64,000 bases of DNA from Symbiodinium sp. CCMP2592 (taxonomy: Eukaryota; Sar; Dinophyceae; Suessiales; Symbiodiniaceae). Positions within the stretch are counted from its first letter, which is position 1. Each line of letters begins with the position of its first letter. Positions 1-64,000 of the stretch are shown in pieces. A model generated the notes under the pieces. It was given only the letters and a program-made list of their open reading frames with translations, was not told the DNA's origin and made no database searches. The translations under genes and the position numbers were made by a program. The stretch is taken from assembly GCA_905221615.1 (NCBI GenBank), contig CAJNDT010004957.1:434001-498000 (forward strand), given 5' to 3'.

Positions 1-3000
1 GTGCCATGTCGTTTTCTGTATGTTGCCGCTCCCGCATGGCAGCCCCGAGGGTGTAGTGACTGAAGCACCCGAAACCCCAATACCCAAGCCCTTATAGCAT
101 CCTTTAACTTCTTCCTTGATCTCTCAAAGGGGCTGTTTTTAAATGAAATCCTGAAGGGAGCGCTTAAAGAAACCCCGATCGATCCCTTGGAGGGGCCTAA
201 CTGGCAATACGGGGCCTTTCTTTAACGATCACAGCGAAGGAACCAAGGAACCCAATGAGCTGTCCTCAGAGCTCTTTCGTCTACGACACCAGCCGAAGGC
301 CTGGTCCTTTGTGGCTTTGGGCTTAGGGTTTTAGAGCTTTGTGTAGGGTTTTGTCTCTCGCTCTCGCAAGACTTTTGGGTTACCCGAGGCCTCCAAGCCT
401 ACTCTGGGCCCAACAGTCTATGCATAGTAGCTACCTTTTGCTATTTGGAGCCCGAAGGCTACTGAACGGGTTTATATACAGGCATAATTATCGCATCTTA
501 TGAGGGTTCTAGGTTTGATAGCTTTTAGTGGAGCCCTCCTTCTTTACTATTACTTACTAGAATTTAGAGCTTCAGGGACTTTGGGGTTTACGGTCTTCAT
601 GCTTTAGGGCGCAGCACTTTTCCCTAATAAGTGTATACAGTATTCACGAAATCGTTTACAGAAACAACAGGCGTGCGGTTCAGCTGAAACAACGAGACAA
701 AACTCAACTACAACACCCTCTTAAGCAGAGGTGTTTGATGGTGTGGGTAAGGATGCAGTCCTCCACGCCGACACGCATGACATCCCTACAAAGCTTAGCC
801 CGACACATTGTTTAAAATGCTGACAATGCCCGTTACCGTGGCCACTTCGGGGCTTCGAAGCCTGATAACTTCTATTAAGTTCTGCTCGTCGTACCAAACC
901 CAAACTCCTCCGAGAGAAATCTCTTAAACTTGCCCATTAACCCTACTTCTGAAGACCGCGAGGGTGGCAATGCAGCAATCTCCAGCTGAGAAACGCAAGA
1001 AAAAATCCCTGTACCTGCTTCAATTGCAGCATCCTAACTTATCCCCTTTGCTGAGTAGGGGCTGCAGAGCACAGAAACCCTGAAACCTCAGGCCCTCACT
1101 CTAAACCCAAAGGGCCTCAGCCTTTTTACACAGGCATGATCGGAGCTTGCCCAGCTACCAGTAGGGCGAACTCCCTCAGCCTAAACCCAGATCCCCAACC
1201 TGCCTACTCACAGCCGTAGTCCGAGGCTATGATTGAAGCTTCGGGTAGTCGTAGACAAAGACAGGGTAGAACACTTAATCCCTCAGGCTCCAAGTATACA
1301 AATAGTACCTACTTTGGGGTCTAAAGTCTACAGATAGCATCTACTTTGGGCTATTTGGGGCCCCGGAGAATCGGCTTAGGATTTGTGGTTTGCGGATCAA
1401 GCGGGGTCTGTCGTGAGCCAAAGCTGTACTTCAGGCAACGAAGGCTAGCGTCCTAAGCCTGAAGATGAAAATGCCCTGCTCACGCCGCTAACCCTACGGT
1501 TTAGGGTTTAGGATTTAGGGGTTTTGGGGTTTAGGGTACTACACCCGGAACTCAAAGCCTTAAGCTCAAACGCTAGAGCGCCGAAGGCTCCGGGGTATCC
1601 GCCGCAGGCTGCCCGTCCGAAAATGGCTCGCCGGCTGACTCCTGGCACATGAAACTCCGTTTTGAGGGTTGCAGGGCTTTTTTCCCTCTCGCTTTGCTTG
1701 GAAGTCGATGCCCGCTTGCGATGTCTGACATATGGTGATTGATTGAAAACAGTTGCAGGGTTTGGGGTTTAGGGTTCAGGGTTTTCTTGTGGCTCCCACA
1801 TCCTACCATACTATGGTCGAAAGCCAAAATGAAGGGGCTGCTAGCTTTGTTTGTAGTGGGGTTCGGGCTTAGCTCCCATGATTGTGGGGTAGTTTGCAGG
1901 TTGGGGCTACAACGACTACAGGCACGCTTCGGGTGCTTTCGCCCATATGCTCTAGCTCATCGTACGATAGATCCAGGTGAATGCCGCCGGCTCCGATGGG
2001 GACTACCACCGGAAACAAAATCTCCAAGAATCGAAAAGCTACTGCAAGTCCGACTATACCTCAACTTGTCTTGCTTGACTAGAATTACCGGATAATAGTA
2101 AGCTGAACTCTGTGGAGATCCCAAACCCCTGCAAAATCTCGAAAGCCCTCCCAACCCTCAGCCCCTACATCCCTCAACCTCACCTAAACCCTGGAAAGCA
2201 TACCTTTTTGATGGGTTCCTTATTTTGATTTCCTCATATAAGCCCTCAGAGAGGGAAGTTTTTCCGGGTTAAGGCAAAGGCGAAAACTCTAATTAAGCTC
2301 TGAATGGGAAACCTCTCCTCGACCACTTGGCTTCGGCGTGGGCACCAAGCACGTGCTGGCGGATCTTCGGCTCCCTGACGAGTTTTTCGACTCTCACACT
2401 CGCTCAACGCAGGAGTGTTTAGGGGTTCAGGGCTTAGTGTCGGCGTCGCAGTGCAGGGCTTGCATGGGGCAGTGGTCCTTGGGTTGCTCTGAAGACAGAA
2501 TATGCACGAAGCCTGAACGTTCAGGCAGAGTTGTGGTTTTAGACACCATTCCTCAGCAAAGGCCAACAGGAACATGCTGCCCCATGCTCTTCAACTGGCC
2601 TCCGTGGCCACATCCTGCCGCCGGGCGCACCAAGCACAAGCCTCAAGTGCTCAGTCATAGCATTTGTTGCATAGCGACGTGGCACATACTTTGGAAGGGT
2701 GGGCTTTGTGTGACTGTGGCGACTGTACATTCCGTTCGGATCCGCAATCCTGCGACGCAAGGAGTGCAACAGAATCGCTTTGCCACCCGTTAAGAATCTG
2801 TCTGCGTGGTGTGGCAAAATATGCGGCAATGAACTGGGGCTCGATTCTCAGAGGGCTGCAGGTTGCGAGGCATGTGTTGTCATTACTTCCTGTATAAACC
2901 CCGAAGCCCCTGAAAGTTAGAGTCTAGAGTGTGCACATCAACACCAAATGCCATGCACTAGAGAATCATGTTCTGCGCCTTGGGTTTGTCAGCATCCTCT

Positions 3001-4170
3001 GGCACATCGCCGTCCTCGACTCTTTCCGCAAACCACATCACAAAACCCCAATCCCGAGAACTGTACCGCATGACACGCTTACTGGTGAAAGGGGCTGGGC
3101 GTTTGCAGGGAACACATCCGCCCAAGCCCAACTGCAAACCCCATATGTTCATTGGTTCCTGTTGGCTTGAGCTCCTTGGTCTCATGGAACAGATAGAGCA
3201 TGAACAGAAACAGCAAACACAAGCTGCTGTCAAAAGCCAGCACAACACAAACATACACTAAGAGCCTACGGGACAAAAAAAGGTTCGGAATGTATCCAAA
3301 ACCGTTAAACAGTATACAATTCCTTGAAACACAACAGTCAGGATGGTTGGAAAAGTTCTGTGGAGACAACGGCAGAGGCGGCTCACTCTCGTAAGATCTG
3401 GGCTGTTATGCATTGAGGGAACAGCAGGCCACAAGAAATACCACCCTTTGGGGGATAAAGAGTAGGAAACCGATATGTGAGTTTCCGAAATATGGGACCC
3501 TAATATGGTACCCTACATAGTAGGATCCTTGTTATGAAAACCACAAATAATAAGGTACCCTAGAGTGCCGGACCCATGGTTTAAGGCCGTAGATTCCCCA
3601 GACAAGCACGTCCTCGATGGCACTTCTGCGTGGACACCAACCGCCCGCTGGCTGCTCTTCAACCTCCTCCTTTCCGCATGCCCGAAAATCGTGCTGGCCA
3701 GAAGTATCTCAACCCCGAACCGTGAGGATCTACTACACGAGCAGACGAGGCATTCACTGCAACAGTGAATGCGACCCTCTCGAAACTTCTCTGACGCTGT
3801 ATGGCACTGTTTTGGAAGGCTTAACTACTTTGAGGAATCTCATGCTCGATTGTAGTGGCCCCTTGGGTTCACCAGGTGTAAGGTTTAGGGTACCAGAAAC
3901 CAAAGTGTCGTGAATTTACTTGTGCCTTGCAACGGCCTGTATCATGCTTATCATGCCCAACAAGGCCTCATGCAGGAGCCTGAACCGTTGGAATAGCGTT
4001 CTGGGGCACACTATTATATGATGATACAGCTACACAGAGGAACGCGTCAGGAATGGAACTTACAATTTTTGAAGCTTTTTGTAAATCTACAACCATTGAC
4101 ACATCTTTACAGTACCCTTAGAGGAACTCGATAGACCTTAAACCAGAGACGTGGGTTTCTCTTTCATGTG
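1..4170. other. Gene-poor stretch with degenerate telomere-like heptamers
   Basis: I see no supportable gene here. The open frames are short, overlap on both strands and show no motif. The sequence is full of decayed TTTAGGG / CCCTAAA heptamers (for example around 1500-1540 and 1758-1785) mixed with words such as CCCCGAAGCC. This resembles old, diverged telomere-like repeat DNA, the same texture as 53-64 kb. Confidence 0.6.
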
Positions 4171-4499
4171 GTTTAGATGGGGCCCCGGCCCACTAATAGT
4201 TCAACACTAGGTTTATTATCAAACAGACAGGCCAAAAGTAGCACAAGGAAATCTGATCTCATTCGGTTTTCCAGGGCCAGGCAGTGTTTTGAATCCAAAT
4301 ATGTTTGGCATAGTTTGGCGATTAGGGCTGTGAGATGGGGTCGGACCGGCGAAGAGGTTGGGAGGAGCTATCTGCAACTTACCAGCGAAGAGGTTTGGAA
4401 CCACGGTTTCGTTACCATCGCAACCTGGGCCCGGAGACCTTCTTTCAGACGGCCTGGACGCGGGGACTGGACTGGCCCGGCCGCCACAGAGACAGAGCA

Positions 4500-5420
4500 A
4501 AACTAGCACCAGAAAAGCACAAAAAAAACACAATCGGACCGCGTCGAGCACAAGAAAAGCACAACAGACAGAGACAATTTTGCACCAGAACTGCCGCGCG
4601 CCAATGTGTTTTGAAATCATGGAGCACAAAAAAAGCACAAACATACAAACACGTTTGGTTTTTGGAGCACAAGAAAAGCACAAAAAAAAACACAATCGGA
4701 TCGTTTCGAGCACAAGAAAAGCACAACAGCCGGAGCGTTTCGAGCACAAGAAAAGCACAAAAAAAAAGCACAAACATACAAACACGTTTGGTTTTTGGAG
4801 CACAAGAAAAGCACAAAAAAAAACACAATCGGATCGTTTCGAGCACAAGAAAAGCACAACAGCCGGAGCGTTTCGAGCACAAGAAAAGCACAAAAAAAAA
4901 GCACAAACATACAAACACGTTTGGTTTTTGGAGCACAAGAAAAGCACAAAAAAAAGCACAATCGGAGCGTTTCGAGCACAAGAAAAGCACAACAGCCGGA
5001 GCGTTTCGAGCACAAGAAAAGCACAAAAAAAAAGCACAAACATACAAACACGTTTGGTTTTTGGAGCACAAGAAAAGCACAAAAAAAACACAATCGGAGC
5101 GTTTCGAGCACAAGAAAAGCACAAAAAAAAAAACACAAACATGCAAACACGTTTGCGGAAACGAGCCCGGAGGCCTGCCTAGATTGCAGAAAGAGTACAG
5201 ACAGAGCACAAGAAAAGCACAACAGCCGGAGCGTTTCGAGCACAAGAAAAGCACAAACATACAAACACGTTTGGTTTTTGGAGCACAAGAAAAGCACAAA
5301 AAAAAAAACACAATCGGAGCGTTTCGAGCACAAGAAAAGCACAACAGCCGGAGCGTTTCGAGCACAAGAAAAGCACAAAAAAAAACACAATCGGATCGTT
5401 TCGAGCACCAGAAAAGCACA
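4500..5420. repeat. Satellite of about 133-bp period built from AGCACAAGAAAAGCACAA words
   Basis: The word GAGCACAAGAAAAGCACAA recurs every 20-45 bases with three alternating spacers (a CAATCGGA-GCGTTTC type, a CAGCCGGAGCGTTTC type and a CATACAAACACGTTTGGTTTTTG type). The ACGTTTGG marker occurs at about 4651, 4784, 4917, 5050 and 5267, giving a higher-order period of 133 bp, with one irregular step around 5140-5210. Because the unit lacks stop codons in several frames, long open frames appear on both strands; these are a by-product of the repeat. Confidence 0.9.
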
Positions 5421-5429
5421 ACAGAACAG

Positions 5430-7620
5430 AGGTTTCTGTGATCGAAATGTCGCGCCCGGGTACGCCTCTCAGTACTAAACTTGGTCGAAGAGGCCAGACC
5501 CCGGCCCGGCCTCAGCCCCCCCCCCACCCCCCCGTCCGTTCAGCTTTCCAGCCCAGCCCCCTCAGCCCCCCCCAGCACCCCCAGCCCCCCCCGCCCCGCC
5601 CCCCCTAGTCGCGCAGAGGCATTGCAGCTCCTGATGGTTGCTCAAGATCGAATCCGAGAAAACAACAGGGGTGTGACTGTGTTTGCAACTCATGGGGTGG
5701 CAGTTTACTTGTTGTCTCAGTCTTGCGTTTTCCATTCATGCGAGCATGATCACAAACGAGTCAACATTTCAGCATTTCCCTGGTGCTTCATCTTGTGCTT
5801 CTGTTTCTGCCCACTATTAGTGAGGCGGGGCCGCACACAAACTGTCAAAAAGAAGTTGTGACCCCAGCATTGCTGGCATAATCCCTGTTCGACTTCAGAA
5901 AGCCCCAAGCCCCTAGGGTTTAGGGGTTGAGGGGTTTAGGGTTTGGGTGTTTCGGGTTTACGCAAGACCTATGGAACACCCCTATAAGTCACAAAGCCTT
6001 CAACCCACCCCCCCCCGGGGCCGGTGTCCTCTGCGGCTCGTCGACGGCAACACCTCGCAAAGGCCTTCAGGAGTCTCGAAGCCCGAAGCGTCAAGGGTTT
6101 CAGCACTTACAACTAGACAAGCAAGCGAGGATCCAAGTACGCATCTGTCCAGCACATTGGCCACTCCAAGCAACATTGTACTACGGAGTCATCCTAGCGA
6201 TTCCCAGGGTGGGTGAGAGACACTAACAAAACATCACATGACAATCTCTTGACTGCACACAACCTTACAGCCTGCGCTCACTCCACTTCTCATGCACTGT
6301 GGCTATCCCGCATCTTCCTCTGCAGACTTCCTCATCCGTGGCAGCAAGACCAGCAAAACACATGCAAAAACCTCCCTCTCTCCTCATCCTCTGTTGCATG
6401 CAGTCCGGCAGAATTCCGCGTCTCATGCAAAAACTTGACCCCACTCATGCACTCAATGTATTCCATCACCAGAATTCAGTGGCATGCAGTTGCGAACTCC
6501 ACTCCTCATATGCACTCTATGTATTCCATCACCAGAATTCTGTGGCATGCAATTCTGAACTCCACCTGCTCCATGCATTCCTGCTCCATGCATTCATATA
6601 TAAAACCCGTGGCTCGATCAGTCCTCGATACCCAGTTCTGCACCAGGGTTAGACATTTGTATCTGATTTCGTGCAGCAAAACCTCTCAAATTCTCAGACA
6701 TGCTCCAGAATTCCCAAGCCGCGTACAGTAGCCTCTCCCCGACAGTGACAAAAGCTTGTGACCCAAGTCGGCGAGTTCGTGAACACTGATTCGGGCGCTC
6801 TCGCCTCGTCGCTCGGTCCGTCAGGTCTTGGCGTCCCAAGCTACGGCAGCTCGAATATACACGCAAGCTTCGCAGTTCCCAAAAACTTCGATCCCCAAGT
6901 CAGTCCCTATACATGTCACCAGGCAGATTCTTCGTCCATGGCAAAGCCCAGGAGGCACCTACTCGGCAACGTCAAGCATCAGCAAAATTCATATTCGTGT
7001 CGTTCATGCTGAAGAACCCTCAACCTCTCGTCAAGCAGTCTGTGACAGGGTTCTTTCCGTCACAGCGGGCCATGGCAATCACAGCGCAGGTTAGTGGTTC
7101 CTAAGGGGGGCGGGCAATCGTGAACAGCTTACGAAGCTCAGGAGACCAGACAGACAAGGAGTACGACGACACGGCACGATTGTTCCCCCGCAAGTTGTCA
7201 GGGTCGGCGGGCAAGCGGGGCCGTATACCCCCAAAGTTAACCTGTCAGAGCGAGAAGGCAGAGCCTCATATGTTGAAGTGTGTGTTGCTGGAGCACATGA
7301 CATCTCCTACTGCATCACAGTCCACTCGCACACTGAGCTAGCTGTTTGCTATGTCTCACCGGCAGAGTCACGAGTCTCGCATCACACAGGCTTGCAAAAA
7401 TGAGTTCATGTACACACATTTACACTGACATGCAACGGAAGTTTCATGCAAAACATGCCATGGACATGCACGTGCTTTAAATTCATCATGCAAAAACCTG
7501 TGTGCAACTCAAGACTCTATTCATAAGGACTTTGCTCAGAAGCGGGGTGTGAGCCTAAAACAAAAGGGCCATAGAACTAAAAACAAACCAAGCAACTAGG
7601 TGAGAACCCTAAATAAAGCA
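5430..7620. other. Non-coding stretch: C-rich tract and short tandem repeats
   Basis: No supportable gene. A cytosine-rich tract (about 5515-5610) is followed by telomere-like words at 5910-5960 and by sequence rich in CATGCA / ACTCATGC words. The open frames carry no recognisable motif. Confidence 0.5.
6451..6576. repeat. Two-copy 63-bp tandem repeat
   Basis: The segment beginning ACTCAATGTATTCCATCACC at 6451 recurs at 6514 as ACTCTATGTATTCCATCACC. Each copy continues through an EcoRI-like GAATTC, a GTGGCATGCA and a GAACTCCAC. The copies differ at only a few positions. Confidence 0.85.
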
Positions 7621-7652
7621 CGACCCCCACCCAGAAAGCTGAGCTCAAGATG

Positions 7653-8690
7653 CTAAAAGTGCGCTCCAAACAGGTTCGCGACGACGCTTCGAGGCACGTA
7701 AACCACGCGCCCATCCGTCAAAGTGATGCTTGTCAAGGGCGATGCGCCCGATCGCATCAGCTGTACATGCGGTACCGTCTCCTCCAAGTTGATGGGCTGC
7801 TGCGGGGGCGCGGTGGGGCTGTTCGCCCACTCTCGCTGCTCCGGTGAGGCAGCTCGTTGCTGGTTGTCTCCGTCCCCGTGTTCTGACTCCACCTCGGACT
7901 GGATGCGCACCACCGTCATCTGGATCTCCATCAGCGTGTCCCGAAGGATCTGTAATCGGTCCGGCTGGTGCGCGCAATCCTTCTCCACCTGCTCGGTTTT
8001 ACAGCCCCGCCACTTGACCATGGCCATGAGGTCGCCGCCCTCCTTCTTGACCCGGTGAAAGACATTGCTGATCTCCTTGAGGATCTCCGTCGTCTTCTCA
8101 CCAAGGGTGGTGTTCATAGTTTCTTGCCCCCTTTTCAACGGGGCAAGGCTTTGGCTGGAGATCTTGCTTGCCTCCACGATGCTCAGCTGGACTTCCTTCA
8201 GGATCTTGTCGAACTTGTCCTTGACCGCCTCAAGCATGCCATCCACGTCCCCAACCCGAAAGCCTGCCGTGCGCCTCCACGAGTCGTCAGGTTGGCAGAC
8301 CGCGAGCTGAAACACGGCGCCAGCAAACAGACAATCCTTCAACAGATCGACCCTTGGCCCAAGAATGGGCAGCACGCTCATGACGATTGAGATGGCCGGG
8401 TCTGTAAGGTGGATCTGGCGCTTCATGATCACCGCCTGCACCGCGCGGAAGAAGTAGCCCAGCACATCCGTGGCAAGGACGACCACCAACCAGATCCAAA
8501 TGACTTCCCACGCCAGCCCCGCGCCGCCCAGCATCAAATTCTCCGCTTTGGACCAGGAGGTCAGCACCAGCAAGAAGATGATGCTGCAGACATAGTAAAC
8601 TCCAAACACGGCAGTCTTGACGGGGCCCAGCTGCATCGCGAACTCCTCCTCCTCCTCCTCCTCCTCCTTCTCGTCCTTCTGCTCCCGCTT
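7653..8690 (-). CDS. Membrane protein with two TM segments and a helical tail, inside a retrocopy
   Basis: The frame is open from about 8690 to a stop at 7653. The first ATG (8636) gives 327 residues. Residues about 8-27 and 42-63 are strongly hydrophobic and look like two membrane helices. Residues about 115-250 are charged and helix-rich, and the C-terminal 80 residues are Q/P/S-rich. A GAG repeat just upstream adds a run of eight glutamates in frame before the ATG. The spliced-leader relict at 9193-9208 lies on the same strand upstream, so this looks like the 3' part of a reverse-transcribed mRNA. I do not recognise the family. Coding bias and length favour a real protein, but the upstream half needs frame changes to join, so it may be a decaying retrogene or may contain short introns. 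Confidence 0.6.
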   Translation of the reverse strand, partial: KREQKDEKEEEEEEEEFAMQLGPVKTAVFGVYYVCSIIFLLVLTSWSKAENLMLGGAGLAWEVIWIWLVVVLATDVLGYFFRAVQAVIMKRQIHLTDPAISIVMSVLPILGPRVDLLKDCLFAGAVFQLAVCQPDDSWRRTAGFRVGDVDGMLEAVKDKFDKILKEVQLSIVEASKISSQSLAPLKRGQETMNTTLGEKTTEILKEISNVFHRVKKEGGDLMAMVKWRGCKTEQVEKDCAHQPDRLQILRDTLMEIQMTVVRIQSEVESEHGDGDNQQRAASPEQREWANSPTAPPQQPINLEETVPHVQLMRSGASPLTSITLTDGRVVYVPRSVVANLFGAHF

Positions 8691-9136
8691 CTACGGTTAA
8701 GAGACGGTCGGCTTCTTCTTTTGACCCTTTCGAGGATCCCATGAATGGCACATGTGGCCCCTTTGAGCTTCTCAACAAGGACACCAGCCAGGCCAGGCTG
8801 ACTGGCACGGTTGCCACCACGACGGCCAGGCCGATGGTAAGGATGCCCACGATGAGCGCATCGATTCGACGAGCCGCCATTGCCGGGTACCATAGACCCA
8901 GCGCATGCCGCGCTCCATCCCCTGGAACCTCGGACGCACGGCATCTGGCTCTGGCAGGGCTCCAGATATCGTGCCGATGAAGGGGATCGGAAGATCGCCC
9001 CCCAGCCTGGCCGTAGGGCAGGTTTTCACCCTCACCACGGTAAGTTGCCGGCCGGGGACGTTGCTGGTATCCAGCTCCGAAATGGCTCAGAAGCCACAAC
9101 GACTCCCAGGGCAATCAAGATCCGGAGGAGAGTCAT
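8691..9136 (-). pseudogene. 5' part of the retrocopy: signal-like N terminus and a TM segment in shifting frames
   Basis: Reading the minus strand from the ATG at 9136, the product starts MTLLRILIALGVVVASEPF, a signal-peptide-like leader, and meets a stop at about 9032. The protein-like sequence then continues in a second frame, and from an ATG at 8880 in another frame as MAARRIDALIVGILTIGLA with a long hydrophobic helix. That frame runs into the GAG repeat at 8640-8665, where it is out of step with the downstream ORF. Either there are small introns (GTGAGG just after NLPW, a CCGTAG acceptor before the GAG run) or frameshifts have accumulated. The nearby spliced-leader relict favours a retroposed copy. 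Confidence 0.45.
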
Positions 9137-9192
9137 CGTGATCTTCGGGGCAGCTTCCGATCCGCACTGAGAGCTTTGCAAGGAAACAGCGG

Positions 9193-9208
9193 CTTGAGCC
9201 AAAATGGC
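9193..9208 (-). other. Relict dinoflagellate spliced-leader sequence
   Basis: On the minus strand these 16 bases read GCCATTTTGGCTCAAG, which I match from memory to the 3' 16 of the 22 bases of the conserved dinoflagellate spliced leader. It lies 57 bases upstream of the ATG at 9136. Genome-encoded leader fragments fused to a gene's 5' end are the known scar of mRNA that was trans-spliced, reverse-transcribed and reinserted. The 5' six bases of the leader are degraded. Confidence 0.8.
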
Positions 9209-9529
9209 AAGCGTCAAGGGTTTAGGGGTTTTGGGATTTAGGGGTTCGTAGAGTTCAGGGTTTATGTTGAAAACGGGCCAGTCTCAAATCTTCATAAACC
9301 CTGAACTTTCCCTCTGACATGTTGCACCGATACATAAGGAGCCGTACAGGGGTCGGGGTTGTTTCGGGAATTACGGTTAAGTGTTCCTGGTTCGGCGCAC
9401 TGTACTGCGGACATTAAAAAGCCCTAGTCGCTCTACACCAAACCCCTCGCTGCGAAGCCTTAAACCGGCCAGCACAAAACCAAACCGTCCTCAATGCCTA
9501 AACCTGCCCATGTGAAGACCCCTAATTAA

Positions 9530-9635
9530 CCCTAAGGGTCCATCTACCCATATAGGGATACATGAGCCCCAAAGTACCTATATAGGGACTACATTAAGGC
9601 CAATGTATACTATATGAGCACATGGACCCTTAGGG
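9530..9635. repeat. MITE-like fold-back with 14-bp terminal inverted repeats
   Basis: CCCTAAGGGTCCAT at 9530-9543 is inverted as ATGGACCCTTAGGG at 9622-9635, enclosing an AT-rich 78-bp core containing CCTATATAGGG. The size and structure fit a short non-autonomous element. I could not settle a target duplication. Confidence 0.6.
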
Positions 9636-10227
9636 TAACAACCCACTCCCTTGAAACGAATCTAGTGGGGATTGGTTGCAGAGCTTTAGGCTTCTGTCAT
9701 GTCGTCAGTGTCCAAACAACACTGGGCTAGCACCCACCCAAACCACGCGAAGCCCCAACACTGCTGCCCCAACTGAAATTTATACTGAACTTAGAACCCT
9801 AGCAAAATTATAATCTTAGCGGTCTCTTGGGGATTATAATAACAAAAAAGAAAAATACTTCTAAGTACGCCTAAGTGAACCTCGACATGGACTAAGGTCT
9901 GCAATCCTAAAACCCTGGAAACACACCCCAAAACCTGCACCAGAGGCTCTTGCCATTGGAAAGCATCGCAAGACTCTGGACCCAAGCTCTGGGACAGCAA
10001 GTTCCGGCAATGATTTCAAATGGTCCTACATCACAAGCAGGACAGAGTGCTGGACCCCCTAAAACCTGAAGACCCTCAAAGAAAACCCTTACAGACCCCC
10101 CCCGCAAGAACCCCGACAGCAACGATAAGATCATCCTTAAAGCAAGCCATGATCATCAGAGACATGTCTATTCTCTCCTGCTTGGTGTGAATGCTTCAGA
10201 CATAGGGTAGCTTTCGGGACAAGTTTA

Positions 10228-10505
10228 GTGTGGTCTTTATTTTGGTAACTTAAACCTCAAACCCCTATAGACCCCTAAAGGAACCCTTTTACAGGAATCG
10301 GTGTCAGGGCTACCTTATGGAACGGTATGCCCTAAAGGCCTGAATGAGCTATGGGCGACGTGTCGTCTTACGCAACCCGAAACCTGGGTTGTTAAGGAAT
10401 TGAGTTCGAGCTACCATAGCCGGGCTTTATAGCAATTAAAATGGTCTGTATTTTGATAACTTAAACCTTAAATCCCTAGACCCCTCAAGGAACCCTTATA
10501 GGTCC
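10228..10505. repeat. Diverged direct repeat
   Basis: About 65 bases from 10228 (TGTGGTCTTTATTTTGGTAA) recur from about 10441 as ATGGTCTGTATTTTGATAAC. Both continue into CTTAAACC...CCTAGACCCC..AAGGAACCC. The copies are clearly related but have many differences. Confidence 0.6.
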
Positions 10506-11369
10506 CTTCACGGAACCCGTAGAAACCATATTATGGTAACTTATACATTCAATAGAATGCCTGTAGCAAGCACCCAGAAAGCACGCCAAAATCCCTAAAC
10601 CCTATAAACCCTAAACCCTAAGAACCCCGAATACAAACCCAAAACAGCCTCGCGCATCTTCTGCGCCGCTGTCTGAGAGGCCGCAGCCTGGTCCTGAGGA
10701 GACTCTACAGGGGCCTTAAATATCTATATCAAATGCAGGTCTTGGAAACTAGAATGGGCTTTTGACATAATCATATATATATATATATATAGAGATAAGA
10801 CTGTCATGAGGGCTTAGGATTCTTGACCTTATATCGTGGAAAGTGTTGCAAAGCAATGCGCACTTCCAAACAAGGGGCAGGGTTTAGGGTTTCATCGCAG
10901 GTGCTAGTTCCACGCAAGGCCTCGGAATCCCGTCGACGCTGTGCGCACCGGGAGCAGGCCTGAAACACTCGACTCTAAATCCGTCAGTGTGCAGTTGAAA
11001 CCCAAAACAAAAGTACCATCGCCAATAATCTTGAGGGCTTAAAACTTCATATTCTACTAGAACAAAGAACGGAACTTTAGCTCCCATGCAGCACCTAGTA
11101 AACATAAGTTGCAGATGGCTTAATTCCGAGAGGAGTAGGGTTTTACTGGATGTAGGGTAGAAGTTTGAGAACGTGATCCCTTAATGCCTGCTCAGAAGGC
11201 TTCTTGTAATGTGGTGAAAATGAAAATACCGAAACCTTGTGTACTTCCTACCGAGATGTCCGGTCTCCACGGCATCACTCACGGACAACAGAACAGCAAG
11301 ACAAAAGGATTAACAAACGTATTACAAACATAATAACTACATGAGACCGCGCCGCTAGGACATGGGTGG

Positions 11370-11600
11370 GGGGGGTTAGTTCTTCCGGAGTATTGACCCC
11401 CCCCCCCCCATACGTCCGACTGGGGGGGGAAAAAATATGAGGGGGGGGGGGGTTCATATTTCCAGGAGTATTTGGGGGGGGGGGGGGGGGAGGTTCGTAG
11501 TCCAGGATCATTTAAGGGGTACTCCATGAGTATGGAGGGGGAAGATTCATAGTCCAGCAGTATGGAGGGGGGGGTTATATTCCAATATGGAGGAGGGGGT
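11370..11600. repeat. G-tract minisatellite
   Basis: Runs of 8-15 G (one of C) alternate with TTCATATTCCAGGAGTAT-like words. Similar words occur beside C-tracts at 52815-52910, just outside the opposite arm of the large inverted repeat, so the same repeat type borders both arms. Confidence 0.7.
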
Positions 11601-13298
11601 CAAGTTCGAAGAAGGACAACAACAGGGTTGTAGGAGCGTGTTCGCCAAAACACAAGAAGGACAGAGCCACATGCAAACGCATTTGGGGGGCGAAAGCAAG
11701 CAAGTACATTTATCATGACGATGGAAGGCTTGCAAATGGGGGGGGCTGCGCCCCCCCAACCCCCCCGCTTGTCTTAGGCTCAACCCCCCCTTGTTTCGAG
11801 CCGCCAGGAAAAAAAAGCGTTCGCCAACACAAGAAGGAAAGAGCCACATGCAAACACTTCAGGGGTTGAAAAGCAAGGAAACACAACTGAGCAGGAATCA
11901 TTTGGCAGGTTTGCAAAAGGGGAAGGGAAGGGTAAGAACGACAACCCGGGGGGGGTGTTGTTTTCTCAAGAATGCGGGGAACAACAAGCGGAGGCGGGGT
12001 TGTTGTTCTTTCAAGAGGGAGGGAACAACAACGAAGGCGGGAGATTGTTGTTCGCTCAAACTACTACTACTCTAACCACTAGTGATTTATCTGCAAATTT
12101 GAAAATGGAGGCTGAGATGCAGCGTCTGCCGCAGCTCGTTCGCAGCTCAACAAAAAAAGACAAAGGCGGCCAAGAACTCAACATGGCAAGAACAAGTAGT
12201 AGTACTACTACTACTACTACTATTACTACTCCTTCTCCTGCTCCTTCTTCCTCACCCGACAAAATACTACAACAACCATTCCGAAAGAGACCCCCCCCCC
12301 TCCCCAAGAGTACGAGTCCCCAATACTTGCCTTTGGTTAGCCGGGAATGAAAGAATGAAGCGTTCCCCCGTGCATTGTTGTGGTAGGGATTGCTAGCAAA
12401 CACTCGGAAAAAGAAATACATCTAATTTGTTTCGACACATGGAGATGTGTACCGGATGGGTTTTAAACAGTGACAAAGACAGTATTTTCGATTTGATGTT
12501 TTGCGAGAAATCTGTGAGCACTCTTTTTTTTTCTCGAAATCCACTGGAATGTTTTTGTCTCTGCGCCTGTGACTATTATTCTAGAATCGGAGTCTCGGAG
12601 GTTTTGTCTTTTTTTGCGAAAACTTATGACATCTGTGAACTTAGACTGCTTCCATCCGAGAGACTGTTCCGAGAAACAAAGCTGTGACACAATGCAACCT
12701 GCGTTCTCGAGCTGCGTCTGCATCTTTGCTCACACATGATGCATGTCAGCAAGAGCACGAAGCCTCTAGCAGTATAAGTTATAACTCTGACTTTTGGGAT
12801 TCACGGGTGTGCATACGTGCATGCATGCATCCGTCGTAGAGGATACATATGTTGCATCGTATTATATCATGTTATATCATATCATACTGTGATATCACAT
12901 GAATTTGTCTGAAGGGTCCTAGAGAGTTGGTTTTGTAGGGTCTAAGAAGGGCTGTAATCATCTCTTGGATCTGTTTGTTGCAGGGATTTCGAGCGTTTGG
13001 AGTTGAGGCTTGGGTTTTAAAGTTTAGTTGTCGGCATTGCGATTTCGGGATCCCTGAACCCCCCCCAAATGTAAAATCTTGGACCTGAAGGCTCCTTGAC
13101 CCTAAACACTATACGTGAACAAACCCTAAACTCTAAACCTTGCACACCCTAGACCCCAGCAACCTCGCGTCCTTATGGCCCTTGAACCCACAACCCTAAA
13201 CCTTACATTCAGAGTAGCCCTGAACCTTAACCTCGCATCTTTCAGGGCCCTGCAGGCAAGCACGGGGACGCCGTCATCGCGAACTTCACTGCCAGCGA

Positions 13299-13411
13299 TG
13301 CGCTGCGATAGCGCACGCTAAAAAAAATGAAAGGGTGGGGACTGCGTTGCGATAACGCGCCCCGTAGAGGTTAGTGTTAGCAAATGGGTGGAGACTGCGT
13401 TGCGATAACGC
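13299..13411. repeat. Cluster of three covarying short hairpins (left arm, outer)
   Basis: Three copies of a 15-base inverted repeat with a 5-base loop: GCGCTGCGATAGCGC (13300-13314), GCGTTGCGATAACGC (13344-13358) and the same at 13397-13411. The C to T change in the 5' stem arm is matched by G to A in the 3' arm. Confidence 0.85.
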
Positions 13412-13469
13412 GCCCCACCCAGGAAAGCCTGCCAGGCTGACTAGGCATTAGTAGAGGTTGGTGATAGCA

Positions 13470-13478
13470 CATATATAC

Positions 13479-13533
<55 letters not shown>

Positions 13534-13572
13534 CATATACATATACTTATACATATACTTATACATATACAT
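13470..13572. repeat. ATAC/AT microsatellite (left arm)
   Basis: A TA dinucleotide run followed by CATATA hexamers. The counterpart in the right arm is at about 51489-51676 and is longer. Confidence 0.9.
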
Positions 13573-14165
13573 ATGCATCCATGCGTCCATGCATCCACCC
13601 ACAAATCCACCATCCTACCATTCACCCATCCCTCTCAGTCGGCCATTCACCCACTCACCCGCTCACCCACTCCCACCCCACCCCCATCCTGCCCGAGTTA
13701 CCTCAAAGACCCAGCCACACACACCCACCCAGTAGCACACAGCTGCATGAAGAAGAGCACAAACACATTACATATATATATATATACACACAAAATATCA
13801 TCCAATCTAATCTCCTCCAGTTTAAGTAGAAGAGGTATGCACGTGTGTAGAAATCGTTTTTTTTCTTCGTGTACCCCACCTGCCCCTTACGACACGGTGA
13901 GGAGGAGGAGGAGGAGGAGGAGGGAAGGATGGGAGTGGAAGGAGGAGGGGAGGGGGGGGCTGAGAGCTGAGAGGGACGGAAAGGATTGGAGCAAAGAAAT
14001 GCTTTCAAGTTGGGCGAAGTTCAAAAATTATCTGCTTATCCTTGGAAACAGTATAATTCCTCAATTGTTCAGACACCGGTTTCAAAAGTTGGGTGGGTTG
14101 CAGCAAGACGGGCTGTCCAGACAGCTGTCCGACACCCCTCCGGTGCAGCAAGCCTGTCCGGACAG

Positions 14166-14760
14166 CCGCGTGCGCCCGGACACAGCATCGTGAGCATCAG
14201 CTGGACCCCGGGCGTTGTCCGGACAATGCGGCCCCCACACCGAAAGCAACATCGTGAGCATCAGCTGGACCCCGGGCGTTGTCCGGACAACGCGGCCCCC
14301 ACACCGAAACCAACTTGTCCGGACAATGCGGCCGCCACACCGAAACCAACATCATGAGCATCAGCTGGACCCCGGCCGCCGGGCCTTGTCCGGACAATGC
14401 GGCCCCCACACCGAAACCAATATCATGAGTCATGAGCATCAGCTGGAGCCCGGGGTTTGTCCGGACAATGCGGCCCCCACACCGAAACCAGCATCATGAG
14501 CATCAGATGGGACAATGCGGCCCCCACACCCAGGCCAGCATCATGGGCCCCGGGCCCCCACACCCAGGCCAGCATCATGAGCATCAGCTGGGCCCCGGGC
14601 GAGCATCATGAGCATCAGCTGTTGTCCGGACAATGCGGCCCCCACCCAGCCAGCATCATGAGCATCGGCTGGGCCTGGCGTTGTCCAGACAATGTGGCCC
14701 CCCCGCACCCACGAGCATCAGCTGGGCTCCGGGCGTTGTCCGGACAGGAGGGTCCCCCGC
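14166..14760. repeat. Minisatellite with TTGTCCGGACAA palindromes (left arm)
   Basis: Units of roughly 60-70 bp contain TTGTCCGGACAATGCGGCC, CCCACACCGAAACCA, CATCATGAGCATCAGCTGGA and CCCCGGGCG. They are regular up to about 14500 and more scrambled afterwards. The 12-bp palindrome TTGTCCGGACAA is nearly invariant. The right arm carries the same array in opposite orientation from 50604. Confidence 0.9.
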
Positions 14761-15127
14761 CCCCTCCCTTTCACCGCACGTGCTTGTCCACACCTCACAC
14801 GCCCCCCCTCCCCCTTCCCCTCCGTCCCTCTTCCTCTCTCTACCCCTCTCTCCTCTCCCTTCTTCCCCCACTATCCTTTCCTTCCCGGCCCATCCCCTCC
14901 CTTCCCTACCCCACTCAGAAAGTCGCAAGCATCAGCAGCATCAGGAGAAAGACGGGAGAGTCTGCAGGAAGGTGAAGTGAAAGGAAGGAGGGCAGGAGCC
15001 AGGTTTAGACAGGTGTCCTTTTGGGTTTAAGGGTCATCTTCGTGACTAGCATCCACGCATTAGAAACTAAAAAGAATACAGGGGGGTGCACTGCGACGGC
15101 GCGCCCTCCCGAACTTCAAGAGAGGGT

Positions 15128-15264
15128 CGCACTGCGATAGTGCGTCTCATCCCATGACCGGATGCGCTGCGATAGCGCGCAGAAACACAAAAAGGGGGAG
15201 GGTGGCGCTGCGACAGCGCGACCTCCTCCAACATCATCCCAAGTGTCTGCGCTGCGATAGCGCA
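15128..15264. repeat. Cluster of four covarying short hairpins (left arm, inner)
   Basis: CGCACTGCGATAGTGCG (15128-15144), TGCGCTGCGATAGCGCG (15163-15179), GCGCTGCGACAGCGC (15205-15219) and TGCGCTGCGATAGCGCA (15248-15264). A fifth copy near 15087 is imperfect. Stem changes are compensated in each, and the loop is GCGAT or GCGAC. Confidence 0.85.
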
Positions 15265-15777
15265 AAGGTCCAGACTCAGGTGCCGGCGTTCAGTCATGCG
15301 GAGTCATGCGAATGATTGCGAATCCTGAGGCCGATCAAGCCGGGTTCTGTCGCAGTGCAGCTGGTGAGTGACGGTCCCAGTCTTGAAGACTTGGAGAGCA
15401 CCAATTCAATGCAGCACAAGACTTCGCATACCCTGGGCTTGAGGCCCAAACAGACTTGACTGCGACCCAGACGTTGCGACCTGAGCACACCGGATAGCAT
15501 GCTTGGGCGGCTTCTCGAATTTCAGTTGCTTCTGGCGCAGCACTTGTGATTGTTGAAACCACTGTCGCATGTAGCAGTCGTAGCAGCATGCCCTTGTGAC
15601 CTGTTTTTTTTCTGGTTTGCCGAGTGCAACGGAAGCTTCTCATGCGGAATCTCGATATGCGCATTTGCCAGCAGGCTGTTCATCATCAATCTGCTGTTGT
15701 TATCTACCTGAGTTCTATAATATCGGGGCTAGGTGCTTGACTGTCTCAAAGATACTCAACTGCAGGAAGAGCCTGCT

Positions 15778-17969
15778 GGACTAGTGGGTGACCCTCTGGG
15801 CGATCCGGGTCCTACTGGAGTCGGAGTCGCGACCTCAGTCGAGATCTCTTCACTGGGGCTTCTTGCAACAGCCTCTGGTGGCACACGTGGCTCCGGGTCC
15901 TGTTCCAGCTAGTGCAAGCAGTAATCATTCGAGTCCAAGTCGGGGAAGCTATGATATTATAGGGTGTCCTCAGTGCAGCTCGCCGCTCTCTCTTCGGATG
16001 CCTGGAGCTTCATCCAGAGTGACAAAGACTCGTCCTGCCAAAAGGGTCATTTTTTTCTGCAGTCAATGAAGCATGGTGGGCATGCTAGTCGCCTCGTTCG
16101 CCATACGGTGGATTACGATAAGCTGACGATGCAGCTGTAACGAGCAAGCGCTCTGAATGACAAATTGTGGCCCTGCGTCCTCCAGCCTTGTCATTTCTGC
16201 CTCCATCTCAGACTGCTCTGCCTGACCCAGGCCACACAAAGATGACAGCAAGACCCAGTTTACTGCTTTTCACCATCATGCCTGGTGCTTCTCTAGCCGG
16301 CTGTGCATCTCCTGGAGCTCCTGCTTCGCCGAGTCCTGGCATGTGTCATGAGAAGTTTGCATCATCTCGTCTAGCTGCATCTCCGAAGCTTCTTCCTTGA
16401 TCCTGTCTTGGTCTGTGTCAGTGTCAGCTGAAGTTGACTTCATCTCATGTGATCATGATGATGGTCTGGCAGTCACTTCCCTCCGTGCCTCCATCTGCTT
16501 CAGCGAGAGCGCATGCTGCTCCTGAAAGCATAGTGAAAGCGAAAAGCAACGCCTATGTGATGGCGGGCTAAACACCTGACCTCCTCTGCTTTGAGGCGGC
16601 TCTTTAAGATATCCTCGCAGAGCAATGCAAGGAAAATGCTACATCTGTGATGCTCGTCGGCCTGCTGCTGATTGCTGTCGTTCAACCCCATCTCCATGGC
16701 CGTCACCAAGCTCTTGTACTTCTGGAGCTCCTTCTGCGTCTCCTCCTGCAAGCGAACAAGGTTTGACGTGCAAGCCAGACCAGAAAAAGAGAAGGGCCGG
16801 CCTCCTTGAACTCCGACACTGCGAGCTCTTTCTGCGACGTCAGCATCATGTCGCCCGCGAAGCTCTTCGCCTGGCTCAGATCTGTGAGCTCCTTCTCCAT
16901 GGCCATCAGCTGGATTTTCAGCTCCTGCACATTCCGACCATGTCACCAACTGCTGCAGGCTAGTCTTCAAAGCAAGCTAGACTCCTTCACCTTGTTCTGC
17001 TCCTGCGTGAAGTACTGACGATGAACGGCCTTCCAGAAATCTAGGAAACCAAGGAAGGCAAGAAGTCAGACTCCGGGAACACACGGAAAGGCCTGGTCCT
17101 TCTCTCGAGCAGATTGCAACCCGGACACTTCCTTCTGCAGCTGGTCCTGTGGCGTTGGGAGGGGCTGAGACCGCGCGCTGATGCAACACCAGTTCCCGGT
17201 GTCCTTCTCCACCCTCAAGATCGCCCCTGCTCCGGTGGCCACGTCCAGCTGCGTGGACATCTCGTCCTTGCTCTTCTTCATGGAGGCAGCCAGGGCCTCG
17301 TACTTCTCGCAGGCAGCCAGCTCGGTTTTCGCGACATCCTGCAATATACCAGCCAAACGTGGATTCCGATTGGGAGTGCTGCGCACAAAACAACGGATGA
17401 CAGGCCTGGGCATGGCTCTGGCCAGCGATGGCCTCCTGCAAGTGCTGCTTGAGCACGCCGACCTCTGCCTCACCAAATGGAAGTTAGTCGCTGCACTCGT
17501 CGCTGTCTGTCTCTCTTTCTCTCTATCTCTCTTTCTCGCTCTTTCCCTCTCTCTCGCTCTAGCTCTCGCTCTCGCTCTAGATCTCGCTCTGGCTCTCGCA
17601 TTCATGGGCGGAAGACGAAGAACTTGACAGAGTTGGCCTGCTTTTTATTTCTCTCCCCGTCTCTCTGTCTCCTCTTGTTGCGTCTGTAACTGTCCTTCTA
17701 ACTGTCCTTCTTCTACAGATTCTACAGCTGTCCCTCGTCCGGGCCTCCAACTTGTCGCCTCGGAAGCGCTCCTTCTGGACCTCCGCTATCCACTTCTTTC
17801 GCATGGCCTCTCTATCCTGTCCTGACGGGAGCTCCTCCTTGCGCTTCTTCTCCTTGCGACGACGCTCCTCCTCGCCGTTGCCACCTGAACCTGAGGCCCC
17901 GGATCCACCGCCGCCGGACCACCCAGCATAGTAGCCGCCAGAGCCGCTCGAACCCTGCTGCCACGCCAT
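15778..17969 (-). CDS. Multi-exon coiled-coil protein gene, copy 1
   Basis: The ATG at 17969 opens MAWQQGSSGSGGYYAGWSGG, a glycine/serine-rich head, followed by a strongly basic/acidic helix (EEERRRKEKKRKEEL). Downstream on the same strand, short coiled-coil exons in changing frames follow: LKQHLQEAIAGQSHAQ (about 17450-17410), VAKTELAACEKYEALAASMK (17340-17195), DQLQKEVSGLQSAREK (about 17150-17095), VQELKIQLMAMEKEL (16930-16800), EETQKELQKYKSLVTAMEMG (16755-16650), EQHALSLKQMEARR (about 16525-16485), DQDRIKEEASEMQLDEMM (about 16410-16276) and a proline-rich TEVATPTP exon near 15840. Coordinates cover the recognisable span; introns lie between. The family is unknown to me, and the domain character suggests a structural or scaffold role. 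It is duplicated in inverted orientation at 44970. Confidence 0.6.
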
Positions 17970-18654
17970 GCTCGCAAAGCAAAGCCAGCTAGCTAGGCTC
18001 CAGCAACTGAAGCCCAGACGTCTTCGTAGCAGGGGTTCTGGGAGCCCTAAAAGAGCACGGTTTTGCAACACACTGGCAGTGGCAGTGGCAGAATCAAAAC
18101 TTGCCCTGCCGAGGTTCCTGCGCAGAGGATGTCTCCAGGCCTGTGGCGCAGGCCTCAAACACAGTCGACCCAGGAATGTGTTCCGGGGTTCCTGCAGCTA
18201 GGGTGAGGCATCCATGGCACCTCAGATCAGGAGACCCGCTCTATAACTCCGGGTCCTTAAATCAAATTACCTGATAGTTCAACCGCGCTGAAGCTTGCGA
18301 AACACCGGAACCAGAGATGCGTGCTGAGCCATCTTCAGGCAGTGTCCTCGCAAGTGGACTTCGAATACGCATCAGTCAAGTAAGGTGACATGATTGCAAT
18401 TGCCGACTGAGAATAGACTTGGCTGTAGAGGCGCTGTCCTTGTGGACAATCAATGTCGAAGTGTCAGGTGTGACAACAACCTCCGCACCAGATGTTGTTG
18501 TGCTGCATTTCAGTGCCCTCTCAAAACATTTTCTGACGGAGCCCTAAACCCGACACAACCTTGCTGATCTACATAAGATGTCCAGCGAGACCGGAACCCC
18601 TCCCCCCCCCCAGCGGCATGGCAGGCAGTTGCTTGCCACGGTGCTCGCCCGCAG

Positions 18655-18760
18655 GCGGGCAGGCCTGCTCCTGCAGTGAGTGAGGGCCTTGAAAACCAGA
18701 CTTCGGAAGTGCGGTTTCCTAGACCGGGCTGGTTTCGGAAGTGCCCTCGTGCAAGTGCTT
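18655..18760. repeat. Inverted partner of 44157-44260
   Basis: About 95 bases starting CAGGCGGGCAGGCCTGCTCC and running through TTGAAAACCAGACTTCGG and CTGGTTTCGGAAGTGCC recur as reverse complement at 44160-44260 with about one mismatch. The element holds two direct copies of TTCGGAAGTGC. Both copies lie 0.63-0.65 kb inside the arms of the large inverted repeat. Confidence 0.85.
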
Positions 18761-18910
18761 CATGCAAGCATGAACCAGATGTCTTCATGCTATGCACGGC
18801 AATGGTCTTGTGAGGTCTGGTTGACTAGCCTGCAATGAGACAATGGATCCAATTCTTCACACGTCCCTACTTGCCGCAAAGCTCAAGTAACCGGATCGAC
18901 TTGCACAGCC

Positions 18911-20180
18911 ATGGTCAAGCGACGCAGAGTAGGAGTCCAGCCTGCACGAGGTCCGAAGCGTGGAACCGGAAGCCGGGTTAAAATCATCTGTGCCTTCACA
19001 GGATGTACACGGACGAATGTTTGCTGCAAGAACAAAGGCATCACAGCGAGTTATGCAGCAGTGGACTCGTCTAAGACACGGAAGCTGCATGCCACAGCGC
19101 AGCTGGTGCGGTTCTGCTGCCCGGAACATCGTCAAAAATGCTTACTCAAGGACAAACAACGACGGGGAGGTCGCGAGGCGCTAGATGCGCAGCAGATCGT
19201 CCACCTGTTCAGAATCTTGGCCTGGCAACGCCCATGGGCTGCTGTGCTTTTTTTGTTAAGCATCATGTGTGGGGAGAGAGCAGAAGCTACATCGGTTGCC
19301 TGTGCCTCCTGGCTACGAATCACGGAAAGTGATCAAAGACCCAGCCTGCAAGTGCCCCGCGTCAACAAGAAGACGACGGCTCATGAAGTTCCACTTCACC
19401 TGGACTTTGCTGCGCTGCTCCGGAGGTGGATACTCGAGGAGCCATTACAAGGGGCCGACAACCAACAGTGGCCATTCCGTGGCCAGACAATCAATCTATC
19501 AACCAAGCGGAGACGAGTCAGCAAAAGCTACTAGCACAGAGTTTCAGGTATGAGTGCTAAGCTGGACATGCAGCCGCCATCTAAGCTACCCTGAAAGCCA
19601 CTTGCCCCTTCAACTCGAGATAGGTGAGCAAACCCATGCGCTGATCCAAGGCTCAGACGTGTCAGCCTTCGAGTGGCAGTACCTGTTTCCTGGCAAGAAG
19701 GTTGGCGGTAATTCTCGTCGTAACTTCGCGAAAGCAGTTACAACTCGGGCTTATCACTACGTTCTGGTGGACGCGCAGCAGGCAATAGCAAGAGAACTTG
19801 CCTGCGCTCGCAGACAAGGACAGCTCCATCCGTTCCAGGACGTGAACCTGCAGCGTGTGACGTCGCACAGCGGTAAGAAATCATGTGCCACTCTCCTCAG
19901 CGAGTGTGCTACGGCCACAGTGATTGGGCAAATCACGGCAACATCGCCGAGAATCATAGAAAAGGTTTATGTGTGTCCTCGTCGAGATCTACAACGAGAA
20001 GCTGTGCAGAAGGCATTCTCACCGGTGGTTGCAGGTGTGGCTTCCCAGAATCCCACGCCTGCGGCCGCAGAAGGTCCCTCCACGGAGGGGCTGGTTTGCT
20101 GCACCGCCTGCGGAAAGTTTCAAAAATTTCTGGATTGGAAGTTTTGCCCCTGTGGCACGAAGTACGTTACGGATTTCTAG
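18911..20180 (+). CDS. Tyrosine recombinase/integrase, two or more exons
   Basis: The ATG at 18911 opens a basic N terminus and a cysteine-rich region (CAFTGC...CC, residues 27-39). Residues 114-135 carry FLLSIMCGERAEATSVACAS, which fits the first conserved box of tyrosine recombinases with Arg-123 as the catalytic arginine. A stop at 19534 and a frame change imply an intron ending before about 19625. The second segment (to 20180) has VTSHSGKKSCATLLS, fitting the H-x-x-(R/K) box with Lys replacing Arg, then IGQITATSPRIIEKVYV with the likely nucleophilic tyrosine. The C terminus is a CxxC...CxC zinc ribbon (CTACGKF...CPCG). Its neighbour is a convergent DNA methyltransferase. It is probably the integrase of a Crypton- or DIRS-like element; I see no reverse transcriptase nearby. 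Confidence 0.75.
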
Positions 20181-20340
20181 CTGAACAAGGCTAGGCTAGC
20201 TTGCGCACAACCTGTCACATGACGGAGTCATGCTGGCAGTTTCACTGGGACCGAGAACGAATGACTGAGGAAAGAATGCGACCCATGTATTTACACAGCA
20301 GCACCACACACAGACACCGGACAGACCTCAGAGAGAGGCA

Positions 20341-20364
20341 AAACGAGAGAGAGGGAGGGAGGGA

Positions 20365-20422
<58 letters not shown>

Positions 20423-20440
20423 AAGAAAGAAAGAGTTTGC
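20341..20440. repeat. (GA)n microsatellite between the recombinase and the methyltransferase
   Basis: Nearly pure GA dinucleotides with GGGA and GAAA interruptions, lying in the roughly 470-bp gap between two convergent genes. Confidence 0.9.
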
Positions 20441-20648
20441 GAGAGAGACAGAGAGACGAGAGACAGATCAAGTGCGCGCGTGTGCACCTGCACTTTCTGA
20501 ATGAAAGCCGTCTCCAGCTCTTCACAGCTTGACCGCACCAACTTCAGTTTATACTAACCTACATTACAGTGCATGTGTGGATGAATTGCCACTTGCCCGA
20601 AGCTCTTAATTACGAAAGCTCGCACAAAGCCACGCTGTCACGGAACGG

Positions 20649-22037
20649 TCACTTGCCGTTGGCTTCCAAAATCCCCGCCAGCACTAAACGGAGCAGATCT
20701 ACTGGAACAGAATTCCCGGCAGCTTGCCCCAGTGCGCGCGCGGACAAAATGTCGCGCGGAACGGACGCAGGATCCACGCCCATGAGCTTGAACAGTTCAT
20801 CCAGTGTCATAGTGCGTCCCAGCCAGGTCAACCACGCACCCGCTGGTCTTGAGCGCAAGAGGCAGGGAACTCGTCCTTTCATGACGTTCGGAGCACGCTT
20901 TAGGCTGCTGAAAATGTCAGCGAACCAGTGCTCCGTTGATGGATCACCTCCCATCGCTCGAATCCGCGCATGTGCTTTCCTCAGCTGTGTCTGCTGACCC
21001 CTAGCTTGTGGTAGGCGTTGGCAGTCATCGCCAGGCAGGGGCCGGATGAAGTCGTGGATCGGACGGGTGGCATTGACCTGGCAGGTTCGAAAGCTAAAGG
21101 AAGAACTCCTGTCAAGACAGCGGTTCATGGACATATCACGTTCATGGAAACCATGGCCTCTGGTGGCCAGCTCATCGGACGCTGCATAGCCGAGGTCAGG
21201 CAACCGGTCACAAACAAGCGCTCTCGATGCTGGGGCAAGGTGGTGACCCTGCATGTGTCCAAGACCTTCCAACTCACAGAGTACCTTGGATTGGTAGCAA
21301 GTAGTGGTGCGCCTCTAGAGATTCTTGCTCACGGCTCACGACTCACGCAAGATGCAGTACAGCAGCAGCTTCCGGCCCCTCTCATCCGTCATGCCGTCCA
21401 GGACTCCCAAAAGCATGGCAAAGGTTTCGGGGTAGAGCGTCAACAAGCCGCGGACATTCTCGAGGCAAAACATTGGGGGTCGTCTGTGCCTGATGTAACG
21501 GAGGATGGGGAAGATGCACGATCCACTGATGTGTGTCAAGCCTGCTGTTCCCGCTGGCTGGCATTCGCTAAAACCCTGGCAAGGAAAGCCAGCGAAGAAC
21601 AGGTCGCAGCTCACTGCCATCCAGTCTTCCAGAAAAACATCGCAAAAGACATAGTCGTGAGTGTGCATGCTCATGGAAAGCTTGCGCAGGCCAGCATTGC
21701 TCTCGCAGCAGAAAGTTGCTCGGAAGCGCCGCCCCATACCATTCAGGCTCCATAGCTCGGCGCACAAGCCAGAGCACACCGAGCCGACCAAAATGGTGTC
21801 CTCGCAAGGGCGTATCTCGTCCGCAGCCTCAGGCAATGGGTGCTTGTCAATGTGGCCCAAGACGCTTTCGGCAGTAGGCACATGCTTCATGATTCGCTGT
21901 CGTGGGGTCTTCTGCAACGCAGGCCGCTTTTGGACCTTGTCGCACTTCTGAACCTTCATGGGGCCACGACGGCGGGCTTTCTTCGCGGGCATCACGTCCT
22001 GAACATCATCGTCATCGTCCCAGTCCACATTCAACAT
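20649..22037 (-). CDS. C5 cytosine DNA methyltransferase, about three exons
   Basis: Read from the ATG at 22037, an acidic then lysine/arginine-rich leader precedes motif I (GSVCSGLCAELWSL), motif IV with the catalytic cysteine (FAGFPCQGFSECQ) and motif VI (FCLENVRGLL), ending near 21342. A donor such as TTGCGTGAGT (possibly GC-AG, which dinoflagellates use) leads to a second exon near 21284 with motif VIII, LPQHRERLFVTG (21203-21240). A third exon (about 21060 to the stop at 20649) holds motif IX (RTMTLDELFKLMGVDP) and motif X (GQAAGNSVPVDLL). All key catalytic motifs are visible, so it is probably functional. It would methylate cytosine in DNA. From memory, methyltransferases captured by dinoflagellate retroelements (DIRS-like) have been reported, and the neighbouring recombinase fits that theme. 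Confidence 0.85.
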
Positions 22038-22564
22038 GGCATGCGCCGCCACTGAGTCAAGAGCATCCTGCTGCAAGCTGGAGCAAATGCACACGGACAA
22101 CGGCAAGCATGGACAGTTGCAGCTGCGTGCACGCTCAGCTCCACCTGCACTCGCATCGCAACTGGAACTTGCTTACACGCGGGCGCGTGCAAGAGCTTCA
22201 CGAATGGACTTTTTTTTCTGGGCGCATTGCCCGGCACGATTTCTTCAAGGCAGCTAGCACGCCAAGGACAGCGGGGCCCCCAGAACTTGGAGCCAACAGC
22301 AAAAGAAAGCTTTCTTACTGAGTGTGCATTGAAGGACTCTATTAAGTAGACTCATTCGCTGATGACCCAGGGGATCCAAAACAGTCTGGCGTTGTTTGTC
22401 TTGAGACGCGCAGATTCTGTCAAAGCGGCGAAGCTGTGTTTTCGTGGCACCAAACACCTACTTGACGAGTGTGAATACTCTTGCAAAGCTGTCCTCAGGG
22501 AGACACGAAAGCAAGAAGCCGCTTCACGCTTCAAAATCATGGCCGTCCAAACTGGCAGCCGTGC

Positions 22565-23475
22565 TCACCCAGCAAGCTTCTTCAGAAGCTCCGCTCTGGC
22601 CGCCTCTGCAGCATTGGCGCCCTTGCTCTTCTTGAGAGGCGGTTCCACAACGGCGGGGGTTGAGTTTTTAGCACCGGAAGTGCCCGCGTTTGCGGAAGAC
22701 CCCGATGTGCCTGTGGTATTGGGAGGAGGGGTTTTCGGAGTCTTTCCCTTCGACTTGGCCTTGGGAGCGGGTTCCTCCTTGGCGTCTCCGTCCGCCCTCT
22801 TCTTCAAGTTCTTCACCAACTCGGCCCTTGGCTGCAATGGTGCACAGGCTGCTAGGTTCAAGCTTCAGAGTTGACAAGCTGTTCTTGTGGCATCCCCTCA
22901 CAGACCGAGAAGCTTACTAGTGGAGGTGTTGCCTTAGAGCCTGCATCGTGCGTGTGTGCATGCATCGCCATCGCGCGCTCATGCATCGTGCGGGTATTGC
23001 GCGTGCCTCGAACGTGCTGGCGAGAGTCAAGCCAACCTCGTAGAGCTCATGCTCCGGATCCAGCATGGCTTTGTAGAGCTCCAGCTTAATCTTGGCCTTC
23101 AGAAGCTCCAGGTGATCCCCATTCAAGACGATTCCCACGAAAGGGATGCGACGCTCGACGCACCTGAGATGCTGCAACGCTCGCAGTAAAAGAATGCCGG
23201 ACTCCAGGCCTGCGTAAAGTACAGACGAGGCGCTTCAAGGCCATCAAGTGGTCCATGGCGTATGCCTGCACCATCACTTTGACGTTGAAGGCATTCAGCA
23301 CTTCCAGGTACAGAGACGGATGCGTCAGGTGCCAGGAAACCGGCTCCCCGGCGTTGCACACGGGCTTCGCCGGTGCGTCCGGGACAGTCCCCCCAACCAG
23401 GATTTTCGCAGATGAGGTGTAAACCTTCTTGCGGTCAGCTGGGCTGAGAAGCCAGGTATCCTTGTGGTCCAAGCC
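22565..23475 (-). CDS. 3' exons of the multi-exon dinoflagellate gene split by the 9.6-kb transposon
   Basis: On the minus strand, the first exon after the transposon reads LDHKDTWLLSPADRKKVYTS, then a VSWHL..PSLYLEVLNAF stretch (to about 23270). A second exon holds IPFVGIVLNGDHLELLKAKI (about 23140-23020). The last exon (22861-22565) is lysine/proline/serine-rich (PAPKAKSKGKTPKTPPP) and ends KKLAG. From memory this layout resembles a large unnamed multigene family in Symbiodiniaceae gene models; I cannot assign a function. The upstream exons lie at 33058-35600 and 38293. The transposon sits exactly at the 5' edge of this piece. Confidence 0.5.
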
Positions 23476-24296
23476 TACCAGATGCCCCGCTTTGCTTAGC
23501 GGACTTGTAAGTTAGGATGCAAGGCAAGTTATAAATTTGGTAACCTACACATAAGGTATGTTAGGCTACTTATAAGTTCGATAAGTTCGCTTGGACATAT
23601 ATGTTACTAAGGCTACTTCGCCGGAGGTTATAAGTGACTTATAGTTATGGCGTCCAAAATACATAGAATGAACTTAGCTTTGACTTAGGATGGACTTACA
23701 AAATAGTTTTTTAGCATGATTGCTGTCATCTCCGCAGCTTGGGCTCGCGGGAGTTTTAGTGGTTGCGCTGTGTAAAAAGGTTGAGCCTGAGCATGGCGGA
23801 GGTCGTGAATCCGCACGAAGTGCAGAATCATCTTCTGAAGAAGAGCAGCGACCGCAAACTGATAGCTACTTATCGGTACTTGATGAGCAGCCGTCAGGCT
23901 CCTGCGAGGAACCTGGGCCTGAAGCTTCGCTGGGAGCTTTTGAGGAGACATGCTTTCGACGAGGCTTGGTTCCAGAAGCATGCGGAGCAGCAAGACGAAG
24001 ACTGAGATAGCAGATTGAGGTCTGCTGGGCCTTTGGCACCGAAAACTCCACAGCTGAAGCTTCTTTAATTAAGCTGCACCGACTCGGAGCTGTAGACATC
24101 TCTGCACTCTGGATTTCCTGCTTGCAAGAAGAAAAAGCTGAAGGCAGGACGAGACTCCCCTGCAAAAGTTATTTGGTGGTCATTCTCTCTTTCTCTGTTC
24201 CTCTGTGGTTGTTTTGGTTGGCTCAAATGTAATTGATATAGAGTTTGTACAGTGTGCTTTTCGTGTAGGCTCGTTTTAGACAGCTTGGCTTTTGCA

Positions 24297-25544
24297 ATGG
24301 CCTCACAGCAGCAGCAGCAGGAGACTGTTGCTAAGCGGCGAAATCCTCAGGATTATCGCCGCTTCATCCGTTACATGCCGGCATCGCTGTGGCGGTACCT
24401 GCAGGAGGCACAGTTCTTGGTTGACTCTGTAGAGAAGCTGGGAACGTTTCTTTTTGGGCTGGGGCTTCGTCTTCCCAGCGAACTGACAGTGGCCTACTTG
24501 ACTGCTGCTGTGACCTTTCGCAACGGCGACAGCAGCTCGTTTCAGTTGCACCAGAACTTTCTGACGGTGAAACGTTTGTGGAAGCAGCTGTACTCCAGGC
24601 TCTCGAAGTTGCCTTCAGAGGGTCTGGAGCCTTGGCTGCAGGAGCTCCCTGGAAACATGGATGAGTTGCCGAAGCCTTATGTCCCAGCAGAGCCACCGTT
24701 GCCGGAAGCTGAGTGGCCTGTTCCCCAGCGACGCTTAGACGAGCTTGCGGCTCGTGTGCCGTTGCGCAAGACCAACCGCGTTGTGGCAGAGCAGACGGCC
24801 CAGTCCAGCCAGGCTCTTGCTTCCGGGGCGCAGCCTTCGGGGCACCAACTTGCAGCCGTTGTGCAAGCTGCGGTGACACCGCTCGTCTCCATGATGATGC
24901 AGGGTGGTCGCCAAACTGCAGCAGCGGACACTGGCATAGGTCTGCCAGGTCTGCAGATCCTTAGCCCGGGACGTCGCTTCAGAGGTAAGAGAAGTCTGGA
25001 ACTTCAAACGCCGCCTCGCGAAGCAGCCTCGGCTTCCACAGTGCAAGCACAGCAGTTGGCGCTGCCGCCTCCGCCTGCCGCCACGCAGCAGCCACAGCAG
25101 GTGTCGCTTGTGACACCGCCTGCGGGCGAGGAGCAGCCACCTTCGTCGGCTTGCCTAGACTTGCAGAGCCCCCCGCCCAAGGCTTGCACGTTGCGCGACA
25201 ACGCTCTGGAACTGGCCTCGGCCTTCAAGCAGTCCCAGGACAAGCAGAAGCCACAGAAGGGCAAGAGGTTTGCCCGCCCGGCTGCTCAGACCAAGGTTTT
25301 TGCTCGCCCGGCAGCTGCCACGAAGCCCAAAGTTGTGCGTCAGTCACAACACAAGAAGCCAGCTGCTTGCAAGAAGCCTGCTGCGGCAGGAAAGCAGGCT
25401 CTTTCCCAGACTTTTGCTTGTGTGGTTTCTCGAGCCTACCACGGCGCCCGAAACCGCGCTTTGGCTGCGGGCCAGAGCAAAGAGTCCGCTGCTGAAGCTG
25501 GCCGCCGTGCCTACCGCAAAGCTAAGGCTGAGTTCGCGGCCTGA
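24297..25544 (+). CDS. Transposon ORF A, 415 aa, KPAA-rich basic tail
   Basis: The ATG at 24297 (MASQQQQQETVAKRR) is the first in-frame methionine. Residues about 15-140 are helical with aromatic residues (FIRYMPASLWRYLQEAQFLV) and may be a folded domain. Residues 140-290 are P/Q/A-rich linkers. The tail carries ARPAA, KKPAA and KPAAAGK repeats and an AYHGARNRALAAGQ helix. The basic repeats suggest DNA or chromatin binding. It is first in the transposon's ORF series, followed by a (CA)n block. I do not recognise an enzymatic domain; a role as a DNA-binding accessory protein is inference. Confidence 0.6.
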   Translation: MASQQQQQETVAKRRNPQDYRRFIRYMPASLWRYLQEAQFLVDSVEKLGTFLFGLGLRLPSELTVAYLTAAVTFRNGDSSSFQLHQNFLTVKRLWKQLYSRLSKLPSEGLEPWLQELPGNMDELPKPYVPAEPPLPEAEWPVPQRRLDELAARVPLRKTNRVVAEQTAQSSQALASGAQPSGHQLAAVVQAAVTPLVSMMMQGGRQTAAADTGIGLPGLQILSPGRRFRGKRSLELQTPPREAASASTVQAQQLALPPPPAATQQPQQVSLVTPPAGEEQPPSSACLDLQSPPPKACTLRDNALELASAFKQSQDKQKPQKGKRFARPAAQTKVFARPAAATKPKVVRQSQHKKPAACKKPAAAGKQALSQTFACVVSRAYHGARNRALAAGQSKESAAEAGRRAYRKAKAEFAA

Positions 25545-25667
25545 TCTTTTGATCTTGAGATTTACCTCTATCTATCTTGAGGCCAAGGTTTTGTGCCTTC
25601 TTGGCTGAGAAACACGTGGAGTTCTGCTTTGAAGAAGAAAAGTCGGCTGTTATAGTCTTGCACGGAC

Positions 25668-25683
25668 ACACACACACACACAC

Positions 25684-25768
<85 letters not shown>

Positions 25769-25820
25769 ACACACACACCCACACACACACACACACACAC
25801 ACACGAACACACACACGAAC

Positions 25821-25855
<35 letters not shown>

Positions 25856-25866
25856 CACACACGAAC

Positions 25867-25902
<36 letters not shown>

Positions 25903-25968
25903 ACACACACACATACACACACACACACACACACGTGAACACACCCACACACACACACACACACAGGG
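25668..25968. repeat. (CA)n microsatellite inside the transposon
   Basis: Almost uninterrupted CA dinucleotides with occasional GA or CC interruptions, lying directly 3' of ORF A. Confidence 0.95.
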
Positions 25969-26339
25969 AGATGTGCACACCCACCCACACATGCACAGAC
26001 ACTGTCCAAAGCAACAAAAAAACTTCGCAGCCCTCCTTGCTCAAGGGCCTGGACAGGTGCTGCTAAGGTGGCTGGGGGGCGGACTGGCTCTTCAAGCCTC
26101 GAGGCATGCCGGTTCTTGAATTTTTTTTAAGGAGTTCAAGATTATGCTGGCACTGAGAAACAGCCAGAATCCTCTCTCCCCTTTTCCTTCCCTTCCAGTC
26201 CACGATATATATATATATACAATGAACAGAAAATGTATTTGTGTAGTCTATCTATCTATCTATATATATATATACAGTTACTATACTATTACTCCGTGTC
26301 TTGCTGCGGCGAGATACAGAATCATCTGCGCTTTCTTAA

Positions 26340-26600
26340 CGGTCTCTGCGGAGATGGCACCTGTGGCTGCGGCCGCATGCAGTGTGCCGCAGTCTGCGGA
26401 CTGCCCTGGCTCCGTCTGCGGAAGTCAGGATCACAACCTCTGCGGCTGCGGACGCGGAGGGGCTGCTGCAGTCTGCGGACTGCAGCAGCGGCACATCAGT
26501 CTGCGGACTGTCGCTTGGAAAGCAGCACCTGCATCTGCGGCTGCGGCCGCAAGCAGGTGTCTGCGGAGTGTTTCTGGGATATGTCTGCGGACTCTTTCCC
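26340..26600. repeat. TCTGCGGACTG hairpin-rich repeat inside the transposon
   Basis: TCTGCGGA/CTGCGGC words recur more than ten times. The best hairpin is CTGCTGCAGTC (26463-26473), loop TGCG, GACTGCAGCAG (26478-26488), a perfect 11-bp stem. It lies between ORF A and ORF B, with (ATCT)n and (TA)n runs at 26205-26275. Confidence 0.75.
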
Positions 26601-26747
26601 GGCTAGTTTCTTCTAGATATGTATATATATATATACAAATTTGCTTATTTATTTATTTCCACAACCACTCCTTATACGCTCAACTCTGAAACCTTAAACC
26701 CTATAAACCCTATAAACCCTGTATACCTGTAATATCCTGCAGGTGCC

Positions 26748-27580
26748 ATGGTCCAGCCCTCCGAGGACAGCACGGAGGACAGCTCCGAGGAGCAGCAGGC
26801 TGCTGAGCCGCCGGAAGGGGCAGCGCCGACCGCTGTGGCGGCCGGGGGCGCTTTCAGCACTCCGCCTGCCACGAGCAACCACCCGCCCGAGCCGACAGAA
26901 CCACCAAGCGAAGCTGCACGCCTGCGGGCGAGGCTGGTGGCGAACCGGGTTGCGCGCGCTGCTGCTGCGGAGCCCAGTGTCTTCCCGACCGGTCGGCGGA
27001 GCAGCCAAAAGCGTGAGAGCCCGGAGGGGGAACGCAAAGGAAGCTCCAAGGCTGACCGCGACAAGCAGAAAAAAAGAAGGACGACAGGAAAGGACGCTCT
27101 CGCTCCAGGCGAGGTAGACGCCACGACAGCCGCGACCGTCGCCGCCGAAGCCAGGAGGGGCGTAAGAAAGAAAAAAAGGTCTCGAGGGACCGTGGCCTCT
27201 CCCGGAAGAGAACGCCAGCCCCTGCTGTGTCTAAGGCGAAGGATGCAGTGAATACCTGCACCATCTGCAACCGCCAAATCCACGGCGGGGTTGCGGGTTT
27301 CCAGCAGCACGAACGGTCCGGGCCACACCTGGCTTGGGTGCTGTGGCGCCGTGGTGTTCGGCCCTGGCAGCGGTGCGTTACCCAGGGAAAGGCCGAGGCC
27401 GAAAAGTTGTGGCGCGGCGACAGCAAAAAAGCTCCTCCTCCGGAAGAGAGAAGTCCTTCGCCGAGAGGTCCTGCCCTAGGCGGAAAAAAGGATCCTAAGG
27501 ATCCCCCCGACGGCCCGGACCGGGGCAAGGTCTTAACGGCCTTGTTTCAGATCGCGGCCCGCGAGCTTCGGGAATGGTGA
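26748..27580 (+). CDS. Transposon ORF B: SR/RD-rich protein with one C2H2-type finger, frame break in an A7 run
   Basis: The ATG at 26748 opens an acidic, P/A-rich N terminus (MVQPSEDSTEDSSEEQQ). At the A7 run 27069-27075 the protein-like sequence moves into another frame, where it reads as an arginine/serine/aspartate-rich stretch (KGRSRSRRGRRHDSRDRRRR) and then a finger with CTICN...GFQQHERSGPH (about 27256-27325), a C-x2-C-x13-H-x5-H arrangement. It ends ARELREW at 27580. The homopolymer suggests a one-base indel, either real or a sequencing error. Proteins pairing an SR-like domain with a GG..G.QQH finger are, from memory, common in Symbiodinium models. Nucleic-acid binding is likely. Confidence 0.55.
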
Positions 27581-28059
27581 CCGCAGTTTTTGCCGCCTCT
27601 ACGGAAAAAAACAGCTGCAGTCTGTCCAGAACGTCCCTCTGTAGCTCGCACCCCGAAACCATTAAGCTCGATGTAGATCTGACACTCCCTCAAAACCCTT
27701 ATAAATCTTTCCTGAACCCTAAAGTTTTCTAAGGTTCCTTGTAAACATACACTTTATATAACTCCTCAACCCTCTAAGCCTCCCTGTTGACATATAAACG
27801 TTAACCTTTTCGGCGAGCTTTATAAACCCTTCCAAGTTTCCTTATATATACCCTCATATATACGTCCTGAAGCCCTAAACCCTTCTGCCCATCATAATCC
27901 CAGGTAGCGAATTGAAGACCGAGGTCCGAGGCTCTCGTAGATGTTACTCTCGCCTTTGGTCTGCAGATGTGGACGTGTCGCTTTTTAGAGAAGTCAATGC
28001 CCGCGTATCCCTGTGAGATGTTGTTTAGCCCTGCCCGTAACAAAACCATGGCCTTGTCA

Positions 28060-28300
28060 TTCTTGTATAATCTTGTATGGAAAAACTTGTTATCGTGTAG
28101 GGTTCTTGTATTATTCTTGTATAACTATACAAAACCTGCTTTTCTAGGATAGCATCAATTCTTGTATAAATCTTGTATACACTCATACAAATACAGAAGC
28201 CTGGTCAACCGCCTTTCTGGTTTATAACCGCATTCTTGTATATCTTGTATGCTTCCGCAGGTATAATTCTTGTATAATTCTTGTATTTTCTTGTATACTA
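28060..28300. promoter_or_regulatory. Array of TTCTTGTATA direct repeats upstream of ORF C
   Basis: About ten copies of (T)TCTTGTATA or close variants are packed into 240 bases, with some reverse-complement TATACAA copies at 28127 and 28178. The array ends about 100 bases before the ORF C ATG. It could bind the element's own proteins or act as a promoter or intron element. The repetition is plain; the role is inference. Confidence 0.5.
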
Positions 28301-28403
28301 AAGACGCACCGGCCGAATCCAAGCTTCGGGGTTGTCCGCAGTTCCAGCTCCTCCAGTCGCTTTAGCTTCCTCTGCGCCTCGCCGTTTCTTTGCCCGCCAC
28401 AGC

Positions 28404-29519
28404 ATGGCGGATTCGACACTGCGTGAAGCCTCGGCTGCGGCTGAAGCCCCTGCGCAGCCAGAGCGTCAAAAGTGCGCCCTTTGCCTCCTGCTCTGTGAGA
28501 AGGTGAGCAAACGTGGGGCCCAGCTTGTCTGCTCGAGTTGCGTGAACGTTTCGTCCATGCTGCAGCACAAGCTGGGCGGCAAGGTCGCTACCACGTTGGA
28601 GGACAAGGTCACCTTCTACCAGAAGATCAAGAGCAAAGGCTCTGGCCGCTTGGAGTGGAAGACCGTGCGGGCCCTCGTCAAGGAGCACATGATTCTGCGG
28701 AGAATCAAGCAAAGTGAAGTCAGTGTGGGAGGGAAGTACCTTCCCATGAACGTTCACTTGGCTGCTGGCTGGACCGAGAGCCAGGTCCGGGCCAAGGAGG
28801 ACTTCATGGAGGATGCCCAGCTGGGCACGGTGTGGCGTGTTCCCGTCATGGAGAAGACGGTTCGCCAGATCGACGAAGAAATCGACGAGGAGCTCACTAC
28901 GAAAGAGCAGGAGGTGACCCAGAGCCGGCAGGGCAAGAAAAGGAAGCTGCAAGAGGGAGAGCAGCAGGAGCCAGACCTGGACCTTCCTTCCGCTGCTGCA
29001 GGAAGCAAAGCTTCCGAAAGCAACAAAGCTGAGAAGAAGGAGGCGCAGGAGGAAGCCAAAGCGGAACGCTTGGTTTTGAAAAGCAACAAGACAACGGCTG
29101 CTCTGGCAGCCAAGGTTGTTGGCCCCCTCTCCACGCTGGTGTCCTCGCTCAACTCGGCTAAGGGTTTCGCCACGAAGTTCTGGGACGACCTCGCGCCTGA
29201 CCTTCGCACAAGCTTCGCCGAGGCCTTAGCTACGGCTCTCGCCTGGAAGACCGCTGCCACCTCAGCTCTGCAGTTCCAGGAGAACTACGAAAACGCTGCC
29301 CGCAAGGACCCGGCGGCTCCGGTGCAGTCTCTCCCTGCTCTGCCCTTCACTGCGGAGACGTTTTCGGACTACGAGAAGGCGAGCAAAGCTACTGTGAAGG
29401 AGCTGCGCAGTACTGTCCGCGCCAAGAAAGACGAGGCTGTTGCAGCTGCTGAGGCCGCAGGCAAAGCCAAGGCTAAGCCTAAGCGCCGCGTCAATGGGAA
29501 AGCCAAAGCAGCGGCTTGA
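28404..29519 (+). CDS. Transposon ORF C, 371 aa, N-terminal C4 zinc finger
   Basis: The ATG at 28404 opens MADSTLREASAAAEAPAQ; the frame is open further upstream but without ATG. Residues about 26-50 carry CALCLLLCEKVSKRG...CSSC, a probable four-cysteine zinc finger. A helical charged middle includes QIDEEIDEELTTKEQEV and GKKRKLQEGEQQEPD. The region after residue 220 is a helical domain (VVGPLSTLVSSLNSAKG...FWDDLAPDL). The tail is basic (KAKAKPKRRVNGKAKAAA). It is a nuclear-type, DNA-binding-looking protein. I recall similar finger proteins as repeats in dinoflagellate gene sets but no function. Confidence 0.6.
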   Translation: MADSTLREASAAAEAPAQPERQKCALCLLLCEKVSKRGAQLVCSSCVNVSSMLQHKLGGKVATTLEDKVTFYQKIKSKGSGRLEWKTVRALVKEHMILRRIKQSEVSVGGKYLPMNVHLAAGWTESQVRAKEDFMEDAQLGTVWRVPVMEKTVRQIDEEIDEELTTKEQEVTQSRQGKKRKLQEGEQQEPDLDLPSAAAGSKASESNKAEKKEAQEEAKAERLVLKSNKTTAALAAKVVGPLSTLVSSLNSAKGFATKFWDDLAPDLRTSFAEALATALAWKTAATSALQFQENYENAARKDPAAPVQSLPALPFTAETFSDYEKASKATVKELRSTVRAKKDEAVAAAEAAGKAKAKPKRRVNGKAKAAA

Positions 29520-29826
29520 GAGAGTTCTTCCGGCTAAGAGCCGTTTTGTGGTTTTGTGTTTGACCGTGTTATCTTCCCAGAGGATGCGCGGTGTATCTGC
29601 ATCTGCCTGTATGCTCGGCAGCAAATCTATACCAGCATAAGTCTTGGGTTCGCAGAAAAGAATAAAAGGAGCCCCATGCCCAGAGCATTTGATTTTCTGA
29701 ATTGACTTTACTTCAGATGTGCATTATCCCTTTGGCAGCAGTCCTGTGCTTCTGCTGTCTGCGATCAATATAGCTGTGATACCTCTTTCCATGTACCACC
29801 TGGGTTGGCTCAAGGTGTTAGCGTCG

Positions 29827-30363
29827 ATGGCTGTCCAGAGCTCAGTCCCCAGCTCCGTGCCGGTCCTTCACGCGGAGTCGTGGCCTTGCCGAAGTCCACG
29901 CTGCCCTGTCAGGGTTTACGACGCTAGGCACAGACACTGCTGCAGTCTCTGCCGAGAGCAAGGCCTGCATACAGAAGACTGTGCGCGACGTGCTGAAAGG
30001 CTGGCCGCAGCTAGTGCTTCTGGCCGGCTAGCTGAGAGGGCTGGGCAATTTTGCTTGAACTGCCCGCGCAGGGTCTCGTCCATGCGCCTCTACTGTTGTC
30101 GCACCTGCGATCGCACCCCCGACAGAGGACATACGCGCGGATGCAACAAACGAGCTGCGGCTCTTGAGCGTACCCGCGAAATGCCATCGACAGCCAGCAG
30201 GGACCTGGAAACTGCTCCAAGCAGTTCAGCTGCTGGCACTGGGTCTTCGTCTCAAGCACCAATGCCCGGGAATGTCTTCGGGGCGACCTCCGCTTCTGAT
30301 CTCAAAGGAGACCTCTCTTTCGAGACGACTCCAAAAGACCTGGACCTACACAGTCTCGACTGA
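29827..30363 (+). CDS. Transposon ORF D: protein with a duplicated Cys-His module
   Basis: I chose the ATG at 29827 (MAVQSSVPSSVPVLH); the frame is open further upstream to 29719. Two tandem modules follow a shared pattern, CP-x-RV-x(7)-CC-x2-C-x(4-7)-HT-x2-C-x-R: first CPVRVYDARHRHCC...HTEDCARR, then CPRRVSSMRLYCC...HTRGCNKR. Conserved cysteines and histidines suggest two zinc sites. The tail is S/T/P-rich. A role in nucleic-acid or protein binding in the transposition complex is inference. The family resembles short Cys-His repeats I recall from dinoflagellate proteomes. Confidence 0.55.
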   Translation: MAVQSSVPSSVPVLHAESWPCRSPRCPVRVYDARHRHCCSLCREQGLHTEDCARRAERLAAASASGRLAERAGQFCLNCPRRVSSMRLYCCRTCDRTPDRGHTRGCNKRAAALERTREMPSTASRDLETAPSSSAAGTGSSSQAPMPGNVFGATSASDLKGDLSFETTPKDLDLHSLD

Positions 30364-30875
30364 GGAGTGCTGCAGGTGCTACAAAAAAGAAGGTCTCTTT
30401 CACATGCTCAGCCATGGTTTCAAAACCCTTCTGTTACAGCTGCTGCCTGGACTTCTGCAAATACTAAGTTCTTGGGACCAGCTCTTCTTCGCAGCTTTTG
30501 TGCAGACTTCTAATCTTAAACAGTAGACCCCCAACCCTACACCCCACATATATACAAACCCTAAAAAACCGCTCTTATTAAAAATGCTTAAAAGATGAAT
30601 ACAGACACACATTTTTTCATAGGGGAAGAAGTTACAGAGGTTTTAGGATGTCGGGAAGCCCTGGTATCCAATAGGCTTCTATAGAGGCTTTATAGTCAAA
30701 GTTCGGGCCGTTTAGGTTTAGAAATTATGGGCTTAGTGTGGTCACGGAAACATGACTATACCCAATAAAGACATGGCGGCCTGAAACGAAGCCCTCTGAA
30801 AAGAAACCCTCTGGTATAGCCGCAAATCCCTGCAAGCCTCGGTTAGTAAGTACATGAGAAGCAACGCTGCGTGCC

Positions 30876-32864
30876 ATGGTCAACAACAAGAAACGAAAAA
30901 TTCTGGACGCAGAAGCTGTCGCCTCTTGCCTGCACCTGCGTGGTGCAAGTGAGACCACAGTTTTGGCTATCCAGAATCGACGCGCGCAGGAAAATGAGAA
31001 ATGGTCCAAGGGTACTTTCTGGCGCCGCGTTAGTGAGTACTACGCCCCTCTCCAGAAGTGCTACTGCCGCTTGACGCTGCAAGGAACCCGTGGCTCGGAG
31101 CTAGACTTCTGGGTGGCAGACGCCCAAGCGATGCTGCAGGAAGTCGCGGCTAAGAGCTCGCAATGGTGCTCCATGCTGCAAGCCGCGCTCGCGAGGACTG
31201 CAACTCTTCGCGTCCTGTTGTATCACGACGAGTGCACAGCGGGAAACATCTTAAGTCCCCAGAAGAAGCTCAAGGCCACCATCTGGTACCTGACTTTCCA
31301 AGAGTTCGGCCATGTTACGGCCAAGGAAAATGCATGGCTGCCCGTGGCGCTGCTGCAGCATCACGTAGCCGATACCGTGCTGGGCGGTGTCTCAGCTGCC
31401 ACGGTCAAGGTGCTGCAGCATATCCTGCAGCCTGCCAACAGGCAAGGCTTCGACCTGAACATGGGTGCCCATGGTGCACGGGCTCGAGTTCAGCTCGCTC
31501 CCACGGCTCTCTTCATTGCAGATCACGATGCCCAACGTGCCACTTACTGCAATAAAGGTTCCAGCGGGTACAAGCCCTGCCTCTGGTGCGCGAACTTGCT
31601 CAAGCGCGATGCTCCACAGGCCGCAACGGGCTCTGGAAGGTTTGTTGATATCTGCGAAAGCAGATTTCACAGCTTTCACATCGCATCTGACTCTGAGATC
31701 TTCGCCGCGGCGGATCACTTGGCTGCCATTGCCACTGCAGGCGAACGCGCCAGGATGCAGAAAGCATATGGTTTCAACTTCGTGCCAGGGTCACTGCTTC
31801 AAGACGCAGACACTCGAGAACGCCTGCCTCCCTCCTGCGCGTGCAATGACGTGTTGCATGCCTACTTTGTTAACGGGGTGGCCTCCTGGGAGGTAGGACT
31901 CGCCATGCGCGAGCTCCAAAGCATCCGCGATCTGGATGCCTTGTGGCAACTGGTGCAAGACGAAGGTTGGCAACCGCGCGCAGAGACTGCTGGAGAACTG
32001 AAGTCTTGCTTCCGGTCTACCCTCTACGACTCCAATGATGGTTTCAAAGGCAACGGTGCCCTGTGCTGGAACTTTGTTTTCTTGCTCTATTATCTTGTTC
32101 ACAAGCTCCTACACAAGGCAGAGCTGAAGCCTGCAGTCTGCAGGAGTTTTTTCCTCTTGAAGAGCATCTCTGCGGAGCTGCGACGCCTCAAGGCAAGTAA
32201 GCGACCCCTGGCTTCAGCTGATGTGCAGATGCTCCATCGCTTACAGCAGCAGCATCAAGAAGCCTGGCCGCAGGCGTGGGGTCGCGAAACCATGCGGCCT
32301 AAGCATCATCATAGATTGCACCTGCCTGCGGGCTGTGTCACTCTGTCCTTTCTCCCCAACTGCGAAACCCAGGAATCCAAGCACAGGGTCTACAAATCCT
32401 ACATCGCTGCGCACCAAAGAGCTCACGTCAATGTCAGTTCAAAATTCCAGATCGCGCTGCTCTCTCGCCTGCTCAATGTGACGCTGAGAGAGTCTGAGGA
32501 ACATGGCTTACTCTTGCCTCCGGAGTTGCTGAAGCCCTTCCGACCAGCATCCTGCGAACTGCGAGCTTTCGCCAGCGACCCCGATCTCCAGTCCGGCAAA
32601 GCACTGCGCTTCGGCAAGCTGCTAATCCGGCCTCAAGACGTCATCATGTGGGATGATAAAGCTGCTCAAGTGCTGGAATGCTTCCGCGGAAGATCCGGCT
32701 TCTGTGTGCTCACAGTGCGCCTGCAGCTTCTACGGAAGCATGCTTGGGGGTCCGTCTGGCAAACTACTGACAGACAGACCTTGCTGCCCCTGACACCTTC
32801 TGCAGACATCAATCTGCCACTTTACATGAGATGCGTAGGCAACACAATCTCGTGTCTGCATTGA
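30876..32864 (+). CDS. Transposon ORF E: 662-aa putative DDE-type transposase
   Basis: The ATG at 30876 gives a single 662-codon frame. Residues 113-127 read VLLYHDECTAGNILS, a hydrophobic strand ending in acidic Asp-118/Glu-119, followed by KATIWYLTFQEFG. Residues 213-241 read FIADHDAQ...GYKPCLWCANLL, with Asp-216/Asp-218 and a CxxC pair. Later, CNDVLHAYFVNGV presents a D-x2-H motif like those seen in CACTA/KDZ-type transposases. This spacing fits an RNase-H-like catalytic core, but the triad is my assignment. It is the last and longest ORF, ending 190 bp from the right terminus. From memory, many dinoflagellate gene models share the DE-x-TPGN-like and KPC-x2-C motifs. Confidence 0.55.
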   Translation: MVNNKKRKILDAEAVASCLHLRGASETTVLAIQNRRAQENEKWSKGTFWRRVSEYYAPLQKCYCRLTLQGTRGSELDFWVADAQAMLQEVAAKSSQWCSMLQAALARTATLRVLLYHDECTAGNILSPQKKLKATIWYLTFQEFGHVTAKENAWLPVALLQHHVADTVLGGVSAATVKVLQHILQPANRQGFDLNMGAHGARARVQLAPTALFIADHDAQRATYCNKGSSGYKPCLWCANLLKRDAPQAATGSGRFVDICESRFHSFHIASDSEIFAAADHLAAIATAGERARMQKAYGFNFVPGSLLQDADTRERLPPSCACNDVLHAYFVNGVASWEVGLAMRELQSIRDLDALWQLVQDEGWQPRAETAGELKSCFRSTLYDSNDGFKGNGALCWNFVFLLYYLVHKLLHKAELKPAVCRSFFLLKSISAELRRLKASKRPLASADVQMLHRLQQQHQEAWPQAWGRETMRPKHHHRLHLPAGCVTLSFLPNCETQESKHRVYKSYIAAHQRAHVNVSSKFQIALLSRLLNVTLRESEEHGLLLPPELLKPFRPASCELRAFASDPDLQSGKALRFGKLLIRPQDVIMWDDKAAQVLECFRGRSGFCVLTVRLQLLRKHAWGSVWQTTDRQTLLPLTPSADINLPLYMRCVGNTISCLH

Positions 32865-33057
32865 CGATGACAACAGTCTTCAGTGGAAAAAAAAACCCTG
32901 GAGCAAAACACAAATGAACTTACACTCAACTTATAAGTTAGCTCTAAGTTCTGATTAACTTACTTATAACTCATTTACATAACTTCAAGATAAGTTCACT
33001 TATAAGTTCCCTGAGTTCCTTAACTAACTTATAAGCAAAGCGGGGCATCTGGTAGCC

Positions 33058-35600
33058 CTGCAACAGGGTTAAAGACGTTGCCATTGTTGGCGCCATCGAG
33101 CACAATGCGCTTGCGCTTGGGAAGCCACAACCCATCGAGACTGTAGATGCTCATAGACTCCATCTGATTGCAGATGCCGCGAATGCGCTCTCTGCTGTCT
33201 TGGATACCCTCCAAAGAGTAAACCACATAGAAAGGATTGCGGGCCTTGGTCATCATGTTGCTGCCCGTCGTCGCCGCATAATTGGTGAAGACGCTGGCGA
33301 TTTGCGACGAGAGGCCCTCGCGGCCCCCGTCTAAGATCGCGACAATGTCCCCTCTGATGAGCTCGCCCTCCTGCCGCATGTGGCAACATGCACGGGCATG
33401 CAACAATGCGGATGTAATGTACTGCTCCCCAACCCTGCATCAGCACTTAGACCCCCGTCCTGGCTCGGGTCCTCACCCACGCCCTCGAAGCGAGCTTTCA
33501 CGAAGCCATGGAGGAACTTGGTGACCCAGGACTTTTGGAATGGCGGGAGCCGGCAATGAGGCAAAGCCGAGGCTTCCCCCATTGTTTTCGTGTCCATGTA
33601 CAACATGACAGATCCCTGCGAAGGAGCGGTGGGCGGGAGATTTGCATCATACGGCCTGCAGCTCTTCACCACCGTGTTGCCGAGAGCCGCTGCCAGCTCT
33701 GTGTAGGAGGATGAAGTGTCAGGAATGAGCTTCACGAATTGGTCCGTTGTTGTCTGGATGTGTTCCTCCCATTGCAACTATCATCCCAGAATACAAGCTT
33801 ACAAACTCATGCCTGCTCCCGACCCTCCATGCAATGCGAAACCAATCTGGTGCTGGCCTGCCACCTTGCAAGCTCGTTCGAGTCATCCACCGCTACAATC
33901 TTAGGGTCCACGAAACTCATGTCCGGCGCCGCTGCAGGGGCGCCGGGCACCTGCTCATCTGCAGCGGCTCCCGGAGCCACCATCCCTTTGTTGGCCATGC
34001 AGAGTCTGGATTTCATCAAGACTGTCGGCCAAGTGGGAGCATTGCGTCAACAAGTCTTTGAAAACAATGGTACCGCGCAGGGAAGTCTTGTAGTGGCCGT
34101 CGTTGGTCACACCGTAGACATCTGCCTGACACCGCCGCTGATTCACACACTCGCATAGCAACGGGACAAAGATTCCGTGGGAGCGCAACTTGGTGGCAAC
34201 ACGTCAAAACCCGAGCCTTCAGGAAGGCGATAACCTTCCGCGCAGCCTCACTCACTGTGCTTTGCCACTGCATGTTCTCGGGACGCGAGTTGTCCAGGAA
34301 GAGCTGGTGCGAGGAGCACCGGTCTCGAATCTCCTTTTTGTCATCGAATGGCATCGGCAGCGACTCCAGAAATGACGTCAGCAGGTGCTGCAGCAGTTCG
34401 TGCTTGAAGTTGAACAGCGTGATGAGGCCCTTGCCACGCGGAGGGTCCTCGCGGGTCTCTGAAATTAGCATGTTGCGGCAGGCATATAGGGAAAGCCTTA
34501 AAAACACACATGCAAGCCAGGCACCAGCGTGCTGGCGTTGAAGTCGCGAGGAAAGGCTATCTGTGTCTCAAGCATGAACTTCACGGTGCGAAGGGTCCAG
34601 CCGATCGGCGTCGCCTTGACCACGACTTTTTCCAAAGTCCCAAGCTGGCAAAAAGGGCTGGCCTTGCCCCAGCTTTCTTCCAACTGGAAGACCAAGCTTC
34701 GCAAATCGCTGTCCTGAAGAAGCCTGGTATAGATCTTCTGCGCAGCGCAGACGAAATCCAGGCTCACCTTCTCCAGCACCTTGGATTCCCGATTCGGGAT
34801 CTGGCGGATCCAGGCCTCGTACACCTGCTCGTTGGTGATTTTGCCACCTCCCTTGGCGGCCTCCAAACGCTTCCGGAACAGCATGAGTTCCATGATTCTC
34901 TGTGGTCCACTGCGAAGCACAGCTTCGAACTCGTCGGCAATATCGTTGCGGAGATTGACCTGAGAATGCTTCCGCACCCTAAATGTCAAAGGGCCCTTAT
35001 GCGAAACTACCGCTCTGTTCCGTGATGCCTCACAAGCACTGTCATGTTGTGTCGCATGCAACATACAAGTTGATATAGGCTTCTCATGTCTCTGAGGCAA
35101 TCGCGCTTCTGATGAAGGCGTCCATGGGACTCGCATGCTGCTCGAAGCACAAGGTCACGGAAAGCACGATTTTGCGCCAGAACCTCGCAGTCACATACCA
35201 GTCTGAAACAACACCGCAAGCCGCGCTGGTGAGACTTGCGAGGTCTCCTATACAGCCCAGGGACAGAAGCTCCGACACGTCTGGGGCCGCATCGATCACT
35301 TCACTCACCAGCAAGAGCAAGGCCTCGTCGTACTCCTGTGCCGAGATCCTTCGGAGGTTCCCGAGCTCCAAGGCACCATCAGGAGCCACTGCAACGACGA
35401 GGTTGTAGTCGAAGCTCCTCTCCCGTTTAATCCTTGCCTGCAGCATCTTCACCCCATCGCGATTGGTAGGTACGCTTTTGGCGGGACTCCACCTCAGATT
35501 CAGCCAGAAGAGGTTTCCGGCCGCAGCATACTTCCCGTGGCGAAAGAACGCCGCGTCATACTTCTTCTGCTCAAAGGCATCCTGGCAGCCCACAGCCACT
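33058..35600 (-). CDS. Middle exons of the interrupted multi-exon gene
   Basis: Minus-strand exons in order: about 35600-35100 (after a GTTTCAG acceptor; DAFEQKKYDAAFF...NLFWLNLRWSP...LELGNLRR); about 34980-34540 (VNLRNDIADEFEAVL...RIMELMLFRKRLEA...SLDFVCAAQKIY); about 34470-34240 (REDPPRGKGLITLFNFKHEL); about 34000-33870 (APDMSFVDPKIVAVDD); about 33760-33480 (YTELAAALGNTVV...VMLYMDTKTMGE); and 33390-33058 (ELIRGDIVAILDGGREGLSS...KRKRIVLDGANNG). The frame runs up to the transposon's right end (PVAG). The family is unnamed; I recall many similar dinoflagellate gene models but no function. Intron edges are approximate. Confidence 0.55.
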
Positions 35601-35988
35601 GAAACGTGCTACTTCCGCAGGAACTCTGGAGAAACAGAACAAGGCCCCACGAAACACCAAGCCACAGAGACTTGACATGTATTCTGGAAACTAGAGGATG
35701 CCCAGGGAAACCGCAAGTACAGACGAATAAAGCCCGTGACACAGGACGCCACTCAAGCTCCCCGGGCCTACGCAAACATAAGCCACCGGAGACAAGCAAA
35801 AACAAGCAGAGGCAACGCGCATGCAGCCAATCAAACTTGCCACGGAAAGGGATACTAGCAGATCAGGCCCCAAAAAACGTGACGAGCTGCAGGACAAGCC
35901 CCGTGACGCAGGCCACCCTTGAACCAGCCGTGGCCTTCATTCCTGCAAGGGGGTTTCATTCCCAGCCCTCCTCTCACGGAATCCTGGC

Positions 35989-36218
35989 AGGCTGTTGTAA
36001 GCACAGGGGTGCGCACCCCTATGCTTCCATCAGCCGGCCAACTGCCCGGCTGATGGAAGGACTGCTTGCGACACCCTCCCCCCTGATGTAACCACAGGGG
36101 TGCCCACCCCTATTCTTACATCAGGGCGGAGGGTGTCGCAAGCAGTCCTTCCATCAGCCGGGCAGTTGGCCGGCTGATGGAAGCATAGGGGTGCGCACCC
36201 CTGTGCTTACAACAGCCT
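35989..36218. repeat. Perfect 230-bp fold-back with 91-bp arms and nested hairpins
   Basis: 35989-36079 is the exact reverse complement of 36128-36218 (91 of 91 by my reading). The 48-bp loop is itself palindromic (CCTGATGTAA...TTACATCAGG around a GGGGTGCCCACCCC core). Each arm also holds its own palindromes, GGGGTGCGCACCCC and ATCAGCCGG...CCGGCTGAT. It lies in an intron of the interrupted gene. Confidence 0.9.
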
Positions 36219-36289
36219 CGCCTCAGGCACAGCCCACGGTCGGGCAGTTCCCCGACCGTGTGTTGGCATGAGCCATTCCTCCTTAACCA

Positions 36290-37700
36290 AAGACCCGTGA
36301 CGTCACACCGCGGAAAACCGCAGCAGAAGGCCCCGTAACGCCCCCAAACCTCCACGTCACAGCCACGCCTGTCCTAAGAGCAGCACGCGCACCCGTAACG
36401 CACACAAAGCTGCGCGTTACACCGACCCATTCGCTGGGCAAAGAACGGAACCGCCACCTAGCCCTCCCCGTAACGCGTACAGTCCTGTCTGAAACAACAG
36501 CAGAAGGCCCCGGTAACAGAGACGAACCTCCCCTACGATTGTCACGCCTGTGTTCAAGGCACAGCAAAGGCAGCCGTAACGCACAAAAAAACCTCCGTAT
36601 GCGAGTACTGTCAAAAGTAGTGCAGCCGCTAAACTACATTTGACCACCGAAACCCACAAAGCATCACACCTAGAACTGTCACGCCTGTGCCGAAACCTCA
36701 GCAAAAGGCCCCGTGACACACCAAACCCGCCTCTCCTGCACCTGGCAAAGTCACGCCCAGGGAACCAAGAGAACCGCAATCGGGCCCCTAACGCACGCCA
36801 GCCTGCACGTCCCGCCTGCATCTGTCACGCCTGTGTTCTGAACACAGCAAAGGGACCCGTGACGCAAACAAGCCGCAGCATCACGCGTCACGCCTGTCTT
36901 CAAAGCGCAGCCAAAGCATCCGTAACGCACGAAAGCCTCCGCGTGACACCTACAGTACAGTACTGAAACCTCAGCAAAAGGCCCCGTGACACACCAAACC
37001 CGTCTTCGCGTCAAACCTGCACCTGGCACGCCTAGGAAAACAAGAGCAGTCGGCCCCGTGACACAGACAAGCCCGCCTCCTCGTTACACCTCACAGTACA
37101 GCATCGGCCCCGTCGCGCAGACAAGCCCCGCGTTCCACCTACTATATATATAGCACACTGGTGTTGAACACAGCAAACGCAGACACACAACTCAGTTTTA
37201 CACCTACAACTGTCACGCCTGTGCCGAAACTTCAGCAGAAGGCCCCGTGACACACCAAACCCGTGTTCGCGTCACACCTGCACCAGCTGAGCCTGGCACG
37301 CCTAGGAAAAGAAGCGCAATCGGCCCCGTGACGCAGACAAACCGCTGCCGCGTCACGCCTGTCTTCAAAGCACAGCAAAGGTAGCCGTAACACACAAAAG
37401 CCTCCGCGTCACACCTACAGTTGTCACGCCTGCGCGGAAACCTCAGCAAAAGGCCCCGTGACACACCAAGCCCGTCTTCGCGTCACACCTGCACCAGCTG
37501 AGCCTGGCACGCCTAGGAAAAGAAGAGCAATCGGCCCCGTGACGCAGACAAACCCGCTTTCGCGTCACGCCTGTCTTCAAGTCTCAGCAAAGGTAGCCGT
37601 AACACAGAAAAGCCTCCGCGTCACACCTGCAACTGTCACGCCTGTGCCGAGACCTCAGCAAAAGGCCCCGTGACACACCAAACCCGCCTCTCCTGCACCT
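36290..37700. repeat. Higher-order minisatellite, 212-bp period, in an intron
   Basis: Diverged 60-75-bp subunits share GTCACGCCTG, CAGCAAAGG and CCCCGTGACACACCAAACCC words. TGTCACGCCTG starts at 37211, 37422 and 37634, giving a period of 211-212 bp. The array degrades leftward and is interrupted by a TATATA patch near 37141. Confidence 0.8.
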
Positions 37701-38009
37701 GGCACCCAGTTCATCATGTTATAATGTAGTTTCAAGACTATTTCTGGGTGACAGGATTTTCGAACGTCTGGGCGTCACACCCAGTGACACATTGAGAGGA
37801 CAGGAAACTGCCCCGTAACACAGCCCCAGTGTCACGCCTGCGGAAAACCACAGCCGAAGTCAGCGTAAGGATGAGGGAAACCTTGGAAGAACATCCTGGT
37901 CAAAGCCCAACCGCAGCCCGCACAGTGGCTCCCGCAATGCAGGTTTAGCTCTCGTTCCAGCGACTACATAACTACGAACAAAATTGCATGCAGCCCTACA
38001 ACTTCAGTC

Positions 38010-38293
38010 CGGACTGCCCCTGGATTAAATTCTTGAAGGAGGTCCTTGTGTCCACTGAGGTGCTCCGCAACGTCAGTCGTGCTGATGCCGATGGGCGCAG
38101 CAGTCAGGATATCGGCGAATGCCGGACATCCAAGGATGTTCTCGATCGCACGGTTGACTGCTGCATCGTGCTCCAAGTTTAAATTCTCTGGAAGGGTGGC
38201 TGTCACCTCCTCGCCCTGATTCGCATCCGCGGCAGACGAACTTGCCTTTGCGCTGACCTTGGCCTTCGCACCGGCCTTTTTCTTGGGCGGCAT
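38010..38293 (-). CDS. Probable first exon of the interrupted multi-exon gene
   Basis: The ATG at 38293 begins MPPKKKAGAKAKVSAKASSS, a lysine/alanine-rich head, followed by EEVTATLPENLNLEHDAAVN and a helical stretch (ILGCPAFADILTAAPIGIST). Its basic style mirrors the basic C terminus at 22565-22861. It is on the right strand and side to be exon 1, with the fold-back and 212-bp repeat in the first intron. That it belongs to this gene and not to a separate short one is inference. Confidence 0.45.
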
Positions 38294-38819
38294 GACGAAT
38301 CAAGTCTGAGGAGACGAGGCAATGACAAGAAGCGCCGAAATGGCGGTCTACAAATCCACGACCCAAAGAGCTGCAGAGCTCCACATCCGCACAGTTTCAA
38401 TTGCGATGATCATGCATGCGACAGCTATCATGGCAGTGTAGGACAAGCGTGTATCATGCACAGACCCACATGTCAGTGTACAAACACTCAGAGACTCACG
38501 CACCCGGGCCTGCGTGCGGTTCTTTTGGCCACATGCACCTGCAGCAGCGCAAGCGGAAGTGACTGCATGAGTCTGAATGCGCAGCGGTCGGCGACACAGA
38601 AATGCACGCAAGAGTGAATATTTCTCATCTCAGCTGCCCTCCCTGATCCCTGGGGCACCGTTCCCCTCTTCTTGGTGGCACATTGCAACATGCATGCCCT
38701 TGCCTCTGCCCTTGAGTCTTATAAGTTAGGACAACGTAAAAAATCAGGGTTGGCTGCGACTCTCTCGGACAGATGCACTGGCAAGGAGACTTCTGGGTAA
38801 GCTGCCGGAGGTTATGTTT

Positions 38820-42544
<3,725 letters not shown>

Positions 42545-43030
42545 GATTGCCCCGCAGCCTCTACCGGTAATGGCAACAATGACAAGTCCAAACTGAACAG
42601 AAGAGGCCGACGGCGGCAAGCTTGCAGACATGACCGCTGCAATGACAAGTAAGGCGTGCACACATGGACCAAAGCTTTGGTATGAGTCAACTCAACCAGT
42701 AACCAGTGTGACGCACATCATCACATCGGGCCTGCTGATGCCGCGCATCTCACGGCGAAGCCTGCCAGCATCGGGCTAAGAACCACGAGAAACCAGTCAA
42801 TGACATTCGCAGGATGCACGGGGACATGTTTTCAGCCGAAGAGTCAGCAGTCAGAAGCTGTTGCCGGAGAGGCTGTTACCGCTTTTCTCGAAAAGCCCAG
42901 CCTACGAATGTGCTACCGAATCTGAAACCAGGCCACCCTCGCGCGATCTTCTGCGAACGAAGGCAGATTCCTAGAGAACCTTCGCTCCCGGCAAAACGCG
43001 TCCTGCGATGCGCCCGGAGCTTCAGCTGGT

Positions 43031-43702
43031 TCAGCAGGGGCAGCGGTCCAGCTCCTCGGCCATTCTCTGCAGCACGTCCTCCGGTTCTGGAGCAGCCTCA
43101 GTTGCAGCTTTCTCCGCAGAGCCGCAGGCTTGGTCCTCCACAATCTCAATCCCGAATGGGCTCTGTTCCTCAGCTTCCTGCTCCGCATGCATGGACTCGG
43201 CCTCCGAAACGGAGGAATCGGAACATTCCTCGCTCACGGAGACAATGTCCTCGTCCATATCTAGCTCTGATGGGACAACGCTGCTCTCCTCCTCTTCCTC
43301 CTCATCTTCGCCGCAGTCCATACTCTCGCTGTCATCTCCGTCGCACTGGATACCCTCGCTGTCCGAGGTGTTGTCATCTTCGATTTCCTCGCGGGTAACA
43401 GCTGGGACATAGAACTGCGTCTGTCTCCTCACACGCTGTTTCTGAGGATCTCGCGGATAGATCGTGTAACGGTAGTGACTGCTGCGGCCAATTTGCTCAC
43501 GAGCACGTTGCTCATAAGATGCTGCAGGCGGAGTCGGAGTCGGCCGTGGTTTCGGGACCTGCAAGCCAAGACGAAAAGAGTCCAGCCTTTGGATCACTTC
43601 CGCCTTTGAGCCTCTGATCGTCAGCGAATTCTTGGTGCAAACCTTGCGGAGGTCTCGGATCGTCATCGCCTCCATCTCGGCTGGCAGTGGCAGCCGCTCC
43701 AT
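43031..43702 (-). CDS. SAP-domain acidic protein
   Basis: The first in-frame ATG is at 43702 (MERLPLPAEMEAMTIRDLRK); the frame is open to 43798. Residues about 10-45 (AMTIRDLRKVCTKNSLTIRGSKAEVIQRLDSF, in pieces) match a SAP motif, a two-helix DNA-binding fold common in chromatin and DNA-repair proteins. A proline-rich linker and an aromatic/basic segment (HYRYTIYPRDPQKQRVRR) follow, then a long D/E/S-rich tail to 43031. It lies upstream of the hAT-like gene on the same strand, and could be a 5' exon of it or a separate accessory gene. DNA binding is likely; the target is unknown. Confidence 0.6.
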   Translation of the reverse strand: MERLPLPAEMEAMTIRDLRKVCTKNSLTIRGSKAEVIQRLDSFRLGLQVPKPRPTPTPPAASYEQRAREQIGRSSHYRYTIYPRDPQKQRVRRQTQFYVPAVTREEIEDDNTSDSEGIQCDGDDSESMDCGEDEEEEEESSVVPSELDMDEDIVSVSEECSDSSVSEAESMHAEQEAEEQSPFGIEIVEDQACGSAEKAATEAAPEPEDVLQRMAEELDRCPC

Positions 43703-44156
43703 CTCGGAAGATTCTTCCGAGATGGCACTTCTGAAGTGGCAGAGCCGGTTTGTCAGGTTTTCGATTAGCTGCAACGGCAGGTCAGCTTGAGTGATCAATA
43801 CCTTGACCTTTCCCTGACGCTGACTCCAGATTCTGTGCAGCCTCTAAGGGGCCTTGTCAAGAACTTCGTGTAGTGCGTCGGGACAGCGCTCCCTTTATGG
43901 CAACGGCTTGGCTAAGCAAGAAGAACTGGAGAGCGGGACCAGGACAGATGACTTAAAAAATCAGGAAAGCTGTGCTTGTGTAAACATGACCTGAATTTTA
44001 TAGGGCTGCTACTGTCTGCGGTGTTTGAAGTGCCACGAGAATCAGTGCAGTCACTCTCGGATATCGCAAGTGCACGCAGGGGCTGTCTGGACCAAACTGC
44101 GAGCCATGAATCATGCTGGGGTGCAGCTGTGGAACACATCACTTCTCAAAGCACTT

Positions 44157-44260
44157 CCCGAAGGCACTTCCGAAACCAGCCCGTTCTAGGAAACCGCACT
44201 TCCGAAGTCTGGTTTTCAAGGCCCTCACTCACTGCAGGAGCAGGCCTGCCCGCCTGCAGG
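44157..44260. repeat. Inverted partner of 18655-18760
   Basis: AAGGCACTTCCGAAACCAGC through AGGCCTGCCCGCCTGC is the reverse complement of the left copy with about one mismatch over 95 bases. It sits 0.65 kb inside the right arm of the large inverted repeat, mirroring the left copy. Confidence 0.85.
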
Positions 44261-44969
44261 TCGGATGGCATCAGCCTCGAGGGGCCATTGCGGACCCACA
44301 CTCGAATAGAAGTACATGAGAAAAGAGAGGTACAGCAGAAGTCGTCATGGCGGACACCCGACGCATGCGGTTGCATCTCCGTATCCGATCATCTGACCTA
44401 TACGTGTATGTATACGTAGACTTGTCTGTGTACGTTTGCGTCTACCTGTCCGTGGTGTCTATGTATGTGTGATTGTGGTTGGCGTGTATATGGGCATGTC
44501 TGCATGTATGTACGGCTTCAAGGAAGGGAGTCACAACACAAAGCTTGATCAATTCGCCACTCGGGTGATGCTCCAAAGTATGAAGTACCGCTCATCGACA
44601 TGATCTGCAGGAGTGGTGGTGTAGTTATAAGGCAAGCGCCGTGACATGATGTAGCATGCCTTGCAGTGGTCCTACATGTTCTGTGATGTAGTGAGAAGAT
44701 GCCGGAATATGTTGCGTCCGGTTCGGTGTAACTCCCTTGAAACAAATCTGGCCCAGGCATCTGAGCTTCCCCGATCTCCATGACCGCGCGCGAACCTCGG
44801 CAGGGCGAGTTGGCCAGTGTGGTGCGGATAGGGGACACTGAGCTTCCTCATGCTTGGGATCACAAGTGCAGGCTGGAGTGGATAAATTTGAGTTTAGGGT
44901 CCTCGACAATTGCGAAGACGTCTGGGCTTCAGTTGCTGGAGCCTAGCTAGCTGGCTTTGCTTTGCGAGC

Positions 44970-45258
44970 ATGGCGTGGCAGCAGGGTTCGAGCGGCTATG
45001 GCGGCTACTATGCTGGGTGGTCCGGCGGCGGTGGATCCGGGGCCTCAGGTTCAGGTGGCAACGGCGAGGAGGAGCGTCGTCGCAAGGAGAAGAAGCGCAA
45101 GGAGGAGCTCCCGTCAGGACAGGATAGAGAGGCCATGCGAAAGAAGTGGATAGCGGAGGTCCAGAAGGAGCGCTTCCGAGGCGACAAGTTGGAGGCCCGG
45201 ACGAGGGACAGCTGTAGAAGAAGGACAGTTAGAAGGACAGATACAGACGCAACAAGAG

Positions 45259-45307
<49 letters not shown>

Positions 45308-47340
45308 AGAGAGAGACAGAGAGAGAGAGCCAGAGAGACGGAGAAAATAAAAAAGGGCTGGGTTGGGGGCTGGGGCTGGCCCGTGATGCCGCTGATGCTC
45401 GCGTACGGCGCGCGCGCGCGCCGTACGCGAGCACCAGCAGCATCAGCGGCGCCAGTCCTGTTTCTGTTTGGGGGGTTTAGGGTGTAAAGTTTCGATCTAG
45501 GGGCTGGGGGGCTGGGGGGCTGGGGGCTCACCCCCACCCCACACCCCACCCCCATTCCGCCCAAGAGAGAGCGAGAGCCAGAGCGAGATCTAGAGGAGAG
45601 AGAGGGAAAGAGCCAGAGAGAGGAAGAGAGAAAGACAGCGACGGCGGCAACGACTAGCTTCGATTCGGTGAGGCAGAGGTCGGCGTGCTCAAGCAGCACT
45701 TGCAGGAGGCCATCGCTGGCCAGAGCCATGCCCAGGCCTGTCATCCGTTGTTTTGTGCGCAGCACTCCCAATCGGAATCCACGTTTGGCTGGTATATTGC
45801 AGGATGTCGCGAAAACCGAGCTGGCTGCCTGCGAGAAGTACGAGGCCCTGGCTGCCTCCATGAAGAAGAGCAAGGACGAGATGTCCACGCAGCTGGACGT
45901 GGCCACCGGAGCAGGGGCGATCTTGAGGGTGGAGAAGGACACCGGGAACTGGTGTTGCATCAGCGCGCGGTCTCAGCCCCTCCCAACGCCACAGGACCAG
46001 CTGCAGAAGGAAGTGTCCGGGTTGCAATCTGCTCGAGAGAAGGACCAGGCCTTTCCGTGTGTTCCCGGAGTCTGACTTCTTGCCTTCCTTGGTTTCCTAG
46101 ATTTCTGGAAGGCCGTTCATCGTCAGTACTTCACGCAGGAGCAGAACAAGGTGAAGGAGTCTAGCTTGCTTTGAAGACTAGCCTGCAGCAGTTGGTGACA
46201 TGGTCGGAATGTGCAGGAGCTGAAAATCCAGCTGATGGCCATGGAGAAGGAGCTCACAGATCTGAGCCAGGCGAAGAGCTTCGCGGACGACATGATGCTG
46301 ACGTCGCAGAAAGAGCTCGCAGTGTCGGAGTTCAAGGAGGCCGGCCCTTCTCTTTTTCTGGTCTGACTTGCACGTCAAACCTTGTTCGCTTGCAGGAGGA
46401 GACGCAGAAGGAGCTCCAGAAGTACAAGAGCTTGGTGACGGCCATGGAGATGGGGTTGAACGACAGCAATGAGCAGCAGGCCGACGAGCATCGCAGATCT
46501 TTAATAGCAAAATGATCTTAGCCCCGAGTTTTCCTTGCATTGCTTTGCGAGGATCGCCTGAAGAGCCGCCTCAAAGAACAGGAGGTCAGCTGTTTGGTCC
46601 GCTGTCACATAGGCGTTGCTTTTCACTTTCACTATGCTTTCAGGAGCAGCACGCGCTCTCGCTAAAGCAGATGGAGGCACGCAGGGTAGTGACTGCCACA
46701 CCATCATCGTGATCACATGAGATGATTTCAAATCCAGATGACACACACACACAGACCAGGACAGGATGAAGGAAGAAGCTACGGAGATGCAGGACTCACG
46801 CGAGCTGCTCCAGAAGCACCAGGCACTCTGGGTATGATGATTAAAAAAAACGTGAGCTGGGTCTTAGTCTTGCGGTCATCCATGTAACATGTGTACAGGA
46901 AGAGCACTCCCAGATGGAGGCTGCCATGACGGGATGGGAGGACGCGGGCCACCACACTTTGTTTGAGATTCATTCCTCGCTCGTGTTCATAGGGTCTAGT
47001 TTAAGGTTTAGGATAAAGAGTGGGAGGACAAGGCTATGTCTTTGTGGACACAGCTGACGACGACTCAGGCTGCGACGGTTGTTTTCAAACGATCCGACAC
47101 GGCCGCCTCGCATCTGTGCAGGAGCTCCTGTCCGAAGCCAAGGCTGCAAGATCCAGCAAGGACCCTATAACTTGTTCCATGTAAACGACATGTTGCATGC
47201 CGTCAAAAAGCCGCACTGCAACTTTGTCCTCACAAACAGGAGATGCCTGATCCTGAGATGATTCCGACTGAAGTGGCGACTCCAACCCCGGCCCCTTGCC
47301 CATCGCCTACAAGTCCAGCAGACTCGTCCTCCGAAGGTTG
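44970..47340 (+). CDS. Multi-exon coiled-coil protein gene, copy 2
   Basis: The ATG at 44970 opens MAWQQGSSGYGGYYAGWSGG, differing from copy 1 by S to Y early on. The same exon series follows on the plus strand: LKQHLQEAIAGQSHAQ (about 45685-45733), VAKTELAACEKYEALAASMK (45804-45950), DQLQKEVSGLQSAREK (45992-46050), VQELKIQLMAMEKEL (46211-46345), EETQKELQKYKSLVTAMEMG (46390-46495), LKSRLKEQEV (about 46550-46590), EQHALSLKQMEARR (46640-46685), DQDRMKEEATEM (shorter than in copy 1) and ELLSEAKAARSSKDP (about 47120-47165), then TEVATPTPAPCPSPTSP near 47270. Early exons are identical between copies while later ones diverge. The family is not recognised; the domain character is a long coiled coil. 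Confidence 0.6.
45397..45432. repeat. Perfect 36-bp GC palindrome in the right arm only
   Basis: GCTCGCGTACGGCGCGCG is followed directly by its reverse complement. Flanking GCCGCTGAT (about 45388-45396) and ATCAGCGGC (about 45442-45450) extend the stem across an unpaired ACCAGCAGC. No equivalent is seen in the left arm. Confidence 0.85.
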
Positions 47341-47344
47341 ATCC

Positions 47345-47900
47345 AGCTCTCGAGGTAGCTAAGGTACGCCGATAAGCACCTGGGTAGATAACAGACTTGT
47401 GTGGGGTGAGTCCACTGGCAGACACGGGCAGCCCGATACGCTTTCGGAAGCTGCTGTCAAAAAAAAGGCACGCTGAAAGCACTGCTGCATGTGACAGGGA
47501 GCACGTGTGTGTGATGGCTGCACTCGCACGGCGTCGTGGTCGATCTGCACATCTTAAACGACTAATCTGTGCGTCTGAGGCCCAGACTTGACCCAGTGAA
47601 GGTTTGCGTCCAAGCCTCGGAATCTTGTTGTGCATGGAGGGTTGGGTCACGGGTCAAACAGTGAAAATTGTACCGGCAAGGGTCTTCGGTACCAGACTAG
47701 CAGCTAGCAGATTGTTCTGTTGGGATGCATGTCTCTGTAAGGCATTGCTCGAAACATGTGCTGGGTGACCCACGTGATACGAGGCCGATTTCTGCGAGCG
47801 CTCCTTAGCGGGGCGTGGGTAGTGCGGGGGGGGGGGGGGGGGGGGGTCTGCGGCGAGGGGGGAGGGGGGGGAGACTTGCGCTGTCGCAGCAACTGCCCTG
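47345..47900. other. Arm segment without counterpart; G-tract
   Basis: No supportable gene. This stretch differs from the corresponding left-arm segment (15265-15780) and ends in a G-tract at 47824-47873. Confidence 0.4.
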
Positions 47901-47904
47901 CTTT

Positions 47905-48069
47905 GCGCTGTCGCAGCGCCAATTAAAAGGACGGGCCGGGGCGCGCTATCGCAGCGCGATCCCCCCTTACTATTTGCTGGTCCAGGCAGGGCGCACTGTC
48001 GCAGTGCAGCACCCCCCTCTTTTTTTGCTTGTCCTCCTAGCTCTGGGCAGGGTGCGCTATCGCAGCGCA
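47905..48069. repeat. Cluster of four covarying short hairpins (right arm, inner)
   Basis: GCGCTGTCGCAGCGC (47905-47919), GCGCTATCGCAGCGC (47943-47957), GCACTGTCGCAGTGC (47993-48007) and TGCGCTATCGCAGCGCA (48053-48069), the reverse-complement forms of the left-arm motifs, with compensated stems. A broken copy is near 47878. Confidence 0.85.
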
Positions 48070-49344
48070 GCCACCTGCCCCCACTGAATTCATTGCCTGC
48101 GTGCGTGGCTCCAGTAAAGATGATTAAAGATGTAGATGTAGATGTTAGTTAGCAGGGGGCTAAGAGAAGTTAGTTGTTTATCCCGTCTTTCTCTTGATCC
48201 TGCTGATGCTTGCGCAACTTCTGAGTGGGGTATAGGGAAGGGAGGGGATGGGACGGGAAGGAAAGGATAGTGGGGGAAGAGGGGAGAGGAAGAGGGAGGG
48301 AGGGAGGGAGGGAGGGAGGGGAAGGGGGAGGGGCAGGGTGGGGCAGGGGAGTGTGTGGACAAGCATGTGCGGGGGGGGTCCCTGTGGGGCCCAGCCGATG
48401 CTCATGATGCTGGCCTGCTAAGATTGTGCCTGTGGCCTAAGTTAGGATATAGATGTTAGTAACCCCCTTATAACCCCGCTGTAACCCCCTTACATCTTTG
48501 CCATCCATGTAGTAAGTCCCTACTAACTTGGGGGAAGTTAGTAGAAGGTTGGTTGGAAGAAATAGAAGTTACTAACTTAAGTTAACTTTTTAGCTAACTT
48601 ATTCTAACTTATGTTAACTTATGTTAACTTATGTTAACTTATTCTAACTTTGTTTGTTTTATGTCGGTTTTGTGTTAAATGGTTTTCGTTGTTTGTCACT
48701 GATGCTGTTCTTTTCTGTGCTCCACAAAGATAAGAGCAGATGCTATGGGCTTAGGGGGTTCAGGTGTTTAGGACCACCACCATCACCAGCACCAGCACCA
48801 GCATCAGCACCACCACCAGGGTTATAGGGTTTAGGGGGTATAGGGTACGGTGTGGAGTGTAGAAACACTATCACCACAGCATTCACCAACACCAACACCA
48901 CCGCCGCAGCCACCACCACAACAACAACAGCAGCAACAACAGCAACCACCACGACAACAACAGCACCACCACCAACAGCAACAACAACAGCATGTCTAGG
49001 ACGTTAGGAACACCACTAGCGCATGTTTAGAGTTCAGGGTAGTTTAGGGGCTTGGGTTTGGGGTGTAGGGCTTGGGAAACCTCCGCCAGCACCACCGCCA
49101 GCACCAGCACCAGCCCCAGCGCTAGCGGAAGTGCCAGCACCAGCACCAGCACCCACCAGCACTAGCACCAGCACCAGCACCTAGCACCAGCACCAGCACC
49201 AGCACCACCGCCGCCGCCGCCCCCACCACCAGCACCACCACCACAGCAGCACCACCAGCACCAGCACCACCGACACCACCATCAGCAACCCCCACCGCCC
49301 GCGCCACCACCGCCAGCACCACCCCCGAGTTCATAAAGCCAGGA

Positions 49345-49770
49345 ACCAGGCCGGATAAGTTCAGAAAAAGTTCATATTTCCAGGCCTGAAAAGTTCATAA
49401 AAAGTTCATATTTCGTGGCCTGAAAAGTTCATAAAAAGTTCATATTTCGAGGCCCGAAAAGTTCATAAAAAGCTCATATTTCCAGGCCGGAAAAGTTCAT
49501 AAAAAGTTCATATTTCCAGGCCGGAAAAAGTTCATATTTTTAGTGTTTTATTGGTATTTACAATGAATCCAAGCCTGAAAAGTTCATATTTCGAGGCCTG
49601 AAAAATTCATAAAAAGTTCATATTTCGAGGCTGGAAAAGTTCATAAAAAGTTCATATTTCCAGGCCTGAAAAGTTCATAAAAAGTTCATATTTCCAGGCC
49701 TGAAAAGTTCATAAAAAGTTCATATTTCCAGGCCTGAAAAGTTCATAAAGAGTTCATATTTCCAGGCCTC
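49345..49770. repeat. 33-bp satellite inside the 2.2-kb element
   Basis: Units of GGCCTGAAAAGTTCATAAAA / AGTTCATATTTCCA repeat about 12 times with CCTG/CCGG and CCA/CGA variants, interrupted once near 49540-49575. Confidence 0.9.
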
Positions 49771-49794
49771 GGAATTGGAGCCGGCTAGCACTCC

Positions 49795-50300
49795 ACCCCC
49801 TGATTCGCCCCACCACCACCACACCACCCCACCACCTCACCACCACCCCACCACCCCACACCACCCCCACCACCCCACCACCCCCCACCACCCCACCACT
49901 CCCACACCACCACCCCACCCCAGCCCGCCCTTTACACCCCACCCACCCCACACTTTACCACCCCACCCCAACCCACCACACCCTACCGCCCCACCACCCC
50001 ACTACCCGGTGCGTGGGGTGGTGGTTGGTGATGTGGGTGGTGGGTGGTGGATGGTGGGTGGGTGGGTGGGTGGGTGGTGGGTGGTGGGCGGTGGGTGGTG
50101 GGTGGTGGGTGGCGGGTGGCGGGTGGCGGGTGGTGGGTGGTGGGTGGTGGGTGGTGGTGGTGGGTGGTGGGTGGTGGGTAGCGTGGGTGGCGTGGGTGGC
50201 GTGGGTGGCGTGGGTGGCGTGGGTGGCGTGGGTGGCGTGGGTGGCGTGGGTGGCGTGGGTGGTGTGGGTGGCGTGGGTGGCGTTGGTGGTGGCTGGTGCA
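49795..50300. repeat. CCACCCCA / GGTGGGTGG low-complexity tracts inside the 2.2-kb element
   Basis: C-rich CCACCCC repeats to about 50000 face G-rich GGTGGGTGG repeats to about 50300, so the tract can fold on itself. It includes an 11-fold GGTGGCGTG array (50180-50290). Confidence 0.85.
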
Positions 50301-50603
50301 GCGCCGAAAATTTCTATGGATGCACTAATCAGCTGCGCGCAAAGTTTTGCTGGGAATGGATTTGCCGCATTTTGGTGTGGGTGGTGGCTGGTGGGTGGTT
50401 GGTGGTGGCTGGCGATGGCCACCGCTTCACCACCCGCTACCACCACCCACGACCCCGCCACCCCATCGTTGTTTCTTGTAACCCACAAGTTCACTTTTGC
50501 TAACTTATGTTAACTTTCTTTAACTTTTGCTAACTTTTTATCTAACTTACCTAACCCCCTAGTAACATCTATATCTTAACTTAAGCCAAACGCACAATCT
50601 TAG

Positions 50604-50900
50604 TGGGTGTGGGGGCCGCATTGTCCGGACAACGCCCGGGGCCCAGCTGATGCTCATGATGTTGGTTTCGGTGTGGCGGCCGCATTGTCCGGACAACGCC
50701 CGGAGTCCAGCTGATGCTCATGATGTTGGTTTCGGTGTGGGGGCCGCGTTGTCCGGACAACGCCCGGGGTCCAGCTGATGCTCATGATGTTGGTTTCGGT
50801 GTGGGGGCCGCATTGTCCGGACAACGCCCGGGGTCCAGCTGATGCTCACGATGCTGTGTCCGGGCGCACGCGGCTGTCCGGACAGGCTTGCTGCACCGGA
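50604..50900. repeat. TTGTCCGGACAA minisatellite (right arm)
   Basis: Reverse-complement counterpart of 14166-14545, with units of GGGGGCCGCATTGTCCGG, ACAACGCCCGGGGTCCAGC and TGATGCTCATGATGTTGG. Confidence 0.9.
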
Positions 50901-51488
50901 GGGGTGTCGGACAGCTGTCTGGACAGCCCGTCTTGCTGCAACCCACCCAACTTTTGAAACCGGTGTCTGAACAATTGAGGAATTATACTGTTTCCAAGGA
51001 TAAGCAAATAATTTTTGAACTTCGCCCAACTTGAAAACATTTCTTTGCTCCAATCCTTTCCGTCCCTCTCAGCTCTCAGCCCCCCCCCTCCCCTCCTCCT
51101 TCCACTCCCATCCTTCCCTCCTCCTCCTCCTCCTCCTCCTCCTCCTCCTCCTCCTCCTCACCGTGTCGTAAGGGGCAGGTGGGGTACACGAAGAAAAAAA
51201 ACGATTTCTACACACGTGCATACCTCTTCTACTTAAACTGGAGGAGATTAGATTGGATGATATTTTGTGTGTATATATATATATATATGTAATGTGTTTG
51301 TGCTCTTCTTCATGCAGCTGTGTGCTACTGGGTGGGTGTGTGTGGCTGGGTCTTTGAGGTAACTCGGGCAGGATGGGGGTGGGGTGGGAGTGGGTGAGCG
51401 GGTGAGTGGGTGAATGGCCGACTGAGAGGGATGGGTGAATGGTAGGATGGTGGATTTGTGGGTGGATGCATGGACGCATGGATGCATA

Positions 51489-51601
51489 TGTATATGTATA
51501 AGTATATGTATAAGTATATGTATAAGTATATGTATAAGTATATGTATAAGTAGATGTATATGTATATGTATATGTATAAGTATATGTATATGTATATGTA
51601 T

Positions 51602-51648
<47 letters not shown>

Positions 51649-51676
51649 CATATATATATATATATGTATATATGTG
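51489..51676. repeat. TATG/TA microsatellite (right arm)
   Basis: TATGTATAAG hexamer-type repeats followed by a TA run, expanded relative to the left-arm copy at 13470-13572. Confidence 0.9.
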
Positions 51677-51732
51677 CTATCACCAACCTCTACTAATGCC
51701 TAGTCAGCCTGGCAGGCTTTCCTGGGTGGGGC

Positions 51733-51845
51733 GCGTTATCGCAACGCAGTCTCCACCCATTTGCTAACACTAACCTCTACGGGGCGCGTTATCGCAACGC
51801 AGTCCCCACCCTTTCATTTTTTTTAGCGTGCGCTATCGCAGCGCA
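51733..51845. repeat. Cluster of three covarying short hairpins (right arm, outer)
   Basis: GCGTTATCGCAACGC (51733-51747 and 51786-51800) and TGCGCTATCGCAGCGCA (51829-51845), mirroring 13299-13411. Confidence 0.85.
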
Positions 51846-53202
51846 TCGCTGGCAGTGAAGTTCGCGATGACGGCGTCCCCGTGCTTGCCTGCAGGGCCCT
51901 GAAAGATGCGAGGTTAAGGTTTAGGGCTACTCTGAATGTAGGGTTCAGGGTTGTGGGTTCAAGGGCCATAAGGACGCGAGGTTGCTGGGGTCTAGGGTGT
52001 GCAAGGTTTAGAGTTTAGGGTTTGTTCACGTATAGTGTTTAGGGTCAAAGAGCATTCAGGTCTAAGATTTTACGTTTGGGGGGTTAAGGTCGGGATCCCG
52101 ACAACTAAACTTTAAAACCCAAGCCTCAACTCCAAACGCTCGAAATCCCTGCAACAAACAGATCAAAGAGATGATTACAGCCCTTCTTAGACCCTACAAA
52201 ACCAACTCTCTAGGACCCTTCAGAGAAATTCATGTGATATCACAGTATGATATGATATAACATGATATAATAAGATGCAACATATGTATCCTCTACGACG
52301 GATGCATGCATGCACGTATGCACGCCCGTGAATCCCAAAAGTCAGAGTTATAACTTATACTGCTAGAGGCTTCGTGCTCTTGCTGACATGCATCATGTGT
52401 GAGCAAAGATGCAGACGCAGCTCGAGAACGCAGGTTGCATTGTGTCACAGCTTTGTATCTCGGATGGAAACAGTCTCTCGGATGGAAGCAGTCTAAGTTC
52501 ACAGATGTCATAAGTTTTCGCAAAAAAAGACAAAACCTCCGAGACTCCGATTCTAGAATAATAGTCACAGGCGCAGAGACAAAAACATTCCAGTGGATTT
52601 CGAGAAAAAAAAGAGTGCTCACAGATTTCTCGCAAAACATCAAATCGAAAATACTGTCTTTGTCACTGTTTAAAACCCATCCGGTACACATCTCCATGTG
52701 TCGAAACAAATTAGATGTATTTCGTTTTCCGAGTGTTTGCTAGCAATCCCTACCACAACAATGCACGGGGGAACGCTTCATTCTTTCATTCCCGGCTAAC
52801 CAAAGGCAAGAATACTCCTGAAGTATGAACCCCCCCCCCCCCCTCAATACCCCTGGAGTAAGGCCCCCCCCCCCCCCCTCAATAGTCCGAGAGAACGAAC
52901 CCCCCCCACCCCGCTAACGGCGCTATCTGAACTACATGAAAATACCGAGTACAAAAGCATATATCCGAAAAGTTCGAATCTACGTCACGTACTCAGCTGA
53001 ATCAGATAGCTGTGGCTTTCTGACCAAGCTGCTACCTCCGAAGCCCAAGAAGTGAACTGGCTTCAGGGTTTAGGATTTACTCTTTTTTCCGCTTTGGCAT
53101 CAATCGCTCCTGTTCTGCTAGCCGCAGGACCAGGAGGGACTGGGACTACAGCAGAAGCTGTCGAAAAAGGAAGCTTCGCACTTCTCACTTCTGACTGATT
53201 TA

Positions 53203-53312
53203 TGTAGGAACCGGATTAAGAAGCCTTGGGCCTTTATTCGGGTTCTTTATGTGAATCCTACTATTTTGGGGGTTATATTATAGGCCCAGGGTTTCTAAAT
53301 CAGGTTCCTACA
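53203..53312. repeat. MITE copy 1, 110 bp, TTA target duplication
   Basis: The ends are inverted: TGTAGGAACCGGATTAAG and the complement of TAAATCAGGTTCCTACA, enclosing GCCTTGGGCC...GGCCCAGGG. TTA flanks both sides, typical of Tourist/PIF-Harbinger-like MITEs. A second copy is at 59873. Confidence 0.7.
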
Positions 53313-53919
53313 TTACCTTTTTGTTGCGGTAGGGTGGGTTTAGAATTTAGAGCTAGGTAAAACCCAGGCCCTATGATCGCAGACAGCAAGTTCTCAACAA
53401 GGACTGTCTCCATCGCTGCGCTGCACTCTACACCCTGCAGCACCCAAGAGCCCAAAAGCCCTCAACCTCGACTGCTACATGGGTTGTCCCCCAGGTTTTT
53501 GCACGCATCTCCCTGCGCGTTTTCGACAGCTTTGGAAGCCAGTTGTCCGACTGAGTCGACTTGAGGTATAAAAGTTGTATGGAAGCCCAGGTCATGCTTT
53601 GATCGAGTGATCAGGGCGTGATAGCAGTTTTGTGAAGTTTGTAAGTTTCATGGAAGTTGCATATTGTTATATAAGGGGTCATGAAGGGCTTAAGAGGTTG
53701 ATGGCTTTGGGCATGCAGATGCCAAAGCTGAGTTGCCCAGTTGATGAGACAAGAAAAACATGCAGTGTTCTGGGTTATGTAACCGACAAACTGAGATTAA
53801 CAACGTGAGATGCGAACTGGGGGGTGGCTGCAAGTGTTGCTGTGTCCTCGGGCTTAGAGGCTACTGAGGATACGAAACTGTGAGCCAGGTAATTGTTGGC
53901 GGTGGCAGTCGTGGTGATG

Positions 53920-54043
53920 GTAGCAGCAGCAGCAGTAGCAGCGGTAGTAGCAGTCGTAGCATTCGTAGTAGAAGTAGAAGTAGTAGTGGCAGTAGTGGTA
54001 GCAGTAGCAGTAGCAGTAGCAGTAGCAGTAGCAGTAGCAGTAG

Positions 54044-54101
<58 letters not shown>

Positions 54102-54324
54102 TGTGGTAGTAGTAGCAGTACTGGTAGCAGTAGTGGTAGCAGTAGTAGTAGCAGTAGTAGCAGTAGTAGCAGTAGTAGTAGCAGTAGTAGCAGTAGTAGC
54201 AGTAGTAGCAGTAGTAGCAGTAGTAGCAGTAGTAGCAGTAGTAGCAGTAGCAGTAGCAGTAGCAGTAGCAGTAGCAGTAGTAGTAGTAGTAGTAGCAGTA
54301 GTAGTAATAGTAATGGTGGCAGTG

Positions 54325-54393
<69 letters not shown>

Positions 54394-54530
54394 ATAACAA
54401 TAATAGTAGTAGTAATGGTAGTAGTAGTGGTAGTAGCAGCAGCAGCAGCAGTGGCAGTAGCAGTGCGAGTAGTAGTCGGACTAGGAGTAGTAGTAGCAGC
54501 AGCAGCAGCAGCAGTAAAGTAATAGCCAGC
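53920..54530. repeat. AGT/AGC trinucleotide block of about 600 bp
   Basis: Almost pure AGT and AGC triplets with a few AAT/GGT variants. They give poly-Ser, poly-Val/Ala and, antisense, poly-Leu open frames, all by-products of the repeat. Confidence 0.95.
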
Positions 54531-54592
54531 AGCGGCAGACTAGTATGTGTACTGTATACGTGCATGTGTATATACGTATACATATAAACACA

Positions 54593-54625
<33 letters not shown>

Positions 54626-55861
54626 AATTGGAGTATCAAATGAATGTTTAAGTACACAACTCAATAAATGTGATCAACTTTGTATCCTCGCATCGATACC
54701 TGCTTGTCGGGTATCATGGGGAACTAACAATTAAACTTTTTGGTTATATAGGGAATACATAGGAACTATACTACCCAAAACAGGTTGAAGGTTGCCTATT
54801 CTACTGCTAGGGACATATGTATTCACGAACAGGAAGTAACCTTGGCTCCATCACCAAGCCGGGTCCAAAAGGGACGCCTGGGGCTTCGCCCAGACAGCCG
54901 GACAGCTTCTGAAAAGTGGAAACAGGCGATAGGGTTTAGGGTTTTCACGGGTCTTCAAAGGTATGCGATTCAGGGTTTCATAAGGCCTTCATAACAGTTT
55001 ATAGGACCTTCGGTTTTCATACGGTTTCTAGGATCTTAGGGTCTAGAGTTTTAGAAGGGATTTACGTTGGGCATTTCGAACCCACTTAAGCGGTCAGGGT
55101 GGGGTGGTGCGATTCGGCTTAAGGCTTGAGAACTTTAGGGTGTCAAGGCTTGTAGGCACAAGCGAGATAGCACTGGAGCTTTCAGGAAAAGGGCTTTAGG
55201 GGTTGCGAAGGCTTTAAGTCTGCGATATGGGCGATGCCAAGCAGCATGCCACGCACGATTTCACTCACCGTTTGACCGTGCTAATTACAAGCTCGGCTGT
55301 CCCTGTCCACGTCTGTTCCGCTAATTTTAAAAAGCCTTGCGTCTCGCCGCACAAGCCACTATCGAACAATGCTGGGCTGCCGCTGAAACCCCTCTCTGGT
55401 CTCAAACTCGCACCCTACACCTAAGCTGCCATCCTGCAGAAAGCAGAATTTGGGCACGCAGCCGATGCCCAGAGGGTCAATAATCCCGGAGCTTCGAAAG
55501 ATGTGGGGTTTGGAGTGTCAATACCCGGGGCGCGGACGATGAAGTTCATGATGTCAAGAAATAAGCCGAAACCCCAAACCGAGTGTAGAGGGTAGGGATT
55601 TTGGGCCATGTAGGGTGTCGATCAAAATCCTCCTAGAAGCGGAGCCCTGTCCTGTGATTTTTCGCTTCAAAGCGGCCCTTCTCTTGGTGCTTACTACCGC
55701 TTATTCAGGTTCAGTGTTACTGTTAAGGTTGGCTAGGTGGGGCTTTTAAAGCCTTTGAAAAATATTAGTAAAAAAGATCCTCTTTAGCCCAATAAGGGAA
55801 AATATAAAATGTCCCAAAGCCCTACCTAGTTGGTGTCGCGTTCTCAGATCCTTCGGTTCTG

Positions 55862-55993
55862 CTTGGAGGGTCGCGGGACTTAGTAAGTAGGTAGTAAGTA
55901 GACTTATAAGTACCCTAAAAGGGACTCTAATTGGGGTAATGGTACTTATAAGTCCCTAAAATAACCAGTTACTAAGTCCCCCGACCCTCCAAG
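55862..55993. repeat. Fold-back element with 25-bp arms and an inner ACTTATAAGT pair
   Basis: CTTGGAGGGTCGCGGGACTT (from 55862) is mirrored by AAGTCCCCCGACCCTCCAAG (to 55993) with one mismatch. Inside, ACTTATAAGTACC (55902-55914) mirrors GGTACTTATAAGT (55941-55953). MITE-like. Confidence 0.75.
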
Positions 55994-56073
55994 TGGTACC
56001 CGGACAAGTTGAGTTTTCCTGAGCAGTCCCGAGCTCGAAACCGCACAGACAGCAGCGAACACCTCCTTCAAAA

Positions 56074-56157
56074 CCCTATGTCGCCATCGCAAAACTACCC
56101 CCACCCCTAAGCCCTTCATATACCCTATGTCGCCATTGCAAAACTACCCCCACCCCC
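56074..56157. repeat. Two-copy 49-bp direct repeat
   Basis: CCCTATGTCGCCATCGCAAA at 56074 recurs at 56123 with one substitution, both continuing ACTACCCCCACCCC. Confidence 0.8.
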
Positions 56158-56983
56158 ACCGGCACAAAAACACTAAGCTAAACTAAACTGAAGAAGATGA
56201 GAGCCGCAGGGCCCCTTTTTGCGCAGCAGCCCAGACTAAGAGCCTGCAACGGCTCCAAGCTGCGTCCAGGATCCGAGGGCACCGGACAACTTGTCCGGGG
56301 CAAGGGGAGCGATTTCTAGCTCATGAGGCGGATTTTTCTAAAGGATATGCAATGTATTTATGATTCGTACCTCTAGAAATCCGTAATGGACATGAACAAG
56401 TGTCCCAAAGCGCAATCGCAGTGGCAAACTCGCTACCATGACCATCACCATCATCTTTGGGCCGTTACTATCGCATAGGTTATGGTCACCACCATTATAT
56501 ACAACCGAAGCATCATCGACATCAACACCATCATCGCCACAGTCATCCTAACCATCGCCAGCATGGTCCCGACGACCCATCCTCCTCCTCCTCCTCCTCC
56601 TTCTCCTCCTCCTCATCATAATCATCATCAAGAGCAGGATCACCTCATCAGCAGCATGATGATGACGATCAACATCATCCTGACCATCAGACCCAGCTAG
56701 GTGGCCACGGATAGAGGCCAGCACGACTACGGTTGCCCCTCTGCCCAGAATCCTGTAAGCCTCCAGGCCCTCGAATCCAGCAAGCTCGTCGAAAGGCAGA
56801 GCTGCACCCTGGGAGGATCAAAGTTTAGGCAACAAAAGTCAGTTGCAACTACCACCACGAGAGGTGCCGGTGTCATACGGTACCCGGTAGTACTTAGCCG
56901 GTAATAATCGTGTATTTGGTGATCTGGAGCACGGAACAAGGTCACAGCTCTGCACGAAGCAGAAGCACTCTGCTCTGCCCCGC

Positions 56984-57442
56984 TCACTGGAGCACCAGCA
57001 GTCCCGCCACAGCCGAGGCGCCGGACACCGCCGCGAAGCGGACGCTGTTACCGGCATCCGTGGAGGTGCCCCCTGTGCAGGTCACATCACTACCGATGCT
57101 CAGGTCCTGAACGCAGGAGTCACCAAAGCCACAGGGGCCCCACCAGTCTGGGTCCTGAGAGGGCTGGGTGGCGGCTTCGTTCGTGGAGGGGCAGGAGACG
57201 GTGGCCACCGAGGCAGTGCCCCCATTCTTGCACGTGACGTTTGCCGTGGCACCAGCAGCGATGTTGGCCATGCCGCCGAAGTCCCATGTGCTAGGTGCTG
57301 CCGGCGCGCACTTGGGTGGGCTTGTCATCCAGACCCACTTGGCGGAAACGCTGCTCATGCCGGCCTGGAGGAAGAGGAAGGGCAGAAAGTTCGCCACTGC
57401 AGCACCCAAAAGGGTGGCCCCGATGTTTCGGATGACGGCCAT
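56984..57442 (-). CDS. Small secreted or GPI-anchored protein, 152 aa
   Basis: I start at the ATG 57442 (MAVIRNIGATLLGAAVANFL), which opens a hydrophobic signal peptide of about 30 residues; the frame is open to 57550 but upstream residues are not signal-like. The mature part is rich in Cys, Ser, Thr, Gly and Trp (CKNGGTASVATVSCPSTN, DPDWWGPCGFGDSCVQDL), with about eight cysteines that could form disulphides. It ends in a short hydrophobic tail (AAVSGASAVAGLLVLQ) like a GPI-anchor signal. No introns are needed. The family is not recognised. Extracellular or cell-surface location is inferred. Confidence 0.6.
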   Translation of the reverse strand: MAVIRNIGATLLGAAVANFLPFLFLQAGMSSVSAKWVWMTSPPKCAPAAPSTWDFGGMANIAAGATANVTCKNGGTASVATVSCPSTNEAATQPSQDPDWWGPCGFGDSCVQDLSIGSDVTCTGGTSTDAGNSVRFAAVSGASAVAGLLVLQ

Positions 57443-58279
57443 ACCGAAGCACCTGGTGTCTATGCTGGAGCTTGAGAAGCGGTTTGTTGCAAGGCTGCGG
57501 ACGCAAGTCGTGAAGCAGAAGTGCGACTTGTCACAAACGATCTTCCTCAAATGCTACATCCAGAAGGCAACGCTGAGTTTCTCAAGAGACTGGAATGGCT
57601 AAAGTTGATTGAGGCCATCCCTATTGCAACTTGATTTGAGTCATTCGTTGGGGCTAGTTGCAATGTAAGAAAGGGCTTGACTGTAGGGTACACTCCGATT
57701 TAGGCATGGGAGTATTAATACTGTGCTCTAAAGCCCGGGTATAGCATAATACACTGCTTCGGCATTGGATTGGCGGTCATCAGAAGTTTTCCTTGAGTCT
57801 TCAACTTGCCCAAAAGCGTAAAACACGGTTGGCTTTGGCTTTCTAAAGTCCTCACCCCAAAAAACACCTTGAAACCTGAAACATCCTAAGCCCTAAATTA
57901 AATGCCCTCAAGCCCACAAGAACTCCGAAAAAAACACTAATAAGGCCCCTAGAAAGATCCTCCAAACACCTGCAATAAAGGCCCTGTAGTATAGAACCCT
58001 ACCATAAATCCTTGATAGACCCTTTTGAAGGAACCCTTTAAAAGAACCCTGTTCCTCCAAAACACTGTAGCAATCTAACGCACGACCGCTCTGAGCGGGC
58101 CTCGCGGATTTTCTCGCGAGCCGTATGAGCTGCACCATGCTCTTCCTGAGCATAGGCTTTATCTAGGATGCCCAGTAAGCTAGGAATAAAAGGGCTCCCT
58201 TTTTGAGAACCTAGAACCTAGGACTACAAAAGGGGAATAAGGGTACTACTGGGCACGCCAGATATTTGTAGGCTCCAGC

Positions 58280-58318
58280 GGCTCCATGGTAATTCCCTTT
58301 TTGGGATGACCTTATAGG
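58280..58318. repeat. Half copy of the GGCTCCAT fold-back family
   Basis: GGCTCCATGGTAATTCCCTT then TTTGGGATGACC closely follows the left half of the fold-back at 60788-60873 (GGCTCCATTGTAGTTCCTTT). Confidence 0.5.
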
Positions 58319-58497
58319 TTTCGACGCTCACACTCGCACAAGGCAGGCAAGTGACCTTATAGGTTTAGGGTTTAGGGCAGATGGATCGAAACTCTATACC
58401 TAGAGGCCTCTTGGCCCAAAGGGGTTCTAGGTATTGTTATGGGGGATACGTCCTCAAATCATGCTAGTAATTCCGAATATGGAAACCCTACAGGCTT

Positions 58498-58552
58498 TAC
58501 CTGGAGGCTCCATAGTACTTGCTTTGTGAAATAACTATGGAGCCTCTAGGTA
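58498..58552. repeat. Short inverted repeat, GGCTCCATAGT family
   Basis: TACCTGGAGGCTCCATAGT (58498-58516) is mirrored by ACTATGGAGCCTCTAGGTA (58534-58552) with one mismatch. Confidence 0.7.
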
Positions 58553-59527
58553 TTAGGGTTTTGGCTCGGGAAATAGAGTTATGGACTTAGTTTCGGGTTT
58601 ATAGGGGTTGCGGGCTTCAAACTGATGGCTTTAGGGTTTTGAGGAGTTTCAGGGTTAAGAGCAAAATCGACACGGGCTTCTTCCTGTGCGGCAGCATCCT
58701 GAGCCAGAAGATTCTGCTTTGTGTGGAACTTCATGGAACTTCAGAAGTCCAGACCGTGCAGCTCATGATTCCATCGTATGGATATGGAGTCGTTGGCAAT
58801 TTTGTTGCTCTGGGTGGGGTGTGGGTTATGGCTGCAGCGTCTTATACATATTCGGTACGTCGCAAACAGCTTCGCACTTATCTTTGCTCAGATTGGACGG
58901 GACACGTAGGTCCATGTTTGAACAAGTCATGCCTCGATGAATCCCGTAATCCCATAGCTCCGAACCACCTTTGCCGATAACAGCGTCAACCTCATCTGCT
59001 TAAGCTTGCAGGATTCCCATTCGCCTGATGTACCGCCACATCCAAGTCGGGCGCATCCTGGTGCCCAGAGTCTGTGTGTGGATGTTGGTTTGTCCGGATA
59101 TACTGTGATGTTTAGACAAACAAGGAAAATATCCTATACACTATATAAGCAGAAGGATTCTCGATTATGCATGAGCAAGACTTCGCATCGTCATATCTGT
59201 AGCCTTAATTCGAGCAGATCGGCAACAGACATGATGGCCCTAAAAGATTCTCTTGGCAGCATCCGTCCAGTAGACTCGATGAGGAGAAACTTACGAAAGA
59301 AGTTCTTTGATGGTTCCTGTCAAGTGGGATCGTATAAGGGCACCATGTGGGTTCAAGGGTTACTGATCCAAACCGTAGCCTAAGCCCCAAACCTCGAGCA
59401 CAACTCTGCAGGCCTACCAACTTGCCAAACACCTTGTCAACATGTCCATACCTTGAAAACCTTCGAACCTGGACTCTGAGCCCTGCGCATAAGACCTGAA
59501 CAGTATGTATATCTGTGTATATCTATT

Positions 59528-59562
<35 letters not shown>

Positions 59563-59673
59563 TCATATGTATGTACATATACATGTACGCTGTATGTTCA
59601 TGTACATCTAGTGTAGCAAGCATGTTGGCGTGTATGTAGGTGTGTGTATGTACAACGTATATACATACGTATA

Positions 59674-59724
<51 letters not shown>

Positions 59725-59872
59725 GTATACATGCTAAGCCCTCCTTATGTAATCCGACACCGAAACTGGAACGTCCTCCTCTGCACTGCTTCGGCGAGGG
59801 CACCACCTGCCTGTCGGCTGATCTTTGGTGGCCTCTTCGTCCTTGCAAGGTCGAACATGCTCTCAAGGGTCA

Positions 59873-59977
59873 TGTAGGAACCGGCTTGAGAAACCTTGGG
59901 CTTTTATTTTGCCTCCTTATATGAATCCTACTATTTTGGGGTTATAGGCCCAAGGTTTCTTAACCAGGTTTCCTACA
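59873..59977. repeat. MITE copy 2, 105 bp
   Basis: Same termini and core as 53203-53312: TGTAGGAACCGG..TTGAG, CCTACTATTTTGGGG in the centre, ending CCAGGTTTCCTACA. The flanks are TCA and TTA, so the 3-bp duplication is imperfect. Confidence 0.7.
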
Positions 59978-60787
59978 TTAAGGCAGGATTCAGAAATCAG
60001 TCAGGGTTTACAGTACAAGCACCTGTCAGTCGGTTTGCGGTTTACGCTCTCACGACTCGGACATGCCAGGCGAGGTTCTTGGTGCGAGGTCGGCGTGAAA
60101 CATACTCGTTGACTGTCTACCCCCTTCACACCAGTACAGCAGGAAAAACCTAAACAGTCCAAACTCCACCATGCTAAACCCAACAAGCTAAACCCAAATC
60201 CAGCGGAAGGGCGCACTCACTAGGATCTACATGGGGTGTGTAGCTGAGCCGATTTCACTCAACGTGCATACTGTCATCGTGTGACTAGTCGCAGTCCCAC
60301 ACAGGCACCCACAGCAAAGGATTTGAGATACCAGAAGATGCTAACCCACACATGCTTTGAGCTCGGAACCATCTGTTCAAAATCCTGCCGCTCGAGTGCT
60401 GGAGATGGCTCGTCACCCTGAACCCATATCCTCCCTCAGACCCAACCCTGTGAAAGCATACATCCTGACATTCCCAAAACCCACCACAGTGACGCCCGAA
60501 CCCCCCCCGGACTCCCTCAAAACTGAACCCTTCAACAATCCTGAACAAAACGGTTTCGGCGCTCACACTCGGACAATGTAGGCGAGGCATATGGCTCGAG
60601 GTCTGCTAATACTGTGTGAAACTGCACTATGATGAGCAAAACGGCTTAGGTATTAAGGGTTTGGGTTTAGTTTGCCACGGTCTGCACCCGGTCCTCCGGA
60701 GCTTCATTGCGGCGTCGAGCGCAGCGTGCGCAAATCTGCTTCAAGAGGTTTTCGTTGGTTGCCGTATACAAAATCTAAAAGGGCCCG

Positions 60788-60873
60788 TACCCATAGGCTC
60801 CATTGTAGTTCCTTTTTGGGATTACCTCTAAATATGAACCCCCAAAAGGACACTACTATGGAGCCTATGGGTA
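60788..60873. repeat. Fold-back element with perfect 16-bp ends
   Basis: TACCCATAGGCTCCAT at 60788-60803 is mirrored by ATGGAGCCTATGGGTA at 60858-60873. Inner parts (AGTTCCTTTTTGGG / CCCAAAAGGACACT) also pair loosely. Confidence 0.75.
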
Positions 60874-61740
60874 AGCATTAGAATAAGGATTCATCGGGCT
60901 TTTCAGGGGGCTTAGGTATTAGTACTAGAGGGTTCTGTTCCGCCAGCGAGAAGAATTGCTTAGTGCGTTCGCAAAGTGTTCTATGAAAGTTTGTTTATCC
61001 TCTTCACCCGGAATGGGTCCCAAACTTCAGATGGAATAGAAACCGTGAGGTAGGTACCCCACACCCGCTTTTAAACTCAAAACCCGAAGAGAAAAGTGCT
61101 GGTCTGTCTGGGCCAGTCGTGAAACAAGGATTGCCGATTAGACGAGGCTCCGATTTGGGGCAGTGCGGTTAGGGACAGTTAGGGTCTCGCTTGGAACATC
61201 AAGGATCAATCGGCAAGCTCCGGTAAACTGTCATCTTTTCAATACAAGTATTATTTACCCTCTCGAAACATGAACAGACATTCTGCGCCCCATACCCAGA
61301 CCCTGGAGACCAATCGCGAACACTCGAACTTCACACCTCTCTCTCGCTCTCTCGGACTCAGAGGTCTGTCGACCGTGGAGGAGTTCAGCACTTGAGACCA
61401 GACCCGCCAAAGCCTGAAAATGCATTCAGTCAACCACTAGAAATCAGCGAGACCCATGCAACCGGAAACTACATCTCTTTACATGTGCGGGTCTGTTTCC
61501 TGTCAGGGGTCCTGCTAGCCAAACCCTAAGCCTTAAGCGATCAAATCTTGCACCTTGGATTAAGCCACTGGCATGTTCACTAACTAAACACCCAAGCATC
61601 CAAATCTCAAAAGCAAAACAGTACATTACACCACAAAAAAAATGACAACCCAGACACCCGGATGGACTAACACATCATACAGCCCAAATCCGATCTCTAG
61701 GAAGTTGCCCGAAAACCAGACACCTGAGAGAGCGCGGGCC

Positions 61741-61885
61741 CCAAACCCCGAAACCCAAACCCTAAACTCTAAACTTTAAACCCTAAACCCTAACCCTAAA
61801 CCCGAAACCCAAACCCCTAAACTCAAACCCTAAACCCTAAACCCATACCCTAAACCCTGAACCCAAACCCCAAAGCCCTAAACGA
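61741..61885 (-). repeat. CCCTAAA-type telomere-like array, degenerate
   Basis: About 18 heptamers of CCCTAAA with variants CCCGAAA, CCCAAAC and CCCCTAAAC. It is more degenerate than the neighbouring opposite-strand array. Confidence 0.85.
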
Positions 61886-61947
61886 CTGCAGCCGAGAAGC
61901 CGAAACTTTTGGAGATGCGAGCACCTCCTCCGGCAACTCCTCCTCCT

Positions 61948-62154
61948 AGGGTTTAGGGTTTAGGGTTTAGGATTTAGGGTTTAGGGTTTAGGGGTTTGGG
62001 TTTAGGGTTTAGGGTTTAGGGTTTAGGGTTTAGGGGTTTGGGTTTAGGGTTTAGGGTTTAGGGTTTAGGGTTTAGGGTTTAGGGGTTTGGGTTTAGGGTT
62101 TAGGGTTTAGGGTTTAGGGGTTTGGGTTTAGGGTTTAGGGTTTAGGGTTTAAGG
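61948..62154 (+). repeat. TTTAGGG telomere-type array with regular variant units
   Basis: About 29 near-perfect TTTAGGG units. A variant pair TTTAGGGGTTTGGG (8+6 bases) recurs near 61990, 62031, 62081 and 62116, at spacings close to multiples of seven. Confidence 0.95.
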
Positions 62155-62254
62155 GGCCTTAATAGCTACCTACAATATTGTGGGGGGGGGTCCTGATTAT
62201 AATAGAATGTATAATGGGCCCCTGCTGAACTTGGTCACCATTATGCAGAGATAC

Positions 62255-62361
62255 GGTAGAAGCCAGAAAGTTGGAACATGGGTTTAGGAGGATTCGTGCT
62301 AGGATCCCTTGTATTTTACTTTAGGGACATGAGGATACTTTCCAACTTTCTGGCTTCTACC
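62255..62361. repeat. Fold-back element with perfect 21-22-bp ends
   Basis: GGTAGAAGCCAGAAAGTTGG (from 62255) is mirrored by CCAACTTTCTGGCTTCTACC (to 62361). Total length is 107 bp. It is a small MITE-like element next to the telomere-type array. Confidence 0.8.
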
Positions 62362-64000
62362 ATAAAGGGTTCTGAAGCTCTCTAGATTGCCTGTGGGATT
62401 CAATCATGGAGTTTGGTGCTTTTAAGACTTTATGAGGAATGCCCAAGTTGCCTCTCCAATGCCATTGGGGGCTTCCCATAGAGCTCAAAGGTTTCATGTG
62501 TTTTTCAAACCTGTAGGCATTGAGGCGTCTGTACGCTTTTGCCACTATAACAATCCGGGTGGAATACAGGGAGACTGAAACCACGGTAGATTTCAGGACA
62601 TGCAGTTTGGTGCAACGGCCTCTGGACTCCTTGTCTAAGGAATTTGGTCACCAACACCCATGCCACACACCAGGGCACTGAAGGTACCCCTAGGACTTGA
62701 GTGTGCCAAGTCCTGGTATGTTTCTCACCTGGTTTCCATGCGAGTTTTTACCCTCTCTGGTATTGGATGCTCCGGCAACGCAATACAGACATGACTGATG
62801 CCAGAATCCCGCTTCTGTCTGAGGTCGAAGCCTTGGGAACGCAACAAAGTTTGGAAGTCAATTTGCCGGTACTTCCACATTACAAGGCCTACAACCACAC
62901 AGCTTTGCAGACGGCTATGTATATGCCCTGTAGTGCCAAAGATGGAACGATGATGCAACCAATGTCCCATGCAAATAAGAGCACTCGGCATTCTGTCTCT
63001 TCTGTTCTCGGACATACTAGATCCGCAGCTAGAGTACAGAGCCATTGTTGCGGACACCCTCTTTGCAAGAAACCTTAACCCTTTTTTGCAGCAGGCCTCG
63101 TTGTCCAGCAGCCCTGAACCCTAAACCCTACACCATAAACCTTTTACATCTGGACTTGATGAATGCCAGCACCCCATTGAGCACAGAACCGAGGACTCTG
63201 CCCAGGCGCCAGCACTTATGGTGTACCTAAACCCTAAACCCTTTTCAAGCCCTAAACCCTAAACCTTAAATCCTAAACCCCGCAAATCTAGGACGCTCCT
63301 CCTCGTGGGTCTGCTCGGTAGCCTCCATTGGGGGAGATTGCTCCTGCAACAGAACACCCAGAGCCACAGACCTCAAACCGGAAGCCTTAAATTCTATAGG
63401 GTTTCAGTTTAGGGTTTAGGGGTTTAGGGTTTAGGGTATACCTTGAATTAGCATAATAGCATTGTTTTTTGCGCGCTTCTTATACACCAAAAAACAGAAT
63501 TGGGATTTATATAGAGACGCTGCAAGAAAGCAAGCTCTGCAACTCTGTGAAACGCTTGAAAAACAAAGGGAAACACAAAACCCGGAAACAGGATATGCAT
63601 TACTATAGCATCTCGACGCGGTCCATGCAGTTAACACCGATGTTCACAGGAACCCCTTTTCCACTGACCATGCAAAAACCCAACAGACTTGTATATTCCC
63701 GCCTGGATGTCGGATGTCAGAGCCGCTTAAACCCCAAACCCGCAGAATCCCAGAACCAAAAGCTGAAACACCAAGCCCTAAATCCTAAACCCCCTACACT
63801 CTCAGTCACTACATCAGAAGCTTTCAACAAACCACTTTAAACCAGCATCCCGCACCGGCATCGTACTCTAATACGAAATAAATTCCGGCACTGGACCACC
63901 CTTTGCATCCAGGCCTATTGCGACTGCCGGGTACCCAGGCACTGAACCACCCTAAATTAAATTAAATCCCTAAACCTAATCCTGAACCACCATACTAAAC

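Follow-up and report, generated by a model that had tools for sequence, protein, structure and literature searches.

A Gene-Rich DNA Transposon, Probably of a New Lineage, in the Dinoflagellate Symbiodinium sp. CCMP2592

Introduction

Dinoflagellate genomes contain many repeats and many unannotated proteins. In the window analyzed here, a stretch of 64,000 nucleotides from Symbiodinium sp. CCMP2592, inverted repeats enclose a series of open reading frames (ORFs), which raises the question of whether these ORFs belong to one mobile unit and, if so, to which class of transposons it should be assigned. The original prediction, made from the window alone, had described a complete transposon of an unassigned type with terminal inverted repeats (TIRs) and five same-strand ORFs, A to E. 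We consider it probable that the locus is a cut-and-paste DNA transposon with recent activity, and that it represents a new, gene-rich lineage within a dinoflagellate genome. According to our best reading, this lineage is CMCT-like (CACTA/EnSpm-Mirage-Chapaev-Transib and allies).

Boundaries, target site, and copies of the element

The transposon proper spans positions 23478–33052 of the window (~9.6 kb in total) and is bounded by TIRs of 21 bp, with CCAGATGCCCCGCTTTGCTTA at 23478–23498 on the plus strand and its counterpart at 33032–33052 on the minus strand. Perfect TIRs of 23 bp had been predicted. The stretches 23476–23498 and 33032–33054 indeed match at 23/23 positions, which was seen in 0/100 shuffles, but the outermost two bases on either side are the target-site duplication TA (23476–23477 and 33053–33054). 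This assignment is based on two uninserted counterparts of the window copy (C2558 and C1078), which carry a single TA and are 240/242 identical to its flanks without gaps. Both read AAGCC-TA-GCCCTG, indicating that GCC naturally flanks the target TA. The GCC duplication proposed earlier is thereby ruled out, and the outer 3-mers agree in only one of the seven two-ended copies. The target 2-mer is the same on both sides in all seven (6 TA, 1 TT). Uninserted counterparts were found for both copies tested, the second being C5304, whose counterpart has a single TT at the target. Thus, insertion duplicates 2 bp, namely TA and once TT.

The 1.1-Gb genome was searched for the TIR with up to three mismatches allowed. 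The 17 matches (compared to one for a reversed-pattern control) comprised six pairs with a spacing of 9.57–9.72 kb, a further pair spaced by 1.35 kb, and three unpaired ends. Further TIR-bounded copies therefore exist beyond the predicted one, and six are of full length (window, C5044, C5304, C5136, C2001, and C2369). Within a subtype (see below), the full copies diverge by only 0.20–0.39%, and this low divergence suggests recent activity of the transposon.

The small number of copies, together with the common flanks of some relatives (L024/L026 and L029–L031), could also be explained by segmental duplication instead of transposition. However, the 600-base flanks of the window copy have no match at the remaining five full copies, whose 25-base flanks differ as well, and the uninserted counterparts of the two copies tested, both of the window's family (F1), are precise. 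The probability of segmental duplication is therefore negligible, and we attribute the copies to transposition.

The TAAGTT/AACTTA arrays predicted at both ends were recovered. The left subterminal array (23508–23676) has four copies of the motif compared to a shuffle mean of 0.47, although the largest count among 200 shuffles was also four. The right array (32917–33031) has eight, with a shuffle mean of 0.58 and a maximum of three. The 8.8-kb middle of the element contains a single copy.

Gene content and the exchanged cassette

Of the five same-strand ORFs predicted, four (A, C, D, and E) were confirmed, all on the plus strand, but gene B is broken at an A-run in the window copy. ORF A (24297–25544) encodes 415 aa, is KPAA-rich, and has a conserved N-terminal region. 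Gene B (26748–27580, plus strand) encodes an SR-rich protein with a CxxC...HxxxxxH finger; its remnants in the window are a 167-aa ORF (26748–27251) and the finger frame (27071–27580). The same break, leaving 167 aa, occurs in C5044 and C5304, and the frame is open in C5136 (277 aa) and in C2001 and C2369 (272 aa each). ORF C (28404–29519) encodes 371 aa with an N-terminal CxxC...CxxC finger and a basic C-terminus, and ORF D (29791–30363) encodes 190 aa with a double Cys-His module. Pfam searches with proteins A, B, C, and D gave no convincing match. The best hit for C was zf-CRD at 0.012, obtained with one C protein, and a B protein of family F4 matched DUF2197 at 8.7e-4, below the curated cut-off of that family. 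Rfam gave no match in the window. The 1.1-Gb genome size and a single spliced-leader-like relic in the window are indirect signs of a dinoflagellate host; an exact 17-base piece of the spliced leader was found at 0/74 loci.

Among the copies of the own family, pN/pS was 0.10 for A (computed on 5/6 copies), 0.38 for C, and 0.13 for E, with 9 or 10 changes per gene. As far as such small counts allow, these ratios indicate that A, C, and E appear to be under constraint.

Two subtypes can be distinguished among the six copies; they are ~99.5% identical outside one block of ~2.2 kb. This block carries either B or an alternative gene, B', whose product shares 55% amino-acid identity with that of B. 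In the window it consists of a CA microsatellite, a CTGCGG array, and gene B (25662–27870, edges approximate), and in C2001 and C2369 unalignable DNA with B' occupies the same position. Seven clustered TCTGCGGA motifs lie upstream of gene B (26345–26591, plus strand), and the B' cassette has a cluster of six. Eleven TCTTGTAT motifs upstream of ORF C (28061–28296, plus strand) are kept in both subtypes. The block is presumably a swapped cassette, and recombination may have caused the exchange. No donor of B' was found; outside the own family, the matches of B' were limited to three places in family F2 (40%) and a short fragment on C1113.

The putative transposase

ORF E (30876–32864, plus strand) encodes 662 aa and is a putative DDE transposase with the residues D118, D216, C235xxC238, D325xxH328, H478xxxH482, and E500. 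It has at least 61 diverged relatives in its own genome, and no stop codon interrupts the matched part in 65 of the 67 scored E matches. In all 17 aligned E members, D118, D216, C235xxC238, H478xxxH482, and E500 are invariant, and all 17 have the C(2)C and H(3–4)H motifs between the second D and the last E that define the CMCT group. The DDE assignment rests on this motif order, since Pfam returned no match better than E 0.019 for the 17 proteins and a PDB profile search with E yielded only chance proteasome matches (E ≥ 0.62). Crude strand and helix propensities of E fit the pattern strand-D, strand, strand, helix, strand-D, albeit weakly. The acidic residues would be catalytic, and an RNase-H fold of E is presumed.

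Conserved gene order in related families

The partner genes recur upstream of E on the same strand and within 40 kb, as observed for 13/18 A matches, 13/15 B matches, and 34/43 C matches, six of which belong to the own family in each case. Wherever a C match neighbors E, both are on the same strand. Order and strand of A, B, C, and E are the same in relatives with ~30% identity. In a second family (C3422), A-B-C-E resides within its own TA-flanked TIRs of a 9.8-kb element. In a third family, all 12 convergent pairs of TIR tips hold a C and/or E match, and nine hold both. The C1015 pair of this family joins two different tip variants and, hence, may not be one element.

ORF D behaves differently. 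Among its 79 matches, only those of the six own copies and one on C4960, 12 kb away, are located upstream of an E match. Ten of the 79 were placed by computation and the other D contigs were judged by name; beyond those placed, only C4960 and C5151 also have an E match. These positions rule out D as a core gene, contrary to the prediction that had included it in the set. Judged by gene order, the conserved core consists of A-B-C-E, with D outside. Otherwise, the other copies, the uninserted counterparts, and the order kept in distant families agree with the original prediction of a complete transposon of unassigned type that groups several proteins in one mobile unit, and its ORFs do recur together between TIRs.

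It could be argued that E alone is needed and that the element has picked up A, B, C, and D as passengers. Seven of the 17 aligned E families are without detectable C, and six of these seven form one separate clade (100/100) in a tree of this genome's members only; C may therefore be dispensable for some members. Likewise, 33/67 E matches have no upstream C among the C matches listed, and D is limited to the own family and one distant neighbor. Passengers would be expected to vary, however, which is at odds with the fixed order of A, B, and C upstream of E at ~30% identity. In addition, A and C have accumulated fewer changes per non-synonymous site, even between copies that are <1% diverged, although the counts are small. 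We therefore regard the passenger explanation as unlikely and favor partner roles for A, B, and C.

Relation to known transposons

The window's family F1 and family F2 have CCAG tips, and CCTA is found at both ends of F5 and at the right end of F4. The pattern CC..GG thus applies to both ends of F1, F2, and F5 and to the right end of F4. The left tip of F7 is CACGG, and the rightward stretch on C274 reads N.

CACTA elements are multi-gene elements with subterminal arrays and accessory proteins. They share with the present element the residue order D-D-CxxC-HxxxH-E, and most E members have a DxMH-like motif that resembles CACTA Tnp2. In contrast, CACTA/EnSpm elements duplicate 3 bp instead of TA/TT, and the present element has no CACTA tip. 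PF02992 (CACTA Tnp2) is absent from the Pfam matches of the 17 E members at E up to 1. A PF02992 search of the own genome also found nothing, but this profile was silent in 14/14 control genomes as well and is hence uninformative. Transib and RAG1 arrange their acidic and zinc residues in the order seen in E. Transib, however, generates 5-bp target duplications compared to 2 bp here, and the E profile has no above-chance match to a solved structure. Tc1/mariner elements also duplicate TA, but their spacing between the second D and E is short, about 34–41 residues, compared to 284 residues between D216 and E500. Zisupton (KDZ) differs by its 8-bp duplication. PIF/Harbinger transposase or Myb-like partner families had no Pfam match among the ORFs of the element.

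A length of ~10 kb, several same-strand genes, and TIRs would also suit an integrated virus or a Polinton-like element. Pfam families for capsid, polymerase B, or integrase of Polintons or Polinton-like viruses were not found in A–E, and capsid, polymerase, ATPase, and integrase families had no above-chance match to the ORFs. The 2-bp duplication and the viral contigs, which contain neither an exact TIR match nor an E relative, also argue against a viral origin, which we consider highly improbable. Two stretches in viral contigs that matched the search pattern encode no relative.

Within the CMCT group, target duplications are 2–5 bp, which fits the 2 bp observed here, and termini are 5'-CA..TG-3' in most cases, which differs from the tips of F1, F2, and F5 and from the right tip of F4. 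CMCT lineages have CxxC and HxxxH between the second D and the last E (PMC12730594). This also holds for ESTA, EnSpm-like elements of fungi that, as in our case, have TA target duplications (Kojima 2025, PMC12730594). Unlike ESTA, as far as it is described in the accessible part of that source, the present element combines E with partner genes (A, B, and C) whose order is conserved, and it has CC..GG tips and a dinoflagellate host, a distinction drawn from descriptions. A TET/JBP gene, in contrast to ESTA, was not recognized in the element. The fungal Plavaka elements share the CMCT motifs, and PlavakaA also the 2-bp duplication, but their tips are TGT..ACA or CATCA..TGATG instead of CCAG or CCTA (PMC12730594, accessible part).

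Alternatively, the element might be an ordinary member of CACTA/EnSpm, or of a CMCT lineage already described (ESTA or Plavaka, for example), that carries additional ORFs. The invariant CMCT motifs, the TA duplications of ESTA, and the arrays and accessory proteins of CACTA elements favor this view. The lack of a Pfam match better than E 0.019 for the 17 members, the 2-bp duplication, and the CCAG/CCTA tips speak against it, as does the accessible part of PMC12730594, which describes no comparable gene set and whose main text contains neither "dinoflagell" nor "symbiodin". Such an element is also not named in the accessible parts of PMC11453091 and PMC3229502, nor evident from titles and abstract openings in the literature searched. 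We rate the assignment to a described lineage as rather unlikely and prefer a new, CMCT-like lineage.

Proposed mechanism and implications

TnpA binds the subterminal arrays of CACTA elements. By analogy, one or more of A, the SR/C2H2 protein B, and the C4-finger protein C, which may be partners or regulators of E, would bind the TAAGTT/AACTTA arrays. The element would then be excised at its 21-bp TIRs and joined to a two-base target, TA or rarely TT, yielding the 2-bp duplication. Expression of the genes is presumed. A bolder reading, possible but doubtful, is that the lineage is of superfamily level, that it requires a complex of A, B, C, and E, and that the "B module" was recombined, leading to escape from silencing or to changed regulation or specificity. 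If so, the same ends and transposase would work with very different SR/zinc-finger partners.

The near-identical, largely intact copies make the element a candidate for activity tests, although dinoflagellates are hard to transform. The swap of the B cassette, with an old gene pair in near-identical elements, would provide direct evidence for modular evolution within a DNA transposon. The RAG1-like residue order together with a conserved partner set offers a comparison point for the acquisition of partners by RAG/CACTA-type machines. Finally, since several Pfam-silent proteins are united in a single mobile element whose insertion sites are proven, orphan gene models of these types may be re-read as transposon genes.

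Termini and target site of the element

The terminal inverted repeats (TIRs) of the transposon in the window are identical at 23 of 23 positions. The search for further TIR pairs suggested with the original prediction was carried out in the same genome (1.098 Gb, 5383 contigs), allowing up to three mismatches. It returned 17 matches, which were arranged as six convergent pairs 9.57–9.72 kb apart, one 1.35-kb pair, and three single ends, while a control with the pattern read backwards gave 1 match. Within a subtype, the six full copies diverged by 0.20–0.39%, and the flanks of the window copy did not match those of the other five. The 1.35-kb relative (locus L014, 1001–2348) carries both TIRs, is 87.6% identical to the left end of the element over 467 aligned bases, and is likely a non-autonomous derivative.

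All seven two-ended copies had the same dinucleotide at both ends, TA in six and TT in the copy on contig C5304. Agreement of three bases outside the element was seen in the window copy only. For identification of uninserted sites, the flanks were joined in silico with a single dinucleotide, and two of the joints were searched. The window flanks joined by one TA were found uninterrupted on contigs C2558 and C1078 (240/242 bases, ungapped, both mismatches far from the junction), and the C5304 flanks joined by one TT were found on C4966 (240/242, with a 2-base gap away from the junction). The contigs with these sites may be allelic to the insertion sites or represent related copies. As they contain a single TA or TT, we conclude that the duplication is TA/TT and that the element proper comprises positions 23478–33052. 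Thus, the predicted perfect TIRs were confirmed, but their outermost TA belongs to the target duplication. The proposed GCC duplication has to be abandoned, because in the uninserted counterparts of the window copy GCC already belongs to the original site, AAGCC-TA-GCCC. TA was also present at the tips of two copies of family F2 from the same genome, with no match beyond it. The joined C5304 flanks gave six further, weaker matches (70–75%), indicating that this insertion lies in repeated DNA. In family F3, the same repeat (74%) is located ~2.5 kb away from the E gene (loci L062/L063 and contigs C91, C955, and C1531).

Coding capacity and probable exchange of the B cassette

The open reading frames for the KPAA-rich protein A, the double Cys-His protein D, and the putative transposase E were open in all six copies, D being shortened by 13 codons in C2001 and C2369. 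The C4-finger gene C was likewise open in all six, with an altered end in C5304. B, encoding the SR-rich finger protein, had an uninterrupted frame in three copies (C5136, C2001, and C2369), whereas an A-run breaks the frame in C5044, C5304, and the window copy, for which an intact B had been assumed. The length of this run (~27060–27080) varies between copies and determines whether B can be read as a single frame; the difference could reflect an assembly error in the homopolymer, decay, or slippage. Synonymous and non-synonymous changes numbered 7 and 2 in A (pN/pS 0.10; five copies, leaving out C5044 with its 3-base insertion), 4 and 5 in C (0.38; first 360 codons), and 7 and 3 in E (0.13), so that non-synonymous sites changed less, per site, in all three genes, albeit in small counts.

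The copies fall into two subtypes, the window copy, C5044, C5136, and C5304 versus C2001 and C2369. A comparison of C5136 with C2369 showed 7 differences in the 1245 bases of A, 7 in the 1113 bases of C, and 6 in the 1986 bases of E. One block (~25662–27870; 2.3 kb in C5136) had no common 25-mer outside simple repeats. It contains B in one subtype and B' in the other, with 54.7% amino-acid identity and identical third positions at 35 of 81 conserved four-fold-type codons; therefore, the split of B and B' is much older than that of the copies. Most simply, this is explained by a recombination event in which the cassette was swapped with that of an older relative; the CA microsatellite at the left block edge may have mediated it. 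We looked for a donor of the B' cassette and found none. Upstream of the gene, TCTGCGGA motifs are clustered in both versions (7 with B, at 26345–26591, and 6 with B'), in otherwise unalignable DNA, and 11 TCTTGTAT motifs (28061–28296) precede C in both subtypes. Both are gene-specific upstream arrays.

Conserved gene order in related families

C had 43 matches in its own genome. For 34 of them, an E match follows downstream in the same orientation at no more than 40 kb (no more than 6 kb for 31); none of the 43 lay near E on the opposite strand. Of the nine others, three (C1015, C1218, and C5191) sit between TIR-tip pairs of family F5, and 33 of 67 E matches were without a C from this list. 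A was upstream of E in 13 of 18 matches and the finger half of B in 13 of 15, the element's own family supplying six matches in each of the A, B, and C lists. When a more distant C was the query, a C gene was also found between the A and E genes of family F7 (C274, C5264). In F2 on contig C3422, A (9447), B (12390), C (14015), and E (16463) are enclosed by TIRs at 8907 and 18729. D was upstream of E in 7 of 79 matches: six in the element's own copies and a seventh on C4960. Thus, the predicted grouping between TIRs is supported in relatives for A, B, C, and E, but D is not part of this conserved core. The C-terminus of the F2 protein A (locus L064, 127–1563) is unlike that of the window's A, possibly another module exchange.

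The F5 TIR tips gave 32 exact matches, corresponding to 12 convergent pairs and 8 singles (reversed-pattern control: 1 match). All 12 pairs enclosed a C and/or E match, and nine enclosed both. Eight spanned 10.3–12.4 kb and four 21.5–36.9 kb, the latter probably owing to nested insertions; the C1015 pair joins two different tip variants.

The putative transposase

E had at least 67 matches in its own genome, six being its own copies; this is a lower bound, as 67 out of 669 candidates were scored. The matched stretch was stop-free in 65 of the 67. In an alignment of 17 chosen members, 21–34% identical to the window protein, D118-E119, D216, C235xxC238, D325xxH328, H478xxxH482, and E500 were invariant. 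The succession of D, D, CxxC, HxxxH, and E matches that reported for the CACTA/EnSpm-Mirage-Chapaev-Transib (CMCT) group including RAG1 (PMC12730594). In Pfam, none of the 17 proteins matched better than E-value 0.019, and that match was to an unrelated family; the window protein had none, and a PDB profile search yielded chance matches only. Strand and helix propensities, profiled crudely across the alignment, weakly suggested that D118 and D216 are each preceded by a strand and followed by a helix, which would be compatible with an RNase-H fold.

In the tree of the 17 proteins, six families without detectable C (L046, L049–L053) split off at a 100/100 branch as a sister lineage. Ten of the other eleven have C, the exception being F3; F3 and F7 form long branches.

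Other features of the window

A 21-base relic at 9193–9213 (minus strand) resembles, with 3 mismatches, the spliced-leader sequence; 100 shuffles gave no such match. It lies ~560 bases upstream of an ORF at 7653–8636 (minus strand), possibly a retroposed gene. An exact 17-base leader piece was found in 0 of 74 loci, and an RNA family search of the window gave no match. The size of the genome is in keeping with a dinoflagellate host. An ORF at 43031–43702 (minus strand) encodes a SAP domain (PF02037, 2.8e-6), and positions 21336–22037 (minus strand) a cytosine-C5 DNA methylase fragment (PF00145, 2.2e-12). Dinoflagellate retrotransposons have been reported to carry methylase genes of this type (PMC5890265).

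Relation to known transposons and proposed mechanism

A cut-and-paste transposon with CMCT-like residue order and TA duplication is of a kind already known. In those portions of the literature examined, we found no published description of a conserved set of A, B, C, and E, of CC..GG tips, of a Pfam-silent transposase, or of an exchange of B. A superfamily-level rank for the lineage would require a fold and a tree.

The TIRs, the TA/TT duplication, and the gene order are demonstrated features, whereas catalysis, a complex, and binding are proposed. In the most likely mechanism, E would pair the ends of the element with the help of at least one finger protein attached to the subterminal TAAGTT/AACTTA arrays, of which the left is weaker than the right. 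E would then cut adjacent to CCAG, the excised ends would be joined to a TA target, and repair of the two-base stagger would generate the TA duplication.
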